Below are positions 1-64,000 of a DNA stretch of 64,000 nt, one piece after another. How positions within the stretch are numbered: position 1 is the first letter of the stretch; each line of letters opens with the position of its first letter. The position numbers and the translations under genes were made by a program. The notes beneath the pieces were generated by a model that was given only the letters and a program-made list of their open reading frames with translations, searched no databases and was not told where the DNA came from. The DNA is from Labrys monachus. Lineage in GTDB: Bacteria; Pseudomonadota; Alphaproteobacteria; Rhizobiales; Labraceae. The stretch lies in contig NZ_JAUSVK010000001.1 in assembly GCF_030814655.1 (NCBI RefSeq), positions 2,933,501 through 2,997,500 of the forward strand, read 5' to 3'.

Positions 1-362
1 AGGCCGTAGCGGCTTTCCTCGAGCCATCCGGTCTGCAGGAGGCGCGCATAGATGTGGCGCGCCCTCGCCATCGCCTCGCCGGTGGCCTGCTCATGCGCCC
101 CGGGCTGGCGGCGGCGCCGAAGCCGGCGGCGGCGCTCGGACGAAATTTCGTCGAGGGTGACGAGCGCGCCTTCCTCGTGCCAGAGGCCCGGCCTCTCGGC
201 GAGAATGTCGTAGATGATGCCGACGAGTTCGTTCTGGGTCGGAAACAGCAGGTCCGATCCGAAGCAGCTGTCGTATATCTTGACCAATACCTCCTCGTAG
301 AGGCGCCTGTTTTCTCCCGAAAACAGCATGAAGATATCGGGATCCAAAGCGCCGAACAGCAT
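1..362 (-). CDS. jetA: Wadjet-type JetA protein, N-terminal part (cut by window edge)
   Basis: The reading frame is open from the ATG at 362 to the left edge (120 codons). The start reads MLFGALDPDIFMLFSG, followed by NRRLYEEVLVKIYD, and near the edge ARLLQTGWLEE. This start and the later GWLEE segment match what I know of the JetA (DUF5716-like, kleisin-type) subunit of Wadjet, the SMC-related complex that recognises and cleaves circular plasmid DNA. A stop codon lies just upstream in frame, and GGGA is close to the ATG. JetA is usually the first gene of jetABCD, so B, C and D would lie to the left, outside the window. Assignment is by motif memory only; a different condensin-type kleisin such as MksF/MukF is the alternative. 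Confidence 0.6.
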   Translation of the reverse strand, partial: MLFGALDPDIFMLFSGENRRLYEEVLVKIYDSCFGSDLLFPTQNELVGIIYDILAERPGLWHEEGALVTLDEISSERRRRLRRRRQPGAHEQATGEAMARARHIYARLLQTGWLEESRYG

Positions 363-550
363 TCCCTGAAGTTCCCGTGGATCTTTACAGCCCAGGATAG
401 ATCGATTGCCGCCGCCAGGCTAGACAGCACCGTATCGCCATAGCCGTCCATGCACAGTTCGATGATATCCGCGCATGGCGTCAACACCGGCGGCGCCAGA
501 TTCTACGAAAATTCCGGCCATGCTCCCGTCCGACAAATATTCGCCGGCCT

Positions 551-1807
551 CTATCCTGCCCGCGGCGAGGCCCGTTCTCCGCCCGGCGGCAGGCCGGCCT
601 TCGACACCGACGCCGCAATGGCGGCGGCGGCGAGGTTGGCGCCGACGCTGGCGAGGATCGGCAGGGCATAGCTGTGGCTCGCGTCGAAGGCGAAGCCGGC
701 GACGCTGGGGCCGACCAGCGTGCCGAAAGCGACGCTGGTGTAGAGGACGCCGATGATGCCGCTGATGTTGCGTCCGCCGAAATGATCCATGACGACGGCC
801 GGCATGACGGCGACCCAGCCGCCATAGAAGACGCCGAACAACAGGGCGAAGACGGCGAGGGCCCAGAAGCCGGCTGACAGGCCCCAGATGGCGAGCGCCA
901 GCGCCATGCCGACGAACATCGCCACGAGGAAGGGCTGCCGCCCGATCCGGTCGGCGAGCCCGCCGAGAAAGAAGCGTCCCGCCGTGCTGCCGGCGCCGAT
1001 CACGCCGAGGAGAAGCACGGCCGAGGCCGGCGGCACGCCGCCATCCACCGCATAGGGCACGAGATGGACGAACGGCACGAACACGCCGAACGAACTGATC
1101 AGGCAGGCGGCATAGAGGGTGACGAACGGGCGCGACGTCACCGCCTCGCGCAGCGGCATGCCGCCCGGACGGCTTCCCTGCGCATGCCGCCGCGGCGGAT
1201 CGCCATCCGGCCCGAGGCCGCGGGCGGCCGGGTCGCCGTCGAGGAGGAGGGCCATGCCGATGCCAGCCGTCGCGGCGAGGGCGCCGAGGACGAGATAGGC
1301 GCCGCGCCATCCGAGCATGCCGATGAGATGGGCGGCGAGGGGCGGCATCACGAGCGTGCCCACGCCGATGCCGCTGACGGCGAGGCCGGAGGCAAAGCCG
1401 CGGCGCCTGACGAACCAGTGCTGCACCGCGCCGATGGCCGGCACATAGGCGCAGCCGATACCCAGCCCGACCCCGAGGCCGTAGGCCGCATAGACCCCGA
1501 CGATGCTGCCCGCCATGCTCGCAAGGGCGAGGCCGGCTCCGAGCAGCGCCATGCCGAGCACGGCCAGCCTGCGCGAGCCCCACCGGTCCGCCAGCGGCCC
1601 GCTGAGGACGCCGAAGCCGAAATAGACAAATCCCGCCAGGGAGAACACCAGCGAAACCGAGCCGCGGGAGGCGCCGAAATCCCGCTGCAGCGGTTCGACG
1701 AAGGCGCTGAAGGTGTAGGCGCTGCCGAAGCCGAGAAAGGTGACGGCGAAGGCCGCGGCGACGACGAACCAGCCATGGAAGATGCGGGGAGGGGACGGGG
1801 TGTTCAC
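551..1807 (-). CDS. MFS transporter (OFA / monocarboxylate type)
   Basis: This is a major facilitator protein of about 418 residues with 12 hydrophobic segments. It begins with FHGWFVVAAAF, a start typical of OFA/MCT-like carriers, and has the loop GPLADRWGSRR between helices 2 and 3, the family's cytoplasmic A motif. Such carriers move small organic acids, often oxalate or monocarboxylates; the substrate here is unknown. The frame is open upstream to a TTG at 1858. I prefer the GTG at 1807 because the family N-terminus begins just before the first helix, but no strong ribosome site decides it. It lies downstream of the amino-acid ABC genes on the same strand, 132 bases away, and may be cotranscribed. 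Confidence 0.8.
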   Translation of the reverse strand: MNTPSPPRIFHGWFVVAAAFAVTFLGFGSAYTFSAFVEPLQRDFGASRGSVSLVFSLAGFVYFGFGVLSGPLADRWGSRRLAVLGMALLGAGLALASMAGSIVGVYAAYGLGVGLGIGCAYVPAIGAVQHWFVRRRGFASGLAVSGIGVGTLVMPPLAAHLIGMLGWRGAYLVLGALAATAGIGMALLLDGDPAARGLGPDGDPPRRHAQGSRPGGMPLREAVTSRPFVTLYAACLISSFGVFVPFVHLVPYAVDGGVPPASAVLLLGVIGAGSTAGRFFLGGLADRIGRQPFLVAMFVGMALALAIWGLSAGFWALAVFALLFGVFYGGWVAVMPAVVMDHFGGRNISGIIGVLYTSVAFGTLVGPSVAGFAFDASHSYALPILASVGANLAAAAIAASVSKAGLPPGGERASPRAG

Positions 1808-1939
1808 GCGGGTCACTCGATGGGATCTTGCGCAAGGCACGGGCGCGGGGCCCGACAATGGGAGGGGGGCGCATGGCGCCGGATTATGGAAGGCTGGGCC
1901 GAGGACGGCCGAGGCCCGGTCGACATGGAGCCTGCCTCG

Positions 1940-2593
1940 CTACCGTCCGGCAAAGGACTCTTTTCGCTCCAGGGCCCTGGCATAGCGCGTCAGCGGAAAA
2001 CACATCGCGAAATAGATCAGGGCGACGAAGCCGTAGACCTCGAAGGGCGCGAAGGTGGCGTTGCTGATGGCGTTGGCGGCCCGCATCATCTCCTCGAAGC
2101 CGATGATCGAGGTCAGCGCCGTGCTCTTCACCAATTGCACGAGAAAGCCGACGGTCGGCGCCCGGGTGATGCGGAACGCCTGCGGCAGGATGACCAGGCG
2201 CAATTGCGCAACGTAATGCAGCCCGAGGCTGGCGCCGGCATCCCATTGCCCGAGGGGCAGCGCTTGCACGCCGCCGCGCCAGATCTCGGCGAGATAGGCG
2301 CTGGCGCTCAAGGTCAGGGCGAGGACGGCCGCCGTCCAGGGTTCGATGCGCAAGCCGAGCATCGGCAGGCCGAAGAACACCAGGAAGAGCTGCATCAGCA
2401 GCGGCGTGCCCTGGAACAGGCCGATATAGAGTTCCGCGCCACGCTGCACGGGGCGCCGGCGATCGATGCGGGCGACCATGACGGCGATGCCCACGACCCC
2501 GCCGCCGATGAAGGCCGCCGCGGAGAGAGCAAGGGTCCACCGGGCGGCGAGCAGCAGATTGCGCAGGATGTCCCAAAGAGTGAAATCCATCAC
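1940..2593 (-). CDS. Amino-acid ABC transporter permease (HisM/GlnP family)
   Basis: This is an inner-membrane permease of 217 residues, the normal length for polar-amino-acid permeases, with about five hydrophobic helices. The N-terminal segment GLFQGTPLLMQLF is the hallmark of the His/Glu/Gln/Arg/opine permease family. The EAA-like loop lies around ASLGLHYVAQLRLVILPQA. Its ATG overlaps the stop of the upstream permease by four bases (ATGA), so the two are translationally coupled and probably form a heterodimeric channel. The substrate cannot be read from the sequence. Confidence 0.88.
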   Translation of the reverse strand: MMDFTLWDILRNLLLAARWTLALSAAAFIGGGVVGIAVMVARIDRRRPVQRGAELYIGLFQGTPLLMQLFLVFFGLPMLGLRIEPWTAAVLALTLSASAYLAEIWRGGVQALPLGQWDAGASLGLHYVAQLRLVILPQAFRITRAPTVGFLVQLVKSTALTSIIGFEEMMRAANAISNATFAPFEVYGFVALIYFAMCFPLTRYARALERKESFAGR

Positions 2594-3255
2594 GAGAGGC
2601 CACCCAGAATTTTCCTGCCGCCGGCGAACATCAGCCGCCGCAGCACGATGCTCAGGGCGAGATAGACCATGGTCACGACGAAATAGGTTTCGAAGGCCCG
2701 GAACGTCCGGGACTGGATCATGTCCGCCTCATAGGTCAGCTCCCGCACGGAAATCTGCGAGACGACGGCGGATTCGAGCATCATGATGACGACCTGGCTG
2801 GCGAGAGCCGGAAAGATGACCCGCAGGGCCTGCGGCAGCACGATCTTGACGAAGATCTGGCGCCCGCGCAGGCCCAGCGCCATGCCCGCTTCCTTCTGGC
2901 CGACCGGCACCGCGTCCAGGCCCGCCCCGACGATCTCGGTGCCATAGGCCGCGAGGTTGATCGTCATCGCCAGGACCGCGGCGGCGAACGGATCGAGCCG
3001 GACGCCGACGCTCGGCAGCCCGAAGAAGAAAAAGAACAGCTGCACCAGGAACGGCGTGTTGCGGATGATCTCGACATAGGCGCCGATCACATGGCGCAGG
3101 GCTGCATGGCGGCTGCGGCGCCCGGCCGCCCCGAGGACGCTGAGCACCGCGCCGACCACCGCGGTGACGAGGGTCAGCAGGACCGTCGTCGCCGCCCCGC
3201 GGCCGATCAGGGAGAGTGCGTCCGCCAGCCAGCCGAAATCGAGATCATATCGCAA
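2590..3255 (-). CDS. Amino-acid ABC transporter permease (HisQ/GlnP family)
   Basis: This is the second permease of the importer, 221 residues, with the family segment EIIRNTPFLVQLFFFFFGLP and the EAA-like loop KEAGMALGLRGRQIF before KIVLPQALR. It is followed by the coupled permease at 1940-2593 and preceded 36 bases upstream by the binding-protein gene, giving the order binding protein, permease, permease. No ATP-binding subunit follows in this cluster, so the ATPase must be supplied from elsewhere in the genome. Confidence 0.88.
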   Translation of the reverse strand: MRYDLDFGWLADALSLIGRGAATTVLLTLVTAVVGAVLSVLGAAGRRSRHAALRHVIGAYVEIIRNTPFLVQLFFFFFGLPSVGVRLDPFAAAVLAMTINLAAYGTEIVGAGLDAVPVGQKEAGMALGLRGRQIFVKIVLPQALRVIFPALASQVVIMMLESAVVSQISVRELTYEADMIQSRTFRAFETYFVVTMVYLALSIVLRRLMFAGGRKILGGLS

Positions 3256-3291
3256 AGGTCCGGTCCCTCACGCCGCCGATCCTTCAGGTCC

Positions 3292-4098
3292 TCAATCCTT
3301 GAGGTCCTTGGGATCGAGGGGCTTGCCGAGCCATTGGGTCGAGATCTGGTTCAGCGTGCCGCCGGCCAGCATCTTGGCGATGGCGCCGTCGACGGCCTGC
3401 TTGAGCCGATCCTCGTTCTTGTTGAGACCGATGTGATCGGGCGAGGTCAGCAGCTGGAATTTCTGTTCCGGCTTGAGATCGACCTGCTTGGCCAGGACCT
3501 GGGCGCCGACATCGTTGCCCACCACCATCAATTGCGCCTGGCCGGAGAGGAAGGCCTGGATCACGGCGTTGTAATTGTCGAACCGCCTGACATCGGCGGA
3601 AGCCGGCGCTGCCGCCGTGAGCGAGGTGTCCTCGAGCGTGCCGCGGTTGACGGCGATGCTCTTGCCGGCGAGGTCTTCCTTGCCCGAGACCTTGACCGCC
3701 TGCGGACCGATCACCGCGATGTAATAGGGCGCATAGGCGGCGGTGTAGTCGATGACCTTCGCCCGCTCCGCGCTGTAGCCGACGCTCATGAGAAGATCGA
3801 CGCGATGGTCGGTCAGATAGGGGATGCGGTTCTGGCCGGTGACGCTGACGAGCTTGAGCTTGACGTTCAGCGTGTCGGCCAGGATCTGGGCGACGTCGAC
3901 GTCATAGCCTTGCAGGCTCATGTCGGATGCGACCGACGAGAAAGGCGGAAAGTCGGAAAATACGCCGACATTGAGCACCCCGGCCTTGGTGATGTCGTCG
4001 AGGCCGTCCGCCTTGGCGGGCGCGCCGGCCCACAGGCCTGCCGCGACCAGCGCGGCCCCGGCAATGAAGGCCCGCCGGCTGTTGTCTTGCATCGTCAT
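3292..4098 (-). CDS. Amino-acid ABC transporter substrate-binding protein
   Basis: This 268-residue protein belongs to the SBP_bac_3 family. The N-terminus has SRRAFIAGAALVA and ends in APAKA, a Tat-like or long Sec export signal, so it should act in the periplasm. The mature part starts with the typical GVLNVGVFSDFPPF and contains GYDVDVAQILAD and a DLLMSVGYSAERA-type segment that contact the ligand in this fold. It is the first gene of the importer that continues with the two permeases at 3255-1940. The likely ligand class is a polar amino acid or opine; the exact ligand is not readable. Confidence 0.88.
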   Translation of the reverse strand: MTMQDNSRRAFIAGAALVAAGLWAGAPAKADGLDDITKAGVLNVGVFSDFPPFSSVASDMSLQGYDVDVAQILADTLNVKLKLVSVTGQNRIPYLTDHRVDLLMSVGYSAERAKVIDYTAAYAPYYIAVIGPQAVKVSGKEDLAGKSIAVNRGTLEDTSLTAAAPASADVRRFDNYNAVIQAFLSGQAQLMVVGNDVGAQVLAKQVDLKPEQKFQLLTSPDHIGLNKNEDRLKQAVDGAIAKMLAGGTLNQISTQWLGKPLDPKDLKD

Positions 4099-4436
4099 TT
4101 TCTTACTCCGGTTTGGATGGTGGCAGTTTCAGGTCGGGCAAGGAGTGCCGTCCGCCGGGGTTCGGATGCCGAACCCATGCGGCCGCCGCAGGGAGTTTCG
4201 CACAGGAGGGCCCTATTGACGCGATGCCGCGCGAGTCTGCCAGATGCGCGGACCCCGTGTCGATCCCGTCTCGGCGGCGCTGAGGAATAAAGGCCTTCTG
4301 CGGCACTTCCCATGCCCGCCTTTCAGCCTCCTCGCCCTCGCTCAAGCGCGGCGTCGAGAATCTCTGCTCGGAGCCGGATGCGTCATGAGAGCCGCAGGGA
4401 CGGGCGACGCGTGGTTCGGCCGGCGCCCTCGCGGCG
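4099..4436. other. Intergenic stretch upstream of the amino-acid importer
   Basis: These 338 bases separate the binding-protein gene from the small gene at 4437. They should hold the promoter of the importer on the minus strand, but I see no convincing -35/-10 pair, RNA gene or repeat. The short open frames here lack family features and ribosome sites. Confidence 0.4.
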
Positions 4437-4721
4437 TCAGGCGGACGGGCCGGAGGCGGTATCCCGCCTGTTCCGGTGCGCCAGTTCCCGCAGCGCCTTA
4501 CGAATCACGTCGAGGTTGTGCGCCGGTCTTTTCACGTTGATGCTGTCGATGAGGTCGGCGCAGTAGTCGATGCCGGACGCATGGGCCTCGGCCAGGGCGG
4601 CCAGGATGACGCCCATCACCGCTTCCTTTTCTTCGTCGGAGCCGGCGAGGCGGGGAATGAGCCAGCGGATGAACTTCTGCTGCCATTCGATCTGGTGCCG
4701 CGTGGCGTCGGACGTCTGCAT
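4437..4721 (-). CDS. Small hypothetical protein (94 aa)
   Basis: This is a charged, soluble protein of 94 residues that I do not recognise. It appears mostly helical, with EWQQKFIRWLIPRLAGSDEEKEAVMGVILAAL-like amphipathic segments and a basic C-terminus. The start is supported by AGGA seven bases before the ATG on the minus strand. Codon use looks like that of the neighbouring genes. There is no signal peptide or membrane segment. It stands alone between the amino-acid importer and tRNA-Asn. Confidence 0.55.
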   Translation of the reverse strand: MQTSDATRHQIEWQQKFIRWLIPRLAGSDEEKEAVMGVILAALAEAHASGIDYCADLIDSINVKRPAHNLDVIRKALRELAHRNRRDTASGPSA

Positions 4722-4883
4722 GATATGGTCCTGAACCGTCGGCTATCGGAGATAGTCTGCCTGATACTCCCTGACCGGGCCTCCATCAACCCAAATCGTC
4801 GCGGGAGGGGAGCGCCGGCGGATAGCGGGGGGCGACGGAAACGAACGGCAAGCGGCCATGCCGCAGGACATCTGCGGAAGACA

Positions 4884-4916
4884 TAAAAATACCCAAGGCA
4901 ACTGAATGCCTTGGGT
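4884..4916 (-). terminator. Rho-independent terminator of tRNA-Asn
   Basis: A perfect 10-bp stem (4891-4900 pairing with 4907-4916, six-base loop) lies just behind the tRNA on the minus strand and is followed by a run of five T residues. This is a standard intrinsic terminator. Confidence 0.85.
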
Positions 4917-4923
4917 ATAAAAT

Positions 4924-4999
4924 TGGCTCCGCGAGCAGGACTCGAACCTGCGACCGAGCGATTAACAGTCGCTTGCTCTACCAACTGAGCTATCGCGGA
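4924..4999 (-). tRNA. tRNA-Asn (GTT)
   Basis: A complete 76-nt cloverleaf with acceptor arms TCCGCGA and TCGCGGA, D-loop AGCTCAGTTGGTAGAGC, anticodon GTT in the loop CTGTTAA, T-arm GGTTCGAGTCC, and the 3' CCA encoded in the DNA. It has its own promoter and terminator. Confidence 0.96.
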
Positions 5000-5025
5000 A
5001 CAGGGGCGAACCCTGCGAGGCCGGC

Positions 5026-5054
5026 CGTATAGCAACAACATCGGGGCTTGCCAA
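5026..5054 (-). promoter_or_regulatory. Promoter of tRNA-Asn
   Basis: On the minus strand TTGGCA (5054-5049) and TATACG (5031-5026) are separated by exactly 17 bases. This resembles the alphaproteobacterial housekeeping consensus CTTGGC-N17-CTATA. It ends about 26 bases before the mature tRNA. Confidence 0.65.
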
Positions 5055-5156
5055 GGGGCACCGCTGCCTCGTTTGCATCTTCTTTTCGGATTATTATCTG
5101 GGGTAGGGATCGCGCGATCGGCGCAACCTGCGGTTTTTCCCGGAAAGGAGAGGGTT

Positions 5157-5405
5157 TTGACGCCACAGAGCCACATTGGCCGTCCGCGGCTCAAATTTGC
5201 CGGACGCCATTTTCATCTGCCGGGTTCGCGCTGGGTGCGCGTCGGGCTCGGGGGATTGTTCGTCACAGGCGGGCTTGTCGGCTTCCTGCCCGTGCTGGGC
5301 TTCTGGATGATTCCCGTCGGCCTGCTCATCCTCTCCGTCGATATTCCTCGCGTCCGTCGTGGACGGCGGCGGCTCGCCGTCTGGTGGGGCAGGCGCCGGG
5401 CGTGA
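5157..5405 (+). CDS. Small membrane protein (82 aa)
   Basis: The protein has one long or two short hydrophobic helices (VRVGLGGLFVTGGLVGFLPV and a FWMIPVGLLILSVD segment) followed by a strongly basic tail. This layout is familiar from short conserved inner-membrane proteins of Rhizobiales; the function is unknown. I choose the TTG at 5157 because GGAGAGG stands directly before it; the frame is open further upstream to an ATG at 5073 that has no such site and would overlap the promoter region of tRNA-Asn. Confidence 0.6.
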   Translation: MTPQSHIGRPRLKFAGRHFHLPGSRWVRVGLGGLFVTGGLVGFLPVLGFWMIPVGLLILSVDIPRVRRGRRRLAVWWGRRRA

Positions 5406-5423
5406 TTCGTCGCGCCGCCGCCT

Positions 5424-5675
5424 TCAGTACCTGGTATTGAAGGATGGAGGATCGCTGGCGGGGAACGAATCCTCCAGCGTCTCGTCCACCTCCCGGTCGT
5501 CGACCTGCGGCACGTCGCGCGTATTGGCGCCGGCGGCGCGGATGATCGCCAGGTCCAGCGCCTGCTCGCGTGCCTTCCGATAGTCCAGTTCCTGGCGCAG
5601 GCGCCTGTTGTCATCGACCAGCTTGGCAATCAAAGCCACTGCGGCGAGTGACGTGAGAAGGCGAATCCCCATCAT
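5424..5675 (-). CDS. Small membrane-anchored protein with DETLEDSFPASDPPS tail (83 aa)
   Basis: It starts MMGIRLLTSLAAVALIAKL, a single membrane anchor, followed by a charged coiled-coil-like stretch (DDNRRLRQELDYRKAREQ). It ends with the acidic motif ETLEDSFPASDPPSF, which recurs at the C-terminus of several short alphaproteobacterial proteins of unknown role. GGAGGG stands five bases before the ATG at 5675, which decides this start against an upstream ATG at 5780. It converges on the small membrane gene at 5157-5405. Confidence 0.65.
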   Translation of the reverse strand: MMGIRLLTSLAAVALIAKLVDDNRRLRQELDYRKAREQALDLAIIRAAGANTRDVPQVDDREVDETLEDSFPASDPPSFNTRY

Positions 5676-5889
5676 AAAGTCCCTCCATGCCCGACATCGG
5701 GCATTCCCTGCCGGGACAACTGCCGGGCCGGGAATGAGTTCCTCATGGCGCCTGCCGACCGCGCCGGGAGCTTTTGGCAATTGAACGGACCCGGGCGCCG
5801 GGATGAAACCCGTCGAATTTCACGGGCGGTGCCGGCCCCCGCGAATTGCTAGGGTTTCGGTGGGATCGGGCAACCACGAGGGGCACATC

Positions 5890-6234
5890 GTGAGCGACAA
5901 GGTTGATCGGCGATGCGGCAACCTGCCAGCGCCCCGGCAAAGCATCCGCGTGGCGATCGGCAGCATCCTGCGCACGCCGCCCACGAACAATCCGTCCCAG
6001 CCCGGCTTCGGCAATCGCGTGCTGAATGGCTGCGGGCGGTCCCTGACGGGGCTGAACGAGGATTGCGTGGCGCGGGAGGCCCGACGCGTCATCGACGTCT
6101 TCGAGCCGCTGATAGAGGTCAGGGACGTCGCCGTGGAAATGACCCCGTCGAGTGCGGTCAACGCTATCACCATACGCTATGAAATCATCGAATCCGGCGA
6201 TCTCCATGACATCCGGGTCGAGATCCCGACATAG
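5890..6234 (+). CDS. gpW/gp25-like protein, isolated
   Basis: The 114-residue protein fits the pattern of phage baseplate W/gp25 and the related TssE family: SIRVAIGSILRTPP near the N-terminus, PGFGNRVLNG, then VIDVFEPLIEVRDVAVEM and a beta-rich end NAITIRYEI. In those families the protein builds the baseplate of a contractile tail or type VI secretion machine. No other tail, baseplate or secretion gene is nearby. The GTG at 5890 is preceded by GAGGGG; an ATG at 5803 is in frame but lacks a site. Assignment is by pattern only, and the isolated setting argues for a domesticated or relict gene. Confidence 0.45.
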   Translation: MSDKVDRRCGNLPAPRQSIRVAIGSILRTPPTNNPSQPGFGNRVLNGCGRSLTGLNEDCVAREARRVIDVFEPLIEVRDVAVEMTPSSAVNAITIRYEIIESGDLHDIRVEIPT

Positions 6235-6452
6235 TCTGGTGCCGCGGCGTTCGCGCCCGGCCGCCGTCCGTCAGGGTACAATTTCCTCCGGCGCCGTATG
6301 GCATCGCAGCCGATGCCGCGTCGAGGCAGAGAGCCTGGAGAGCCGACGGCGCTTTCCGCGAGGCCGCTCCGCCGTGCATGGAATTGTCCAGGCATCCTTG
6401 CTAAGGTCGCCGCCGATTTTTGTTCCTTCGAGGCGAAGTTGATTCGCCCTAA

Positions 6453-6485
6453 CGCTCCCGCGAGGCGGGAGCGGGGCTTTCTTTC
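6453..6485 (+). terminator. Terminator-like hairpin before opgC
   Basis: A perfect 9-bp GC-rich stem (CGCTCCCGC at 6453-6461 and GCGGGAGCG at 6465-6473) with a three-base loop is followed by GGGCTTTCTTTC. It lies in the 342-base gap between the gp25-like gene and opgC and would end transcription from the left. The rest of the gap shows no gene. Confidence 0.6.
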
Positions 6486-6576
6486 GGTGACGCCGGCTGA
6501 GATGGCATTCCTCGCGTGAAGCCGAACGGCCATCGATCATCTCATTTTTCGGCTATCTTTTTTCGGCGACAGAAAT

Positions 6577-7761
6577 ATGAAGCGGCTCAATATACTGGAC
6601 GGATTCCGAGGGTATTTCCTCGTGTTCATGGTTCTGAACCATGTGGCGCTGAGGGGCGGCGTCTGGCTCGTGCACGTCAATCACGGCGAATTGGGCTATG
6701 TCCAGGACGCGCAGGGCTTCGTTTTCCTTTCCGGCCTGATGGTCGGCATGGTCTACAGCCGCCGGATGACGAAGCAGGGCTTTCGCGCCGGCGCCCTGAA
6801 GATGTGGCGGCGGGCGCTGGAAATCTACCGCTACACGCTCGGCTGCCTGGTCGGCATCGTTCTTTTGGCAGTGATCTTTCCCGAGGCGCAGGAGGCCTGG
6901 CGTCCCTGGCTGCTGCAACTCGGCGACCGGGATCCGCTGTTCGTGCTGGCGGCCGCCCTGCTTGTCTTCCAGCCGACCTTCATGGACATCCTGCCGCAAT
7001 ATATCCTCTACATGCTCGTCGCGCCGCCCCTCGTCTGGCTGTGCATACAGGGGCGCTGGCGGATCGTGCTCTTCGGCTCCATCGCGGTATGGCTGGCGAT
7101 CCAGTTCGGCGTCCATCTGCCCTTCATCGACACCTTCCATGCGCTCGCCGGCCGGATCGAATCGCCGGGTCTCCTCCAGATCTATTTCAACCTGTTCGCC
7201 TGGCAGATCTGCTTCATGTCCGGTCTCGTGCTGGGCGCGCTCACCATGACCGGGCAGATCGACTGGCAGCGGTTGATGGACCCGCGCAGGCCGGCCCTGG
7301 CCTGGTTCGCCCTCGGGGTCTTCCTGGTCTTCGCCGCGCTTCGGCTCGGCCTCACCTTCGGCGTCTATCCGCCCGACTTCGTCGACCGCATCACCCTGTT
7401 CGACCGGCGCGACGAATTGAGCTTCATCTATGTCGCCAATTTCGCGGTGGATGCCTATCTCATCGCATGGGTGCTGATCGCCGGGCCGCGCACCGGCAAC
7501 ATCGTGCTGGCGACGATCGCGACCGGCCTGACCTGGCTGTTCAACCAGCCCTTCCTGCGGTTCATCGGCCGCCATTCGCTGCAGACCTATACGCTCCACG
7601 TGTTCCTGATCTACGGCATCAAGGCACTCGACGTGAATTTCGGGCCGTGGACCCAGGCGACCAAGACCGCGGTGGTGATCGGGGCGATCGCATCGCTGGC
7701 GCTGCCGGCCCTCTACCGCGAGTCGCGCTTCTTCGCCCGCAAGCCGGCTTCCTCGACGTGA
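6577..7761 (+). CDS. opgC: OpgC-family membrane protein
   Basis: This 394-residue inner-membrane protein has about ten hydrophobic segments. It starts MKRLNILDGFRGYFLVFMV and continues with NHVALRGG and GFVFLSGLMVGMVYSRR, the characteristic N-terminal region of OpgC. OpgC belongs to the acyltransferase-3-like superfamily and transfers succinyl groups to osmoregulated periplasmic glucans in Rhodobacter and Brucella. Length and layout fit the family. It stands alone downstream of a terminator hairpin. The family is assigned with good confidence; the acyl group and acceptor here are inferred. Confidence 0.82.
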   Translation: MKRLNILDGFRGYFLVFMVLNHVALRGGVWLVHVNHGELGYVQDAQGFVFLSGLMVGMVYSRRMTKQGFRAGALKMWRRALEIYRYTLGCLVGIVLLAVIFPEAQEAWRPWLLQLGDRDPLFVLAAALLVFQPTFMDILPQYILYMLVAPPLVWLCIQGRWRIVLFGSIAVWLAIQFGVHLPFIDTFHALAGRIESPGLLQIYFNLFAWQICFMSGLVLGALTMTGQIDWQRLMDPRRPALAWFALGVFLVFAALRLGLTFGVYPPDFVDRITLFDRRDELSFIYVANFAVDAYLIAWVLIAGPRTGNIVLATIATGLTWLFNQPFLRFIGRHSLQTYTLHVFLIYGIKALDVNFGPWTQATKTAVVIGAIASLALPALYRESRFFARKPASST

Positions 7762-7850
7762 GGCCGGCATGGCCCGCAACGGACCGGGACGCCTCCGGTC
7801 TTCTTCAGGCAACCGGCCGCACAATTAAACCGACCGGCGCGTAAAAGCGG

Positions 7851-7879
7851 TTGAACCGGGGGGGCTTGCTTGATATAGC
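7851..7879 (+). promoter_or_regulatory. Promoter of tRNA-Cys
   Basis: TTGAAC (7851-7856) and TATAGC (7874-7879) are separated by 17 bases and lie about 40 bases before the mature tRNA-Cys. Confidence 0.65.
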
Positions 7880-7918
7880 GCGCTCCTCCGCTTTGTCCTG
7901 CAATGCTCGACAATGGAT

Positions 7919-7992
7919 GGCCACGTGGCGGAGTGGTTACGCAGAGGACTGCAAATCCTTGCACCCCGGTTCGATTCCGGGCGTGGCCTCCA
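7919..7992 (+). tRNA. tRNA-Cys (GCA)
   Basis: A 74-nt cloverleaf with acceptor arms GGCCACG and CGTGGCC, anticodon GCA in CTGCAAA, T-arm GGTTCGATTCC and encoded CCA. Its 3' half is repeated imperfectly at 14083-14122, which makes it the likely target of a past site-specific integration. Confidence 0.96.
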
Positions 7993-8188
7993 AATTGATC
8001 TCGCAGAGGTTTTCGATACACGAGAGCTTCGAGAAAGTTCTCGTTGAACGCCTGGGGACGCAGAGTTTCTGAGCCCGACAGGGTGCGCCCGTTGGCCTGC
8101 AGTGAGCCGTGAGGCGCCTCCGGCGCGTCGCAGACACTTCCCGGGCATTACGGCGTCGTCGCGGGGTGTGGCATGGGAATGCGGCGGT

Positions 8189-10009
8189 TCAAGCGCCGTG
8201 TTCGTGCCTCAGCCGGCCGTTCATCACCGTCATCAGCACTTTCGTCCTGTGGATCTGGTCCGGCGAGACCTCGAACAGGTTTCGCTCCAGCACGATGAGG
8301 TCTGCGAGTTTCCCGACCTCGATCGAGCCGATTTCCCGTTCCATTCCGAGTTCCCAGGCCGGGCCCATCGTCGCGGCGCTGAGCGCCACATCGAGCGGGA
8401 CCACCTCATCGGCGGGGGCGAGCGGAGGCCCGTTCGGCTTGCCGAGCTCGCGTCTCGTCGTCGCCACCTCGATCGCCTCGAGCGGGCGGAACGTGCTGTA
8501 ATATCCCGCCGCCGGCCAATCGGTGCCGAGCGACAGCACGCCGCCCGCACGATGTATCGAGCCCCAGGGATATAGTTCGTTGCTGCGGGGGAGCCCCAGC
8601 CGGGCTCGCGTAACCGCCTGCGAAGCATCGGGAACCGCCCATTGTGCCGAAAATTGTGCGACGACACCGAGCTTGGCAAAGCGCGGGATGTCGTCCGGGC
8701 TCACCAGGAACAGGTGGGCTATGGTGTTTCGACGATCGCGCGGCGGGTTGGCCTCGATCGCGGCCTCGAATGCGTCCAGCGACAGGTGCGTCGCCCGGTC
8801 ACCGTAGGAATGGATGTGGATGTCGATGCCCTCGCGGTCGGCGCGCCTGATGATGTCGGCGAAGAGAGGGGGCGGCAGCAGCGTATCGCCGCTGGTTTCC
8901 GGCGCATCGGCATAGGGCGCGAAGAACGCAGCCGTCCGCTGCGCGTCGCCGCCGTCGATGTTCAGCTTCAACACCGACGCCTTCACCAGCTCCGAGTTGA
9001 ATTCCCGGTGCAGCGCCTGGATCAGCGGCACGGGATCGATGGCCGGGTTGTTGTGGTAATAGCTGCCGACCACCCGGAACGGCAGCTTTTCTTCCCGCTC
9101 CAGTTCGTCATAGATGGCGAAGCCGTCCGCCTCGGGCACGACCTGCATGCCGGCGTCGAAGAGGGTCGTGATGCCCGCCGCGGAAGCCTCGGGAAGCCAT
9201 TCCGTAAGCGACGTGGCGACATACTCTGCGCTGAACGGCTCCACCGCGTTGTTGACCATCAACTCGGCGGGAACTTCGACCAGATAGCCGGTCGGCACCC
9301 CCGTGGCATCGCGCTGGAAGAAGCTGAAGCCGGGCAGCGGGTCCTTCGTATCCCTGGTGACTCCGGCAAGCGTCAGCATCTTCGAATTGGCCCAGGCGCT
9401 ATGGCCGTCGATGGCGATCAGGAAGGCGGGGGTGTTCGGCCAGATGGCGTCGAGGTCTTCCTTGCGCGGACCCGCCGCCGGAAAGGCGCAGTATCGCCAG
9501 CCATAGCCGCGGACGATATCCACGGTTCCGATCTCGTCGCGGTATGCTTTGAGGGTGGCGAGCGTTTCCTCGTGCGTATCGAATGGAAGATTGACGCCCC
9601 GTGTGAGGGTAGCCCCGACGAGAGGATGAATGTGGCCTTCGACAAAGCCGGGCAGCAGCATCTTGCCGGCGAGATCGACCACCCGCGTCCGCGCACCGAT
9701 ATAGGCCTGCACGCCTGCGTCGTCCCCGACATAGACGATCCGTTTACCCTTGACGGCGACGGCGCCCGCCCATGGCGTGTCGCGGGCGACCGTGTAGACC
9801 GGGCCGTTCCTGAAGACGATGTCCGCGCTCGGATCGGAACCGGCAACGATATCCGCTGCGAAGATGGGCGCCGCGGAGGCGGCCGCCACCACGGCCGAGG
9901 CGGCAAAGGCCGCGCCCTTGATAAGCCCCTGGCGTCGTAGCGGGCCAATCTCGTGCGAAGAGCCCGCAAAGATATCCCGATAGGTCCCCCAGTCGCATCC
10001 GATGCACAT
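8189..10009 (-). CDS. YtcJ-type amidohydrolase (Amidohydro_3)
   Basis: This 606-residue metal-dependent hydrolase has an N-terminal stretch LRRQGLIKGAAFAASA that looks like a Tat signal and ends near APIFAAD, so a periplasmic location is likely. The catalytic TIM barrel shows VEGHIHP (metal-binding His pair), LKLNIDGG, where the lysine would be carbamylated, DIHIHSYGD and SLGTDWPA with the final metal-binding Asp. The C-terminal GKLADLIVLERN returns to the small beta domain. Proteins of this family cleave amide or cyclic C-N bonds, and most have unknown substrates. The first 20 residues before the Tat-like motif are unusual, and a later start is possible. It is the first gene right of tRNA-Cys. 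Confidence 0.85.
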   Translation of the reverse strand: MCIGCDWGTYRDIFAGSSHEIGPLRRQGLIKGAAFAASAVVAAASAAPIFAADIVAGSDPSADIVFRNGPVYTVARDTPWAGAVAVKGKRIVYVGDDAGVQAYIGARTRVVDLAGKMLLPGFVEGHIHPLVGATLTRGVNLPFDTHEETLATLKAYRDEIGTVDIVRGYGWRYCAFPAAGPRKEDLDAIWPNTPAFLIAIDGHSAWANSKMLTLAGVTRDTKDPLPGFSFFQRDATGVPTGYLVEVPAELMVNNAVEPFSAEYVATSLTEWLPEASAAGITTLFDAGMQVVPEADGFAIYDELEREEKLPFRVVGSYYHNNPAIDPVPLIQALHREFNSELVKASVLKLNIDGGDAQRTAAFFAPYADAPETSGDTLLPPPLFADIIRRADREGIDIHIHSYGDRATHLSLDAFEAAIEANPPRDRRNTIAHLFLVSPDDIPRFAKLGVVAQFSAQWAVPDASQAVTRARLGLPRSNELYPWGSIHRAGGVLSLGTDWPAAGYYSTFRPLEAIEVATTRRELGKPNGPPLAPADEVVPLDVALSAATMGPAWELGMEREIGSIEVGKLADLIVLERNLFEVSPDQIHRTKVLMTVMNGRLRHEHGA

Positions 10010-10157
10010 GATGGCTCCTTTTCAAATCGAAAACCTGAAATGAGCCCGACACCGCGGAACGACGGCGTCGTTGCAGTCCATGACTGCCGGCTCAAAGCAC
10101 CCCGCGCAAACGACGTCCCGGCATTCGCGCGATCTGGACCTCGAAAAGCCGGTCGGA

Positions 10158-11510
10158 TCAGTCAGAGGCTTTGGCGGTTTGATCCAGCCACGCCCTGATG
10201 TCGTTCCATCCTTTCAGGTATTCGACGATCGAATGCGCCGGCGTCGATGAATAACGGACCGTTACAATATGCTTGCCGGGATTGATGTATAATCCCTGGC
10301 CGTATACCCCAAGCCCCATCAGCGCATGATCGTCTCCCATCAATTGGTACCAATATGACCGATAGGAGCGAATGATGGGATTGGATTTGAAGTTTCCGTT
10401 TTTCCAAGCAACTTCATCGCCATATTCGTAGAGGCGATCAATCACACTTGCCGGAAAGACCTGTTGGCCGTTGACTTGTCCGTGATTGGCTATCATCAAC
10501 CCGAGCTTGGCGAGATCCCGCGCAGAGATCGTCAAACCCGTGCTGACATACATCTTGCCGGTGGGATCGACGGGCTCGTAGAGATCGTCCTGCAGGCCGA
10601 GCTTGGACCACAGCAGGTCGCTCGCCAATTGCTCGAAAGGCTCGCCGGCGGCCCTGGTGATGATCCAGCCTGCGGCTTCGGTCGTCATCGACGCATAGTG
10701 GAAATGGCCGTCTTTCGGGCCGTCCGCCTTTACCGCCTCGAGTGTGGCATAAGCCGACTGGCGGCTGTTCAGCGCCATCGTCGACCACAAGGCGGCATCC
10801 GCGACATCGGTCTCGCCGCTGGTTTCCCCGGCCCCGACATTGACCTTCATGTCCAGCACGTCGCGCACGGTCGCGTCGCCGAACGGCGTCTTCGCCAATT
10901 CCGGCACGTAGGACTTGACCAGGCGGGTTTCGTCGAGCTTGCCCTGAGCGATCAGCAATTCCGCCAGGAGCCCGGTCACGCCCTTGGTCACCGACGAGAT
11001 ATAGTGCGGCTTGCTGGCGCTCATGCCGTCGCCGTACCATTCGGCAACGAGCTTGCCGTCCTTGATCACCACCAGGGCATCGGTGAACGACTTGCCTGCA
11101 TAGTCGCCGATCGTGTCACTGACGCCGTTTATCGTGAGCTTTGTGTCGAGCAGGGCCTTGTCCAGCTTTTCCGGAATCGGGGAGGGTGCCGGACGCTCGA
11201 CCAGCATCGGCGCGGTGCGCGTGAACCGGCTGGTGTGCTGAAGCGTCCAGCGGACAAACGGATAGCGAAACAGGTTGTCCGGCGTGACCAGTTTGTCCGG
11301 CGCCGGCGGAAACCCGACCATGATGCCTGCCTCTTGCCAGGTCAGATGGCATTCCGCCGAGTCCTTGACCGTATCCGCCCGCACGCCTGCTGCGATGGCG
11401 ACCTTGTCGCCCCCGACGAGGCAGGACGCCGCCGAGGGTGATCGGGCCAGCGCCGGACCGACCGCAGATGCCATCACCAGAGTCGAAAGCCATGCTCCTA
11501 AGGTATTCAT
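10158..11510 (-). CDS. Serine hydrolase of the beta-lactamase/penicillin-binding fold
   Basis: This 450-residue protein has a signal peptide (MNTLGAWLSTLVMASAVGPALA). It contains the class C/DD-peptidase motif SVTK in ISSVTKGVTG, where the serine is the nucleophile, and a following Y-A-S triad in the position of YxN. The N-terminal 120 residues before the core are an extension also seen in EstB-like and 6-aminohexanoate-dimer-hydrolase-like relatives, so it could be an esterase or amidase rather than an antibiotic-degrading enzyme. It lies in the tRNA-Cys island with the same orientation as the amidohydrolase, 148 bases upstream of it. Codon use is less GC-rich than in the core genes. Confidence 0.82.
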   Translation of the reverse strand: MNTLGAWLSTLVMASAVGPALARSPSAASCLVGGDKVAIAAGVRADTVKDSAECHLTWQEAGIMVGFPPAPDKLVTPDNLFRYPFVRWTLQHTSRFTRTAPMLVERPAPSPIPEKLDKALLDTKLTINGVSDTIGDYAGKSFTDALVVIKDGKLVAEWYGDGMSASKPHYISSVTKGVTGLLAELLIAQGKLDETRLVKSYVPELAKTPFGDATVRDVLDMKVNVGAGETSGETDVADAALWSTMALNSRQSAYATLEAVKADGPKDGHFHYASMTTEAAGWIITRAAGEPFEQLASDLLWSKLGLQDDLYEPVDPTGKMYVSTGLTISARDLAKLGLMIANHGQVNGQQVFPASVIDRLYEYGDEVAWKNGNFKSNPIIRSYRSYWYQLMGDDHALMGLGVYGQGLYINPGKHIVTVRYSSTPAHSIVEYLKGWNDIRAWLDQTAKASD

Positions 11511-11713
11511 GCCGACACGTTCCTCGCTTTAGGCCCAGGCGTGGCGACCGCACCTGTCATGGTCATGGTCAAGCCCGCACCGCAGCACTTTTCTGTGTTC
11601 TCGATCTCCGTTGTTCAAGGTTGAGCGAAGATCGTTGCCCACGACACTTTTATCCAGCGGATGCTGATCTACGGGATTGATTTGAGTCAATTTACTGCTG
11701 ATTTCACTCAAGC

Positions 11714-11924
11714 TGGAGCGCGTTGAAATTCATTTGGATCAAATGACTGCGCTGGCGACAGAGGGCATGGACAAGTATGCCCTCGGGTCTTTTCATCTCG
11801 TGCGGCAAGTCTTGAAGTGTCTGAGCTTCAGGAAGAAACGTTCAATGAGATTGCGATCGCAATAGAGTGCATGGCCGCATCAGATTCTGAGAGGATGTCT
11901 TTCCGGGAGGTATGACGGCGAGGG
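11714..11924 (-). pseudogene. IS5-family transposase relic (C-terminal part)
   Basis: On the minus strand the frame reads ALAVIPPGKTS, shifts, and continues CDRNLIERFFLKLRHFK and CRTR, then a stop, then RAYLSMPSVASAVI. These correspond to the C-terminal DDE region of IS5-type transposases (AVIPPR..., RNLIERFF.RLK.FR, TRYDK...). At least one frameshift and one in-frame stop are present, and no N-terminal half is visible, so it is dead. It lies inside the tRNA-Cys island. Confidence 0.65.
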
Positions 11925-12236
11925 CACCTCAGCCGCCGCCGCGCCCCGCCAAGGGCTGACGATCCTTGCCAGAGGAAATGCGGCCTATCACCGGTCCGGG
12001 CTCTCACACCCAGTGTGGCAATGCGTGCAAAGCCGGCGGTTCGCAAGAACCTGCGGCCGCATATCCTCCCTCCGGGAGATTGAAGCAAGCCGCGCTTTGC
12101 CTTGGGCGCCCTGGTAGGTGCCCCCAAATTTGGGGAGCCCCTCAACCGTGACTATGTGCTCCTGACTTAGAGATCAGAACGGCGCTATCGCGTGCCTGCC
12201 GGCTTTTTGAGAGTGCCAAAGCGCCTGGCGTAAGCG
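11925..12236. other. Non-coding stretch in the island with a 14-bp palindrome
   Basis: No gene is recognisable. It contains the perfect palindrome CCCCAAATTTGGGG at 12122-12135 and another short inverted repeat, CACACCCAGTGTG-like, near 12007. It may be remnant DNA of the insertion element to its left. Confidence 0.4.
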
Positions 12237-12476
12237 TCAGGATAATAGGCTCGTCGGGTGGCAGGCTCGCGGGGCGGTCAATAGCCGTCTGTATCGTGGT
12301 TCTCTGTTCAAATTGTTTGACCGCATCAGCCGGAATTCTGAGAAGACGCGGTCCGATACGAAATGCACAAGCTCGCCGCGCCTGATCAGTGCTCTAACAT
12401 GGTTCGGCGTGCCCCCCCAGCGCTCTGCAAGGGTTTCAGCTGCGTAAGGATCTTGGGTCCATTCGGATTGCTCCAT
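12237..12476 (-). CDS. Excisionase-like helix-turn-helix protein, probably decayed
   Basis: Of 79 codons the first 45 look like an excisionase/MerR-type winged HTH (AETLAERWGGTPNHVRALI, then RRGELVHFVSDRVF), where the usual continuation would be a conserved beta hairpin with arginine and tryptophan. The last 30 residues do not fit the family, which suggests a frameshift. Such proteins accompany integrases on islands and phages, which agrees with its place between the two tRNA-Cys copies. There is no clear ribosome site. Confidence 0.45.
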   Translation of the reverse strand: MEQSEWTQDPYAAETLAERWGGTPNHVRALIRRGELVHFVSDRVFSEFRLMRSNNLNREPRYRRLLTAPRACHPTSLLS

Positions 12477-12559
12477 ACGTTTGCCCCCCCCGACCCCTGA
12501 TCGTCCCCTTTGGGCTAGCGGCTTTCAAACGCCTGCCTCCGCGCGCGCATTTGCCGACG

Positions 12560-12895
12560 TCAACCTGCCTTTTCGAGCCATTCCTTGAGGATAGCATTCG
12601 CCCTCGTCTGCCAGCCGTCGCCCAAGGCGCGCAGGCCCGTCACGACATCATCGTCGAGACGCATCGATATCAGGTGTTTCGGCTTCGGCACGCGCGGCCG
12701 GCCACGGCGCCTAGCCTCCTGATAGGTCACCAATTTGGCGTCATCGGGAAGGGGTGGATTGTCCGGATCGGCGACGGCCGCCGCCGTCAGCGCGGCGTTT
12801 TCCTCGTCGGTCATTTCGTCAGCGAGCTTCGCCGCTCGGGCGCGTGCGTCCTCTCGCTTGGCCCTCAGCCATTCCTCATCAGATATTTTCACCAT
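12560..12895 (-). CDS. brnA: BrnA-type antitoxin
   Basis: The 111-residue antitoxin starts MVKISDEEWLRAKREDARA and ends with the ribbon-helix-helix-like part LISMRLDDDVVTGLRALGDGWQTRANAIL. This C-terminal arrangement is typical of BrnA/DUF4415, which binds the BrnT toxin and represses the operon. The start ATG lies inside the end of brnT (17-base overlap), so translation is coupled. The longer upstream frame to 13033 lies within brnT and is not needed. Confidence 0.82.
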   Translation of the reverse strand: MVKISDEEWLRAKREDARARAAKLADEMTDEENAALTAAAVADPDNPPLPDDAKLVTYQEARRRGRPRVPKPKHLISMRLDDDVVTGLRALGDGWQTRANAILKEWLEKAG

Positions 12896-13145
12896 AGTGT
12901 CGTATCTCCTGCCTCGTCGCGTGGCGCAGGCTGATCGCGCGTTCCTCGTCTCCCCGGGTGGTGTAAACGTAGACAAAGAGACGATCGCCAATACAGCCGA
13001 TTGCACGGCCGCGATACTCGCCATAGGCCTCATCGCGATCCTCCTCGATCAGGGCTGTTTCCCAATCGAAATGCTCGGCAGCCGACAGCGATATTCCGTG
13101 GTTTCTCTGGTTCAGCAGATCTTTCTGCGGATCGAAGGAAGGCAT
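12879..13145 (-). CDS. brnT: BrnT-type toxin
   Basis: This 88-residue protein of the RelE-like BrnT/DUF4258 ribonuclease family shows FDPQKDLLNQRNHGISLSAA, FVYVYTTRGDEERAISLRHATRQEI and a short tail, matching the family from end to end. BrnT inhibits translation under stress and is neutralised by BrnA. I choose the ATG at 13145 because the family begins close to the FDP...NQRNHG segment; the frame is open to an ATG at 13268 that lies in the promoter region. A promoter with an overlapping palindrome stands at 13232-13267. Confidence 0.85.
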   Translation of the reverse strand: MPSFDPQKDLLNQRNHGISLSAAEHFDWETALIEEDRDEAYGEYRGRAIGCIGDRLFVYVYTTRGDEERAISLRHATRQEIRHYGENI

Positions 13146-13231
13146 GGGGGTATCCTGCTTATTGCGATGAGCTTTGTCATGGAGGGGGTCCCTGTCTTCG
13201 AGTTGTGCGCGAGGCGGTTTGCCTCTTGCAG

Positions 13232-13267
13232 ACAATATATTGTATCTACGTTTATTTGGAATGTCCA
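13232..13267 (-). promoter_or_regulatory. brnTA promoter with operator-like palindrome
   Basis: On the minus strand TGGACA (13267-13262) and TACAAT (13244-13239) stand 17 bases apart. The perfect palindrome ACAATATATTGT (13232-13243) overlaps the -10 box and is a likely site for autorepression by the BrnA-BrnT complex. The octamer GTATCTAC occurs twice nearby. Confidence 0.6.
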
Positions 13268-13315
13268 TTCGCGTATCTACAAAAAGAGAGGCGTTGCGAG
13301 AAATTGGCGCTGGGA

Positions 13316-13561
13316 TTATGGCGCCTTCGCGTGGGGACGTGTCATGATGCGAGCTGCCGCACTCGCCATCATGTGCCTGCCGGCGGCCGGCGCGCCGGAC
13401 TGATCAGCCCAAACCTCATCGAACGTGTCGGAGGAACAGCCTTCCGCGAGGGCCGCCACCGCGGAGGAGAGGCGCTGTGCCTCCTGATGGCCATACACTT
13501 GGAGTTCGGATCGAAGATTGTCCGGAATCTTGGTTCGAGCTTCATGAAGCTCTCGCTCCAT
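13316..13561 (-). CDS. Doubtful small hypothetical protein (81 aa)
   Basis: An open frame with a plausible, non-repetitive composition (MERELHEARTKIPDNLRSEL and a Ser/Ala-rich middle) but no ribosome site and no recognised family. It lies in the decayed part of the island and may be chance or a gene remnant. Confidence 0.25.
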   Translation of the reverse strand: MERELHEARTKIPDNLRSELQVYGHQEAQRLSSAVAALAEGCSSDTFDEVWADQSGAPAAGRHMMASAAARIMTRPHAKAP

Positions 13562-13681
13562 CGAGCATATGTTCGGATTTTAGCGCAGCCACCGCGGCGG
13601 CGGTGCTGGCGAATTCGCCGAGGCGTCGCCCGGAATGCGCCCAGGCGCTTACAACCTTCCTCCCAATGGCAACGTGGCCGA

Positions 13682-13999
13682 GCAGAAATTCTTGCCCTTC
13701 CCAACGCCAAGAGGGTCACTGGTGATGCGGTCTTGAATTGGACAAAGAAAAATAAGAAGCGGGAACAAGAGCTTGGTCAGGTATGGCACCCACTACCGCT
13801 TTCGCAGCGCAATCAAGGACTGACGCCCGAGGAGCTTTATCTGTCAGAGCCTAACTTTGCGGCGATCACAATCGTTCTCGAGCTTATGGAGAATGACACT
13901 GACTTCCGGCTATCAGTTCTTGCGAGGGTAAAAAACACTTCCGAGGAAAAGCTGCTTTTGACCGTTACCTTCAGCCAGGCGTTCCCGAGTCGCGCTTAG
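13682..13999 (+). pseudogene. Possible gene fragment without start
   Basis: About 105 codons are open to a stop at 13999 and read like a real soluble protein (NWTKKNKKREQELGQVWHPL, then LTPEELYLSEPNFAAITIVLELM). The frame continues upstream to 13001, but that part looks like non-coding translation and no start codon with a ribosome site is found. I do not recognise the family. It is probably the 3' part of a truncated gene in the island. Confidence 0.3.
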
Positions 14000-14082
14000 G
14001 GCGTGTCCTTCTCGGTGCCGGCGACCACATATTTGCCGATGCGCGGAACCGACATATTCGTAAAAGTGCAGGGCTTTATAGC

Positions 14083-14122
14083 CTGCAAATCCTTACCCCG
14101 GTTCGATTCCGGGCGCGGCCTC
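14083..14122 (+). repeat. Partial tRNA-Cys copy (attachment-site-like)
   Basis: Forty bases repeat the 3' half of tRNA-Cys from the anticodon (CTGCAAATCCTT) through the whole T-arm to the acceptor (GGCCTC), with a two-base deletion and one substitution. The 5' half of a tRNA is absent. It is in direct orientation to the intact gene at 7919, as expected for attL/attR after integration. Confidence 0.75.
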
Positions 14123-14218
14123 GCAAATTATCCCCGATACAGGCTCTCGCCCAATCCGACAAGTCGGGCGACCGGCCGTTCCAGCCGCCCCGCCGTGAAC
14201 CATGGCGCCGACGGCACC

Positions 14219-14713
14219 CTATTGCTGCACGGCAGCCATTTTCGGCGCGGGGCGCTTTCGCAGCGTCTGCCCGAAACCGATCCGCCTGGCGAGGTCCGAA
14301 CGCGATTTGGAGTAGTTCGGTGCCACCATCGGATAGTCGGCCGGCAGGTTCCATTTCGCCCGATAGTCGTCCGGCGTCATATTGTACTGCACGCTGAGGT
14401 GGCGCCTGAGCGACTTGTATTTCCTGCCGTCCTCGAGGCTGACGAGGTAATCGGGCGTTATCGACTTTCTGATGGGAACGGCAGGAACCGGTCTGGCCTC
14501 CGGCGGCTGTTCCGGAGCCTCACCCTTCGCCAGTTTCCTCAGGGCGGCGTGGACGTCCGCAATGAGCTTGGGCAGTTCGATCGAGGCCACGTTGTTATGA
14601 GAGACATAGGCCGTCACGATACCGGCCGTGATGTCGACCGCTACATCGTCCATGTGCTGTTCCCCTGAAACCGAAACCTTCATAGGCGGAAAGAAATGTC
14701 CCTCATTCGACAT
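14219..14713 (-). CDS. MucR/Ros-family transcriptional regulator lacking two zinc ligands
   Basis: The 164-residue protein has the MucR layout: VSHNNV and ELPKLIADVHAAL in the N-terminal oligomerisation part, then IRKSITPDYLVSLEDGRKYK, RRHLSVQYNMTPDDYRAKW and the end SDLARRIGFG. Ros/MucR proteins bind AT-rich promoters and regulate exopolysaccharide, motility and the cell cycle. The usual ligands are Cys, Asp, His and His; here they read Ser92, Asp95, His105 and Gln109, so the zinc site is incomplete, as in some Ml paralogues of Mesorhizobium that fold without metal. AGGAGG stands six bases before the ATG at 14713. Confidence 0.9.
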   Translation of the reverse strand: MSNEGHFFPPMKVSVSGEQHMDDVAVDITAGIVTAYVSHNNVASIELPKLIADVHAALRKLAKGEAPEQPPEARPVPAVPIRKSITPDYLVSLEDGRKYKSLRRHLSVQYNMTPDDYRAKWNLPADYPMVAPNYSKSRSDLARRIGFGQTLRKRPAPKMAAVQQ

Positions 14714-14739
14714 GAAGGTCCTCCTGTTTTGTCGGCGCG

Positions 14740-14937
14740 CTATCTCGTCGAGCGCCTGGCGTGAAAGGTGGCGAACAGCTCGAAAGCCACGGCCAGCAGG
14801 GCAATCGACGCGATGGCCGAGCCGGCAATGACCAAATTGCCATCGCCGAGGACGACCGTCTGCGCCCACCATGCGGAGAGGTCGAAAAATGCGAACGCGG
14901 TCGCCGCGAGCAGGGTCGCGACCAGAATCAGCGTCAC
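14740..14937 (-). CDS. Small two-helix membrane protein (65 aa)
   Basis: It has two hydrophobic segments (MTLILVATLLAATAFAFF and VIAGSAIASIALLAVAFELFA) and a basic end. The GTG start at 14937 is preceded by AAAGGAGGTG at good distance. The function is unknown. It lies 26 bases upstream of the MucR gene on the same strand and may share its promoter, which would lie in the AT-rich gap 14938-15119. Confidence 0.65.
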   Translation of the reverse strand: MTLILVATLLAATAFAFFDLSAWWAQTVVLGDGNLVIAGSAIASIALLAVAFELFATFHARRSTR

Positions 14938-15119
14938 CGAAGCACCTCCTTTGACCGATAGTTAAAACGAACAAAGAACCAATCGACCGTCCTTGATTGG
15001 TGGATCAAGAACGTCTTGGCGAGTTAATTATATTTAACCTTCCAGTGCGCAGATGAGTATTTGCATTTCATAATTTGTTAAGCTTTAGGGTATGACCTTT
15101 TGAAGGTAAACAGGAGAAG

Positions 15120-15638
15120 GTGAATTCAACGATGTTACAACAAATGACTTTGACGATTGCGATATTCTTTCTGGCAACTGTCGCTGCAATTGCTGCAACG
15201 CCTAAATCGCTGGGTGTCTTCGGGAAATGGAGCGCCTGGACTTACCTCGATGAAGGGCGCAGTCATTGCTTTGTCTATTCAAACCCGGTCTTAAGCGAAC
15301 CGGCCGGCCTCGATCACGGAGCGGTGACGTTTTTCGTCCGCACCACTCTTCGCAAGAGCACATCGACAGAGGCCAGTTTTCAAACCGGATACCGCTTCGC
15401 GCCGGGATCGGAGATACGCGCGCGCGTCGACGGTGCGGCGTTCCACATGTTCTCGGCCGGCAACAGCGCCTGGCTGCGCGAAGGCAAAGGACGGGAGGAC
15501 GAATTCGTCCGCGCTCTCGAGCGGGGCCGCGAGATGACGGTGGAGGCGGTGTCGAGCCGCGGCAATGAAACGAAATACCGCTTCTCTCTCGACGGCGTGA
15601 CCAACGCGATGCGTACAGCGCAGGCCGCATGCCCTTGA
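15120..15638 (+). CDS. Invasion-associated locus B (IalB)-like exported protein
   Basis: The 172-residue precursor has a signal peptide (LTIAIFFLATVAAIAATP), followed by a beta-rich domain with GKWSAWTYLDEGRSHCFVYS, an FFVRTT strand and an RFSLDGVTNAM end before a final cysteine. This fits the IalB family, periplasmic proteins common in Rhizobiales whose role is poorly defined. The GTG at 15120 directly follows GGAGAAG; an ATG at 15132 is an equally good alternative with wider spacing. It is transcribed away from the MucR group. Confidence 0.65.
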   Translation: MNSTMLQQMTLTIAIFFLATVAAIAATPKSLGVFGKWSAWTYLDEGRSHCFVYSNPVLSEPAGLDHGAVTFFVRTTLRKSTSTEASFQTGYRFAPGSEIRARVDGAAFHMFSAGNSAWLREGKGREDEFVRALERGREMTVEAVSSRGNETKYRFSLDGVTNAMRTAQAACP

Positions 15639-15874
15639 CCCCGGGCCGCCGGAGTCGGGCGTCGGCTCCCGAGCCGGCGCGACGGCCCATCGGGGCTGCA
15701 GCGCCATGTCCGCTCGCCGTCGACGCCGTCCTGCCGAGCTGGCCGCGACGTCGGATCCGGCGGGAACAGGCCGACGACTCGCCCGTTGACCGGAAGGGCG
15801 ATCGTCGCACGGATGGGCCCGCCTCGGGGCGCCTTGCAGGCGGCGACTGAGCCGACAGCGAGGAGGTTCCTTGC

Positions 15875-16165
15875 ATGGAGAAATATCTCAACCTCTCCGA
15901 CCCGGGCCTGCCGCCCTACGCCATGCAGCGCATCGTCGCCCGAGACAGCATCGGACCCCTCATCGCGCGTCTTGCGCTCGGCAAGCCCGGCTGCGAGCCC
16001 GTGGACGCCGAACGGACGATCCTGGCCGGACCCACGCTTGAAGATGCCCGGCACGAAGCCCAATTGCTGTGGAAAGGACGCCCGGCCGGCGATGCGGCGG
16101 AAGGGTATCGGATCGTCAATTCGGACGGCGAGATCGTCGACGTCGTGATCGACGTCCAGGCTTGA
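15875..16165 (+). CDS. Hypothetical protein (96 aa)
   Basis: A soluble protein that I do not recognise. The N-terminal half is helical (PYAMQRIVARDSIGPLIARL), and the C-terminal half looks like a beta-alpha-beta unit (YRIVNSDGEIVDVVIDV). AGGAGG stands just before the ATG. It lies between the IalB-like gene and pcm, with unremarkable codon use. Confidence 0.6.
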   Translation: MEKYLNLSDPGLPPYAMQRIVARDSIGPLIARLALGKPGCEPVDAERTILAGPTLEDARHEAQLLWKGRPAGDAAEGYRIVNSDGEIVDVVIDVQA

Positions 16166-16193
16166 TCACGGCGCCGCTGGACCTCGATCTTCG

Positions 16194-16221
16194 ATAAAAT
16201 ACCGCCTTCTGCGTATTTTAT
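16194..16221. terminator. AT-rich hairpin behind the 96-aa gene
   Basis: ATAAAATAC (16194-16202) pairs with GTATTTTAT (16213-16221) over a ten-base loop. It may terminate the upstream gene or serve as an operator of pcm; the stem is weak for an intrinsic terminator. Confidence 0.35.
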
Positions 16222-16407
16222 GACTGGAAGACCCGTTTGTTCCTCGGCAGCGCCGGAGGGCCTCGGCCCGATCGGATCCGGAGCCGGACGGCTGCAGGGG
16301 AGGCTTGCCGGCCCCATCGCGATTGCCCTTGGATGAGGCAGACTGCCCGCTTGCCTTTTGCGGAAGCTTGCCGCAAACAACGCAAGGTTAATAAAGGGTT
16401 TCGCTCG

Positions 16408-17064
16408 ATGACCGATTTCGCCCACGCGCGCCGGACGATGGTGGACTGCCAGATCCGGCCCAACGACGTCACCGAAGGTCGCGTCATCGATGCCTTTCTC
16501 GCCGTGCCCCGTGAAGATTTCCTGCCCGCCGACCGAAAGGCGCTGGCCTATGCGGATATCGACATTCCCCTCGGCAAAACCAGCGCCCCCCGCCATCTGA
16601 TCCCGCCGATGATCCTGGCGAAGATGGCGCAGGCTGCGACGATCCTCCACACGGATGCGATCCTCGACGTCGGTGCGGGCACGGGCTATTCTTCGGCCGT
16701 CCTGTCCCATCTCGGAGCCAAGGTCGTCGCCCTCGAATGCGACGACGATATTGCCGCCGACGCGAAGACGGCGCTCGCGCCTTACGGCAATGTCTCCGTC
16801 GCCACCGGCCCGCTGGAGAGGGGGGCCGCCGCTTCCGGCCCTTACGACGTCATCATCTTGGAGGGGTCGGTGGAGGAAATTCCCCCGGACCTCTTTCATT
16901 CGCTGCGGGAAGGCGGCAGGCTGCTCGCCGTCGTCGGTCGCGGGCGATCCGGCCGGGCCACCATCTTCGTGCGTGTCGGCGAAGACTTTTCCGGCCGCGT
17001 CGCCTTCGATGCGGCCTTGCCGCCTCTCCCGGGATTTGAACGCAAGCCGGTTTTCACCTTCTAG
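16408..17064 (+). CDS. pcm: Protein-L-isoaspartate O-methyltransferase family protein
   Basis: This 218-residue SAM-dependent methyltransferase starts MTDFAHARRTMVDCQIRPNDV, the standard start of the alphaproteobacterial Pcm-like protein encoded next to tolC. The SAM motif LDVGAGTGYSSAVL lies around residues 85-98, and YDVIILEGSVEEIP is the later strand. It would methylate isoaspartyl residues in aged proteins, although this subgroup has not been studied much. I start at the ATG at 16408 and not at the upstream TTG/ATG, because the family begins there. tolC follows 205 bases downstream. Confidence 0.85.
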   Translation: MTDFAHARRTMVDCQIRPNDVTEGRVIDAFLAVPREDFLPADRKALAYADIDIPLGKTSAPRHLIPPMILAKMAQAATILHTDAILDVGAGTGYSSAVLSHLGAKVVALECDDDIAADAKTALAPYGNVSVATGPLERGAAASGPYDVIILEGSVEEIPPDLFHSLREGGRLLAVVGRGRSGRATIFVRVGEDFSGRVAFDAALPPLPGFERKPVFTF

Positions 17065-17090
17065 CCGGTTCTATGAAAAGGCCCGTATAG

Positions 17091-17109
17091 TTTTGATTTA
17101 CCATCAAAA
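17091..17109. promoter_or_regulatory. Palindrome in the tolC upstream region
   Basis: TTTTGAT and ATCAAAA form a perfect 7-bp inverted repeat around TTACC, 160 bases before tolC. Its AT-rich symmetry suits a regulator site or a weak terminator of pcm. Confidence 0.35.
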
Positions 17110-17269
17110 TTAACCATAGGGCCAGGGTACTGTCTCTTTTTTGCTTCAACCTGGGAATTATCGATTCGCCGCCCCGATTCGGGCTTGGTGATTTTCTTTT
17201 CACACGTTACTTTTCAGTAAATGGTTGAACGGGCGACCGTTTCAATTTCACTTTGGGTTGGTCAGAGTC

Positions 17270-18643
17270 ATGAAACCTGTGCGTATCCTGTCGTCCCTGG
17301 TGGCTGGCGTTTCGCTTGCCTTTCTCGCTTCGCAGGCCCAGGCCCAGTCGCTGGAGTCGGCCCTTTCTCAAGCCTACACTTCCAATCCGACCTTGAATGC
17401 GCAGCGGGCGGGGGCCCGTGCCTACGACGAAAACGTTCCTCAGGCCTTGAGCGGCTATCGTCCTTCGGTCACCGCGACGGCGAATGCCAGTGCCGAGAGG
17501 GACTATTTCAAGGTACCCCGGGCCGGACACGATCAAGATACCCGCTTTCCCCGCGGCGTCGGCCTCACGGTCACACAGCCGCTGTTCGACGGCTTCAAGA
17601 CGGCGAATGCCGTCCGGTCGGCGGAAGCGGGTGTCCTCAGCCAGCGGGAATCGCTGCGCGATTCCGAGCAGACGGTCCTGCTCGATGCCGTGACCGCCTA
17701 TATGAACGTCCTGCGCGACGCCGCGCTCTACAATCTCCAGCAGAACAATGTCGAGGTGCTCCAGGAGCAGCTCAAGCAGACCCAGGATCGCTTCGATGTC
17801 GGCGAGGTGACGCGGACCGACGTCGAGCAGGCGAATGCCAGTCTCGCCAGCGCGCGCTCGCAGGAGATCGCAGCGCAGGCCCAGCTCAACGCCTCGACCG
17901 CGGTCTACCGCCAGGTCATCGGCTCGCAGCCCAAGCGCCTGGCGCCGGCCAAGCCCCTCAGGATCTTGCCGAAAAGCCAGGCCGCCGCCGTTCAGCAGGG
18001 ACTCGGCGGCCATCCGGCCATCTTGTCCGCCCTGCACAATGTCGATATGGCGGCGGAGCAGGTGAAGGTCGCCGAAGCCGCCCTTTATCCGACGTTGAAC
18101 GCCCAGGGTTCGTTCCAGCACACCTATGATTCCGATACGTCGGTCCGCATGGACACTTCCGTGTCGATCGGCGCCTTCCTGACCATTCCGATCTACGAAG
18201 GCGGGGCGGATTATTCGAAGATCCGCCAGGCGAAGGAGAATCTCGGCCAGGCGCGCATCCAGGCGGATGTGCTTCGCGAGCAGGTGCGGGCCGCCGTCGT
18301 CCAGGCATGGGGCAATTTCGACGCTTCGCGATCGGAAATCCAGGCGAACCAGGCCGGGGTGACGGCGGCCGGCGTGGCCCTTGCCGGCGTGCGTGAGGAA
18401 GCCAAGGTCGGCCAGCGCACCACCTTCGACGTCCTGCAGCAGCAGCAGGTGCTTCTCAATTCGCGCGCTTCGCTGATCACGGCGCAGCGCGACCAGGTCG
18501 TCGCCGCCTACACGCTGCTCTCTTCCATCGGCAAGCTCAATGCGACCGCGCTCGGTCTCAAGGTTCGCCGCTACGACCCGACAACTCATTACAACCAGGT
18601 ACGCGACAAGTGGATCGGCACTGACATTCCAGATGGAAGGTGA
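17270..18643 (+). CDS. tolC: TolC-family outer-membrane efflux channel
   Basis: The 457-residue precursor has a signal peptide ending near LASQAQA, followed by LESALSQAYTSNPTLNAQRA, the classic N-terminal helix of the OEP family. The helix-beta-helix pattern is duplicated, with repeat boundaries near LTVTQPLFDGFKT and LTIPIYEGGADYSK. TolC trimers form the outer-membrane exit for RND pumps and type I secretion. The ATG at 17270 is chosen because the signal peptide starts there. The PopZ-like gene starts on its stop codon. Confidence 0.92.
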   Translation: MKPVRILSSLVAGVSLAFLASQAQAQSLESALSQAYTSNPTLNAQRAGARAYDENVPQALSGYRPSVTATANASAERDYFKVPRAGHDQDTRFPRGVGLTVTQPLFDGFKTANAVRSAEAGVLSQRESLRDSEQTVLLDAVTAYMNVLRDAALYNLQQNNVEVLQEQLKQTQDRFDVGEVTRTDVEQANASLASARSQEIAAQAQLNASTAVYRQVIGSQPKRLAPAKPLRILPKSQAAAVQQGLGGHPAILSALHNVDMAAEQVKVAEAALYPTLNAQGSFQHTYDSDTSVRMDTSVSIGAFLTIPIYEGGADYSKIRQAKENLGQARIQADVLREQVRAAVVQAWGNFDASRSEIQANQAGVTAAGVALAGVREEAKVGQRTTFDVLQQQQVLLNSRASLITAQRDQVVAAYTLLSSIGKLNATALGLKVRRYDPTTHYNQVRDKWIGTDIPDGR

Positions 18644-19251
18644 ACGTGATTCCGCAGAGCAACAACGAGTTTCCAGGCGGGGCGCGCGGCGAAGCGGAAG
18701 GGGGGCGCAAGGATGCCTCTCCCGAGGTTCCCCCGGCGCGCGGCAATTCCGTTTCACCCGAGAAGCTTAAAGCCAGCGCTTCCAGCATCCGGGTAGATCA
18801 GCCGCGGGCTGCGAAGGAGCCGTCGATGGACGAGATCCTCGCATCGATCCGCAAGATCGTTTCCGACGATGTCCCGACCGCGAAGGCCGGGGGACGCGCC
18901 TCGGCGGCCAAACCGGCCGAGGCCGCCGCCGGTTCCAGCGCATCGCCGAGGCAGCAGAAGGCGCCGGCGGTTGCACAGGCGGAGGCGGCCGGGGCTACGG
19001 CCAAGAACAGCCCTGGCGTGCCGGATCCTGCGGTCACCGCCGCTTTGGTGTCGCCGGCCGTCCGCGCCGAAGCGGCTGCGTCCTTTGCCACCCTGGGGCA
19101 GGCCGTGTTCAACAAGAATGCCCGCACCGTCGAGGATGTCATGCAGGATCTCCTGCGCCCGATGCTGCAGAGCTGGCTCGATGCCCATCTGCCCGGTCTG
19201 GTCGAGCGGCTCGTCCGCCAGGAGATCGAGCGGATATCCGGCCGTTCCTGA
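18640..19251 (+). CDS. PopZ-like / DUF2497 polar organising protein
   Basis: The 203-residue protein has MDEILASIRKIVSDD (residues 63-77), the hallmark of DUF2497, then a low-complexity Ala/Pro/Glu-rich linker and the C-terminal helices EDVMQDLLRPMLQSWLD and LVERLVRQEIERIS. In Caulobacter and Agrobacterium PopZ forms polymer microdomains at the cell pole that anchor chromosome centromeres. GTG at 18640 overlaps the tolC stop; a second GTG at 18646 has GGAAGG at better distance and could be the true start. The usual partner valS does not follow; glmS does. Confidence 0.8.
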   Translation: MNVIPQSNNEFPGGARGEAEGGRKDASPEVPPARGNSVSPEKLKASASSIRVDQPRAAKEPSMDEILASIRKIVSDDVPTAKAGGRASAAKPAEAAAGSSASPRQQKAPAVAQAEAAGATAKNSPGVPDPAVTAALVSPAVRAEAAASFATLGQAVFNKNARTVEDVMQDLLRPMLQSWLDAHLPGLVERLVRQEIERISGRS

Positions 19252-19366
19252 TCCCAGGGCGGACCTGTCATAATCTGTCAGGCATTTTGATTTCGCAGGA
19301 CTTTCACGAAGCCCTAAACCCCTAGCCGTAGGATCGCGTTTGCGAGTCAGCGGGAGTTCGGGGCGG

Positions 19367-21193
19367 ATGTGCGGCATCGTCGGTATTTTGGGCAAGGAAG
19401 CGGTCGCGTTGCCGCTGGTCGACGCGTTGCGCCGGCTTGAATATCGCGGCTATGATTCCGCCGGGGTCGCCACGCTCGAGGGCGGCGAGATCGTCCGCCG
19501 GCGGGCCGAGGGCAAGCTGCGCAATCTCGAAAGCAAGCTCGGCCGCGACCCGCTCAACGGCACCATCGGCATCGGACATACCCGCTGGGCGACCCATGGC
19601 AGGCCGACCGAGGCCAACGCCCATCCCCACGCGACCGGGCGGCTCGCGGTGGTGCACAACGGCATCATCGAGAATTTCCGCGATCTGCGCGAGGAACTCA
19701 CGGCGGACGGCGCCCGCTTCCAGAGCGATACCGATACGGAGGTCGTCGCCCATCTGGTCACCCGCGAGATCGATCGGGGTCTCACGCCGCTGGCGGCCGT
19801 GCACGCCACCCTCGTGCGGTTGCGGGGCGCGTTCTCGCTCGGATTCATCTTCGCCGGCGAGGAGGACCTCATCATCGGCGCCCGGCGCGGTTCCCCGCTG
19901 GCGATCGGCTATGGCGACGGCGAGATGTATCTCGGCTCGGACGCCATCGCGCTCGCGCCCTTCACCGACATGGTGGCCTATCTCGACGACGGCGACAGCG
20001 TGGCGCTCACCCATAACTCGGCCACCATCTATGACGACGCCCGCCGGCAGGTCCATCGGCCGGTCCAGAAGTCGCAGGCTTCCGCCATGATCGTCGACAA
20101 GGGCAATCATCGGCATTTCATGTCCAAGGAGATCCATGAGCAGCCGGAGGTGGTGTCGCATACGCTGGCATCCTTCGTCGACATGGTCGACGAGACCATC
20201 CGCCTGCCGGAGAACCTGCCCTTCGACTGGCGAAACCTGCGCCGCCTGACGATCTCGGCCTGCGGCACGGCCTCCTTCGCCGGCATGATCGCCAAATACT
20301 GGTTCGAGCGCTACGCCCGCCTGCCGGTGGAGGTCGATATCGCCTCCGAGTTCCGCTATCGCGAGGCGCCGCTCGAGGAGGGCGGCCTTGCGATCTTCGT
20401 ATCGCAGTCCGGCGAGACCGCCGACACGCTCGCCGCCTTGCGCTATTGCAAGGAGCAGGGCCAGCACACGCTGGCGGTGGTCAACGTGCCGACGTCCACC
20501 ATCGCCCGCGACAGCGACGTCGTCGTGCGCACCCTGGCCGGCCCCGAGATCGGCGTCGCGTCGACGAAGGCCTTCACCTGCCAGCTCGCCGCGCTGGCGA
20601 GCCTTGCCATCGGCGCGGGCAAGGCTCGCGGCACCCTCTCGGTCGAACAGGAGCGCGAGCTCGTCCATGCGCTGATCGAGACGCCGCGCCTGATGGCCGA
20701 AGCCCTGCATCTGGAGCATGAGATCGAAAGCTTCTCGCGCGACCTCGCCAAAGCCTCCGACGTGCTCTATCTCGGCCGGGGAACGAGCTACCCTCTCTCG
20801 CTCGAAGGCGCGCTGAAGCTGAAGGAAATCAGCTACATACACGCTGAAGGTTATGCGGCGGGCGAACTGAAGCACGGGCCGATCGCCCTCATCGACGAGA
20901 CGATGCCCGTGGTGGTGATCGCCCCCTACGACCACATCTTCGAGAAGACGGTGTCCAACATGCAGGAGGTGGCCGCCCGTGGCGGCCGCATCATCCTGAT
21001 CACCGACGCCAAGGGAGCCGCCGCTGCCTCCATGGCCACACTGAAGACGCTCGTCCTGCCCGAAATGCCGGCGCTGGTGACCCCGCTGGTCTATTCGGTG
21101 CCGATTCAGCTTCTGGCCTATCATACGGCGGTGATCATCGGCACCGACGTCGACCAGCCGCGCAATCTGGCGAAGAGCGTGACCGTCGAATAA
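19367..21193 (+). CDS. glmS: Glutamine-fructose-6-phosphate aminotransferase (isomerizing)
   Basis: The 608-residue GlmS makes glucosamine-6-phosphate from fructose-6-phosphate and glutamine, the first step towards UDP-GlcNAc for peptidoglycan and lipid A. The N-terminal amidotransferase domain begins MCGIVGILG with Cys2 as nucleophile, and GHTRWATHG follows. Two SIS domains carry SACGTASFAG, SQSGETADTL and GRGTSYPLSLEGALKLKE. The C-terminus ends DQPRNLAKSVTVE as usual. The ATG at 19367 is fixed by the processed Cys. A palindromic repeat follows the stop codon directly. Confidence 0.97.
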   Translation: MCGIVGILGKEAVALPLVDALRRLEYRGYDSAGVATLEGGEIVRRRAEGKLRNLESKLGRDPLNGTIGIGHTRWATHGRPTEANAHPHATGRLAVVHNGIIENFRDLREELTADGARFQSDTDTEVVAHLVTREIDRGLTPLAAVHATLVRLRGAFSLGFIFAGEEDLIIGARRGSPLAIGYGDGEMYLGSDAIALAPFTDMVAYLDDGDSVALTHNSATIYDDARRQVHRPVQKSQASAMIVDKGNHRHFMSKEIHEQPEVVSHTLASFVDMVDETIRLPENLPFDWRNLRRLTISACGTASFAGMIAKYWFERYARLPVEVDIASEFRYREAPLEEGGLAIFVSQSGETADTLAALRYCKEQGQHTLAVVNVPTSTIARDSDVVVRTLAGPEIGVASTKAFTCQLAALASLAIGAGKARGTLSVEQERELVHALIETPRLMAEALHLEHEIESFSRDLAKASDVLYLGRGTSYPLSLEGALKLKEISYIHAEGYAAGELKHGPIALIDETMPVVVIAPYDHIFEKTVSNMQEVAARGGRIILITDAKGAAAASMATLKTLVLPEMPALVTPLVYSVPIQLLAYHTAVIIGTDVDQPRNLAKSVTVE

Positions 21194-21200
21194 AAGAGGG

Positions 21201-21268
21201 TAAGCAGAATTTTCGGGACGATCCAATGGATGGATCCGAAAATCGCTGCGTCCTTCCAGAGTCCTGCG
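21201..21268 (+). repeat. Post-stop palindromic repeat, copy A (behind glmS)
   Basis: The element starts seven bases after the glmS stop and reads TAAGCAGAATTTTCGGGACG, then a GATCCA/TGGATC stem closed by ATTTTCG and CGAAAAT, then GCTGCGTCCTTCCAGAGTCC. It matches copy B behind recG over almost 70 bases and copy C behind the di-heme peroxidase over about 35. It can fold into a long hairpin and may act as a terminator. Confidence 0.7.
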
Positions 21269-21338
21269 GAGATCCCGGGCCTTCCCGCCCGTGATCTCTG
21301 CTCAGGCTCCTGCCACCAGCACAATCCGGAATTGTCCC

Positions 21339-22055
21339 ATGTCCAACCTGACGACCTATCGCCGCGAACTCGCCGCCGCGCTCCGCCTCGCCGCAAAGCT
21401 CGACTACAATGAAGGCATCTGCAATCATTTCTCGGTGCAGGTCCCGGGCCCGGAGGAGCTCTACCTCTTCAATCCCTACGGCGTGCATTGGCTGGAGATG
21501 CGCCCTTCGGACCTGCTCCTCGTCGACGGGGAGGGGACCTTGCTCGAAGGAGAGGGCGAACTCGAGGCCACCGCCCGCAACATCCACATCGCCGGCCATC
21601 GCGCCAATCCGCGCCATCTGTGCCTGCTGCACACCCACATGCCCTGGGCGACCAGCCTGACCATGGTCGAGGGGGGACGGCTGGAAATGGCGCACCAGAC
21701 GGCTGCCCGCTTCCACGGCCGCATCGCCTATAATGACGAGTTCGGCGGCTTCGCGTCCGGCAAGGACGAGGGCGAGCGCATCGCCAGCACCGCCAGGTCC
21801 GATCAGAGGGCCGATGTGGTCTTTCTCGCCCAGCACGGCGTCATCGTCGGCGGCCCCTCGGTCGCCATCGCCTTCGACGACCTCTATTTTCTCGAGCGCG
21901 CCTGCCGCCAGCAGGTCCTCGCCATGTCGACGGGCAGGCCGCTGAAGATCATTCCGCAGCAGATGGTCGAGAGCACCGCGCGCGAGTGGATGAACGTCCT
22001 CGACCATCAGGCGACGCTGCATTTCCAGGCGCTGATGCGCGTCAACGGGCTGTAG
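21339..22055 (+). CDS. Class II aldolase/adducin family protein
   Basis: The 238-residue protein has the zinc-dependent aldolase fold: ALRLAAKLDYNEGICNHFSV at the start, the metal-binding pair in LLHTHMPWATSLT, and the third histidine in VVFLAQHGVIVGGPS. Members include L-fuculose-phosphate aldolase and 3-oxo-tetronate-4-phosphate decarboxylase; many, like this one, act on unknown hydroxy-acid or sugar phosphates. The ATG at 21339 fits the family N-terminus. It is the first gene of the accessory block after glmS and is followed 88 bases later by a GST. Confidence 0.82.
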   Translation: MSNLTTYRRELAAALRLAAKLDYNEGICNHFSVQVPGPEELYLFNPYGVHWLEMRPSDLLLVDGEGTLLEGEGELEATARNIHIAGHRANPRHLCLLHTHMPWATSLTMVEGGRLEMAHQTAARFHGRIAYNDEFGGFASGKDEGERIASTARSDQRADVVFLAQHGVIVGGPSVAIAFDDLYFLERACRQQVLAMSTGRPLKIIPQQMVESTAREWMNVLDHQATLHFQALMRVNGL

Positions 22056-22143
22056 GCCCCACCGCTCCGGCCCCGGGCCGGCCGCTTCGATCCTGCCTGC
22101 GGCCGGCCGACTCCTCCCGTCCCCAGCAATATTGGAACCCCGA

Positions 22144-22848
22144 ATGCCGGACCTTTCCGCTTTTCCGATCGCCGCACGCTGGCCCGCCTCGCATCCCGAC
22201 CGTCTCCAGCTCTACTCCTTCCCGACGCCCAACGGCGTCAAGGTCTCGATCGCCTTGGAGGAGATCGGGCTGCCCTATGAGCCCCACAGGGTCGATATCG
22301 GCAAGAACGAAAGCTGGACGCCCGAATTCCTGTCGCTGAATCCGAACGGCAAGATCCCGGCGATCATCGACCCGGACGGACCGGGCGGCAAGCCGCTCGG
22401 GCTGTTCGAGTCCGGCGCCATCCTGCTCTATCTCGCCGAGAAGACCGGAAAGCTCATGCCGGCCGACCCCGCCGGCCGCTATGAGACAATCCAATGGGTC
22501 TTCTTCCAGATGGCGGCCATCGGCCCGATGTTCGGCCAGGTCGGCTTCTTCTACAAATTCGCCGGCAAGGACATCGAAGACAAGCGGCCGCTCCAGCGCT
22601 ATCGCGACGAATCCAAGCGCCTGCTGGGCGTCATCGAGACCCGCTTGGACGGGCGCGAATGGATCATGGGCGACGAATACACCATCGCCGACATCTCCAT
22701 GCTCGGCTGGGTGCGCAACCTGATCGGCTTCTACGGGGCGCGCGATCTCGTCGAATTCGACCGGCTGAAGCATGTTCCGGCGTGGCTGGAGCGCGGCCTT
22801 GCCCGCCCCGCCGTCCAGCGCGGGCTGGACATCCCCAAGCCGGCGTGA
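22144..22848 (+). CDS. Glutathione S-transferase family protein (YghU/Ure2p-like)
   Basis: This 234-residue two-domain GST has the thioredoxin-like N-domain SFPTPNGVKVSIALEEIGLP, NPNGKIPAIIDPDG (the cis-Pro) and GLFESGAILLYLAEKTGKL, where Glu-Ser contacts glutathione. The helical C-domain contains MGDEYTIADISMLGW, the N-capping motif of GST folding. The NG near residue 32 resembles the nu-class enzymes, which reduce organic peroxides or disulfides. It converges on the SDR gene at 22868, leaving only 19 bases between the stops. Confidence 0.88.
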   Translation: MPDLSAFPIAARWPASHPDRLQLYSFPTPNGVKVSIALEEIGLPYEPHRVDIGKNESWTPEFLSLNPNGKIPAIIDPDGPGGKPLGLFESGAILLYLAEKTGKLMPADPAGRYETIQWVFFQMAAIGPMFGQVGFFYKFAGKDIEDKRPLQRYRDESKRLLGVIETRLDGREWIMGDEYTIADISMLGWVRNLIGFYGARDLVEFDRLKHVPAWLERGLARPAVQRGLDIPKPA

Positions 22849-22867
22849 CCAGCCCGGGGCGGTCGCG

Positions 22868-23716
22868 TCAATCCTTGGGATAGTCGGCCGAGAGGCTCGT
22901 GTCGCGCCAGCGTTCGATCTGGTTCAGGCGCTCGGCGAGCTTCTTGGTAACGTTCTCATAGCCGATGGCGCCGAGCACGAGGTGGCGCGGCGGATCGGGA
23001 TCCTCGACCATGCGGATCATGGCTTCGCCGGCGCGGACGGGATCACCGGGCTGGGCGCCGCTGAGGCCGGCGGTCGCCTTCATCCTGGCCGCCGCCGTAT
23101 CCGCATAGTCGGCGATCCGGCTCGTGGTCTGCCGCAGGGAGCGGCCGGCCCAGTCGGTGCGGAACGGCCCCGGCTCCACGCAGGTGACCTTGATGCCGAG
23201 AGGGGCGGTCTCGGCGGCCAGCGCGTCGGAAAAGCCTTCGACCGCATGTTTGGAGGCGGCATAATAGCCTCCGCCGGCAAAGCCGATGAAGCCGGCGACC
23301 GAGGTGATGTTGACGATGTGGCCCTTGCGGCGCGCCCGCATGCCGGGCAGGACCGCCCGCGTCAAGGCGAAGAGGCCGAAGACGTTGGCCTCGAACTGGG
23401 CCCTGATCTCGCTGTCCTCGCCTTCCTCGACGGGAGACTGGTAGCCATAGCCCGCATTGTTGACGAGCACGTCGATGCCGCCGAAACGCTTCTCGGCCTC
23501 GGCGACTGCCGCCGCGATCTGCTCGGGCCTGGTCACGTCGAGCGCCAGGGCGAGGGCCCGGTCTTCCGCTCCGCGCACGAGGTCGGCGACGCGGGCGGCA
23601 TCGCGGGCGGTGACGACGGCGCGCCAGCCGCGCGCCAGCACGAGGCGTGCAAGTTCCCGTCCGAGCCCGGTCGAGCACCCGCTGATGAACCAGGTCGGAA
23701 TCGTCCGTTCGGTCAT
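22868..23716 (-). CDS. Short-chain dehydrogenase/reductase
   Basis: This 282-residue classical SDR has WFISGCSTGLGRELARL (nucleotide-binding TGxxxGxG variant), NNAGYGYQ, the catalytic serine in NITSVAGFIG and YYAASKH with Tyr and Lys. The TSCSTGLG-type start and the C-terminal extension place it with the oxidoreductases annotated as NAD(P)-dependent ketone or steroid-like reductases. The substrate is unknown. The ATG at 23716 is chosen because the family begins four residues before the Rossmann strand; the frame extends upstream to 23899. Confidence 0.87.
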   Translation of the reverse strand: MTERTIPTWFISGCSTGLGRELARLVLARGWRAVVTARDAARVADLVRGAEDRALALALDVTRPEQIAAAVAEAEKRFGGIDVLVNNAGYGYQSPVEEGEDSEIRAQFEANVFGLFALTRAVLPGMRARRKGHIVNITSVAGFIGFAGGGYYAASKHAVEGFSDALAAETAPLGIKVTCVEPGPFRTDWAGRSLRQTTSRIADYADTAAARMKATAGLSGAQPGDPVRAGEAMIRMVEDPDPPRHLVLGAIGYENVTKKLAERLNQIERWRDTSLSADYPKD

Positions 23717-24124
23717 GATGCATTCCGTTCCAGAGTGGCCGCCGCCGGCAGCGAAGGGGCGCCCCATCGTCCGGCTGGCAGGACGGAGTATAACGGGGCG
23801 GGGGCCGCGCCGTGGAGTCGAGATTTCGACGGACGATGCCGCAGGGGACGCCGCCGGGGCGCCGCCGATCGATACAAAGCGACCTGCCCCTGCGTCCATA
23901 GGTCCCTACAGGCAGGCCGAATAAGGCTGAGTTCTTCAACAGACTTTCATCTATCGTCGGTGCGCCTATGTATTGCATGGGAAGGCCCATATCTCGGCGT
24001 GTTTTCAACGCGGAAGATCCGGCCTGGGAGCGGCATAATAGGGGCTCTTTCCACGATTTTTCTCAACCTGCATGCGGAATGAGCCTGCTCGACTGTCTTC
24101 GTCCATTTCAGAAGGAGAATGATC
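23717..24124. other. Intergenic region between divergent SDR and galE
   Basis: These 408 bases should carry both promoters. A CATAAT hexamer at 24034-24039 could be a -10 box for galE, but no good -35 stands before it. A short inverted repeat ATGGG/CCCAT lies at 23977-23990. I see no gene. Confidence 0.4.
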
Positions 24125-25138
24125 TTGAAAGTTCTGGTCACCGGCGGCGCTGGCTATATCGGGAGCCTGACCTGCGTCTCTCTGATCGAGGCTGGGCATA
24201 CGCCCGTCATTCTCGACAATTTCGCCAATAGCAGCCCCGCAGCCATCGATGCCATCGAGCAGGTCAGCGGGGTCAAGCCGCGCTTCGCCGTCGGCGACAT
24301 CGCCGACACGGCCCTCGTCACCTCGGTGCTGACCGAGAACGGCATCGATGCAGTCATTCATTTCGCCGGCCTGAAGGCGGTCGGCGAGTCGGTCGCCAAG
24401 CCTCTGGATTACTACGCCACCAACGTGGTCGGCACGCTCCGGCTCCTCGGCGCCATGCGGGAGGCCGGCGTCCGCAACTTCATCTTCAGCTCCTCCGCAA
24501 CGGTCTATGGCGACCCGCAGACCGTACCGGTAACCGAGGACAGCGCGCGCTCCGCGACCAATCCCTATGGCCGCACCAAGCTGATCATCGAGCACATCCT
24601 GGAGGATCTCGTGCGGGCCGAGCCCGAATGGTCGGCGACGATCCTGCGCTATTTCAACCCGGTCGGCGCCCACCCGAGCGGCAAGATGGGCGAGGATCCG
24701 CGCGGCGTGCCGAACAATCTCATGCCCTATATCGCGCAGGTGGCCGTCGGGCGGCGCGATTTCCTCTCGATCTATGGCGACGACTATCCCACCCCCGACG
24801 GCACCGGCGTGCGCGACTATATCCATGTCGTCGACCTCGCCGCAGGCCATATCGCCGCCCTGCAGGCCCGCACCGGCAAGCCGGGCGTGCATGTCTACAA
24901 TCTCGGCACCGGCCGCGGGCACAGCGTCTTCGAGATGCTCACCGCCTTCAGCCACGCCTGCGGCAAGAACCTGGCGAGCCGCATCGTACCCCGCCGGCCG
25001 GGCGACATCGCACAGGTCTGGGCGGAGACCACCAAGGCGGCCGAGCAGCTCAACTGGCGCGCGGAGCGGACCCTCGACGACATGTGTCGCGACACCTGGC
25101 GCTGGCAGTCCTCCCATCCCGCCGGCTATGCCGGGTAG
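24125..25138 (+). CDS. galE: UDP-glucose 4-epimerase
   Basis: The 337-residue GalE interconverts UDP-glucose and UDP-galactose (and possibly the N-acetyl forms), supplying galactose residues for polysaccharides. It shows LVTGGAGYIGS for NAD binding, VIHFAGLKAVGESV, SSSATVYG with the catalytic Ser, and NPYGRTK with the Tyr-Lys pair; RYFNPVGAHPSG and GTGVRDYIHVVDLA follow in the usual order. AAGGAG stands eight bases before TTG 24125, which gives the typical start MKVLVTGGAG; the ATG at 24119 sits too close to the site. Confidence 0.94.
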   Translation: MKVLVTGGAGYIGSLTCVSLIEAGHTPVILDNFANSSPAAIDAIEQVSGVKPRFAVGDIADTALVTSVLTENGIDAVIHFAGLKAVGESVAKPLDYYATNVVGTLRLLGAMREAGVRNFIFSSSATVYGDPQTVPVTEDSARSATNPYGRTKLIIEHILEDLVRAEPEWSATILRYFNPVGAHPSGKMGEDPRGVPNNLMPYIAQVAVGRRDFLSIYGDDYPTPDGTGVRDYIHVVDLAAGHIAALQARTGKPGVHVYNLGTGRGHSVFEMLTAFSHACGKNLASRIVPRRPGDIAQVWAETTKAAEQLNWRAERTLDDMCRDTWRWQSSHPAGYAG

Positions 25139-25234
25139 CCGGCGATCGCTCGTCGGGTTGCGCCGCCCCTCGTCCCGTGCTTCCCCCGACGTACGGGAGA
25201 AGACGAAGGCGAGGGGGGCGCGGAGCCCGCTGGC

Positions 25235-26065
25235 CTACTGGGCGAGGAAGCCGCCGTCGATCGGCAGCGTGTGGCCGGTGATCATGCTCGCTCCCGGACC
25301 GGCGAGGAAGACGATGGCCGGCGAGATCTCGTGCGGCTCGGCGATGCGGCGCAGCGGCGTCATGTCCTCGATGCGGCGCATCAGTTCGGGCTGGGCCAGC
25401 AGCGGCGCGATGAAGGGCGTGCGGACATAGGTCGGCGCGATCGCATTGACGCGGATGGCGTGGGGCGCCCATTCCACCGCGAGGGCCCGGGTCATGTTGA
25501 CGAGGGCACCCTTGGTCGTCTGGTAGGAGATGTTGGGATAGAGCCCGCCGCCGGACAGCGCCATGATCGAGGCGGTGTTGATGATCGCCCCGCCACGCTT
25601 CGATGCGATCATGTGCCGGGCCGCGGACCGCGCGCAGAGGAACACGCCGGTCATGTTGACGGCGACCACCTTGTTCCACGCCTCGAGGCTGAGGTTGACC
25701 GCCGCGTCGCGGATGGCGAGGCCGGCATTGTTGACGAGGATGTCGACATGCCCATAGCGGTGCGCGATCTTGTCGAAGGCGGCGTCGACAGCCGCTTCGT
25801 CGCAGACGTCGGCGACCAGCGCCGTGACCGGCACAGCCCCCTTGATCGCCATCAGGATTTCGTCGGCGACCTCGGCGCGATCGAGGATGACGACGCTCGC
25901 GCCGGCGGCCGCCAGCGCCTGCGCTGCCGCAAGGCCGATGCCGCTGCCGCCGCCGGTGACGGCGGCCACCAGTCCGTCGAGCCCGAAAATCCCCGACAGG
26001 CTCACCGCGCCTGCTGCTTCCTGCGGCGCCGATTCCCTCTCGGGCAACAGCTCTTCCATGTCCAT
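25235..26065 (-). CDS. SDR family oxidoreductase
   Basis: This 276-residue classical SDR has AAVTGGGSGIGLAAA, LVNNAGLAI, the serine in INTASIMAL and SYQTTKG with Tyr and Lys. The C-terminal ITGHTLPIDGGFLAQ is the FabG-like ending. The first 28 residues before the Rossmann fold are an acidic extension (EELLPERESAPQEAAG). Relatives include sugar-acid and polyol dehydrogenases such as gluconate 5-dehydrogenase. It lies upstream of nothing on its strand; galE converges on it. Confidence 0.87.
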   Translation of the reverse strand: MDMEELLPERESAPQEAAGAVSLSGIFGLDGLVAAVTGGGSGIGLAAAQALAAAGASVVILDRAEVADEILMAIKGAVPVTALVADVCDEAAVDAAFDKIAHRYGHVDILVNNAGLAIRDAAVNLSLEAWNKVVAVNMTGVFLCARSAARHMIASKRGGAIINTASIMALSGGGLYPNISYQTTKGALVNMTRALAVEWAPHAIRVNAIAPTYVRTPFIAPLLAQPELMRRIEDMTPLRRIAEPHEISPAIVFLAGPGASMITGHTLPIDGGFLAQ

Positions 26066-26171
26066 GCCTGCTTCCTTCCCGCCGCTTCCATTGACCTGAT
26101 GCCGGCTTTGCCGATCAGGCCCTTCTCGCATCAAAACGCCGCAAGTGGAAGAAAGGTCGCCGAGGCGAGCG

Positions 26172-26211
26172 CTCTCGGTCCATCCGTTGAAGGGGTCGGA
26201 AATTCCGCTCA
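26172..26211 (-). repeat. Post-stop palindromic repeat, copy C (behind the di-heme peroxidase)
   Basis: A degenerate copy of the repeat found behind glmS and recG. Read on the minus strand it begins at the stop codon of the peroxidase and reads GAGCGGAATTTCCGACC, then CAACGGATGGACCGAGAG. The palindrome is damaged, since one arm is changed to CCCCTT. Confidence 0.55.
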
Positions 26212-27501
26212 GGGCAGGCGGGCCGTCCCCTGTTCGGCCACGTAGCCGTCGTTCAGCGTCTGCAGGAAGGCGACGATGTCGTCGATCTCCTTGTCGTCCA
26301 GCGCCGGCCTGTCGCCGGCATGGCGGTCGAACGGCGGATCGGTGTTGATGTTCGCTTGGTATGCCGCCGGCAGGTCGTCGAACTTGTCGACCGTTCCGTC
26401 GGCCCGGCGCGGATACCATTGCTCCGGATTGGTGTCGCGCCGGGCATAGAATTCCACCGCCTTCTTCAGCGAATGGAAGGCGCCGTTGTGGAAGAAGGTC
26501 TGGCGCGTGGCGACATTGCGCAGGCTCGGCGTGCGGAACAGGCCGCAATAATCCGTGCGGCCGCGGAAGTCGGTGCGAAGCGGGCCGCACAGGCCGAGGT
26601 CGAAATAGGCGGGATCGCGATTGGCGGGGATGTCGAGGTTGCGCGGCACGCCGAGGGCGATCAGGCCGTAATCGGTGAATTGCGGCGGCGTGCCGTCATT
26701 GCCGCGCTGGCTGATATGGCATTCGGCGCAATTGCCCTTGCCGGGATCGTTGAACAGCTCGAGCCCATGCGCCTCGGCGGGGCTCAACGTGGCCTTGCCG
26801 GCGAGATAGGCGTCATATTTGCTGCTGTAGGGATAGAAGGTGGCCTCGTCCTGCTCATAGACCTCGAAAGCCTCGAGGATGCCGTCGAAGAGAGCCTTGC
26901 GATCGCCCAGGATGTCGGCGCCGTAAATGGTGCGCAGGCGTTCGCCGTAACCCGCCCGGAGCGCGCGGTCGACGACGTTGCCGGCACTTTCGTTCCCCAT
27001 TTCAAAGGGGGAGAGCAGGGGGATGCGCGCCTGGTCGGCGCCGCGGTCGGCGCGCCCGTCCCATGTCAGGCCGCCGGTCGGCCCGTTGTCGACGCTTTCG
27101 TCGGAATCGTCCTCCGAATCGTAGAAGTGCTCGGAGAACTGGGGAACGATCTGCACATATTTGAGCGACGGCACCGCGCGCAGGCCGGGCTGACGCATGT
27201 CGGCGCCGCCGAACTGGACCGACAGGGCATTGGCCGGACCGAGCGCGTGGTCGGGCGCATGGCAGCTGGCGCAGGCGAGCTTGCCGGACGCCGACAGCGA
27301 GGGATCCGAAAACATGTCCCGCCCGAGAGCCGTCAGCGCCCGGGTGCGGCGGCGGACTTCGGCCCGGCTGAGGCCACCCGGTGCGGAAAGCACGATGGTG
27401 TCGCCGGCCGTACCGCTTGCGGCGGACAGGCGCGGGCCGATCATGAAGAAAAGGACGGCGACGGCGGCTGCCGACATGGCCGGGATGCGCGGGATGTTCA
27501 T
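26209..27501 (-). CDS. Di-heme cytochrome-c peroxidase (CcpA/MauG family)
   Basis: The 430-residue exported protein (signal in the first 29 residues, ending GPRLSAA) has two c-type heme sites, CASCH and CAECH, in the order of bacterial cytochrome-c peroxidases, with TWDGRADRG and FFHNGAFHSL between and after them. These periplasmic enzymes reduce hydrogen peroxide with cytochrome c electrons or, like MauG, oxidise a partner protein. Relatives are often found beside a phosphatase of the type encoded divergently at 27680, so the two may be co-regulated. The ATG at 27501 follows GGAG. Confidence 0.88.
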   Translation of the reverse strand: MNIPRIPAMSAAAVAVLFFMIGPRLSAASGTAGDTIVLSAPGGLSRAEVRRRTRALTALGRDMFSDPSLSASGKLACASCHAPDHALGPANALSVQFGGADMRQPGLRAVPSLKYVQIVPQFSEHFYDSEDDSDESVDNGPTGGLTWDGRADRGADQARIPLLSPFEMGNESAGNVVDRALRAGYGERLRTIYGADILGDRKALFDGILEAFEVYEQDEATFYPYSSKYDAYLAGKATLSPAEAHGLELFNDPGKGNCAECHISQRGNDGTPPQFTDYGLIALGVPRNLDIPANRDPAYFDLGLCGPLRTDFRGRTDYCGLFRTPSLRNVATRQTFFHNGAFHSLKKAVEFYARRDTNPEQWYPRRADGTVDKFDDLPAAYQANINTDPPFDRHAGDRPALDDKEIDDIVAFLQTLNDGYVAEQGTARLP

Positions 27502-27679
27502 CGGCTCGCTCCGAAGGGACCTCGACGTCATTATCCCGTCAACGGTGTCAGGCTAGTGACTTTCGGCAGGGCGGACCTGGTCCGAAGAGCCTCGTGCCGG
27601 ATTCGGCGGATGAGGCGGCGGTGAGGCCGGGACCTTCCTGCCCGCGGACGGGCGAGAATACAACTGCGGAGAACCGGAT

Positions 27680-29221
27680 ATGAAGAAGCGGATTTTGCTG
27701 GGCGCGACGGCGCTCGCCCTCACGGCCCTGCCCGCGGCGGGGCGGGCGGCAGACAATGCCCTCGTCGGCCTGGACGGCATCCAGACGGTCGTGGTGATCT
27801 ATGCGGAGAACCGCAGCTTCGACAATCTCTTCGGGTCCTTTCCCGGCGCCGACGGCTTGGCGAATGCCGGCCAGGCCAGCCGGACACAGCTCGACCGCGA
27901 CGGATCGGTGCTCAAGGAATTGCCGCCCGTCTGGGGCGGGATGACCGCCAAGGGCGTGAAGCCGGCGGTGACGGAAGCCGAAACGGCGCATCTGCCCAAC
28001 GCGCCCTTCGCCGTGGATGCCAAGGATGGCTTCAACCTGTCGCCGGCGACCGCGACGCAGGATCTGTGGCACCGCTTCTACCAGAACCAGATGCAGATCG
28101 ACGGCGGCAAGAACGACAAGTTCGTCGCCTGGGCCGATGCGGGCGCCATGGTCATGTCGACCTGGGACGGATCGTCGATGGCGGCCTGGCGCATCGCCCA
28201 GCGCTATACGCTGGAGGACGATTTCTTCATGGGCGCCTTCGGCGGTTCGTTCATGAACCATATCTGGCTCGCCTGCGCCTGCGTCGCGACCTATCCGGAC
28301 GCCGACAAGAGCCCGGCCAAGCCGTCGATCGCCGCCGTCGAGGCTGACGGGGTGACGCTGAAGCTGGCGGACAATTCACCGAAATCGGCGCTCGACGGCG
28401 TGCCGAAATTCGTGGCGGACGGCAATCTGACGCCGGATTTCCATGCGGTGAACACCATGCAGCCGCCCTATCAGCCGAGCGCCAACAAGCCGGCGAAGGA
28501 CGGCGATCCGCGCCTCGCCGACCCGGCGCAGCCGACGACGCTGCCGCCGCAGACGCAGACCACGATCGGCGATCTCCTCAGCGCCAAGGGCGTGAGCTGG
28601 GCCTGGTATGCCGGCGCCTGGCAGAGCGTGCTGGACCACGGCAATTCCGCGCCGACGCCCGCCTTCCAGTATCATCACCAGCCGTTCAATTATTTCGCGA
28701 ATTTCGCGCCGGGGACGCCGGCCCGTGACGAGCACCTGCGCGACGGCGGCCTGAGCGGCCTCGCCTTCATCCGCGACATCGACGAGGGCAAGCTGCCGCA
28801 GGTCGCCTTCTACAAGCCGCAGGGCAATCTCAACGAACATTCCGGCTATGCCGATATCGCCTCGGGCGACGGCCATGTCGAAACCCTGATCAACCATCTC
28901 GAGCACAGCCCGCAATGGCCCCATATGCTCGTCATCCTGACCTATGACGAGAATGGCGGCCTCTGGGACCATGTCGCCCCGCCCAAGGCGGATCGCTGGG
29001 GTCCGGGCACGCGCATTCCGGCGATCGTCATCTCGCCCTTCGCCAAGCGCGGCTTCGTCGACCATACGCCCAACGACACCACCTCGATCCTGCGCTTCAT
29101 CACAAAGCGGTTCGAACTGCCGGTCCTGAAGGGCATCTCCGACCGCGACGCGGCGCTCGCCGCCCATGGCGAGCCGGCGCTCGGCGATCTCACCAGCGCG
29201 CTGAACTTCGTCCAGAAGTGA
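27680..29221 (+). CDS. AcpA-type acid phosphatase / phospholipase C family
   Basis: The 513-residue exported protein (MKKRILLGATALALTALPAAGRA signal) belongs to the phosphoesterase family PF04185. Visible hallmarks are VVVIYAENRSFDNLFG (metal-binding Glu-Asn), NEHSGYADIASGDGHV and VILTYDENGGLWDHVAPP near the C-terminus. Relatives include Francisella AcpA and acid phosphatases of Burkholderia; they hydrolyse phosphomonoesters or phospholipids in the periplasm. The ATG follows GGAG. A perfect hairpin behind the stop probably terminates both this gene and the convergent DSD1 gene. Confidence 0.87.
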   Translation: MKKRILLGATALALTALPAAGRAADNALVGLDGIQTVVVIYAENRSFDNLFGSFPGADGLANAGQASRTQLDRDGSVLKELPPVWGGMTAKGVKPAVTEAETAHLPNAPFAVDAKDGFNLSPATATQDLWHRFYQNQMQIDGGKNDKFVAWADAGAMVMSTWDGSSMAAWRIAQRYTLEDDFFMGAFGGSFMNHIWLACACVATYPDADKSPAKPSIAAVEADGVTLKLADNSPKSALDGVPKFVADGNLTPDFHAVNTMQPPYQPSANKPAKDGDPRLADPAQPTTLPPQTQTTIGDLLSAKGVSWAWYAGAWQSVLDHGNSAPTPAFQYHHQPFNYFANFAPGTPARDEHLRDGGLSGLAFIRDIDEGKLPQVAFYKPQGNLNEHSGYADIASGDGHVETLINHLEHSPQWPHMLVILTYDENGGLWDHVAPPKADRWGPGTRIPAIVISPFAKRGFVDHTPNDTTSILRFITKRFELPVLKGISDRDAALAAHGEPALGDLTSALNFVQK

Positions 29222-29244
29222 GGCGGAAGGACTTGACGCCAAAA

Positions 29245-29270
29245 GCCATCTCCGCGATGTCGGAGATGGC
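29245..29270. terminator. Bidirectional hairpin between convergent genes
   Basis: GCCATCTCCG (29245-29254) and CGGAGATGGC (29261-29270) form a perfect 10-bp stem with a six-base loop, 24 bases behind the phosphatase stop. There is no T-run, so rho-independent activity is uncertain. Confidence 0.55.
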
Positions 29271-29348
29271 AGCCCGCCGGCTGCCTCCTGTCGAGGCGCC
29301 TTCTGCCGTGTCGGGAGAAGCAGATCCCGGCCGCTTGCGCACGTGCTC

Positions 29349-30464
29349 TCAGTTCATCGCGCCGCGGGCCGAAATCGGCCACAGGCATTCGACGCGGCCG
29401 TTGCGCACGCCGACATACCAGTCGTAGCGGTCGACCGTCGGGTCGCAATGGCCGGGCACCAGCATGACCCTCTCGTCGAGCTTCAGGGGCGATGATCCCG
29501 GCGCGAGGGTGAGTTTGCCGTGCTCGTCGGAGGCGCCGGCATAGGTGACGCCCTCGCGCTGCCAGACGAGCGGCAGGCCGCTGTCCACCGCCAGGGCCTT
29601 CAGCCCGGCATCGACCACGGCGACCTCCGCATTCGGCGTGCTCATGACCGTGCTGAGCACGAAGAGCGACTGGCGGAACGGCGGGGCGGGATGGTTGCGC
29701 CCGTAATCGGCATCCATGAAGACATAGGAACCGACCTGCAGCTCGTTGAAGACGCCGGTCGCCGCCTCCAGGGCGAAGGTGCCGGTGCCGGCGCCTCCGA
29801 CGATGGGGCAGTCGAGGCCGATCGTCCGGAGGTCCTCGACCATGCGGCCGGTCATCTCGGCGGCCGAGGCGATGCTCGCCGTCCTTTCGTCGAGCGTGCG
29901 CTGGTGCTGCGCCCGGCCCTGATAGGCCTGCAGGCCGCCGAAGGAGAGGTGGCGGCTCGACGCGATCCGGCGCGCCAAGGCGAGCACCTCCGGCCCCGGC
30001 ACGAGGCCGCAGCGGGCCGCCCCGACGTCGATCTCGACGAGCACGGGCAGGCGGACGCCGGCGTCCTGCGCCGCAGCCTCGATGGCATCGACGCCGAGCG
30101 CATGGTCGGCGCACAGCGCCACGCGCGCGATCCGGGCGAGGGCGGCGAGGCGCGCCAGCTTGGCGGGGCTCACCACCTCGTTGCTGACGAGGATGTCGGG
30201 AACGCCGCCCCAGGCGAGGATCTCGGCCTCGGCCACCTTCTGCACGCATTGGCCGACGGCACCGCGCGCCATCTGCAGATGGGCGACGACCGGCGATTTA
30301 TGCGTCTTGGCATGCGGCCGCACGCGCACGCCCGCCGCCTTGGCGGCGCTCGCCATGTGGTCGAGATTGGCCTCGAAAGCATCGAGGTCGAGGATGAGGG
30401 CCGGGGTGTCGATCTCGTCGATCGGCATCCCCGGTTCGGCGGGAGGGCGATACATCGCAGGCAT
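29349..30464 (-). CDS. DSD1-family PLP enzyme (D-threonine aldolase-like)
   Basis: This 371-residue fold-type III PLP enzyme has DTPALILDLDAFEANL at the start, RPHAKTHKSP with the PLP-binding lysine, LVEIDVGAARCG and, near the end, VPGHCDPTVDRYDW with the His and Cys/Asp metal ligands of D-threonine aldolases and D-serine dehydratases. It would cleave or dehydrate a beta-hydroxy-D-amino acid. It is the last gene of the eight-gene group that starts with the binding protein at 39778, ten bases after the GMC gene. The actual substrate may be set by the upstream oxidation steps. Confidence 0.82.
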   Translation of the reverse strand: MPAMYRPPAEPGMPIDEIDTPALILDLDAFEANLDHMASAAKAAGVRVRPHAKTHKSPVVAHLQMARGAVGQCVQKVAEAEILAWGGVPDILVSNEVVSPAKLARLAALARIARVALCADHALGVDAIEAAAQDAGVRLPVLVEIDVGAARCGLVPGPEVLALARRIASSRHLSFGGLQAYQGRAQHQRTLDERTASIASAAEMTGRMVEDLRTIGLDCPIVGGAGTGTFALEAATGVFNELQVGSYVFMDADYGRNHPAPPFRQSLFVLSTVMSTPNAEVAVVDAGLKALAVDSGLPLVWQREGVTYAGASDEHGKLTLAPGSSPLKLDERVMLVPGHCDPTVDRYDWYVGVRNGRVECLWPISARGAMN

Positions 30465-30474
30465 TCCAATCCGG

Positions 30475-32100
30475 TCAGGCGGCAGCGGACCGCGTCGTTC
30501 CGCTCAGCTCGCGGAAATTGTCACGGATATAGGTGGCGGCGCGCAATGCAAGGGCGGAGATCGTCGGCGTCGGGTTGACCACGCCGCCCGTGGCGAGGAC
30601 GCTGCCGTCGACGATGAAGAGGTTGGGCACGTCCCAGCTCTGGTTCCATTTGTTGACGACCGATGTCTCGGGGTCCTCGCCCATCCGGCAGGTGCCGATC
30701 ATATGCCAGGCCGGAGTGCGGTAGACGCCGTCCTTGTCGCGATAGTCCTGCAGCGCATATTCGAACGCGCCGGCGGCCTTGGCGATGTCGACGAGGCGGT
30801 CGAGCATGTAGTTCATCATGCGCCTGTCGTTCTCGCCGGGCTGGTAATGCAGCGTGGCGACGGGAACGCCGTCCTTGTCGCAGACGGAAGGATCGATCGA
30901 GACGCGGTTGTCCGGATTGGGCAGGTCGTCGCCGATGGCGTGGATGCCGATGCAGCGGCCGAAATGCCGCTCGAACCAGCGATGATGGTCCCGGCCCCAC
31001 GGCGCCTTGGTGTCCGTGATCCAGCCGGCAGCGACCTCGCCGGCCGAGGACGTGCTCGTCAGGCAGTTGAAGTTGAAGCCGTTGACGAAGCCGCGGCTCG
31101 TATCGGTCTCGGCGAACTCGCGGGAGATCAGCGAGGCGACATAGCCCATATGGCTCTCGATCGGTTCCTCCACCCACATTTCCGAGCTGACGAGCGTATG
31201 GTGCAGGAGGTTGCGGCCGACCTGGTCGGACTGGTTGGCGAGGTTGTCGGAAGCCAGAAGCAGCCGCGGCGTGCCGACGCCGTTGGCCGCGACGATGACG
31301 AGCCGGGCCGGCTGGAATTCGGTGATGCCGGTATTCCGGTCGATGAACAGGGCGCCCGTCGCGCGGCCGTCGAGCCCCTTCTCGATGCGCAGCACCCGGG
31401 CATGGGTCCTCAGCTTCGCGCCGGCCGCCAGCGCCTTCGGCCAGATCGACAGCGAATATTTGCTCATGGAGCCGCGCGGGCAGCCATTGCAGACGCCGCA
31501 GCCGTTGCAGGCCGGCCGGCCGTCGTAATTCTCCGAGATGACGCCGGCTTCCGCCGGCCACCAGTGCCAGTCGAGCTGGTCGAAGGCCTGGGCGAGGCGG
31601 CCGGCAGCCTTGGTGAAGGGCAGAGGCCGCGTCGGCGGCTTGTCTCTCGGCGGCATGGCGGCGTCGCCGGCCAGGCCGCTGACGCCGATCATGCGGTCCG
31701 CCGCCTCGTAGAAGGGGGCGACGTCCTCATAGCTGATCGGCCAGTTCGGCTGCAGTCCGTGCTCATCGAACTTGCGGAAGTCCGAAGGGCGGTAGCGCGG
31801 CCAGATCGCCCCATAGACATTGGTCGAGCCGCCGACGCCGTTCCACATCAGCACCTGGGAGCTGTCGGTCACCACCGGGTAGTCGTCGGGATGATGGCGC
31901 TTGTTGACGTCCGAGTTCCAGTTGGTGCGGCGCTGCCAGGTCCAGTCGGCGCTGTAATGGGGGTGATCGCCCGCCTCGACCCAGTCGCCCTGCTCGAGGC
32001 AGACGACGTCGAGGCCGGCGCGCGCGAGCACGGTCGCCGACAGGGAACCGGTGGCGCCCGCCCCGATGATGAGGACGTCGCAGGGCTCGTTCTTGGTCAT
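30475..32100 (-). CDS. GMC-family FAD oxidoreductase
   Basis: The 541-residue flavoprotein has the FAD-binding start DVLIIGAGATGSLSA, GVGGSTNVYGAIWPRY, the cysteine-rich segment ACNGCGVCNGCPRGSMSKYS and the C-terminal catalytic part WHMIGTCRMG with NPTPTISALALRAA. Such enzymes oxidise alcohol groups of sugars or polyols and pass electrons to a partner. The ATG at 32100 overlaps the stop of the small upstream gene by four bases (ATGA), which indicates a two-subunit dehydrogenase of the gluconate 2-dehydrogenase type. No export signal is visible on either subunit. No cytochrome subunit is in the cluster. Confidence 0.87.
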   Translation of the reverse strand: MTKNEPCDVLIIGAGATGSLSATVLARAGLDVVCLEQGDWVEAGDHPHYSADWTWQRRTNWNSDVNKRHHPDDYPVVTDSSQVLMWNGVGGSTNVYGAIWPRYRPSDFRKFDEHGLQPNWPISYEDVAPFYEAADRMIGVSGLAGDAAMPPRDKPPTRPLPFTKAAGRLAQAFDQLDWHWWPAEAGVISENYDGRPACNGCGVCNGCPRGSMSKYSLSIWPKALAAGAKLRTHARVLRIEKGLDGRATGALFIDRNTGITEFQPARLVIVAANGVGTPRLLLASDNLANQSDQVGRNLLHHTLVSSEMWVEEPIESHMGYVASLISREFAETDTSRGFVNGFNFNCLTSTSSAGEVAAGWITDTKAPWGRDHHRWFERHFGRCIGIHAIGDDLPNPDNRVSIDPSVCDKDGVPVATLHYQPGENDRRMMNYMLDRLVDIAKAAGAFEYALQDYRDKDGVYRTPAWHMIGTCRMGEDPETSVVNKWNQSWDVPNLFIVDGSVLATGGVVNPTPTISALALRAATYIRDNFRELSGTTRSAAA

Positions 32101-32663
32101 CGTTTCAGTCCCCATGCTTGCGTGCGCTCGCTGTCGAGGTCGAGGGTGGAGGTGTCGACGCGGCGCACGTCCGGCGTCGCGATGTAGCGGCCGCGCCCGT
32201 GGCGCGGCGTCTGGCGTTCGAGATCGAAGGGCATGACCGGATACCCCTTGATGTGCGGGCGCAGGTCGTAGGGATGGCCCTGCGCATTGATGGCTGCGGC
32301 GACGAAGGGATTCTCGTAATAGGCGATATAGGCCGCATCCCGGACCCAGCCGAAGAGGGCGGGCTCGGCGGCCTCGAAACGCCGGACGATCGCGACCTGC
32401 TCGTCCTCGCCGCGGCCCCGCAGGGGGCCGCCGGCGGCGAGGAGCGCGGCGGCGAGGCGGGCAAACTGGCCGCGGCCGAGATCCTCGAAGAGCCGGGTGG
32501 CGAGCACGGCCTGCACGCCGACATCGGCGGCGGACGGCCAGTCGCCGTCGCCGGGGATGAGCACGCTCACGAAGTCGGCGAGAAGCGAGGCGGCCTCGGC
32601 GGGGCCCGGCTTGGCGGGGCCGTCCGGCGGCGTCTCGGCGGTAGGATGAATATCGATGGTCAT
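32097..32663 (-). CDS. Small partner of the GMC oxidoreductase (gluconate 2-dehydrogenase subunit 3-like)
   Basis: The 188-residue mainly helical protein reads LLADFVSVLIPGDGDWPSAA near the start and AYYENPFVAAAINAQGHPYD later, matching the small chaperone-like subunits encoded before GMC dehydrogenases. Known relatives carry a Tat signal that exports the flavoprotein; none is visible here, which suggests a cytoplasmic enzyme or another start. Coupling to the GMC gene by a four-base overlap is the main evidence of partnership. Confidence 0.6.
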   Translation of the reverse strand: MTIDIHPTAETPPDGPAKPGPAEAASLLADFVSVLIPGDGDWPSAADVGVQAVLATRLFEDLGRGQFARLAAALLAAGGPLRGRGEDEQVAIVRRFEAAEPALFGWVRDAAYIAYYENPFVAAAINAQGHPYDLRPHIKGYPVMPFDLERQTPRHGRGRYIATPDVRRVDTSTLDLDSERTQAWGLKR

Positions 32664-32700
32664 GGCTGCAGGGTCTCCAGCAGGAAGCGGCGGAGGATCG

Positions 32701-34164
32701 TCATTGGGCGCCGCCTCGCTTGCGGGTGATGGTGATCATCTTGATCTCCGTCATCGCCTCCAGCGTCAGGCGGCCGCCGAGGCGGCCGATACCGCTCTTG
32801 GTGCCGGACCCGCCGCCGAAGGGAAGGTGGATCTCCCAATAGGTGCTGCCGGCGTTGATGTTGACGATGCCGGCGGGAATCGCCTCTCCGAACCGCAGCG
32901 CCCGGCCGATATTCTCGGTGAAGATGCCGACGCTCAGGCCGTATTCGCTGTCGAGGGCGAGATCGAGGGCCTCCTCGTCGTCGTCGAAGGCGATCAGCGG
33001 GATCACGGGGCCGAAGGTCTCCTCCCGGTTGATGCGCATGTCGCGCGTCACGCCGGTGATCACTGTCGGCTCGAAGAAGAGGGGGCTGCCGAGGTCGGGG
33101 CGCGGCTTGCCGCCGGTCAGCACGCTGGCCCCGTGGGCCGCGGCATCCTCGACGTGCTCGCGGACCTTGGCCGCGACGTTGGGATTGTTGAGCGGCCCCA
33201 TGGTCGTGCCCTGCTGGAGCGGATCGCCCAGGACATAGGCCTGCGCCCGCTGCACCAGCTTCTCGGCCAGAGGAGCGACGATGCTGCGATGGGCGAGGAC
33301 ACGGCCCGTCGCCGCGCAGATCTGGCCGGCATTGGAGAAGGCGCCGCCGGCGGCGGCGTCCGCGGCGCTGTCGAGGTCGGCGTCGTCGAAGACGAGCACC
33401 GGGCCGTTGCCGCCGAGTTCCAGCAGCAGCGGCTTGCCGGCGCCGCGCTCGGCGATGCGCCGGCCGGTCGCGGCGCTGCCGGTGAAGCCGATGCCGTTGG
33501 TGTCGGGATGGACGACGATCTCGTCGCCGACCACCGCCCCCTCGCCGATGACGAGATTGACGACCCCCTTGGGCAGGCCGGCCTCCTCGATCGCCCGCAT
33601 CAGCTCGATCGCCGCCATCGACGTCGTCGGCGCGGGCACCCAGGCGATGGTGTTGCCGGTCGCGATGCCGGGCGCGAGATATTCGGTGGGGATGTTGACG
33701 GGGTAGTTCCAGGGCGTGATCACCGCATAGACGCCGCGCGGCTGCCGGATGGTGATGACGAGCTTGCTCGGATCCTCGGCCGGCGGCGTCTCGCCGCCGA
33801 GCTGCTTGACGAGTTCGGCGGCGAGACGGAAGCCGTCGGCGGCCTTGGCGACTTCGCCGGTGGCCTGGGCGAGGGGCTTGCCCTGTTCGGTGCTCAACAC
33901 GCGGGCGATGCGATCGCGCCGCTCGTCGATCCTGGCGGCGATCGCCATGCACATCGCGGCGCGCTCGAAAGCGGACCGCGCGGCCCAGCCGGCCTTGGCG
34001 CGCTTGGCCGCCGCCACGGCGCGGCGTGCGGTGTCGCGGCTGCTTCGGGGCAGCCAGGCGATGGTCTCGCCCGTGGCGGGATTGATCGCCGGCATGCGGT
34101 CGGCCTCGGCCTCCCATGCGCCGTCGATGAAATTATGCAGGATCTCGACCTGGCTCTTTTCCAT
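32701..34164 (-). CDS. NAD(P)-dependent aldehyde dehydrogenase
   Basis: The 487-residue enzyme has ITPWNYPVNIPTEYLAPG, GIGFTGSAATGRRIAE, LLLELGGNGP with the general-base Glu, SNAGQICAATGRV with the nucleophilic Cys, and EETFGPVIPL. It fits the succinate-semialdehyde/lactaldehyde/sugar-aldehyde branch of the family. It should oxidise an aldehyde produced in this catabolic locus to the acid. It lies between the metallohydrolase (30 bases) and the small GMC partner (37 bases), in the same direction. Confidence 0.9.
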   Translation of the reverse strand: MEKSQVEILHNFIDGAWEAEADRMPAINPATGETIAWLPRSSRDTARRAVAAAKRAKAGWAARSAFERAAMCMAIAARIDERRDRIARVLSTEQGKPLAQATGEVAKAADGFRLAAELVKQLGGETPPAEDPSKLVITIRQPRGVYAVITPWNYPVNIPTEYLAPGIATGNTIAWVPAPTTSMAAIELMRAIEEAGLPKGVVNLVIGEGAVVGDEIVVHPDTNGIGFTGSAATGRRIAERGAGKPLLLELGGNGPVLVFDDADLDSAADAAAGGAFSNAGQICAATGRVLAHRSIVAPLAEKLVQRAQAYVLGDPLQQGTTMGPLNNPNVAAKVREHVEDAAAHGASVLTGGKPRPDLGSPLFFEPTVITGVTRDMRINREETFGPVIPLIAFDDDEEALDLALDSEYGLSVGIFTENIGRALRFGEAIPAGIVNINAGSTYWEIHLPFGGGSGTKSGIGRLGGRLTLEAMTEIKMITITRKRGGAQ

Positions 34165-34194
34165 GAGCTTGCTCCCTGTGACCTGTCCGACGCT

Positions 34195-35331
34195 TCAGGC
34201 CGGATGCCACCAGCGCCCGGCGACGACGACGCCCCGGGCGAAGATGCGCTTGTCGGCGGTGACGATCTCGCCGCGCACGTCCTCGAGCGGGAAGGATCCC
34301 TCGTCGATCGACAGGATGCTGGCGTCGCCGGCGCTGCCCGGCTTCAGGCTGCCCAGTTCCGGGCGCTGCAAGGCCCTGGCGGCGTTGACCGTGGAGGCGG
34401 CGATGACCTCGTCGAGCGGCATGCCGAGCGCCAGGAACTTGGAGAGCGTCGTCACCTGGTCGTAGGCCGGGCCCTTGATGCACAGCGAATGGACGTCGGA
34501 GGAGATGGTGTCCGGCTTGAAGCCGGCGGCGAGCATGGCGCGCGCCGTTTTCCATCCGAACGAACCCATGCCGTGTCCGATGTCGAAGAAGACACCGCGC
34601 TGGCGGGCGGCGAGCACTTCCGGCTTGACCTGCCCCTTGCCGTCGACGGGGGCGTTGGGGAACGGACGGAAGCAATGGGTCAGCACGTCGCCGGGGCGCA
34701 GGCGCTCGACCACCGCTTCGTAGGACGGCGGCGGCTCGTCGATATGCACCATCAGCGGCAGGCCGGTCTCGTCCGCCACCTGCAGGGCGACGTCGAGCGG
34801 GGCGATGCCCGAGGGGCCGCTCGCCGTCTTGCCGATGCGCACCTTGATGCCGATGACGACGTCGCGGTTGGCGTTGGTGACCTCGACGGCATCCCGCGCG
34901 GCGAGAAGGCGCATGTCATGGCCCTCGCCGACCATGACCCGGCTGGAGAAGCCGTAGATGCCGGCAAAGGAGACGTGGAGATAAGCGAGGATCCGCACCT
35001 GGCAGGGATCGATGACATGCTTTCGGAAGCCGGGGAAATTGCCGGGGCCGGCGCTGCCGGTGTCGACGCAGGTGGTGACGCCGCTCGTCCTCGCGAACTC
35101 CTCGGCGTCGATGCCGAGCGACGTGCCGCCCCAATAGACATGGGTGTGGAGATCGATGAGGCCGGGCGTGACGATCCGCCCGGCGACGTCGCGGATTTCG
35201 GCGCCCGCCCCGTCGAGATGGTCGCCGACCGCGGCGACCTTGCCGTTCGCGAAGGCGACGTCGGTGACGCGGTCGAGGGACTGGGAGGGATCGATGACCC
35301 GGCCGTTCTTGAGGATGAGATCGAAAGACAT
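34195..35331 (-). CDS. Amidohydrolase/deacetylase-family metallohydrolase (Atu3266/EF0837-like)
   Basis: This 378-residue amidohydrolase-superfamily enzyme has ILKNGRVIDPSQSLDRVTDV, LIDLHTHVYWGGTSLG with the metal-binding HxH, IKVRIGK with the probable carbamylated Lys, LMVHIDEPPP, VLTHCFRPFPN and SSDVHS with the last Asp. Agrobacterium Atu3266 and Enterococcus EF0837 of this group hydrolyse acetyl-(R)-mandelate-like esters in vitro, and their natural substrates are unknown. Here it is the first enzyme after the transporter genes, so it probably deacylates the imported compound. Confidence 0.83.
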   Translation of the reverse strand: MSFDLILKNGRVIDPSQSLDRVTDVAFANGKVAAVGDHLDGAGAEIRDVAGRIVTPGLIDLHTHVYWGGTSLGIDAEEFARTSGVTTCVDTGSAGPGNFPGFRKHVIDPCQVRILAYLHVSFAGIYGFSSRVMVGEGHDMRLLAARDAVEVTNANRDVVIGIKVRIGKTASGPSGIAPLDVALQVADETGLPLMVHIDEPPPSYEAVVERLRPGDVLTHCFRPFPNAPVDGKGQVKPEVLAARQRGVFFDIGHGMGSFGWKTARAMLAAGFKPDTISSDVHSLCIKGPAYDQVTTLSKFLALGMPLDEVIAASTVNAARALQRPELGSLKPGSAGDASILSIDEGSFPLEDVRGEIVTADKRIFARGVVVAGRWWHPA

Positions 35332-35395
35332 GAAAAGACTTCTTTGTTTCGGATGAAGCCCGCTCGACGAGCGGATTTGATGAAATACCGCGTGC

Positions 35396-36412
35396 TTACA
35401 GGCGCTTGCCGGTCTCCTTGTCGAAGAGATAGACGGACTGGGCCGGCGCGGTCAGCGTCATGCTCGCGCCGGGCGCCAAGCCGGAGGGATCGGCGCAGGT
35501 CGCCTTGATGATGTGGTCGCCGACGAGCACGTCGAGATAATGGACGGGACCGGCGGGCTCGATCAGGGCGAGTTCCCCCGTCAGGGAGAACCCCTCGGGC
35601 GCGGCCGTGGCGGCAGGCGTGAGGTCGTGCGGCCGGACGCCGATCAGGCGGTCGTCGCCATGCCCGCCGGGCGCCGCCGATCCCGGCAGGAAGTTCATCT
35701 GCGGGCTGCCGATGAAGGCGGCGACGAACTGGTTGGCGGGCTCGCGGTAGATCGTCATCGGCTCGGCGAATTGCTGGACGATGCCGGCGTTCATCACCGC
35801 GATGCGGTCCGACAGCACCATCGCCTCTTCCTGGTCGTGGGTGACGAAGATGACGGTCATCTTGAGCTGGCGCTGCAGCCGCTTGATCTCGGTGCGGGTG
35901 CGCACGCGCAGGCCCGCATCGAGATTGGAGAGGGGCTCGTCCATCAGCAATGCAGCCGGGTTGCGCACGATCGCCCGCCCGACGGCGACGCGCTGGCGCT
36001 GGCCGCCCGACAGTTCGGCCGGCGAGCGGTCCAGCAGCTGGTCGAGGCCGAGCAGCTCCGCCGCCCAGGCGACCTGCTTGCGGATCGTCTCTTCCGGGAT
36101 CTTCTGCTGGCGCAGCGGGAAGGCGAGGTTGTCGCGCACCGACATATGCGGGTAGAGCGCGTAGTCCTGGAACACGAGCGCGATGTTGCGGTCGCGCGCC
36201 GACAATCCGCTGATGTCGCGGCCATCGAACAGGATGCTTCCGGAGGTGATGTCCTCGAGGCCGGCGATGCAGAACAGCAGCGTGCTCTTGCCGCAGCCGG
36301 ACGGGCCGAGGAAGGAGATGAACTCCCCGTCCCGGATATCGAGGTTCAGTCCCTGGAGCACGGGGTAGTTGATGTAGCTCTTGGAGACGTTCTGGATGTT
36401 GATCGACGTCAT
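35396..36412 (-). CDS. Sugar ABC transporter ATP-binding protein (MalK/UgpC type)
   Basis: The 338-residue ATPase has Walker A GPSGCGKST, the Q-loop VFQDYALYPHM, signature LSGGQRQRV, Walker B ALLMDEPLSNLD and the switch His in VTHDQEEAM. The C-terminal 110 residues form the regulatory TOBE/OB domain (IGVRPHDL). It energises the importer formed by the fused permease and the binding protein upstream. It might also serve the ATPase-less importer at 54367-57421, as MalK-type subunits are often shared in rhizobia; that is an inference. Confidence 0.93.
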   Translation of the reverse strand: MTSINIQNVSKSYINYPVLQGLNLDIRDGEFISFLGPSGCGKSTLLFCIAGLEDITSGSILFDGRDISGLSARDRNIALVFQDYALYPHMSVRDNLAFPLRQQKIPEETIRKQVAWAAELLGLDQLLDRSPAELSGGQRQRVAVGRAIVRNPAALLMDEPLSNLDAGLRVRTRTEIKRLQRQLKMTVIFVTHDQEEAMVLSDRIAVMNAGIVQQFAEPMTIYREPANQFVAAFIGSPQMNFLPGSAAPGGHGDDRLIGVRPHDLTPAATAAPEGFSLTGELALIEPAGPVHYLDVLVGDHIIKATCADPSGLAPGASMTLTAPAQSVYLFDKETGKRL

Positions 36413-36433
36413 GCGGAACTCCGAGGCGCCTGT

Positions 36434-38350
36434 TCAGCCCTTGACGGCGCCCGAAAGGGCCCCCTGGATGAGATAGCGTTGGAAAAGGAAGGCGACGATG
36501 ACGGGCGGCGTGATCGACAGCACGCTCGCCGCGAACATCGGGCCGTATTCGTAGAATTGCGCCTGGCTCAGGAAGCCCGAAAGCACCACCGGAATGGTCT
36601 GCGCCTTCGGGGTCGACGTCAGGATCAGGGCGAACAGGAATTCGTTCCAGCTCGCGAGGAAGCAGAAGATGCCGGCCGCGATCACGCCCGGGCGGACGAC
36701 GGGCAGGAGGATCTTCCACATCATCTTGAGGCGCGAGCAGCCGTCGATCAGCGCTGCGCGGTCCAGGCTGACGGGGACGCCCTCGAAATAGCTCTTCATC
36801 ATCCAGGCGCTGAGCGGCAGCAGGAAGCTACAATAGGAGATGATCAGCCCCGTCCGCGTGTCGATCAGGCCCAGGCCGCGGAAGATCATGAAGAAGGGCA
36901 GGACGATGGTCAGCCCCGGGGTCATGCGCGTCAGCAGCAGGCCCCACAGGCTGGCGCTGAAGAAGCGGTTCTTGCCGTGCCGGGCGAAGGCGTAACCGGC
37001 GAAGGTGCCGAGGACGACGCTGATGATGGCGACGGCCGCGCCGACCAGGAAGCTGTTGAGCAGCGACAGCGGCACACGCTGGGCCTGCACGCTGGTCGAG
37101 AAGCCGCTGGAGGTGCTCGGCATCAGCACGGTCTGGAAGTTCTGCAGCGTGAAGGCGCTCGGGATCATGGTCGGCGGCGTGCGGATGAGGTCCGTCGCCG
37201 GCGTCACGCTCATCAGGATGAGAGCGAGCACGGGCAGGGCCGACCACAGGAAGATCAGGATGGCGGCGGCGGCGAAGCCGATGCGCGCCAGCGCGGTCCG
37301 GACCGGGCGCGGCAGCCCCCTGCGCAGGCGCAGCGCCGGCAGCACCGCCATGGCATGGCCGCGTCCGGCCGAGGCGAGCACCGGGCCATAGGCCGCGGCG
37401 GAGGTCCCGCCGGTCTCCGCCGCGGCCCGGGAGCGCCGCGGCCCGAGCACGAAGAAGTAGAAGATGGCGAGGAGGAAGCTGACGACGGTGAGGCAATAGA
37501 GGATGGCGGCGCCTTCGCCGAATTTGAGGAACTGGAACGAATAGAGATAGCCGAGCCAGGCGAATACGGTGGTGGCGGTGCCGGGTCCGCCGCGCGTCAT
37601 GATCCACAGGATGTCGAAGGCCATCAGGGAGTTGATGGTCGCGATGATGGATATGAACAGCAGGTTCGGCTTGAGCCAGGGCAGGGTGATGGCGAAGAAG
37701 CGCGCCACCGGGCCGGCGCCGTCCAGCATCGCCGCCTTGTGCAGGTTGTTCGGCATGGATTGCAGGCCGGCCAGCAGCATCAGCGCGGTGAGGGGCGCCT
37801 GGTTCCAGACATTGGTGAGTGCGACGAGGTTGAGGGCGCGGAAGCCGTCGCCGAGCCAGGGCAAGGCGAGGGAACCGAGGCCGAGATCGTTGAGCAGCCC
37901 GGTCAGCGCCCCGTAATTGCCGGCATAGACGAAGGACCAGAGCACGCCGACCGACACCGGCGCCATGGCCCAGGGCACCAGGACGACGCTGCGCAGGAAG
38001 CCGCGCCCCGGGAAGGCCCTGTTGAGGATGAGGGCCATCGCCATGCCGAGGAGGGTGGTGCCCACCACCGAGAAGCCGGCGAAATAGACCGTCCGCCCGA
38101 AGGCGGACCAGAGCTCGCTGCCGCCGAGAATCGAGGTGTAATTGTCGAACCCGACGAAGATCCAGCGCTTGGTGATCGGGTTGGTGCGATTGAGGCTGAG
38201 ATAGAAGCTGTAGGCCAGCGGCATGCCCACCACCGCCAGCACGATCAGGAGGGTCGGCGCCACCGAGGCATAGGCGAAGAAGGGAACGCGGGCGACCTGC
38301 CTCTTCCGGGGCTGCGCGACAGGCTGGATCTGCGAGGTGATGATCGACAA
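36434..38350 (-). CDS. Fused double ABC permease (MalF-like plus MalG-like in one chain)
   Basis: The 638-residue protein joins the two permease subunits that are normally separate. The N-terminal half (residues 20-320) has the MalF/UgpA features, six helices and the loop KAAMLDGAGPVARFFAITLP. A linker rich in Ala/Arg (about 320-365) follows, and then the C-terminal half with MalG/UgpE features, six helices and the loop RAALIDGCSRLKMMWKILLP. Both coupling loops are intact, so the fusion should be functional. I start at TTG 38350, preceded by GGGAGG; an ATG at 38419 is also in frame. The ATPase gene follows after 21 bases. Confidence 0.86.
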   Translation of the reverse strand: MSIITSQIQPVAQPRKRQVARVPFFAYASVAPTLLIVLAVVGMPLAYSFYLSLNRTNPITKRWIFVGFDNYTSILGGSELWSAFGRTVYFAGFSVVGTTLLGMAMALILNRAFPGRGFLRSVVLVPWAMAPVSVGVLWSFVYAGNYGALTGLLNDLGLGSLALPWLGDGFRALNLVALTNVWNQAPLTALMLLAGLQSMPNNLHKAAMLDGAGPVARFFAITLPWLKPNLLFISIIATINSLMAFDILWIMTRGGPGTATTVFAWLGYLYSFQFLKFGEGAAILYCLTVVSFLLAIFYFFVLGPRRSRAAAETGGTSAAAYGPVLASAGRGHAMAVLPALRLRRGLPRPVRTALARIGFAAAAILIFLWSALPVLALILMSVTPATDLIRTPPTMIPSAFTLQNFQTVLMPSTSSGFSTSVQAQRVPLSLLNSFLVGAAVAIISVVLGTFAGYAFARHGKNRFFSASLWGLLLTRMTPGLTIVLPFFMIFRGLGLIDTRTGLIISYCSFLLPLSAWMMKSYFEGVPVSLDRAALIDGCSRLKMMWKILLPVVRPGVIAAGIFCFLASWNEFLFALILTSTPKAQTIPVVLSGFLSQAQFYEYGPMFAASVLSITPPVIVAFLFQRYLIQGALSGAVKG

Positions 38351-38473
38351 GGGGCGGCCTCCCGGCAAGGGGATCTGCGACGGAGCCACCCGGCCGGCGC
38401 GGAGGCGGCCGGGCGGCAATCGAGAATCGCGGGGGAGCGCGGTGCCGAACTCCCCTCGGATGCTGCAACCGGA

Positions 38474-39778
38474 TTACTGGTACTGTTTCTTGAGGTCGGC
38501 GACCTTGCTGCTGAGCTGCTCGATCAGCTGGTCCGTCGATCCATTGCCGCGGATGTATTCCTGCACATTCTGCATCATGAACAGGTCCCATTCGGGGAAC
38601 CAGATGTTCTTGGCGACCTTGCGCGAGGTCCCGAGCTCGAGCTGCTTCTTGGTGATGTCGATGTCGCGCCACTTCGAGAAGCTGCTGGCGATTTCCGGAT
38701 CGGCCATCACCTCCTTGTAGGCGGAGCCGAGGCCGAATTCGAGCGCCCAGCGCTTGATGACATGATACTGCCCGTCCTTCGACTTGCCGCCGAAGAAGCG
38801 CAGGAGCTGCCATACCCGGTCGACGTCGACGGGCTGCGCGCCCATCATGTAGACGGCCGTCCAGGCGAAGGTCGAATGCGTCTTGCCCGGCATCAGCGCG
38901 TTCTTCACCTTGCCGGCCGCCTTGGAGAACTTGGGATCGTTGGCGACCTTCTGGTCGTAATCATGCAGGATCATGAAGGTGTGGCGGCCGGTGGCGTAGC
39001 TCGGCACGCCCTCGTTCGGCAGCGTCATGATATCCGGCGTGACGAGCTGCTCCTTGTAGAGCGTGCGATGCGTCTCCAGCACCTTGCGGAGCGCCTCGTC
39101 GGCGACGAAGTCGTTCTTGTCGTCGAAGACCGGCGCACCTTCGGCATACCAGCAGGAGAAGAGACTCCACGACAGCTCCGGCCATTTCTGGCCCCAGGCG
39201 CTGTTGTAGGGCGCATCCGAAATGCCGTCCTTCTTCAGTTTCCGGCAGGCGTCGATGAGGGAATCCCAGCTGTCGGGCGGCGCGGCGATGCCGGCCTTCT
39301 GCAGATGCTCCTCATTGTAGATGAAGGCGTTGTGGCCCGCGTAATAGGGTAGGCCGGCGAGCTTGCCGTCGGGCAGCGACATGGATTCGACGCTGACGGG
39401 GAACATGCCCGCCTTGATGGCGTCGATGTCGGGAAGGCCTTCGAGATCGCGCGTCCAGTCCGCCGCATGCCAGCGGGCGATATGGTCCTCCTCGGCATAG
39501 AGCATGTCGATATGCTGGCCGCCGGTGAGCTTCGTCTCGACGACGGGATGGTAGTCGCCGCTGACGAGTTCGTAGGTGACGTTCTCGTCGTAGAGCTTCT
39601 TGAAGATATCGACGTTCTCCTCGACGATCTGCGGCTGGTATTGCCATCCGATGAAGGTGAGGGGGGCCGAAGGCGCCGCCATGGCCGACCGGCCGAGCAT
39701 GGTGCTCGCCGAAAGGGCCGCCGCTCCCTTCAGGACGCTGCGGCGCGACAACAGATAGCGTTCCAGTGATTTGTCCAT
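38474..39778 (-). CDS. Extracellular sugar-type solute-binding protein (family 1)
   Basis: The 434-residue periplasmic binding protein has a clear Tat signal, LSRRSVLKGAAALSAS, ending near RSAMAAP. The mature part shows PLTFIGWQYQPQIVEENV, GLPYYAGHNAFIYNEEHLQKAG and ATGRHTFMILHDYD, the pattern of family 1 binding proteins for sugars and related compounds. It opens the cluster that runs on through the fused permease, ATPase and five enzymes. The upstream gap holds a motif shared with the rpiR promoter region. Confidence 0.9.
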   Translation of the reverse strand: MDKSLERYLLSRRSVLKGAAALSASTMLGRSAMAAPSAPLTFIGWQYQPQIVEENVDIFKKLYDENVTYELVSGDYHPVVETKLTGGQHIDMLYAEEDHIARWHAADWTRDLEGLPDIDAIKAGMFPVSVESMSLPDGKLAGLPYYAGHNAFIYNEEHLQKAGIAAPPDSWDSLIDACRKLKKDGISDAPYNSAWGQKWPELSWSLFSCWYAEGAPVFDDKNDFVADEALRKVLETHRTLYKEQLVTPDIMTLPNEGVPSYATGRHTFMILHDYDQKVANDPKFSKAAGKVKNALMPGKTHSTFAWTAVYMMGAQPVDVDRVWQLLRFFGGKSKDGQYHVIKRWALEFGLGSAYKEVMADPEIASSFSKWRDIDITKKQLELGTSRKVAKNIWFPEWDLFMMQNVQEYIRGNGSTDQLIEQLSSKVADLKKQYQ

Positions 39779-40079
39779 CTATGCGTTCCCGTCACGGCTC
39801 TGGAATTCCGACGCCATTCCCTGGCGCTCGAATGATGGCGGCGATCACGGAACCGACCGGTTCGGTGACGACCGATAACGCCGGGCCGGGGCTGGCTGGC
39901 CGTATCAGCCATCATGTCCCGCCGGGCGACGAGGGGGATCATGGACCGGGCTTGCGCGAACTGACAAGCGGAATTTTCATTTTATTGTCATTTTGGTCAG
40001 GAATGGCGCCGATAATTGTTCCAAAAGGTAAAATATGATTGGAAAAGCAAATTTTTGCCGCATGGCGGCCTGGAAAGCC
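39779..40079. promoter_or_regulatory. Upstream region of locus 1 with a motif shared with rpiR
   Basis: The 301-base gap between rpiR and the binding-protein gene is AT-rich near 39970-40050. On the minus strand it holds ATGAAAATT (around 39980-39972), the same nonamer that stands upstream of the rpiR gene at 41064-41072. It is a candidate RpiR site; RpiR proteins often bind A/T-rich GAAA...TTTC elements. I see no -10/-35 pair that I trust. Confidence 0.4.
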
Positions 40080-40997
40080 TCAGTCTGAGACCGGTTGGCT
40101 GTCGTCCACGTCGCGATAGGTGGTGAATTGCTGCTTGATGCGGCGCAGCTTCTCCTGGGCCAGGGGACGGCACCGGACCGCGGTGCCGTAGGCCACGAGG
40201 TCGATGATCGAAAGGAAGGCGTAGCGCAGGCATGTCGGCCCCAGCACGTCGCCGTCGTCGACGACCGCCGGCGCCAGCGGCACGTGGCAGGCGCGCACGA
40301 GCGGGGTGCCGGCCACGGTGAGGGCGATCGTCGACGCGCCGTAATCGGCCGCGATGCGCGCGGCCTTGATGAGTTCCTGATTGTTGCCGCTGAGCGAGGA
40401 GCAGATGACGACGTCGCCGCGCTCGACGGTGGCGGCCAGCATCATCTGCATCTGATGGTCGCTGCTGGTGCTGATCCGCAGCCCCAGCCTGAACAGGCGG
40501 TTGTGGATTTCATCCACCAGCCAGCTCGAAACGCCGCCGCCGCCGAAGGCATAGATCATCCGGCTGTGGCTGACGAGATCGATGGCGCGTTCGAGCATGG
40601 CGAAATCGACGGTGCGCTGCGCCTCCATGATCGCCCGCTGCGCACGCATGACGATGCGCTCGCCCACTTCCTTCAGGGAGCCCGGCGGCGTGCCCGGCTC
40701 GAAATAGCGCGTGCCGACCCGCATGCCGCTCATGATCTTGAGCTTGAGGTCGCGCAGGCCGTCGCAGCCCGTCATCCGGCTGAAGCGGGTGATGGTGGGG
40801 GCCGACACTTCCAGCCAGGTGACGAGGTCCTCGATCGGCTTTTCGACGAAAGTGGTCGGGTGTTCGAGGATGGCGCGTGCGATCTTGCGGTGGGAGCGCG
40901 AGAATTCCCGCTCGTGGTCGAGAATGAAGCCGATGACGTCATGGGCCGGAAAGCCGGCTTCGTCGGGCTGCTCGCTGCTGGTGGTGACCTTGGCCAT
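40080..40997 (-). CDS. RpiR/MurR-family transcriptional regulator
   Basis: The 305-residue regulator has an N-terminal HTH_6 domain (SHRKIARAILEHPTTFVEKPIEDLV with the motif SAPTITRFSRMTGCDGLRDLKL) and a C-terminal SIS domain that binds a phosphosugar (YAFGGGGVSSWLVDEI and ICSSLSGNNQELIKAARIA). It very likely controls the adjacent uptake and catabolic locus that starts at 39778 in the same direction. The usual inducer is a sugar phosphate. Confidence 0.9.
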   Translation of the reverse strand: MAKVTTSSEQPDEAGFPAHDVIGFILDHEREFSRSHRKIARAILEHPTTFVEKPIEDLVTWLEVSAPTITRFSRMTGCDGLRDLKLKIMSGMRVGTRYFEPGTPPGSLKEVGERIVMRAQRAIMEAQRTVDFAMLERAIDLVSHSRMIYAFGGGGVSSWLVDEIHNRLFRLGLRISTSSDHQMQMMLAATVERGDVVICSSLSGNNQELIKAARIAADYGASTIALTVAGTPLVRACHVPLAPAVVDDGDVLGPTCLRYAFLSIIDLVAYGTAVRCRPLAQEKLRRIKQQFTTYRDVDDSQPVSD

Positions 40998-41063
40998 GTT
41001 CGTCGTGCGCTTTCCCCATGCATGCCCACGACGAATCTTGCGCCAGATCGCGACGCGAGGTCC

Positions 41064-41080
41064 ATGAAAATTTCATTTTC
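41064..41080. promoter_or_regulatory. Candidate RpiR operator upstream of rpiR
   Basis: ATGAAAATTTCATTTTC contains the near-palindrome TGAAA-TTTCA and shares ATGAAAATT with the region before the binding-protein gene. A second A/T-rich element, GATCAAAATCGAAATT, follows at once. Confidence 0.4.
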
Positions 41081-41133
41081 CGATCAAAATCGAAATTCTG
41101 CGCGGGCCGCGGGGCCCGCGCATCGCGGCGGCG

Positions 41134-41886
41134 TCAGGCGGGCTCGCCGGTTTCGAGCTGGAGGCGGTAGCGGTCCGCCCGGAAATGCAGCACGGCATAT
41201 TCCATCGGCGCTCCGCCCCGCGCATGCGAGCGGCGGCGGACGATCAGCACGGCCGAGCCTTTGGCGATCTGCAGTTCCCCCGCCATCTCGTCCCCGACGA
41301 TCGCCGCCTCGATGAATTCCCGGGCGCCGGTGAGGGTGACGTCGCATTTGCGGCCGAGCCAGGCATAGAGCGAGCCTTCGCTCAGCTCGGCGGCGGTCGG
41401 CGGTGCGACCGAACGGAAGAGGTCCGGCGACAGCCAGGAGACGGCGATGCAGATCGGCACGCCGTCGGCCTTGAGCAGACGGCGCGACTGGAAGAGGGGG
41501 GTATTGACGGGGGTGCCGAGGGCCTCGGCCGCCTCCGCCGTGGCCCGGACCCGGCCGGCGAAGAGCGTCTCGTGCGAGGGCTGCAGGCCCCGGCGCCGCA
41601 TGTCGTCGGAGAAGCCGAACATTTCGGCGGCCGGTTGGCTGACCTTGGGGCTGAGCACGACCGAGCCCTTGCCGGAGCGCCGGTTGATCAGGCCCTCCTG
41701 CTCGAGGCGGTCGAGCGCCGCCCGCGACGTGGCGCGGCTGATGCCGAAGATCTCGTTCAGCTTCGCCTCGGAGGGCACGACGTCACCCGGCGGGAAGACG
41801 CCTTGGGCTATCGCGTCCCTCAATCGCTCGGCGATTTGAAACCAGAGCGGAAGGGGGCTGGACTTTGGAAGCGGATCGTTCCACAT
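41134..41886 (-). CDS. GntR-family regulator with UTRA domain (HutC type)
   Basis: The 250-residue regulator has a winged HTH (LPLWFQIAERLRDAIAQG, SEAKLNEIFGISRATSRAAL, EGLINRRSGKGSVVL) and a UTRA ligand domain with PLFQSRRLLKADGVPICIAVSWL and YAVLHFRADRYRLQL. HutC-type regulators repress catabolic operons until they bind a small metabolite. It is transcribed divergently from the RbsBAC-like locus at 42368 and most likely controls it. Confidence 0.9.
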   Translation of the reverse strand: MWNDPLPKSSPLPLWFQIAERLRDAIAQGVFPPGDVVPSEAKLNEIFGISRATSRAALDRLEQEGLINRRSGKGSVVLSPKVSQPAAEMFGFSDDMRRRGLQPSHETLFAGRVRATAEAAEALGTPVNTPLFQSRRLLKADGVPICIAVSWLSPDLFRSVAPPTAAELSEGSLYAWLGRKCDVTLTGAREFIEAAIVGDEMAGELQIAKGSAVLIVRRRSHARGGAPMEYAVLHFRADRYRLQLETGEPA

Positions 41887-42367
41887 TTCTGTTATATCGT
41901 ACGAACGTCATGACAATTGCAACGGTCTTCCGGCGCCGCCGTGTCTGTCCGCAAACAGGTCTCCAACCCCGTGAGCGATGGCCGGGCCGGCCGTCGCCGG
42001 CGGTGGAAAGGCCGCGCAAGGGCAGCCGCGCCGGCCGGAAGCGAGGGATGAAGGGCGGCATTTCCGGCTGTTTCCATCACGCTCCTCGTCGTCGGCACCT
42101 CGGCGTCGCGGAGCAACCTGTCGAAGGGCTGCGATTCGGCCGGGATCGCATCGTAGCACGGCCGACGCAGGGCCATCGCCATCCCCCCCGGGGCTGGCGC
42201 GGCCCGGTGAGATATCGGCGGCGGAACCATCATCCGCCGCAGCCATTCGCCGTGGAGGGCAAGCTTCCTTCATCCACGGCGGCCGGCGGGCAGCGGCGAG
42301 GCCGCTCCCGTCCAAGAAGAAGAAATCCGATCCATCCATTCCGTTCGATAGAACAAGGGGAACCACG
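41887..42367. promoter_or_regulatory. Divergent control region between gntR and locus 2
   Basis: These 481 bases hold no convincing gene. Near the gntR end the palindrome TCGTACGA (41897-41904) stands in an AT-rich stretch. On the minus strand TTGCAA and GATATA are 18 bases apart and flank it, forming a possible gntR promoter with an operator inside. The promoter for the binding-protein gene at 42368 is not obvious; AAGGGG just before that ATG is its ribosome site. Confidence 0.45.
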
Positions 42368-43471
42368 ATGCTGAGACGTCTTCTGTTCGCACTGTCCGTC
42401 ACGGCGCTGCTGCCTGCGGTCCCGGCCCTCGCCGAGGACAAGCAGCCCATCTCGCAAAAGACCTGCACGCAGCTCGCCGCCGAGTACAAGCAGCTGCCGT
42501 TCACCAACATCCTGCCGCTCGACGAGGGGCCGATCGCCATCGGCGGCAAGGTCAAGCCGCTGACCATCGGCTTCTCGCAGACCGCCTTCAACCATCCCTG
42601 GCGCATCTCGATGCTGGAATCGCTGCAGGCCGAAGCGTGCCGGCATTCCAACATCAAGCTCGTCGTGCTCGACGGCAATGTCGACGTCGCCAAGCAGAGC
42701 AACGACGTGCGCGACCTCATGGCCCGCGGCGTCGACGCCGTGCTGCTCAGCCCGGTCGAATCGGCCGCCCTGGTGCCCGCCGCCCGGGCGGTGATGGGGT
42801 CGGGCATTCCGCTGATCGTCATGGATCGCGACGTTCCCACCGACAAGACGCTGTTCATCGGCCAGAGCAACGTCACCATGGCCGAGCAGGTGGCCGAGCG
42901 CATGGCCAAAGATCTCGGCGGCAAGGGCGACATCGTCGTCATCACCGGCCTGAAAGGCTCGTCGCCGGCCGTCGACCGCGACAAGGGCATGAAGAACGTG
43001 CTCGCCAAATATCCCGGCATCAAGGTCCTCGCCGTCGGCGACGGACAGTGGATCCGCGAGCCGGCGGTGCCGATCATGGAGGACTTCCTCACCGCGCACC
43101 CCCATATCGACGCCGTCTTCTCGCATGCGGAGGAATCGTCCTGGGGGGCCCAGCTCGCCATCGCCCGGGCCAAGCGCTGCGGCGACAAGATCCGCCAATA
43201 TACGTTCGACGGCTCGAATGCCGGCTTCAAGGCCGTGAAGGCCGGGACCTTCAGCGCCGACGGCAACTACACGCCCTTCATCGCCGACATCGGCCTGCGG
43301 GCGGCGCTCTACAAGCTGATGGGCAAGGATATCGCCGGCCAGCATGCCTATGACATGCCCGGCCAGCGGCTCCTCCTGCCGGACTCGCCGACCGTCGTGC
43401 CCGAGAACGCCGACCAGTGGATCGGTCGCGGCTGGGGCACGTTCGAGCCGACGCCCGATCCCTGCAAGTGA
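42368..43471 (+). CDS. Sugar-type ABC transporter substrate-binding protein (RbsB-like)
   Basis: The 367-residue protein has a signal peptide (LLFALSVTALLPAVPALA) and the periplasmic-binding-protein-like type I fold: IGFSQTAFNHPWRISMLESL, VVLDGNVDVAKQSNDVRDL, AVLLSPVESAALVPAARAV and IVMDRDVP. The C-terminus has an unusual extra part with a final cysteine. It is the first gene of locus 2 and should deliver a pentose-, nucleoside- or sugar-like compound to the permease at 45256. The ATG at 42368 is fixed by the signal peptide. Confidence 0.9.
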   Translation: MLRRLLFALSVTALLPAVPALAEDKQPISQKTCTQLAAEYKQLPFTNILPLDEGPIAIGGKVKPLTIGFSQTAFNHPWRISMLESLQAEACRHSNIKLVVLDGNVDVAKQSNDVRDLMARGVDAVLLSPVESAALVPAARAVMGSGIPLIVMDRDVPTDKTLFIGQSNVTMAEQVAERMAKDLGGKGDIVVITGLKGSSPAVDRDKGMKNVLAKYPGIKVLAVGDGQWIREPAVPIMEDFLTAHPHIDAVFSHAEESSWGAQLAIARAKRCGDKIRQYTFDGSNAGFKAVKAGTFSADGNYTPFIADIGLRAALYKLMGKDIAGQHAYDMPGQRLLLPDSPTVVPENADQWIGRGWGTFEPTPDPCK

Positions 43472-43528
43472 CGGCTTCCGCGGCCTTCTGAGGCTCGGAC
43501 GCGCGAAGGCGCCATCTCTCCCGCTCGC

Positions 43529-43612
43529 GGGGAAGGGATAGAGGGGCGGGGGGTCGAGACAACCTGCTCGATTTGAGCAGGATTGCGATGCCCCCGACCC
43601 ATACCCTTCCCC
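43529..43612. repeat. Large nested stem-loop between binding protein and ATPase genes
   Basis: GGGGAAGGG (43529-43537) pairs with CCCTTCCCC (43604-43612), GGGTCG with CGACCC inside, and CCTGCTC (43563-43569) with GAGCAGG (43575-43581) at the tip. Such elements are typical intergenic palindromic repeats of Rhizobiales. Here one may lower expression of the downstream genes relative to the binding protein. Confidence 0.6.
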
Positions 43613-43735
43613 ACAAGAGGGAGGGGCTTCAGCATCCGGTTCCCCGGATTTAAACTGACGCCGATGGGCAGGACGCCCGTCATTGAAATCGGTCCCATGC
43701 CGAAAAATCACGCATCCTGAATTGATGGCGCTCCG

Positions 43736-45232
<1,497 letters not shown>

Positions 45233-45255
45233 GAAAGATCCGGAACGTCGCCACC

Positions 45256-46215
45256 ATGTCGCTCTCCCCTTCACAATTCCGCCCCGGCCTGGCGTCGCTG
45301 GCCAACACCTGGCGGCGCGTCGGCGTTCTCGCGGCGCTCATCCTCCTGGTGATCGCCGCCTCCTTCCTGTCCGACCGCTTCCTGACGCTGCCCAACCTCC
45401 TCAACGTGCTCCGGCAGGTGGCGATCGTCGGAATCCTCGCCATCGGCATGACCTTCGTCATCCTGACGCGCGGCATCGACCTGTCGGTCGGCTCCATTCT
45501 CGGCATCTCCGTCGTGCTCTATGCCGGCTTCCTGCAGGACCACGGCATGGCCGTCGCCATCCCGCTCGGCCTGGCGGCGGCGATGCTGGCGGGCCTCGTC
45601 AACGGCATCGGCGTCGCCTTCGCCGGCATTCCGCCCTTCATCATGACGCTGGGCATGCTGTCCTTCGCCCGCGGGCTGGCCTTCATCTATACCGGCGGCA
45701 CGCCGATCCCGATCCTCAACGAATCCTTCTACGATCTCGGCAATGATTATCTCCTCGGCGTGCCGATCCCCTCGCTGATCCTGCTCGCCCTGCTGGCGGT
45801 GAGCGCCGTCGTGCTGTCGCTCACCGCCTTCGGCCGCAGCCTCTACGCCATCGGCTCGAACGAGGAGGCGGCCCGGCTCTCGGGCGTGCCGGTCAAGCTC
45901 TACACCACCCTTGTCTACGTCATCTCCGGTGCGGTCTCGGGCCTGGCGGGGCTGGTCTACGCCTCGCAGCTAAGCATCGGCACGCCGATCGCGGGGCAGG
46001 GCTACGAACTCGACGCCATCGCCGCCGTGGTCGTCGGCGGCACCTCCCTGTTCGGCGGACGGGGCTCGGTCGCCGGCACCTTCCTCGGCACGCTGATCAT
46101 CGGCGTGCTCGCCAACATCCTCAACCTCACGGGAGTCGATCCCTTCGTGCAGCAGCTTTTCAAGGGCGCCCTCATCGTCGTCGCCGTCTACATCATGTCG
46201 CGCTCGGACCGTTGA
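45256..46215 (+). CDS. Sugar ABC transporter permease (RbsC-like)
   Basis: The 319-residue permease has the CUT2/branched-chain-amino-acid-like pattern of 8-10 helices with VGILAIGMTFVILTRGIDLSV, LVNGIGVAFAGIPPFIMTLG, GSNEEAARLSGVPV and AIAAVVVGGTSLFGG. It should act as a homodimer. The next gene starts three bases after its stop, so the enzymes behind it belong to the same transcript. Confidence 0.93.
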   Translation: MSLSPSQFRPGLASLANTWRRVGVLAALILLVIAASFLSDRFLTLPNLLNVLRQVAIVGILAIGMTFVILTRGIDLSVGSILGISVVLYAGFLQDHGMAVAIPLGLAAAMLAGLVNGIGVAFAGIPPFIMTLGMLSFARGLAFIYTGGTPIPILNESFYDLGNDYLLGVPIPSLILLALLAVSAVVLSLTAFGRSLYAIGSNEEAARLSGVPVKLYTTLVYVISGAVSGLAGLVYASQLSIGTPIAGQGYELDAIAAVVVGGTSLFGGRGSVAGTFLGTLIIGVLANILNLTGVDPFVQQLFKGALIVVAVYIMSRSDR

Positions 46216-46217
46216 AC

Positions 46218-47435
46218 ATGGTGCCGATCCATTCGCCGTTCGCGGCGCCCCCCGACGGGCGGCATGTCGACGGACTCGCAGCGCGGATCGAGGCGATCCG
46301 GCCGGCCGTCGACGCCCACATCACCGCCGAGCGGGTCGCGCGCTATCTCGTCGCCATCGCCGAGACGCCGGCGCCCTCGACCGCGGCGAGCGCCATGCGG
46401 GTGCCCGTCCTGCGGGAGCTGCTTCGCGCCGATGGCGTGCGCCCGGGGGAGGGGCTGATCCTCGACCCGAATTTCGCGAACACCGCCAGCACCGTCATCC
46501 TCACCGGTCCGGGCCGGGCGGCCAAGCCGCTGTGGTACTTCGCCCATCTCGACACGATCAGCTACCTGCTGCTTCCCTTCGACGGCAGCCGCTTTCCGCT
46601 GGTGCCGTTCTGCTACCATCTCGTCAGGAGCGGCAGCCGGGCGGCGCGCGTCTATCGTTTCGACCTCCGAGAGGGCCGCCACGTCGCGATCGCCGAAGGG
46701 CTGCTCGAATCGGAGGACCAGATGCCGTTCTTCCGGCCCGCGGACGGGTCGCCCGCCCTGCAGGCCGGCGACCGGGTGGTGCTGGTGGCCGAATGCCGGC
46801 CCGGCCCCGGGGGCCAATGGACCGGCCATTTCGACAATGCCGGCGCGGTCGCGGCTCTGGCGGTCGCCGCGCCGGTGCTGGCGCAGGCCGGGGTCGACGC
46901 CCTCCTGGCCTTTCCCGACGAGGAGGAGGGGCCGACGGGAACCGGCAGCCAGGTGATGGGTCGCGGCGGCTCGCGCATCGTCAGCCTCCTGCCGGCGCCG
47001 GACCTCGCCGTGGTCGCGGACATGCAGCAGGCGGGCGGCGGCACGGGGGCGGAAAATCCGCTGCCGGGGCCGGAGAACAGCACGCGGCTCGGCGAGGGGG
47101 CCGTGCTCAGCGAGTTCTCCAGCCTGGCACGCGGCGCGGTCACGCCGCCGGCCCTCTATGCGCTGGCGCGCCATCTGGCCGGCCTGCTGCCCGCGGCCGG
47201 CGTGAAGGTGCAGGAATCGAACAACGCCTATACCTCGCGCAGCGACGACGTCAGCGTGATCCTGAAGACGCCCAACATCCTGCTGCTCGGATTTCCCGGC
47301 TTCGACCGGCATTTCGACAGCGCGGTGCCGCGGGCGGCTCTGTCCGATATCGTCGACCTCTCGAAGGCCCTGGTCTACACATCGCTGCTGCAGCCGATCG
47401 CCAGGGCCTTCAACGCCGGCGGAGGGGGATTATGA
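46218..47435 (+). CDS. Zinc-peptidase-fold hydrolase (M42/M28-like), unusual
   Basis: The 405-residue protein has the metal-site pattern of co-catalytic zinc aminopeptidases and deacylases: YFAHLDTIS (His110, Asp112), GHFDNAGAVA (bridging Asp206), FPDEEEGPTGTGS (Glu235-237) and VADMQQAGG. The order suits M42/M28/M20 enzymes, but the sequence is far from any named member that I know. It could remove an acyl or aminoacyl group from the imported compound. There is no signal peptide, so it is cytoplasmic. It lies between the permease (3-base gap) and the PfkB kinase (ATGA overlap). Confidence 0.7.
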   Translation: MVPIHSPFAAPPDGRHVDGLAARIEAIRPAVDAHITAERVARYLVAIAETPAPSTAASAMRVPVLRELLRADGVRPGEGLILDPNFANTASTVILTGPGRAAKPLWYFAHLDTISYLLLPFDGSRFPLVPFCYHLVRSGSRAARVYRFDLREGRHVAIAEGLLESEDQMPFFRPADGSPALQAGDRVVLVAECRPGPGGQWTGHFDNAGAVAALAVAAPVLAQAGVDALLAFPDEEEGPTGTGSQVMGRGGSRIVSLLPAPDLAVVADMQQAGGGTGAENPLPGPENSTRLGEGAVLSEFSSLARGAVTPPALYALARHLAGLLPAAGVKVQESNNAYTSRSDDVSVILKTPNILLLGFPGFDRHFDSAVPRAALSDIVDLSKALVYTSLLQPIARAFNAGGGGL

Positions 47436-48358
47436 CCGACATCGCGACGATCGGGTGGCTGACGGTGGACGACATCGTCCTGACCAGCGGCCTCTATCGC
47501 CAGGGCGTGCGCGGCGGCGGCGTCCTCTATTCGGCCGTCGGGGCCCGCCTGTGGAACGACGCCGTCGGCATCCATTCGGTTGCCGGCCGGCCTTATTTCG
47601 ACGAGACCTGCCAGCAGATCGCGGCGCGGGGCATCGACATCGGCGGCATCGGCCGCAGCGAGGGGAACGGCCTCGAACTCTGGCTCCTGCACGAGAGCGA
47701 GGTCCACAAGCAGCAGGTGCCGAAATTGTCGTCGTCCGACGCCGTCGGCCTCGACGGCGAGCGCGGCCCGCTGCCGCCGTCCTATCGGCAGGCGCGCGGC
47801 TTCCATATCGCGCCGCAGGGGCCGGCGAGCTCCCTCGCCAATGCCCGTGCCCTGTCGGCGCTTGCCCCGCAGCCGGTCGTCACCATGGATATCCTCTCGG
47901 ACGGCTTCATCGACGCGGGCGCCTATCGCGATCTCGCCTTCCTGTCCTGCGTCACGGCCTTCATGCCGAGCGAGGCCGAGATCCACCGCATCTGGGGCCA
48001 GGCCGAGATCGAGCCCTGGCTGCGCGAGAACGCCGTCCGTTTCGGCTGCCACATGGTCGCCAAGCTCGGCGAAAGGGGATCGCTGGTGTGCGAAGCCTCG
48101 ACCGGAAGGCTCATCCATGTGCCGGCTCTCGCCGTCGGGGTGCTCGACACGACGGGGGCCGGCGACAGCTATTGCGGCGGCTTTCTGGCCGGCCTGGTCG
48201 CCGGCCGGCCGCTCGCGACCTGCGCGGCGATGGGCACCGTTTCGGCCTCCTATTGCGTGGAGGCCTGCGGCGCGCTGGCGACCGCCAACCCCGACCCCGA
48301 CGAACGCGCCGACCGCCTCCGCCGCGCCGAGGCGGCGGCTCGCGTGCTCCCTGCCTGA
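47432..48358 (+). CDS. PfkB-family carbohydrate/nucleoside kinase
   Basis: The 308-residue kinase starts MTDIATIGWLTVDDIV and has GVRGGGVLYSAVGARLWN in the ribokinase substrate region, VVTMDILSD, MVAKLGERGSLV and the PfkB signature LDTTGAGDSYCGGFLAG with the catalytic Asp. It phosphorylates a sugar or nucleoside, with the substrate not determined. The ATG overlaps the stop of the M42-like gene. Phosphorylation directly after import agrees with a CUT2 transporter. Confidence 0.9.
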   Translation: MTDIATIGWLTVDDIVLTSGLYRQGVRGGGVLYSAVGARLWNDAVGIHSVAGRPYFDETCQQIAARGIDIGGIGRSEGNGLELWLLHESEVHKQQVPKLSSSDAVGLDGERGPLPPSYRQARGFHIAPQGPASSLANARALSALAPQPVVTMDILSDGFIDAGAYRDLAFLSCVTAFMPSEAEIHRIWGQAEIEPWLRENAVRFGCHMVAKLGERGSLVCEASTGRLIHVPALAVGVLDTTGAGDSYCGGFLAGLVAGRPLATCAAMGTVSASYCVEACGALATANPDPDERADRLRRAEAAARVLPA

Positions 48359-48390
48359 CAGGCTCCCCTTCGATCCGGACCGGACGTTCC

Positions 48391-49233
48391 ATGCTCATAA
48401 GCGCGACGAAATCCTCCCCGCTCGACACCCTCTTCGGTGTCGCCAAGCCTCTCATCGGCGATATTCACCTGCTGCCGCTGCCGGGGACGCCGCGCTACCG
48501 CGGCGAGCCGATGCGTGCCATCATCGACCGGGCGCTGGCCGATGCGGAAGCCTTCGGCGAAGGCGGCATGGATGGCGTCATGGTGGAGAATCACGGCGAC
48601 ATTCCCTTCCTGAAGCCCGACGAGATCGGCCCCGAGATCATCGCGGCGATGGCGAGGATCGCGGCGGCCGTGGCGGACAGCGTCGGGGTGCCGGTCGGCG
48701 TCAACCTCCTCGCCAACGGGGCGATCGGCGCGCTGGCCGTCGCCAAGGCGAGCGGGGCGCGGTTCATCCGCGTCAACCAGTGGGTCAATGCCTATGTCAG
48801 CAATGAGGGCCTCGTCGAAGGCGAGAGCGCACGGGCCCTGCGCTACCGCCGGCAGATCGACGCGCAGGACGTCGCCATCTTCGCCGACGTCCATGTCAAG
48901 CACGGCTCGCATGCGATCGTCGACGACCGCTCGGTGAGCGAGCAGGCGCGCGACGTCGAATTCTACGACGCCGACACCGCCATCGCGACCGGCAACCGCA
49001 CGGGCGATGCGGTTCCGCCCGCCGAGATCGCCGCGATACGCGCCGGCACGAGGCTGCCGGTCATCGCCGGCAGCGGCATCACGCCCGGCAACGCGGCGGA
49101 GATCATGCCGCTGCTCGACGGCGCGATCGTCGGCTCCAGCCTCAAAGTCGACGGCGTCTGGTGGAATGCGGTCGAGATCGCCCGGGTGCGGGCGCTCGTC
49201 GAGCGGATGAAGCCCCTGCGCGACCGGCCCTGA
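48391..49233 (+). CDS. BtpA/SgcQ-family protein
   Basis: The 280-residue TIM-barrel-like protein has KPLIGDIHLLPLPGTPRY, GGMDGVMVENHGDIPF, RFIRVNQWVNAYVSNEG, IFADVHVKHG and PVIAGSGITPGNAAEIM, all typical of the BtpA family. BtpA was described as a photosystem I assembly factor in cyanobacteria, while SgcQ is part of a sugar operon in E. coli; in catabolic operons the role is unknown, probably an aldolase- or epimerase-like step on a phosphorylated sugar. It follows the kinase by 32 bases. Confidence 0.88.
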   Translation: MLISATKSSPLDTLFGVAKPLIGDIHLLPLPGTPRYRGEPMRAIIDRALADAEAFGEGGMDGVMVENHGDIPFLKPDEIGPEIIAAMARIAAAVADSVGVPVGVNLLANGAIGALAVAKASGARFIRVNQWVNAYVSNEGLVEGESARALRYRRQIDAQDVAIFADVHVKHGSHAIVDDRSVSEQARDVEFYDADTAIATGNRTGDAVPPAEIAAIRAGTRLPVIAGSGITPGNAAEIMPLLDGAIVGSSLKVDGVWWNAVEIARVRALVERMKPLRDRP

Positions 49234-49269
49234 GCCCACACGACAACAAAGCAAGGAATGGGAAAAGCG

Positions 49270-50715
49270 ATGACGACGGTCACTTCCGATCTTGTGCGGC
49301 TCTATGCCGAAAGCGACGCCCTCGCGCTGGCGGAACTGGTGCGGACCCGGCAGGTCTCGCCCGGCGACCTCGTCGAGACCGCCATCAGCCTGATCGAGGC
49401 CCTGGACCCCAAGCTCAACGCGGTGGTGATCCGCCTGTTCGATCTCGCCCGCGAGGCGGCGCGCACGCCGCCGGAAGGCCCCTTCGGCGGCGTGCCCTTC
49501 CTCCTCAAGAACATCGCTTCGACCTGGAAGGGGACGCCGCTGACCAACGGCCTCGGATTCATGAAGGATTTCGTCTGCGCCGACGATTCCGAGATGGTCC
49601 GGCGCATCAAGGCCGCGGGGTTCCTGCTGCTCGGCCGGACCAACACGCCCGAATGCGGCTGGTCGATCGGCACCGAGCCGAGGCTGTACGGGCCGACGCT
49701 CAATCCCTGGAACACCGCCATCACGCCGGGCGGGTCGAGCGGCGGGGCCGCCGCGGCGGTTGCGGCGCGGATGGTGCCGCTGGCGGAAGCCTCGGATGGC
49801 GGCGGATCGATCCGCGTGCCCGCCTCGTGCTGCGGCCTGGTCGGCCTCAAGCCCTCGCGCGGCCGCATCACCTACGGGCCCGACACCGTCGACCTGTGGT
49901 TCGGCAGCATCGCCATCCTCTGCGTCACCCGCACCGTCCGCGACACCGCCGCCTATCTCGACGCGGTGGCCGGACCGATGACCGGCGATCCCTATGTCGC
50001 GCCGGCGCCCGCCGAGGGCTGGCTGGCGCAACTCGCCAGGGCTCCGCAGCAGCTGCGCATCGGCTATACGCGGGAGGCGCCCTGGGGGCCGCCCTTCGCG
50101 CCGGAGGTGACGGCGGCGCTGGAGGAGACGCTGCGGCTGCTCGAAAGCCTCGGCCATCGCGTCGAGGAGCACCGGCTCGGCGTCGATCTCGAACAGGCGT
50201 GGTGGCGCTACAACGACATCAATGCCGTCGAGACCGCCGCCGATTTCGACCGGCTCGCGGCGAGCGTCGGACGGCCGATGGTGGAGGAGGACCTCGCGCC
50301 CTTCAACTGGTCCCTCGCGCACTATGGGCGCTCGCTTTCCGCCGTCCACTATTCGGAGAGCATCGCCGCCGTCCGCAAGGCGAGCCAAGCCATCGCCGTC
50401 GACCTCGCCCCCTTCGACGTGTTCCTGACCCCGACGCTCACGCAGACCCCGCGTCCGCTCGGCTACTGGTCGATGGAGGACGGCGACAGGGAGCGCTATC
50501 TCGCGCGCTGGTCCGACGCCGCCTACATGTTCGCCTTCAATCTCTCCGGCCTGCCGGCCCTATCGGTGCCGGTCGAGGTCACGCAGACGAACAGCCCCAT
50601 CGGCATGCAGCTCGTCGGCCGCCATGGCGACGAGGCCACCCTCCTGCGGCTGGCGCAGCAGATGCAGGACGTCCTCGCCTGGGACAGGCGTCGCCCTGCC
50701 ATCGCGGCAATCTGA
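49270..50715 (+). CDS. Amidase (amidase-signature family)
   Basis: The 481-residue enzyme has the Ser-cisSer-Lys triad: Lys80 in FLLKNIAS, Ser156 in TPGGSSGGAAAAV and Ser180 in ASDGGGSIRVPAS. The spacing equals that of peptide amidase and related enzymes. It cleaves a carboxamide, freeing ammonia or an amine. Start at the ATG 49270 is tentative; an ATG at 49258 sits directly behind AAGGA. It closes locus 2, 36 bases after the BtpA gene, and is followed by a palindromic repeat. Confidence 0.88.
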   Translation: MTTVTSDLVRLYAESDALALAELVRTRQVSPGDLVETAISLIEALDPKLNAVVIRLFDLAREAARTPPEGPFGGVPFLLKNIASTWKGTPLTNGLGFMKDFVCADDSEMVRRIKAAGFLLLGRTNTPECGWSIGTEPRLYGPTLNPWNTAITPGGSSGGAAAAVAARMVPLAEASDGGGSIRVPASCCGLVGLKPSRGRITYGPDTVDLWFGSIAILCVTRTVRDTAAYLDAVAGPMTGDPYVAPAPAEGWLAQLARAPQQLRIGYTREAPWGPPFAPEVTAALEETLRLLESLGHRVEEHRLGVDLEQAWWRYNDINAVETAADFDRLAASVGRPMVEEDLAPFNWSLAHYGRSLSAVHYSESIAAVRKASQAIAVDLAPFDVFLTPTLTQTPRPLGYWSMEDGDRERYLARWSDAAYMFAFNLSGLPALSVPVEVTQTNSPIGMQLVGRHGDEATLLRLAQQMQDVLAWDRRRPAIAAI

Positions 50716-50807
50716 GCGGGAGCGCCGACGCCCGGTCCGCCTTTTCTGCAAGCGTCGCGCAATGCGGCGGGCAGGCTCCATAGGCCTAGAGCGGTTCAGA
50801 ATTTGTC

Positions 50808-50830
50808 ATTGCCGGGCTCGTCCCGGCAAT
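50808..50830. repeat. REP-like palindrome of the Rhizobiales type
   Basis: ATTGCCGGG and CCCGGCAAT form a perfect 9-bp stem around CTCGT, in the context GTC(palindrome)CCA that is common to dispersed repeats of many Rhizobiales. A degraded second palindrome (CCCGGGACAGGCCCAGGCAGG) stands at 50873-50893. They fill most of the 302-base gap between the amidase and the ROK gene. Confidence 0.7.
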
Positions 50831-51017
50831 CCAGCCGGGCCGCAAGCCGTCATGCCGCACGAAGTCCGGATACCCGGGACAGGCCCAGGCAGGACAAGGA
50901 TTGTGCCTTCTCCTCTTGTCCCGGCGCCCATGGACAGGATGTCCGCGCTCCGGGATTTGATGTACCGGTTGGACGGTTCACTTGCGCAGCGCAGACTGCC
51001 CCTATCCGGAACGAGCC

Positions 51018-52226
51018 ATGGCCTATCCGAGCATACCGTCGCTGACGGAGAGTTCCCGCGCCGTCCTGCGCGTGCTGGCGGCGCAAGGGCCGATCACGCG
51101 TCCCAAGCTCGGCGCCATCCTCGAACTCTCCAAGCCGACGATGTCGGCGGCGGTCGCCGAATTGAGCGAGGCCGGCCTGGTCACCGCCTTCGGATCGCAC
51201 AAGGGCGCGACCGGCCGCACGGCGACGATCTACGGCCTTGGGCCGGCCGCCGGCTACGTCATCGGCATCGACGTCGGCGAGGCGCAGGTCCGCGCCGTCG
51301 CGCGCACGCTGGACGACATGGCGCTGGCGACCATCGAGGAGCGCATTCCCCGCAAGGGCAAGGCCTCGACCGACGAGGTCGGCGAGGTCGTCGACTCGGT
51401 GGCCCGGGCGACCATCCTCGCCGTCGGCCAGAAGGAAAGGAAGCTGCGGGCGATCGCCGTGGCGGTGCCGCGCATCGTCTCGGTGCATCGCCTCGGACAG
51501 GGCAAGCGGAAGGGGCCGGAGGCGGCGCTTCGCCGGTTGAGGATGGGGGCGGAGGCGCCCGTCATCCTCGAAAACAACGTGAACTGCGCCGCCATCGCCG
51601 AGCACCATTACGGCGCCGCCAGGAAACACGGATTGTTTTCCTACCTTCAGGTGGGGGTGCGCATCGGGCTCGGCATCGTCGTCGACGGCACTCTCCTGCG
51701 CGGAGCGAACGGCGCCGCCGGCGAGATCGGCAGGCTTCCCTTCCCCTGGTCGCCCACGGAGGTGCCGTTCCGCGAAGGCCTGGAGCATTATCTGGGGTCG
51801 GAGGCGCTGATCCAGCGCTGCGCCATCGGGTGGCCCGCGGAGGAGGGACCTCCGCCGAGTTCGGCGAAGGAATTGTTCGCGCGGGCGGAGGCCGGCTCCG
51901 AACACGCGCTGACATGGGTTCGGCGCCATGCCGCGGACATCGGCCGCCTGGTCGCCGCCTGCATCGGCATGCTCGACCCCGGCCTGATCGTGCTCGGCGG
52001 CGGCGTGGGGCAGAACCCGCTCGTCGTCGAGGAGGTGCAGCGCGTCGCCAGGGAACTGACCTGGTCGACCGAGATCGCCGTCAGCGCCCTCGGCGCCAAC
52101 GGCTCGGCGCTGGGCGCGATGCGCCTCGCAGCCGATTTCGCGCTCGGCTCGATCCTCGGCGAGAGCCGGCATCCTGCCGTCATACTTCCGCCGCTCGGGC
52201 ACGGCGACGCCGGCGCGCAGGCCTGA
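51018..52226 (+). CDS. ROK-family transcriptional regulator without zinc motif
   Basis: This 402-residue NagC/XylR-type regulator has an N-terminal winged HTH (AQGPITRPKLGAILELSKPTMSAAVAELSEAGLV) and a sugar-kinase-like domain (YVIGIDVGEAQVRA, ENNVNCAAIAEHHYG, GLIVLGGGVGQNP). The region that in most ROK proteins carries the HxC...CxC zinc motif reads GEIGRLPFPWSP and then EGLEHYLG, without cysteines. ROK regulators repress sugar genes until they bind the sugar. The likely target is the divergent promoter region at 54229-54366, which has a ROK-type palindrome. The ATG at 51018 is chosen by the HTH start. Confidence 0.88.
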   Translation: MAYPSIPSLTESSRAVLRVLAAQGPITRPKLGAILELSKPTMSAAVAELSEAGLVTAFGSHKGATGRTATIYGLGPAAGYVIGIDVGEAQVRAVARTLDDMALATIEERIPRKGKASTDEVGEVVDSVARATILAVGQKERKLRAIAVAVPRIVSVHRLGQGKRKGPEAALRRLRMGAEAPVILENNVNCAAIAEHHYGAARKHGLFSYLQVGVRIGLGIVVDGTLLRGANGAAGEIGRLPFPWSPTEVPFREGLEHYLGSEALIQRCAIGWPAEEGPPPSSAKELFARAEAGSEHALTWVRRHAADIGRLVAACIGMLDPGLIVLGGGVGQNPLVVEEVQRVARELTWSTEIAVSALGANGSALGAMRLAADFALGSILGESRHPAVILPPLGHGDAGAQA

Positions 52227-52232
52227 CGGCGC

Positions 52233-53255
52233 TCACAACTCTGTGGGAGACCAGGGCTTGAGCTTGGTGTCGGTCTGCCGGTAGCGGAAGGTGATGTCGG
52301 TCAGCCCGGCCGCATCCTGCATCTCGCCGACGACAAGCTGCGCGGCGACGATCTGCAGGATGGCATCGGCGATCTCGTTGTCGAGATCGGGAACCTGTAT
52401 CACCACGAGATTTTCGCCGGAGGCCCTGTCCGTCCGGCTGGTGACGAGCACCGAGGGGCAGCCGAACGCCGCGACGTCCTCGGCGATCTTCGCCTCGCGC
52501 CCCTTGCCGAAGGCGATGAGGCCGGTGCGCGAATCCTGCGATTCCATCGGCCCGTGGAGATAGTTCAGCGTGTCCCATCCGGCGGCCGGCACGCGCACGG
52601 CCTCGCGGATCAGCATGGCGGCTTCGCCGGCCGTCGCGAAGCCCGCGCCGGCGCCGACGATGTCGATGCCTGTGCGCCCGGCGAGGAGGGCCGCTGCCTG
52701 CTTCGCCGGGCCGGCGGCGGAAGACAGGAGAGCCGCCACCGCATCCGGCAGGCGCTCCCAGGCCACCGTCGCCTTGCCGAGGAGATGGTCGCCGAACAAG
52801 CCGATCGCCAGCAACATGCTGGTGTAGCCGGTCGAACTCGCGCCATTGTCCGCGCCGGATTGCGTGCCGATGGCGAGACCGGTGAGCTTCGCCAGCGGAT
52901 TGTCGGTGGCGCGGCAGATCGCCAGCCTCGGCAGGTTCGGCCGCATCTGCATGACGTCGGCGATCTCACGGCTCTGACCGGACGCCGACAGGGCGACGAA
53001 GGCGTCGGCGGCGCTGTCGACGGCGTCGTAGAGGTCGGTCGAGCAATAGGCATAGGCCCGGCACCCCCTGGCGCGCAGGAAGGCCGCGCCGGCAAGCGCG
53101 GCCTGGTAGCTCGCCCCAATGCCGGCAAAGCCGATCGCCCTGCCGCGAAAAGCGCCGAGATCCAGCGTGTCCAGGGCCTGCAGGACCTCGAGGCGGGTGG
53201 TTTCGATGCTCTCCGGCTGCCGGGCCACGGCCTGGCGATAACCGATCCTCTTCAT
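52233..53255 (-). CDS. SIS-domain protein (GlmS-isomerase/AgaS-like)
   Basis: The 340-residue protein consists of two SIS domains, with RAIGFAGIGASYQAAL, FVALSASGQSREIADVM and GPMESQDSRTGLIAFG. It resembles the isomerase half of GlmS and deaminases such as AgaS/FrlB that act on amino-sugar phosphates. With the kinase encoded 28 bases upstream on the same strand it could convert an imported and phosphorylated amino sugar into a glycolytic intermediate. The convergent ROK gene ends six bases away. Confidence 0.85.
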   Translation of the reverse strand: MKRIGYRQAVARQPESIETTRLEVLQALDTLDLGAFRGRAIGFAGIGASYQAALAGAAFLRARGCRAYAYCSTDLYDAVDSAADAFVALSASGQSREIADVMQMRPNLPRLAICRATDNPLAKLTGLAIGTQSGADNGASSTGYTSMLLAIGLFGDHLLGKATVAWERLPDAVAALLSSAAGPAKQAAALLAGRTGIDIVGAGAGFATAGEAAMLIREAVRVPAAGWDTLNYLHGPMESQDSRTGLIAFGKGREAKIAEDVAAFGCPSVLVTSRTDRASGENLVVIQVPDLDNEIADAILQIVAAQLVVGEMQDAAGLTDITFRYRQTDTKLKPWSPTEL

Positions 53256-53283
53256 GGCGGGTCTCCTGTCAAAAATCCCGGGG

Positions 53284-54228
53284 TCAAGGCCGCCCGGCGT
53301 CGGCAGGCTGCGGCAGGCGCAGGGCCCGTTCGGCCAGAGCGAGGGCGCCGGTGACGGGCGGCGCCTGCAGAAGGAAGACCCGGCTGGCGGGCGAAACGAT
53401 GGTCATCGCCGCCCTGAACTCGTCCATCAGCCTGGGCTGCTCGACGATGACGCCGCCTCCCGCGACGACGTCCGACGCATCCGCGCCGCGCCGGATCAGC
53501 ACGCCCACCAGGGCGGCCAGCGCGGCCCCGCCATCCGCGACGACCTTCCGCGCCAGGGTCGATCCGGCATCCGCCGCCGCGAACACGGCATTGGCGTAGC
53601 GGCCCCAGATCACGGCGCTGCGCGTATCGTTCAGGAGCCGGCCGAGCATGGTGGGATCATCGGTCCCGAGTTCCTGCATCAGGGCATCGGCGAGAGGATC
53701 CGGCCTTTCGCCGGCGTCCAATGCGCCGCGGATCGCCTTGGCGGCGTCGCGGACGAGGGCAGGGGCGCTGCCTTCGTCGCCGAGGATCCAGCCCCAGCCG
53801 CCGGCGACGAGCATCCGGCCCTCCGCCGTGCGGGCGACCGCGATCGAGCCCGTGCCGGCGACCACGCCGATGCCGCCGAAACGGCCGGCGGCGGGCGCCA
53901 TCAGTTCGGAATCGTTGACCACCCGGATGACGCCGGGAAGATGGCCCGACAGTTTCGCCTGGAACGTCCGGCACTGCTCGTCGGTATCGCAGCCATGGGC
54001 GCCGACCACCAGGGCGGCGAGGGTGGCCGCGTCCAGCCCTTCATCCGCACAGAACTTCCTCACGACATCGGCGAGCGCCCTTGCATCGGGATCGACCTTG
54101 CGGATGCGCCATGAATCCGTCGGCAGGGTCAGTTCGGCGACCGGAGCGCCGCGGGCGAGCATGATGCTGGTTTTGGTGCCGCCGATATCGATACCGGCAA
54201 TGAGTTCCTGACGCACGGATCCGCCCAT
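53284..54228 (-). CDS. BadF/BadG-type kinase (N-acetylglucosamine kinase-like)
   Basis: The 314-residue ASKHA-fold kinase shows IAGIDIGGTKTSIMLA (phosphate 1), VVNDSELMAPAAGRFGGIGVVAGTGSIAVA (phosphate 2) and GWGWILGDEGSAPALVRDA, the layout of GlcNAc and related hexosamine kinases. It would phosphorylate a sugar delivered by the divergent importer at 54367. Start at the ATG 54228 behind GGAA; GTG 54216 is also possible. Together with the SIS gene it forms a two-gene unit. Confidence 0.86.
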   Translation of the reverse strand: MGGSVRQELIAGIDIGGTKTSIMLARGAPVAELTLPTDSWRIRKVDPDARALADVVRKFCADEGLDAATLAALVVGAHGCDTDEQCRTFQAKLSGHLPGVIRVVNDSELMAPAAGRFGGIGVVAGTGSIAVARTAEGRMLVAGGWGWILGDEGSAPALVRDAAKAIRGALDAGERPDPLADALMQELGTDDPTMLGRLLNDTRSAVIWGRYANAVFAAADAGSTLARKVVADGGAALAALVGVLIRRGADASDVVAGGGVIVEQPRLMDEFRAAMTIVSPASRVFLLQAPPVTGALALAERALRLPQPADAGRP

Positions 54229-54267
54229 CGTTCCACGAGCGAAGAGGCCGCCCGCCCTTCGCCCCAA

Positions 54268-54293
54268 TTTAGTTAGGAAGATTTACGAACTAT
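54268..54293. promoter_or_regulatory. ROK-type operator in the divergent promoter
   Basis: The sequence TTTAGTTAGGAAGATTTACG followed by AACTATC contains AGTTAGGAA and its imperfect complement TTACGAACT around GAT. It resembles the TTAGTT...AACTAA elements bound by XylR/NagC-type ROK proteins. It stands between the kinase and the binding-protein gene, the place expected for the ROK regulator at 51018. Confidence 0.55.
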
Positions 54294-54366
54294 CTAGCCA
54301 GAGGGCAAGAACTATGATTTGCTCGCCTCACCAATAAGCACCAACGCGTGCGAGGGGATGACCGGG

Positions 54367-55617
54367 ATGAACACCAGACGCATCGGATTGACGATCGGGT
54401 CGGCGATCGCCGCCTGGGGATTGGCCGCGTCGGTCGCGCTGGCGACCGAGATTTCCTTCTGGACCTGGCGCCAGGAGGACAAGGCCGCCTATACGGAGAT
54501 CTTCTCCGATTTCACCAAGCTGAACCCGGACATCACCGTCAAGTTCGAGTCCTTTCCCGACGAGAACTACCCGACCATCGTCTCCACCGCGCTGGCGGCC
54601 GGCCGTGGCGGCGACGTCATCCATACCCATGCCTATGGCTGGCTGGAGCAGTTCGCCAAGGCCGGCTATTTCGTGCCGCTCGACAGGGCCAGCGTGCCGT
54701 CCATCGACAACATGCCGGCCGATGCCCTGGTCGCGGGGACCTACCGCGCCGACGGCAGGCTCTATTCGCTGCCCTTCGCCTCGCAGACCCTCGGTCTGTT
54801 CATCAACAAGGACGTCTTCGCCAAGGCCGGCCTGACGCCCCCGAAGACATGGGACGAGTTCCTCGCCGTCGGCAAGGCGCTGAAGGACAAGGGCATCATC
54901 CCCCTTGCGAACGGGCTCGGCACGAGCTGGTTCAATGAGATGTTCGTCGCCATCTTCACCAATCCCTTCCTCGGGCCGGACTTCGTCGGCGACCTCACCT
55001 CGGGCAAGACCACCTTCAAGGATCCGCGTTACGTCGCGGCGCTCGGCAAGCTGCTCGAACTGCGCGACGACATGCCGACAGGCTATGAGGGCGTGGACTA
55101 CGACACCGCCGGCCAGCTCTTCCTCACCGGCCGGGCGGCGATGCTGGCGGGCGGCAGCTTCGACATCTCGACCTACAGGTCGGAGGATCCCGGCATCGAC
55201 ATGGCCTTCGTCGCCCCGCCGGCCCCGAAGGCCGGAGCGCCGGCCTATGTCACGAAATTCTATGACGGCGGCTATGCCGTGAACGCCGCATCACCCAACA
55301 GGGAAGCCGCACTGAAACTCGTGAACTACATGGGCACCAAGGCGTTCGGCGACAAGCTTTCGGCCCTGCTGGGCGACATCTCGCCGATCAAGGGCGTCGA
55401 GATCAAGGATCCGATGCTGGCCGAGGTGGCGGCGCTGAACCGCACGGCCATGCCGCATATCAACGTCGTCTATTTCCGCTTCCAGAAGCCGACGGGCTCG
55501 GAACTCCTGCAGGGCGACATCACGAGGATGATGGCCGGTGCCATCACGCCCGACCAGCTTGCCGCCGACCTCACGGCCGGCATCGCCAAATGGTACGCGC
55601 CGTTCCAGGGCAAGTGA
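54367..55617 (+). CDS. Sugar ABC transporter substrate-binding protein (family 1)
   Basis: The 416-residue periplasmic protein has a signal peptide (LTIGSAIAAWGLAASVALA) and a family 1 fold with ISFWTWRQEDKAAYTEIFSD, GGDVIHTHAYGWLEQFAKAG, YSLPFASQTLGLFINKDVFAKAG and AAMLAGGSFDIS. Similar proteins bind amino sugars, oligosaccharides and polyols. It is followed by two permease genes but no ATPase. Start at the ATG 54367 with GAGGGG nine bases upstream; an ATG at 54358 is in frame. Confidence 0.9.
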   Translation: MNTRRIGLTIGSAIAAWGLAASVALATEISFWTWRQEDKAAYTEIFSDFTKLNPDITVKFESFPDENYPTIVSTALAAGRGGDVIHTHAYGWLEQFAKAGYFVPLDRASVPSIDNMPADALVAGTYRADGRLYSLPFASQTLGLFINKDVFAKAGLTPPKTWDEFLAVGKALKDKGIIPLANGLGTSWFNEMFVAIFTNPFLGPDFVGDLTSGKTTFKDPRYVAALGKLLELRDDMPTGYEGVDYDTAGQLFLTGRAAMLAGGSFDISTYRSEDPGIDMAFVAPPAPKAGAPAYVTKFYDGGYAVNAASPNREAALKLVNYMGTKAFGDKLSALLGDISPIKGVEIKDPMLAEVAALNRTAMPHINVVYFRFQKPTGSELLQGDITRMMAGAITPDQLAADLTAGIAKWYAPFQGK

Positions 55618-55619
55618 CG

Positions 55620-56549
55620 ATGCCGTCCCGCCGCCGCCGCTCATTCCTGCCGCGGCGGCGCACGCTGTGGATCGCCTTCCTGCTGGCGCCGGCAGCCTTG
55701 ATCATGACCGCCTTCGTCGTCTGGCCGCTGCTGTCGGCGCTGCGGCTGTCCTTCTACAGCTTCAACGGCCTGCGGCCGGCGGGCTTCGCCGGACTGGAGA
55801 ATTTCCGCCAGGTGCTGATTGAGCATCCCTTCAGCGATTGGACCTACAACGCCCTGTTCCACAACGTCGTCGTCTTCCTGGCGCTGATGGTGTTCGAGAA
55901 CGGCACCGCCTTCCTGCTGGCATTCGCCCTCCTGAAAGCGCTTCCGGGCCACCGCGTCCACCAGGTCATCGTGTTCCTGCCCGTGGTGCTTTCCGCCGTG
56001 GTCGTCGGCTTCCTGTGGAAATTGCTGCTCCATCCGCTGTTCGGGCTCGTCAACCAGAGCCTGGCGCTGGTCGGCATCGGTGCGCATGCCTGGCTCGGCG
56101 ATGAATCGACGGCGCTCGGCAGCATCATCCTCGCCAATATCTGGCACTGGCTCGGCTTTCCGACGCTCGTGCTCCTGGCCGGCATGCAGCGCATCGACAA
56201 GGAAGTGCTGGAGGCGGCGCGCCTCGACGGCGCCGGCGATTTCAAGCTGCTGACGCAGATCATCTGGCCGCTGATCGCCCCGAGCGTGACGATCATCTAC
56301 ATCCTGACCTTCATCGGCAGCTTCAACTGGTTCGAGCTGCCCTACATCATGGCGGGCCTCACCGGTTCGCCGGGAGGGTCGACCGACGTGCTGGGGCTCT
56401 ATTTCTACCGCACCGCCTTCGGCAGCACGACGACCGGCATCCAGGATTTCGGCCAGGGCAGCGCGCTCGCCGTGCTGATGTTCATCCTGATCGCGGGCGT
56501 GACCTGGATGGCGCTGCGCATTCTGCGGCGCCGGGAGGCGGACCTATGA
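55620..56549 (+). CDS. Sugar ABC transporter permease (MalF/UgpA type)
   Basis: The 309-residue permease has six helices, the N-terminal LWIAFLLAPAALIMTAFVVW, LENFRQVLIEHPF and the coupling loop LEAARLDGAGDFKLLTQIIWP. It begins three bases after the binding-protein stop and overlaps the next permease by four bases. Confidence 0.92.
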   Translation: MPSRRRRSFLPRRRTLWIAFLLAPAALIMTAFVVWPLLSALRLSFYSFNGLRPAGFAGLENFRQVLIEHPFSDWTYNALFHNVVVFLALMVFENGTAFLLAFALLKALPGHRVHQVIVFLPVVLSAVVVGFLWKLLLHPLFGLVNQSLALVGIGAHAWLGDESTALGSIILANIWHWLGFPTLVLLAGMQRIDKEVLEAARLDGAGDFKLLTQIIWPLIAPSVTIIYILTFIGSFNWFELPYIMAGLTGSPGGSTDVLGLYFYRTAFGSTTTGIQDFGQGSALAVLMFILIAGVTWMALRILRRREADL

Positions 56550-57421
56550 CGCTCGCCGACCGCGACGCGGCCACGCACGGCCCGCCTTCGGCCAGGAAGC
56601 GGGGCTTCTCGCTCGGCGACGGCGCCATCCAGGCCGTGCTCGTGCTGAATGCGTTCATCATGCTCTACCCGCTGTTCGTGATGCTGATGTCCTCGTTCAA
56701 GACCAACGCCGAGATCTTCACCTCGCCCTTCGCCCTGCCGAGGAGCTTGTCGCCCGCCAATATCGAAAAGGTCTGGAACGAAACCAATTTCGTGCGCTAT
56801 CTCGCCAATTCGGTGGGCGTGACGGTCGCCTCGATCGCCGTGATCGTGGTGGTCGGCACGATGGCGGCCTATGCCATCGCCCGCTACGAGTTCCGCTTCA
56901 GCGGGGCGGTGCTGATGTTCTTCCTCAGCGGCATGACCGTGCCGCTGAAGCTTGCCATCATCCCGCTGTTCATCCAGCTCGATACGCTCCACCTCATCGA
57001 CACCTATGCCGGGCTGGTGCTGGTCTATGTGGCGATGGGAATCCCTTCGGCCATCTTCATCATGACCGGATTCCTGCGCTCCCTGCCGCGCGAGCTGGAG
57101 GAATCCGCCCGGCTCGACGGCGCCAGCGAGTGGCGCATCATGCTGTACGTCATGCTGCCTTTGGCCCGGCCGGCCCTGGTGATCGTCGCCATCCAGAACG
57201 CCGTGCCGATCTGGAACGATTTCTTCTTCCCGCTGATCCTGATCACCTCCGACGATCGCAAGACCCTGCCGCAGGGCCTCACCGTCTTCATGGGCGAATT
57301 CACGACCAATTGGGGCGTCCTGTTCACCGGCCTCTCGCTGGCCGCGCTGCCGATCACCCTGGTCTATATCGCCCTGTCGCGCCACTTCATCGCTGGCATC
57401 ACCCAGGGCGCGGTGAAGTAG
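56546..57421 (+). CDS. Sugar ABC transporter permease (MalG/UgpE type)
   Basis: The 291-residue permease has six helices, LNAFIMLYPLFVMLMSSFKT near the start and the coupling loop ELEESARLDGASEWRIMLYV before MLPLARPALV. With the preceding permease it forms the channel of the locus 3 importer. No ATPase gene follows; the RidA gene is next, 109 bases away. Confidence 0.92.
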   Translation: MTLADRDAATHGPPSARKRGFSLGDGAIQAVLVLNAFIMLYPLFVMLMSSFKTNAEIFTSPFALPRSLSPANIEKVWNETNFVRYLANSVGVTVASIAVIVVVGTMAAYAIARYEFRFSGAVLMFFLSGMTVPLKLAIIPLFIQLDTLHLIDTYAGLVLVYVAMGIPSAIFIMTGFLRSLPRELEESARLDGASEWRIMLYVMLPLARPALVIVAIQNAVPIWNDFFFPLILITSDDRKTLPQGLTVFMGEFTTNWGVLFTGLSLAALPITLVYIALSRHFIAGITQGAVK

Positions 57422-57530
57422 GCCGGACCTCGACGCTGATCCTTGCCCGCGGGCTGGCTCGACAGGCGGCGACCGATCGGCCATATCGCCGTCTGGGACG
57501 GAACGGCGGCAACCGCGGAGAAACGGCATC

Positions 57531-58031
57531 ATGCAGATCGAAAAGCGCATCGAAGAACTCGGCCTGATCCTGCCGGAGACGGCGAAGGTACCCTTCGGCA
57601 TCGTGCTCGATTTCGCGTGGGTGCGCGTGTTCGGCGATCGGGTCTACGTGTCCGGGCATGGGCCGCAGGCGCCGGACGGCAGCGTCGTCGGTCCCTTCGG
57701 CAAGGTCGGCGACGAGGTCAGTCCGGAACAGGCGGCCGACGCGGCCCGCCTCGCCACCCTGTCCGTGCTCGGCAGCCTCCGGCGGGCGATCGGCGATCTC
57801 GACCGCATTGCGGCATGGCTGCGGGTGGAGGGCTACGTCCTCGCGGCCCCCGGCTTCGACCGCACCACCAATGTGGTCAACGGAGCGTCGAGGCTCATCG
57901 TCGAGCTCTTCGGGGAAGACCGCGGCCGGCACGCTCGAACCGCCATGGGCGTCGCGGCGACCCCGCTCAATTGTCCGGTGGTCATCGCGGCGGAACTGGC
58001 GCTGAAGCCGCAGATTCGCGTCCTTTCCTGA
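57531..58031 (+). CDS. RidA-family (YjgF/YER057c) protein
   Basis: The 166-residue protein has the C-terminal RidA features ARTAMGVAATPLNCPVVIAAEL with the conserved Arg and VYVSGHGPQAPDG in the first strand. RidA proteins hydrolyse reactive enamine/imine intermediates of amino-acid and amino-sugar breakdown. This is one of the longer subfamilies (usual length about 125-155). It lies at the end of locus 3 and may clear an imine formed by the SIS deaminase-like step; that link is inferred. Confidence 0.85.
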   Translation: MQIEKRIEELGLILPETAKVPFGIVLDFAWVRVFGDRVYVSGHGPQAPDGSVVGPFGKVGDEVSPEQAADAARLATLSVLGSLRRAIGDLDRIAAWLRVEGYVLAAPGFDRTTNVVNGASRLIVELFGEDRGRHARTAMGVAATPLNCPVVIAAELALKPQIRVLS

Positions 58032-58125
58032 GGCGGCGCAGGAAACGGCAGGCACCTTCGTCTCCATTCGGGACCGAAGCGCCGGATCCGGCGGCGGTAC
58101 GATGCCGTTTGCCGCCCCGCCTTTG

Positions 58126-58200
58126 ATATAGAAAATTAAATAATCTATATATTTCAAATATATATAAGATATAATTTATCTTTCATATGAGGAATATGAC
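58126..58200. other. AT-rich patch at the right end of the catabolic block
   Basis: Roughly 75 bases are almost purely A and T within very GC-rich DNA. They include the perfect palindrome TATATATTT-C-AAATATATA (58146-58164). The patch lies between ridA and the core DUF502 gene and could be a strong promoter/UP region, a silencer (MucR/H-NS-like) target or a scar at a junction. Confidence 0.6.
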
Positions 58201-58269
58201 TCTCGTTTGAGCGCCGCGTGCCTAAATTTGCATCGACAGGACCGGCATGCTCCATGCTAGATATCCGGC

Positions 58270-58986
58270 ATGGTGCGAGAGACGACATCCCCTGCCATCA
58301 TGCCGGCCGGCCCGCCGCAGCGCACGAGCCGGCTGGGCGGCCTGCATCATTATTTCCTCACCGGCCTCGTGGTGGCGGGCCCCGTCGCGATCACGGTCTA
58401 TCTGACCTGGACATTCGTCAAATGGGTCGACGGCTGGGTGACGCCCTTCATCCCCGCCCGCTATTTGCCCGAGACCTATCTTCCCTTCCAGATTCCGGGC
58501 TTCGGTCTCGTCGTCGCCTTTGTCGGCCTGACGCTGGTCGGCTTCTTCACCGCCAATCTCGTCGGCCGCACGCTGGTGCGCTTCGGCGAGAACCTGCTCG
58601 ACCGCACGCCTGTGGTACGGGGCATCTACAAAGCCCTGAAACAGGTCTTCTCCACGATCTTCTCCCAGTCGGGCACCTCGTTCCGCAAGGCCGGCCTGGT
58701 GGAGTTCCCCGCGGGCGCCTGGTCGATCGTCTTCATTTCCTCCGAGCCGAGCCCGGTGATCGAGGAAAGGCTGCCGGGCAGCGACAGGGAGGGATGGGTC
58801 TCGGTCTTCATGCCATGCGCACCGAACCCGACCACCGGTTTCTTCTTCCTGCTGCCGAAGTCGAAGGTGATCGAATTGTCGATCAGCATCGAGGAAGCGA
58901 CGAAGCTGGTGATCTCGGCCGGGCTGATCCAGCCGGAATCCGCCAAGCCGACGATCAAGGAGGCCTCGGAGCGTGTTGCGGTCTGA
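58270..58986 (+). CDS. DUF502 family membrane protein
   Basis: The 238-residue inner-membrane protein of PF04367 has two N-terminal helices (YFLTGLVVAGPVAITVYLTW and GFGLVVAFVGLTLVGFFTAN), then VGRTLVRFGENLLDRTPVVRGIYKALKQV and a cytoplasmic beta domain with VFMPCAPNPTTGFFFLLPKS. The function is not known; the gene sits between glmS and recG in many alphaproteobacteria. Here it directly precedes recG (convergent), but glmS is 37 kb away. Confidence 0.9.
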   Translation: MVRETTSPAIMPAGPPQRTSRLGGLHHYFLTGLVVAGPVAITVYLTWTFVKWVDGWVTPFIPARYLPETYLPFQIPGFGLVVAFVGLTLVGFFTANLVGRTLVRFGENLLDRTPVVRGIYKALKQVFSTIFSQSGTSFRKAGLVEFPAGAWSIVFISSEPSPVIEERLPGSDREGWVSVFMPCAPNPTTGFFFLLPKSKVIELSISIEEATKLVISAGLIQPESAKPTIKEASERVAV

Positions 58987-59036
58987 CGGAAAAGAGGTGG
59001 CCAGCCGGTGGAAAGTCAGGCCGCCGGTCGTGACTG

Positions 59037-59055
59037 TCCCGACTTCTCGTCGGGA
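59037..59055. terminator. Hairpin behind the DUF502 gene
   Basis: TCCCGAC and GTCGGGA form a perfect 7-bp stem around TTCTC, 50 bases after the stop. No T-run follows, so termination is only possible. Confidence 0.4.
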
Positions 59056-59271
59056 GCAGCAGCTTTCGGGACGTGTCCGGGATGCACGAAGGACCGCTGC
59101 GGGGCCACTGCCACTATAAGAAGCTTGCCTGGTCGCTGGGGCACGTCAGGCAGACATGCGCCTCCAACGGAGGCCGCCATTCGCCGCGACGATCGCATCG
59201 TTCTGCTCGTCGGTCCGGTCACCCGACATGGAGCCGCCGGCGGCGCTTCGTGGAGAAGGAGGCGGCCCGGC

Positions 59272-59511
59272 TCATGCCAGCAACTGTGTCGGCACGCCGA
59301 GCGCCGGACCGACCTCGGCGAGCCGCTGGTCCAGCGTGTGCACCGTGGCGCCATGCTCTGATGCGATAGCGAGGTGCAGCGCGTCTCCAGCCCGAAGCCC
59401 AAGCCTATGTTGATCGGCAAATTTTGCCGCTGCCTGGGACGGCCCGCCTCTCACGGCGAGCACGGTAAAGCTCTCGGCGACCAGCCTGTTGAACATCGCG
59501 AGTGCTGCCAA
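59272..59511 (-). pseudogene. Truncated PIN-domain (VapC-like) toxin
   Basis: The 79-codon frame is the C-terminal half of a PIN ribonuclease: HRLGLRAGDALHLAIASEHG carries the conserved Asp/Ala-rich helix, and VHTLDQRLAEVGPALGVPT is the final strand and helix. The N-terminal half with the first active-site Asp is missing, since an in-frame stop stands just upstream, and no antitoxin is seen. It is therefore a relict between the DUF502 gene and recG. Confidence 0.6.
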
Positions 59512-59688
59512 GGCGTTCTGTCATGGCGCCACGCACGCCGGAGCAGAAGCGGACGGCGTTTCTCGATCAGGAAATCTCAGCGGCTCAGGAGCGATAAGAA
59601 GGCGCGTTTCCATCAAGCCCATCTCAAGAACAAACACCAACCGCAATGCCAAGCTGAGAGTCACGGGCGAGAACGCCGGTGACTCTCT

Positions 59689-59757
59689 GCAAGACTCCTG
59701 AAGGACGCAGCATTTTAGGCTCCATCCGTTGGATGGACCCGAAAATTCCGCTTAGCC
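59689..59757 (-). repeat. Post-stop palindromic repeat, copy B (behind recG)
   Basis: Read on the minus strand the element begins at the recG stop codon, CTAAGCGGAATTTTCGGG, then TCCATCC-AAC-GGATGGA closed by ATTTT/AAAAT, then GCTGCGTCCTTCAGGAGTCT. It matches copy A behind glmS over nearly 70 bases, including the flanking part outside the hairpin. The two copies are inverted relative to each other on the chromosome. Confidence 0.7.
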
Positions 59758-61848
59758 CGAACGCAGGAGGCGCACGGCTTCGTCGCGTTCGAACAGATAG
59801 AGCAGGGTGCGCAGGGCCTCGCCGCGCGGGCTCGTCAGGCCGGCATCGCGCGCCAGGATCAGCCTCGCATCGTCATGGGCAGCCGGCAGCAGGTGGCCAT
59901 GGGGCTCGAAATCGGCGATGCGGAACCCCGGAAGGCCCGATTGGCGCGTGCCCAGCAGGTCGCCCTCGCCGCGCAGCCTGAGGTCCTCCTCGGCGATGCG
60001 GAAGCCGTCCTCCGTCTCGCGCATGATTTCGAGGCGCTTCCTGGCGACCTCGCCCAGCGGCCCCTTGTAGAGCAGCAGGCAGACCGATTTTTCGGAGCCG
60101 CGGCCGATGCGGCCGCGCAGCTGGTGCAACTGGGCAAGGCCGAAGCGCTCGGCGTGCTCGACGACCATCACGGTGGCGGCGGGCACGTTGACGCCAACCT
60201 CGATCACCGTGGTCGCCACCAGCACGCGGATGTCGCCCGCAACGAAGCGGGCCATCACGGCATCCTTGTCGGCGCTCTTCATCTGCCCGTGCAGGAGGCC
60301 GACCCGGTCGCCGAACATGCCGGCGAGATCGCGGAAGCGGTCTTCCGCCGCGGCGACGTCGAGCGTCTCGGATTCGGCGATCAGCGGGCAGACCCAATAG
60401 GCCTGGGCGCCCGACTGCAGGAGACGGCCGACCGCGCCGACCACTTCGCCGATCCGTTCCAGCGAGACGAGCCGTGTGTCGACGGGCTTGCGCCCGGGCG
60501 GCTTCTCGCGCAGCGAGGAGGCATCCATGTCGCCGAAATAGGTCAGCACCAGGCTGCGCGGGATCGGCGTCGCCGTCATCACCAGGACGTCGACGGCGGC
60601 GTTCTTGCGGCTGAGGGCCAGGCGCTGGTGCACGCCGAAACGATGCTGCTCGTCGACGATGGCGAGGCCCAGGTCGTGAAATTCCACCTCGTCCTGGAAC
60701 AGGGCATGCGTACCGACGACGATGTCGATGCGCCCCTCCTTGAGCTCGGCCTGCAGGCGTGCCCGTTCGCGCGGCTTGTCCTTGCCGGTGATCAGGCCGA
60801 CACGCAGGCCCGCGGCGGCGGCCAGCGGTTCGATGCTGGCCAGATGCTGACGCGCCAGGATCTCGGTCGGCGCCATCAGGGCGGCCTGCCGCCCCCCTTC
60901 GACCATGGTCGCCATGGCCAGCAGGGCGACCACCGTCTTGCCGGAGCCGACATCGCCCTGGAGCAGGCGCAGCATGCGGTTGGGGCTCGCAATGTCCGCC
61001 CTGATCTCCGCCAGGGCGGCCGCCTGGCTCGCCGTGAGGCTGAAGGGCAGGGCGGCTTCGATCTTTGCCGACACGGCGCCCGTGCCGGCCACGGCGAGGC
61101 CGGGCATGGCCCTGTTCCGGGCGCGGATCATGCCGAGCGCGAGTTGGGAAGCGAGAAGCTCGTCATAGGCGAGGCGCTGTCTGGCCGGCGCATCGAGCGC
61201 GACGGCTTCCGGCGTCTCCGGGGTATGGAGGTCGGTGAGCGCCTGGCGGAAGCCCGGCCAGGACTGCGCCTTGAGCCAGGCGGCGTCCTGCCACTCCGGC
61301 AGGTCTGGAAGCTTGGCGACGGCGGCCTGCGCGACCTTCTGGATCTGCCGGGGAAACAGCCCTTCGGTGAGCGGATAGACCGGCTCGACGAGCGGCAGGA
61401 TCGCGAGGCCCTCCTCGTCGACGATGCGGTCGGGATGCACCATCTGGCGCATGCCGTCGAACAATTCGATCTTGCCGCTGACCCAGCGTTTCTCGCCCAC
61501 CGGCAGCGCGCGTTCGATCCAGGTCGTCTGCGGCGCGAAGAAGGCGAGCGTGATGTCGCCGGTGTCGTCGAAGCAGTAGACGCGATAGGGACCCTTGCCG
61601 CCGCTGGCGCGATGCCGCTCGACCGTGACCTCGACCATCACCAGCACGTCGAGCGGTGCCTCGGCGAGCTTGGGGCGCCGGCGCCTGTCGAGCACGCCGG
61701 CCGGGACATGGAAGAGCACGTCGAGCACGCGCGCGCCCATGGGCTCGGCGCCGCCGAGAAGACGGGTCAGCACCTTGACCAGTTTCGGCCCCACCCCCGA
61801 CAGGGACGAGACGGACGCGAAGAGGGGAGTCAGAATCGCCGGACGCAT
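59752..61848 (-). CDS. recG: ATP-dependent DNA helicase RecG
   Basis: The 698-residue helicase that remodels stalled forks and Holliday-type junctions has the N-terminal wedge region (GVGPKLVKVLTRLLG, LFHVPAGVLDRR), Walker A GDVGSGKT (298-305), VDEQHRFG (398-405), TATPIPRSL (425-433) and the QxxGRxGR motif QLRGRIGRG. Its length is normal. The ATG at 61848 is chosen because RecG of relatives begins with RP..LTPLFA. It is divergent from sdhE-mfd. Confidence 0.96.
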   Translation of the reverse strand: MRPAILTPLFASVSSLSGVGPKLVKVLTRLLGGAEPMGARVLDVLFHVPAGVLDRRRRPKLAEAPLDVLVMVEVTVERHRASGGKGPYRVYCFDDTGDITLAFFAPQTTWIERALPVGEKRWVSGKIELFDGMRQMVHPDRIVDEEGLAILPLVEPVYPLTEGLFPRQIQKVAQAAVAKLPDLPEWQDAAWLKAQSWPGFRQALTDLHTPETPEAVALDAPARQRLAYDELLASQLALGMIRARNRAMPGLAVAGTGAVSAKIEAALPFSLTASQAAALAEIRADIASPNRMLRLLQGDVGSGKTVVALLAMATMVEGGRQAALMAPTEILARQHLASIEPLAAAAGLRVGLITGKDKPRERARLQAELKEGRIDIVVGTHALFQDEVEFHDLGLAIVDEQHRFGVHQRLALSRKNAAVDVLVMTATPIPRSLVLTYFGDMDASSLREKPPGRKPVDTRLVSLERIGEVVGAVGRLLQSGAQAYWVCPLIAESETLDVAAAEDRFRDLAGMFGDRVGLLHGQMKSADKDAVMARFVAGDIRVLVATTVIEVGVNVPAATVMVVEHAERFGLAQLHQLRGRIGRGSEKSVCLLLYKGPLGEVARKRLEIMRETEDGFRIAEEDLRLRGEGDLLGTRQSGLPGFRIADFEPHGHLLPAAHDDARLILARDAGLTSPRGEALRTLLYLFERDEAVRLLRSG

Positions 61849-62022
61849 GAAAACCTCGAAGGCAGTCTTGTCCGGCTGCGCGGCCGCATGCAACCACCGG
61901 AACGACGGTGCCGCAGCCTGCCCCAGGGCGAGGCGGCGAGCGGCGAGGCGCAGATAGGCCGCAAAAGCGGTTTCCTCCGCCCGATGAAAATTCTATACAA
62001 CGGCGCGGCAGGATGCAGGACC

Positions 62023-62319
62023 ATGTCCGGAACGATACGAACATCGGATGAACTCGACGCGCGGCGGCGGCGGATCGTCTACAGGGCGTGGCATCGCGGC
62101 TTCCGCGAGATGGACCTGATCATGGGCCGGTTCTGCGACGCGGTGATCGTCGACCTCCCCGACAGCGATCTCGATGCCTTCGAAATGCTGATTGATGCGC
62201 AGGATCACGATCTCTATAGCTGGATCACCGGCGCGGAGCCGGTCAGCGCCGAGTTCGACATGCCGCTGTTCCGGAAGCTGCGCGATTTCCACTCGTCCAT
62301 GAAGCCGATGTTTGCATGA
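62023..62319 (+). CDS. sdhE: FAD assembly factor SdhE
   Basis: The 98-residue protein of the SdhE/Sdh5 (DUF339) family has RRRRIVYRAWHRGFREMDLIMGRF with the conserved RGxxExD motif and DLYSWITG near the end. It helps attach FAD covalently to the succinate dehydrogenase flavoprotein. The ATG at 62023 follows GCAGGA; a possible -10 TATACA lies about 25 bases before it. mfd starts on its stop codon (ATGA). Confidence 0.92.
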   Translation: MSGTIRTSDELDARRRRIVYRAWHRGFREMDLIMGRFCDAVIVDLPDSDLDAFEMLIDAQDHDLYSWITGAEPVSAEFDMPLFRKLRDFHSSMKPMFA

Positions 62320-64000
62320 AAGCCGCCGACCGGCTCGCCCAGGGCGGCCAAATTACCTTTTCCAACTGCGCGGACGGCCTCGATGGACTGGTACTCGCCG
62401 ATCTCGCGCGCGGATTGGCGCGTCAGACGCGCGATCGGCCCGCCACGGTGCTGCACGTGGCGCGCGACGGCGCGCGTTCCGCCAGCCTGGAAGCGGCCCT
62501 GCATTTCTTCGCGCCCGAAATCGACGTCCTGACCTTTCCGGCCTGGGATTGCCAGCCTTATGACCGCGTCTCGCCCAACGGGGCGGTGATCGCGCGGCGG
62601 GTGACGGCGCTGTCGCGGCTGGCGACCACCCGCGGCGGCGATCGCCCGCGCATCGTGCTCACCACGGTCAATGCCGTCCTGCAGCGCATTCCCGCGCGCG
62701 ACCTCGTCGCCGCCCAGTCGCTTTCGGCCGCGCCCGGCAACGCCGTCAACATGGACAGGCTGGCGGCCTGGCTGGAGAACAACGGCTATCTGCGATCCTC
62801 CACCGTGAGGGAGACCGGCGAATACGCGGTGCGCGGCGGCATCCTCGATCTCTATCCGCCGGGGCTGGGCCAGCCGGTGCGCCTCGATTTCTTCGGCGAT
62901 ACGCTCGAATCGATCCGCGCCTTCGACCCGGAAACCCAGCGTTCCTCGGCGCAGCTGCGCGTCCTCGACCTCGTTCCGATGAGCGAGGTCCAGCTCACCA
63001 CCGAGACGATCAAGCGCTTCCGGCAGGCCTATCTCATCGAGTTCGGCGCGCAGACCCGCGGCGATCCCCTTTACGAGGCGATCTCCGAAGGGCGCCGCTA
63101 TCCCGGGTTCGAGCACTGGCTGCCGCTCTTTCATACCAAGCTCGACACGCTGTTCGACTATCTGCCCGAGGTCCCGGTCGCGCTCGACGCGCTTGCCGAG
63201 GATGCCGCGGGCGAGAGGCTGGCGCAGATCAAGGATTACTACGACGCGCGGCGCGAGGGCCTGGGCAAGACGGGGGAGGGCGTTCCCTACAAACCTCTTG
63301 CCCCGGACAGGCTGTATGTCGCCCCCGCCGAATGGCGGCGCCGCCTCGATGAGGGGGCGGTGGTGCGCTTCTCGCCCTTCGCCCTGCCCGACGCGCAGGG
63401 ACGCGACATCGTCGATTGCGGCGGCAGGCAGGGACGCAGCTTCGCGGCGGAGCGAGCCGCCGAGGACACCAACGTGTTCGACGCCGTCGTGCGCCATATC
63501 CGCGACAGGCAGGCCGCCGGCCTGCGGGTGATCGTCGCCGGCTGGACCGACGGCTCGCGCGAGCGGCTCGGGGCCGTGCTCGCGGACCATGGCCTGACCC
63601 AGGCCAAGCCGGTGCCGGATTACGCCCGCGCTCTCGCTCTGCCGAAGAACGAGGTCGCTCTCGGCATCCTGCCGCTCGAAACGGGCTTCGAGACCGGCAC
63701 CATCGCCATCGTGTCCGAACAGGACATCCTGGGCGACCGGCTCGTCCGCCGGTCCGCCAAGCGCAAGCGGGCGCAGGATTTCCTGAGCGAGATCGCCACG
63801 CTCTCGCCCGGCGACGTGGTCGTGCATGTCGAGCACGGCATCGGCCGCTTCGTCGGCCTGCAGACGGTCACCGCCGTCGGCGCGCCGCATGATTGTCTCG
63901 AGATCCATTACGCCGGCGGCGACAAGCTGTTTCTGCCGGTCGAGAATCTCGAGCTGCTGTCGCGCTACGGCTCGGAGGAGACCGAGGCGCAGCTCGACCG
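62316..64000 (+). CDS. mfd: Transcription-repair coupling factor Mfd (N-terminal part, cut by window edge)
   Basis: The 561 codons up to the edge cover the UvrB-homology domains (FPAWDCQPYDRVSPN, RETGEYAVRGGILDLYPPG, RLDFFGDTLESIRAFDPETQ) and the start of the RNA-polymerase-interacting domain (LSPGDVVVHVEHGIGRFVGL, about residues 495-514). Mfd removes stalled RNA polymerase at lesions and recruits UvrA. The helicase domains would lie to the right of the window. The start overlaps the sdhE stop by four bases. Confidence 0.96.
   Translation, partial: MKAADRLAQGGQITFSNCADGLDGLVLADLARGLARQTRDRPATVLHVARDGARSASLEAALHFFAPEIDVLTFPAWDCQPYDRVSPNGAVIARRVTALSRLATTRGGDRPRIVLTTVNAVLQRIPARDLVAAQSLSAAPGNAVNMDRLAAWLENNGYLRSSTVRETGEYAVRGGILDLYPPGLGQPVRLDFFGDTLESIRAFDPETQRSSAQLRVLDLVPMSEVQLTTETIKRFRQAYLIEFGAQTRGDPLYEAISEGRRYPGFEHWLPLFHTKLDTLFDYLPEVPVALDALAEDAAGERLAQIKDYYDARREGLGKTGEGVPYKPLAPDRLYVAPAEWRRRLDEGAVVRFSPFALPDAQGRDIVDCGGRQGRSFAAERAAEDTNVFDAVVRHIRDRQAAGLRVIVAGWTDGSRERLGAVLADHGLTQAKPVPDYARALALPKNEVALGILPLETGFETGTIAIVSEQDILGDRLVRRSAKRKRAQDFLSEIATLSPGDVVVHVEHGIGRFVGLQTVTAVGAPHDCLEIHYAGGDKLFLPVENLELLSRYGSEETEAQLD

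Follow-up and report, generated by a model that had tools for sequence, protein, structure and literature searches.

A Probable Complete Type I Wadjet Operon in the Chromosome of Labrys monachus

A reading frame that runs out of the left edge of the DNA analyzed here very probably represents the 5′ part of jetA, the first gene of a complete type I Wadjet operon (jetA-jetB-jetC-jetD) in the chromosome, as judged by sequence comparison. The analyzed DNA (the window) is a stretch of 64,000 nucleotides from Labrys monachus (G000:C1:2933501-2997500), and the genome consists of a single contig of 6,920,400 bases. The adjoining genes were read from a locus designated L008, which starts 15.5 kb to the left of the window and extends 4000 bases into it. 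The shared 4000 bases are identical, and an L008 position minus 15500 gives the window coordinate. The genus set contained this genome (G000) and four others (G001-G004; n = 5).

Identification of jetA at the Window Edge

The list of open reading frames contains a minus-strand frame at window 3..362 that starts with ATG, encodes 120 amino acids, and exits the left edge with an open 3′ end; the list also has two frames that overlap it, at 2..487 on the minus strand and at 3..443 on the plus strand. The initial annotation had described this frame as beginning with MLFGALDPDIFMLFSG and as holding NRRLYEEVLVKIYD and QTGWLEE, all of which we could read in the sequence, and had taken it for the beginning of a Wadjet-like jetA. 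This assignment holds. The 120-residue fragment matches the PADLOC profile JetA1 (PDLC00453; 159 bits, E 3.6e-47, residues 1-120) and, weakly, the Pfam family PF18982 (30.4 bits, E 2e-07, above the cut-off of 26.2); a search of NCBIfam with the same fragment gave no match up to E 1. An HMM search with the full-length protein, proposed as a check at the outset, returned 688 bits for PADLOC JetA1 (residues 1-506) and 224 bits for PF18982 (DUF5716; residues 28-497). The start of the protein is conserved as well: if the first start codon of the mechanical frame is used for both relatives, JetA from Devosia starts at the same residue and JetA from Mesorhizobium one residue earlier. The jet genes and the DNA upstream of jetA are arranged as follows.

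Window 551-1858, minus strand: MFS transporter gene (Pfam MFS_1 match), upstream of jetA on the same strand
Window 363..550, minus strand: gap of 188 bases between jetA and the MFS transporter gene
Window 1..362, minus strand: 5′ part of jetA, residues 1-120 of 509; bases 1-2 are part of the next codon
L008:14333-15862, minus strand: full jetA, 509 amino acids; its left end is G000:C1:2932333
L008:13684-14343, minus strand: jetB, 219 amino acids; the frame starts with TTG
L008:10244-13687, minus strand: jetC, 1147 amino acids
L008:9015-10244, minus strand: jetD, 409 amino acids

The jet promoter probably lies in the gap at window 363..550.

The jetABCD Operon

The initial annotation had pointed to the DNA left of the window as the place to look for jetB, jetC, and jetD, and all three directly follow jetA there, on the same strand and wholly outside the window. 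Consecutive genes overlap by 11 nt (jetA/jetB), 4 nt (jetB/jetC), and 1 nt (jetC/jetD), the first two overlaps being equal to those in the Devosia locus described below, and we infer that the four genes are co-transcribed as one operon. JetB matches PADLOC JetB1 with 261 bits (residues 1-210 of 219) and the Pfam family DUF4194 (PF13835) with 59 bits. JetC matches PADLOC JetC1 with 1265 bits (residues 1-1139 of 1147), and its Pfam matches above the cut-off are SbcC_Walker_B and AAA_29. JetD matches PADLOC JetD1 with 426 bits (residues 1-396 of 409) and the Pfam family JetD_C (PF09983) with 62 bits. The label "Wadjet-like" can thus be narrowed to type I Wadjet by PADLOC profile, since the best PADLOC match of each of the four proteins is the JetX1 profile. 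The best matches to types II and III are weak (JetC2, 27 bits; JetD3, 28 bits), and JetC also matches LmuB with 35 bits.

A search of solved structures with single sequences found no match for JetA, JetB, JetC, or JetD. A profile built from this JetC and five homologues did match three distinct solved sequences, mainly in the N-terminal head, and all three are named JetC: 8dk1 (E 2e-11), 8as8 (E 3.9e-11), and 9qxt (E 5.7e-10). The corresponding profile searches gave no match for JetD and only chance-level matches for JetA and JetB (E at least 0.1). The lack of a match for JetA, JetB, and JetD among solved structures indicates that this branch lies far from the structurally studied proteins.

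Conserved Motifs and Integrity of the Genes

In the alignment, JetC contains GKNATGKST, SGAERQ, and LAVFDEAF, which we take to be the Walker A, signature, and Walker B motifs, respectively; LAVFDEAF is also the site of the Pfam Walker B match. In JetD, residues E261, D312, and D314 are invariant in all eight aligned sequences, this one included, and we read them as the metal-binding acidic residues from the description in the review PMC10586767. The same review states that an IFDR motif at the N-terminus of JetB contacts JetD; reading the sequence, we found that a literal IFDR is absent from this JetB.

Nothing suggests that jetABCD is decaying, and it is extremely unlikely that the locus is a non-functional relic of a Wadjet system. 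Two features of jetD could be taken as signs of such decay: a HepT frame on the facing strand enters its 3′ end, and the protein carries a short non-conserved tail beyond its C-terminal LEQE..DP block. The block itself is intact, however, and all four frames of the operon are open, reach the full length of their families, overlap at the junctions, and keep the conserved motif residues. In addition, the jet genes, with a GC3 of 0.85-0.90, come close to the six metabolic and transport neighbors that were measured (0.87-0.90); the facing MNT and HepT genes have lower values, 0.77 and 0.79.

Distribution and Relatives

With JetC as the query, matches at E ≤ 0.001 were found in three of the 100 searched genomes, this one included, and in none of the four other genomes of the genus. 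JetD_C likewise occurs in one of the five genus genomes, namely, this one; the control for this search, Corynebacterium glutamicum, was positive. Across the order, taken to be Hyphomicrobiales from the named relatives, 13 of 397 genomes, again including this one, contain JetC at E ≤ 1e-30; in three of these 13, mechanical reading meets a stop within the match or within its frame.

These counts bear on whether the operon could encode a chromosome-organizing condensin of the MukBEF/MksBEF type without a role in defense. JetABC does resemble MukBEF according to PMC10586767, and the PADLOC models are labeled "MukB-like" for JetC and "MukE-like" for JetB. Nevertheless, we consider a condensin without a defense role very improbable: the operon ends in a complete jetD whose acidic residues are intact, and the lack of JetC and JetD_C matches in the four other genus genomes, together with the rarity of JetC in the order, does not fit a housekeeping role.

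A contig scan with a single protein, which covers close relatives only, identified two loci, one in Mesorhizobium tamadayense (L047) and one in Devosia sp. Root685 (L048), and all four jet genes are present in both. The proteins described here are 63% (JetA), 66% (JetB), 56% (JetC), and 45% (JetD) identical to those from M. tamadayense, and 63%, 67%, 55%, and 49% identical, respectively, to those from Devosia. The Devosia operon is followed by matches to PADLOC PRTase_III-A and RT_III-A, which we read as genes of a type III-A retron, and on the opposite side stands a weakly matching SIR2-like protein, so that this neighborhood looks like a defense island. In Mesorhizobium, a dGTPase match, which could also be a housekeeping gene, adjoins the operon, and on the other side lies a large protein that gives partial matches to TmtA. 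The defense-like neighbors in the two loci support, without proving, a defense role for this branch.

In the Devosia locus, the retron-type III-A genes, the SIR2-like protein, and a patatin-like protein that adjoin the operon lie at L048:14694-17455 and 4027-7616.

Among the plasmids of PLSDB, JetC matches five records at E ≤ 1e-30, all with less than 60% identity and with sizes from 408 kb to 2.8 Mb; for two of the five, the match spans 80% or more of the query. A comparison of plasmid content by means of RepC was dropped, as the sample was five genomes and one RepC sits on a contig whose length, 1.97 Mb or more, exceeds what Wadjet restricts. For the record, RepC (PF03428) has no match in this genome and scores above the family cut-off in three of the four other genus genomes, all three of which fall outside the quality bounds.

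Genomic Neighborhood

To the right of the operon lie the MFS transporter gene and an ABC transporter set (two permeases and a binding protein). To the left, we find two TPP enzymes, an FAD oxidoreductase, an amidase, and a cyclase. The neighbors that were scanned are mostly metabolic and transport genes, and the only known defense genes among them are an MNT/HepT pair (nucleotidyltransferase/HepT).

The MFS gene and the ABC set, both on the minus strand, together occupy window 551-4098. At the DNA level, the ABC part is about 77-83% identical to its matches in G001 and G002, and none of the listed matches from these two genomes extends to the MFS gene.

A search of the four other genus genomes with both flanks of the operon found no clean empty insertion site. 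In G001, the two flanks match best at separate places on a single contig, near 1.82 and near 1.46 Mb; in G002, the best matches fall on different contigs; and in G003 and G004, all matches of the right flank either show 66-75% identity or are very short. The flanking genes that were scanned, which included two of the L009 frames and a small part of the rest of the window, gave no match to an integrase family, and there is no tRNA in L008 or L009. The two tRNAs of the window are at 4924-4999 and 7919-7992.

The MNT/HepT Pair Facing jetD

This toxin-antitoxin pair occupies L008:8393-9198 on the plus strand, some 6.3 to 7.1 kb beyond the left edge of the window and between a TPP enzyme gene and jetD.

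L008:8393-8683, plus strand: MNT (Pfam PF01909; PADLOC candidate PDC-S09)
L008:8680-9198, plus strand: HepT (Pfam PF01934; no PADLOC match)

In PMC7641770, an MntA antitoxin is reported to act as an adenylyltransferase that silences HepT by chemical modification. The homology of the HepT protein stops at residue 109 of 172, and its last 63 residues are read from the junction and then from the strand opposite the 3′ end of jetD, which the frame overlaps by 184 nt. From stop to stop, the HepT frame measures 312 amino acids here, compared to 114, 127, and 129 amino acids in three matches from other genomes; a fourth such match has 539 amino acids and a stop inside. Among the five genomes of the genus, HepT was found in this one alone.

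One could imagine that Wadjet and the facing MNT/HepT arrived as one linked and cooperating module, in which the toxin-antitoxin pair would serve as a stabilizer of the locus or as a back-up in case of Wadjet failure and the convergent 184-nt overlap would tie the expression of the two. We regard such a module as improbable.

That MNT/HepT generally travels with Wadjet is an idea we rejected because of two findings. HepT matches occur in four of the 12 other order genomes with JetC, and none of them lies within 500 kb of jetC on the same contig. Furthermore, tblastn searches with MNT and HepT found no match in the loci of 15 relatives; only two of these loci, L047 and L048, include long flanks.

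Proposed Function

Wadjet is an anti-plasmid system known to act on small plasmid circles by recognizing and cleaving them. Section 4 of the review PMC10586767, from which the Wadjet mechanism is taken, proposes that JetABCD extrudes loops on small circles until two motors collide and thereby activate the JetD nuclease; linear DNA and circles larger than about 100 kb are spared. By homology, the JetA (kleisin), JetB (KITE), and JetC (SMC ATPase) described here would assemble into a dimer of DNA loop-extruding SMC motors. Upon full extrusion of a small circular DNA, the motors would meet and activate JetD, a predicted TOPRIM nuclease, which would cut the circle, while the chromosome, large DNA, and linear DNA would be spared. 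That the proteins of jetABCD form this complex, extrude loops, and cut small circular plasmids is predicted from the Wadjet family. Wadjet activity, if present, would lead one to expect poor uptake of small circular plasmids, a practical point for anyone who wishes to transform this bacterium.

Comparison with Known Systems

MukBEF is not known to include a JetD. The condensins MukBEF and MksBEF have the SMC, KITE, and kleisin subunits in common with JetABC, and MksBEF is without JetD, according to PMC10586767; in contrast, the locus described here includes jetD. MksBEFG and EptABCD are both equated with JetABCD in the same review, and going by that text, they would differ in name only. The operon agrees with type I Wadjet in gene content (all four genes) and gene order, in profile matches that span nearly the full length of each protein, and in the conserved motif residues. 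We found no essential difference from this type; a local feature is the MNT/HepT pair that faces jetD. The operon adds little to the existing knowledge of Wadjet, and jetABCD from L. monachus is an ordinary new member of the known type I Wadjet family.
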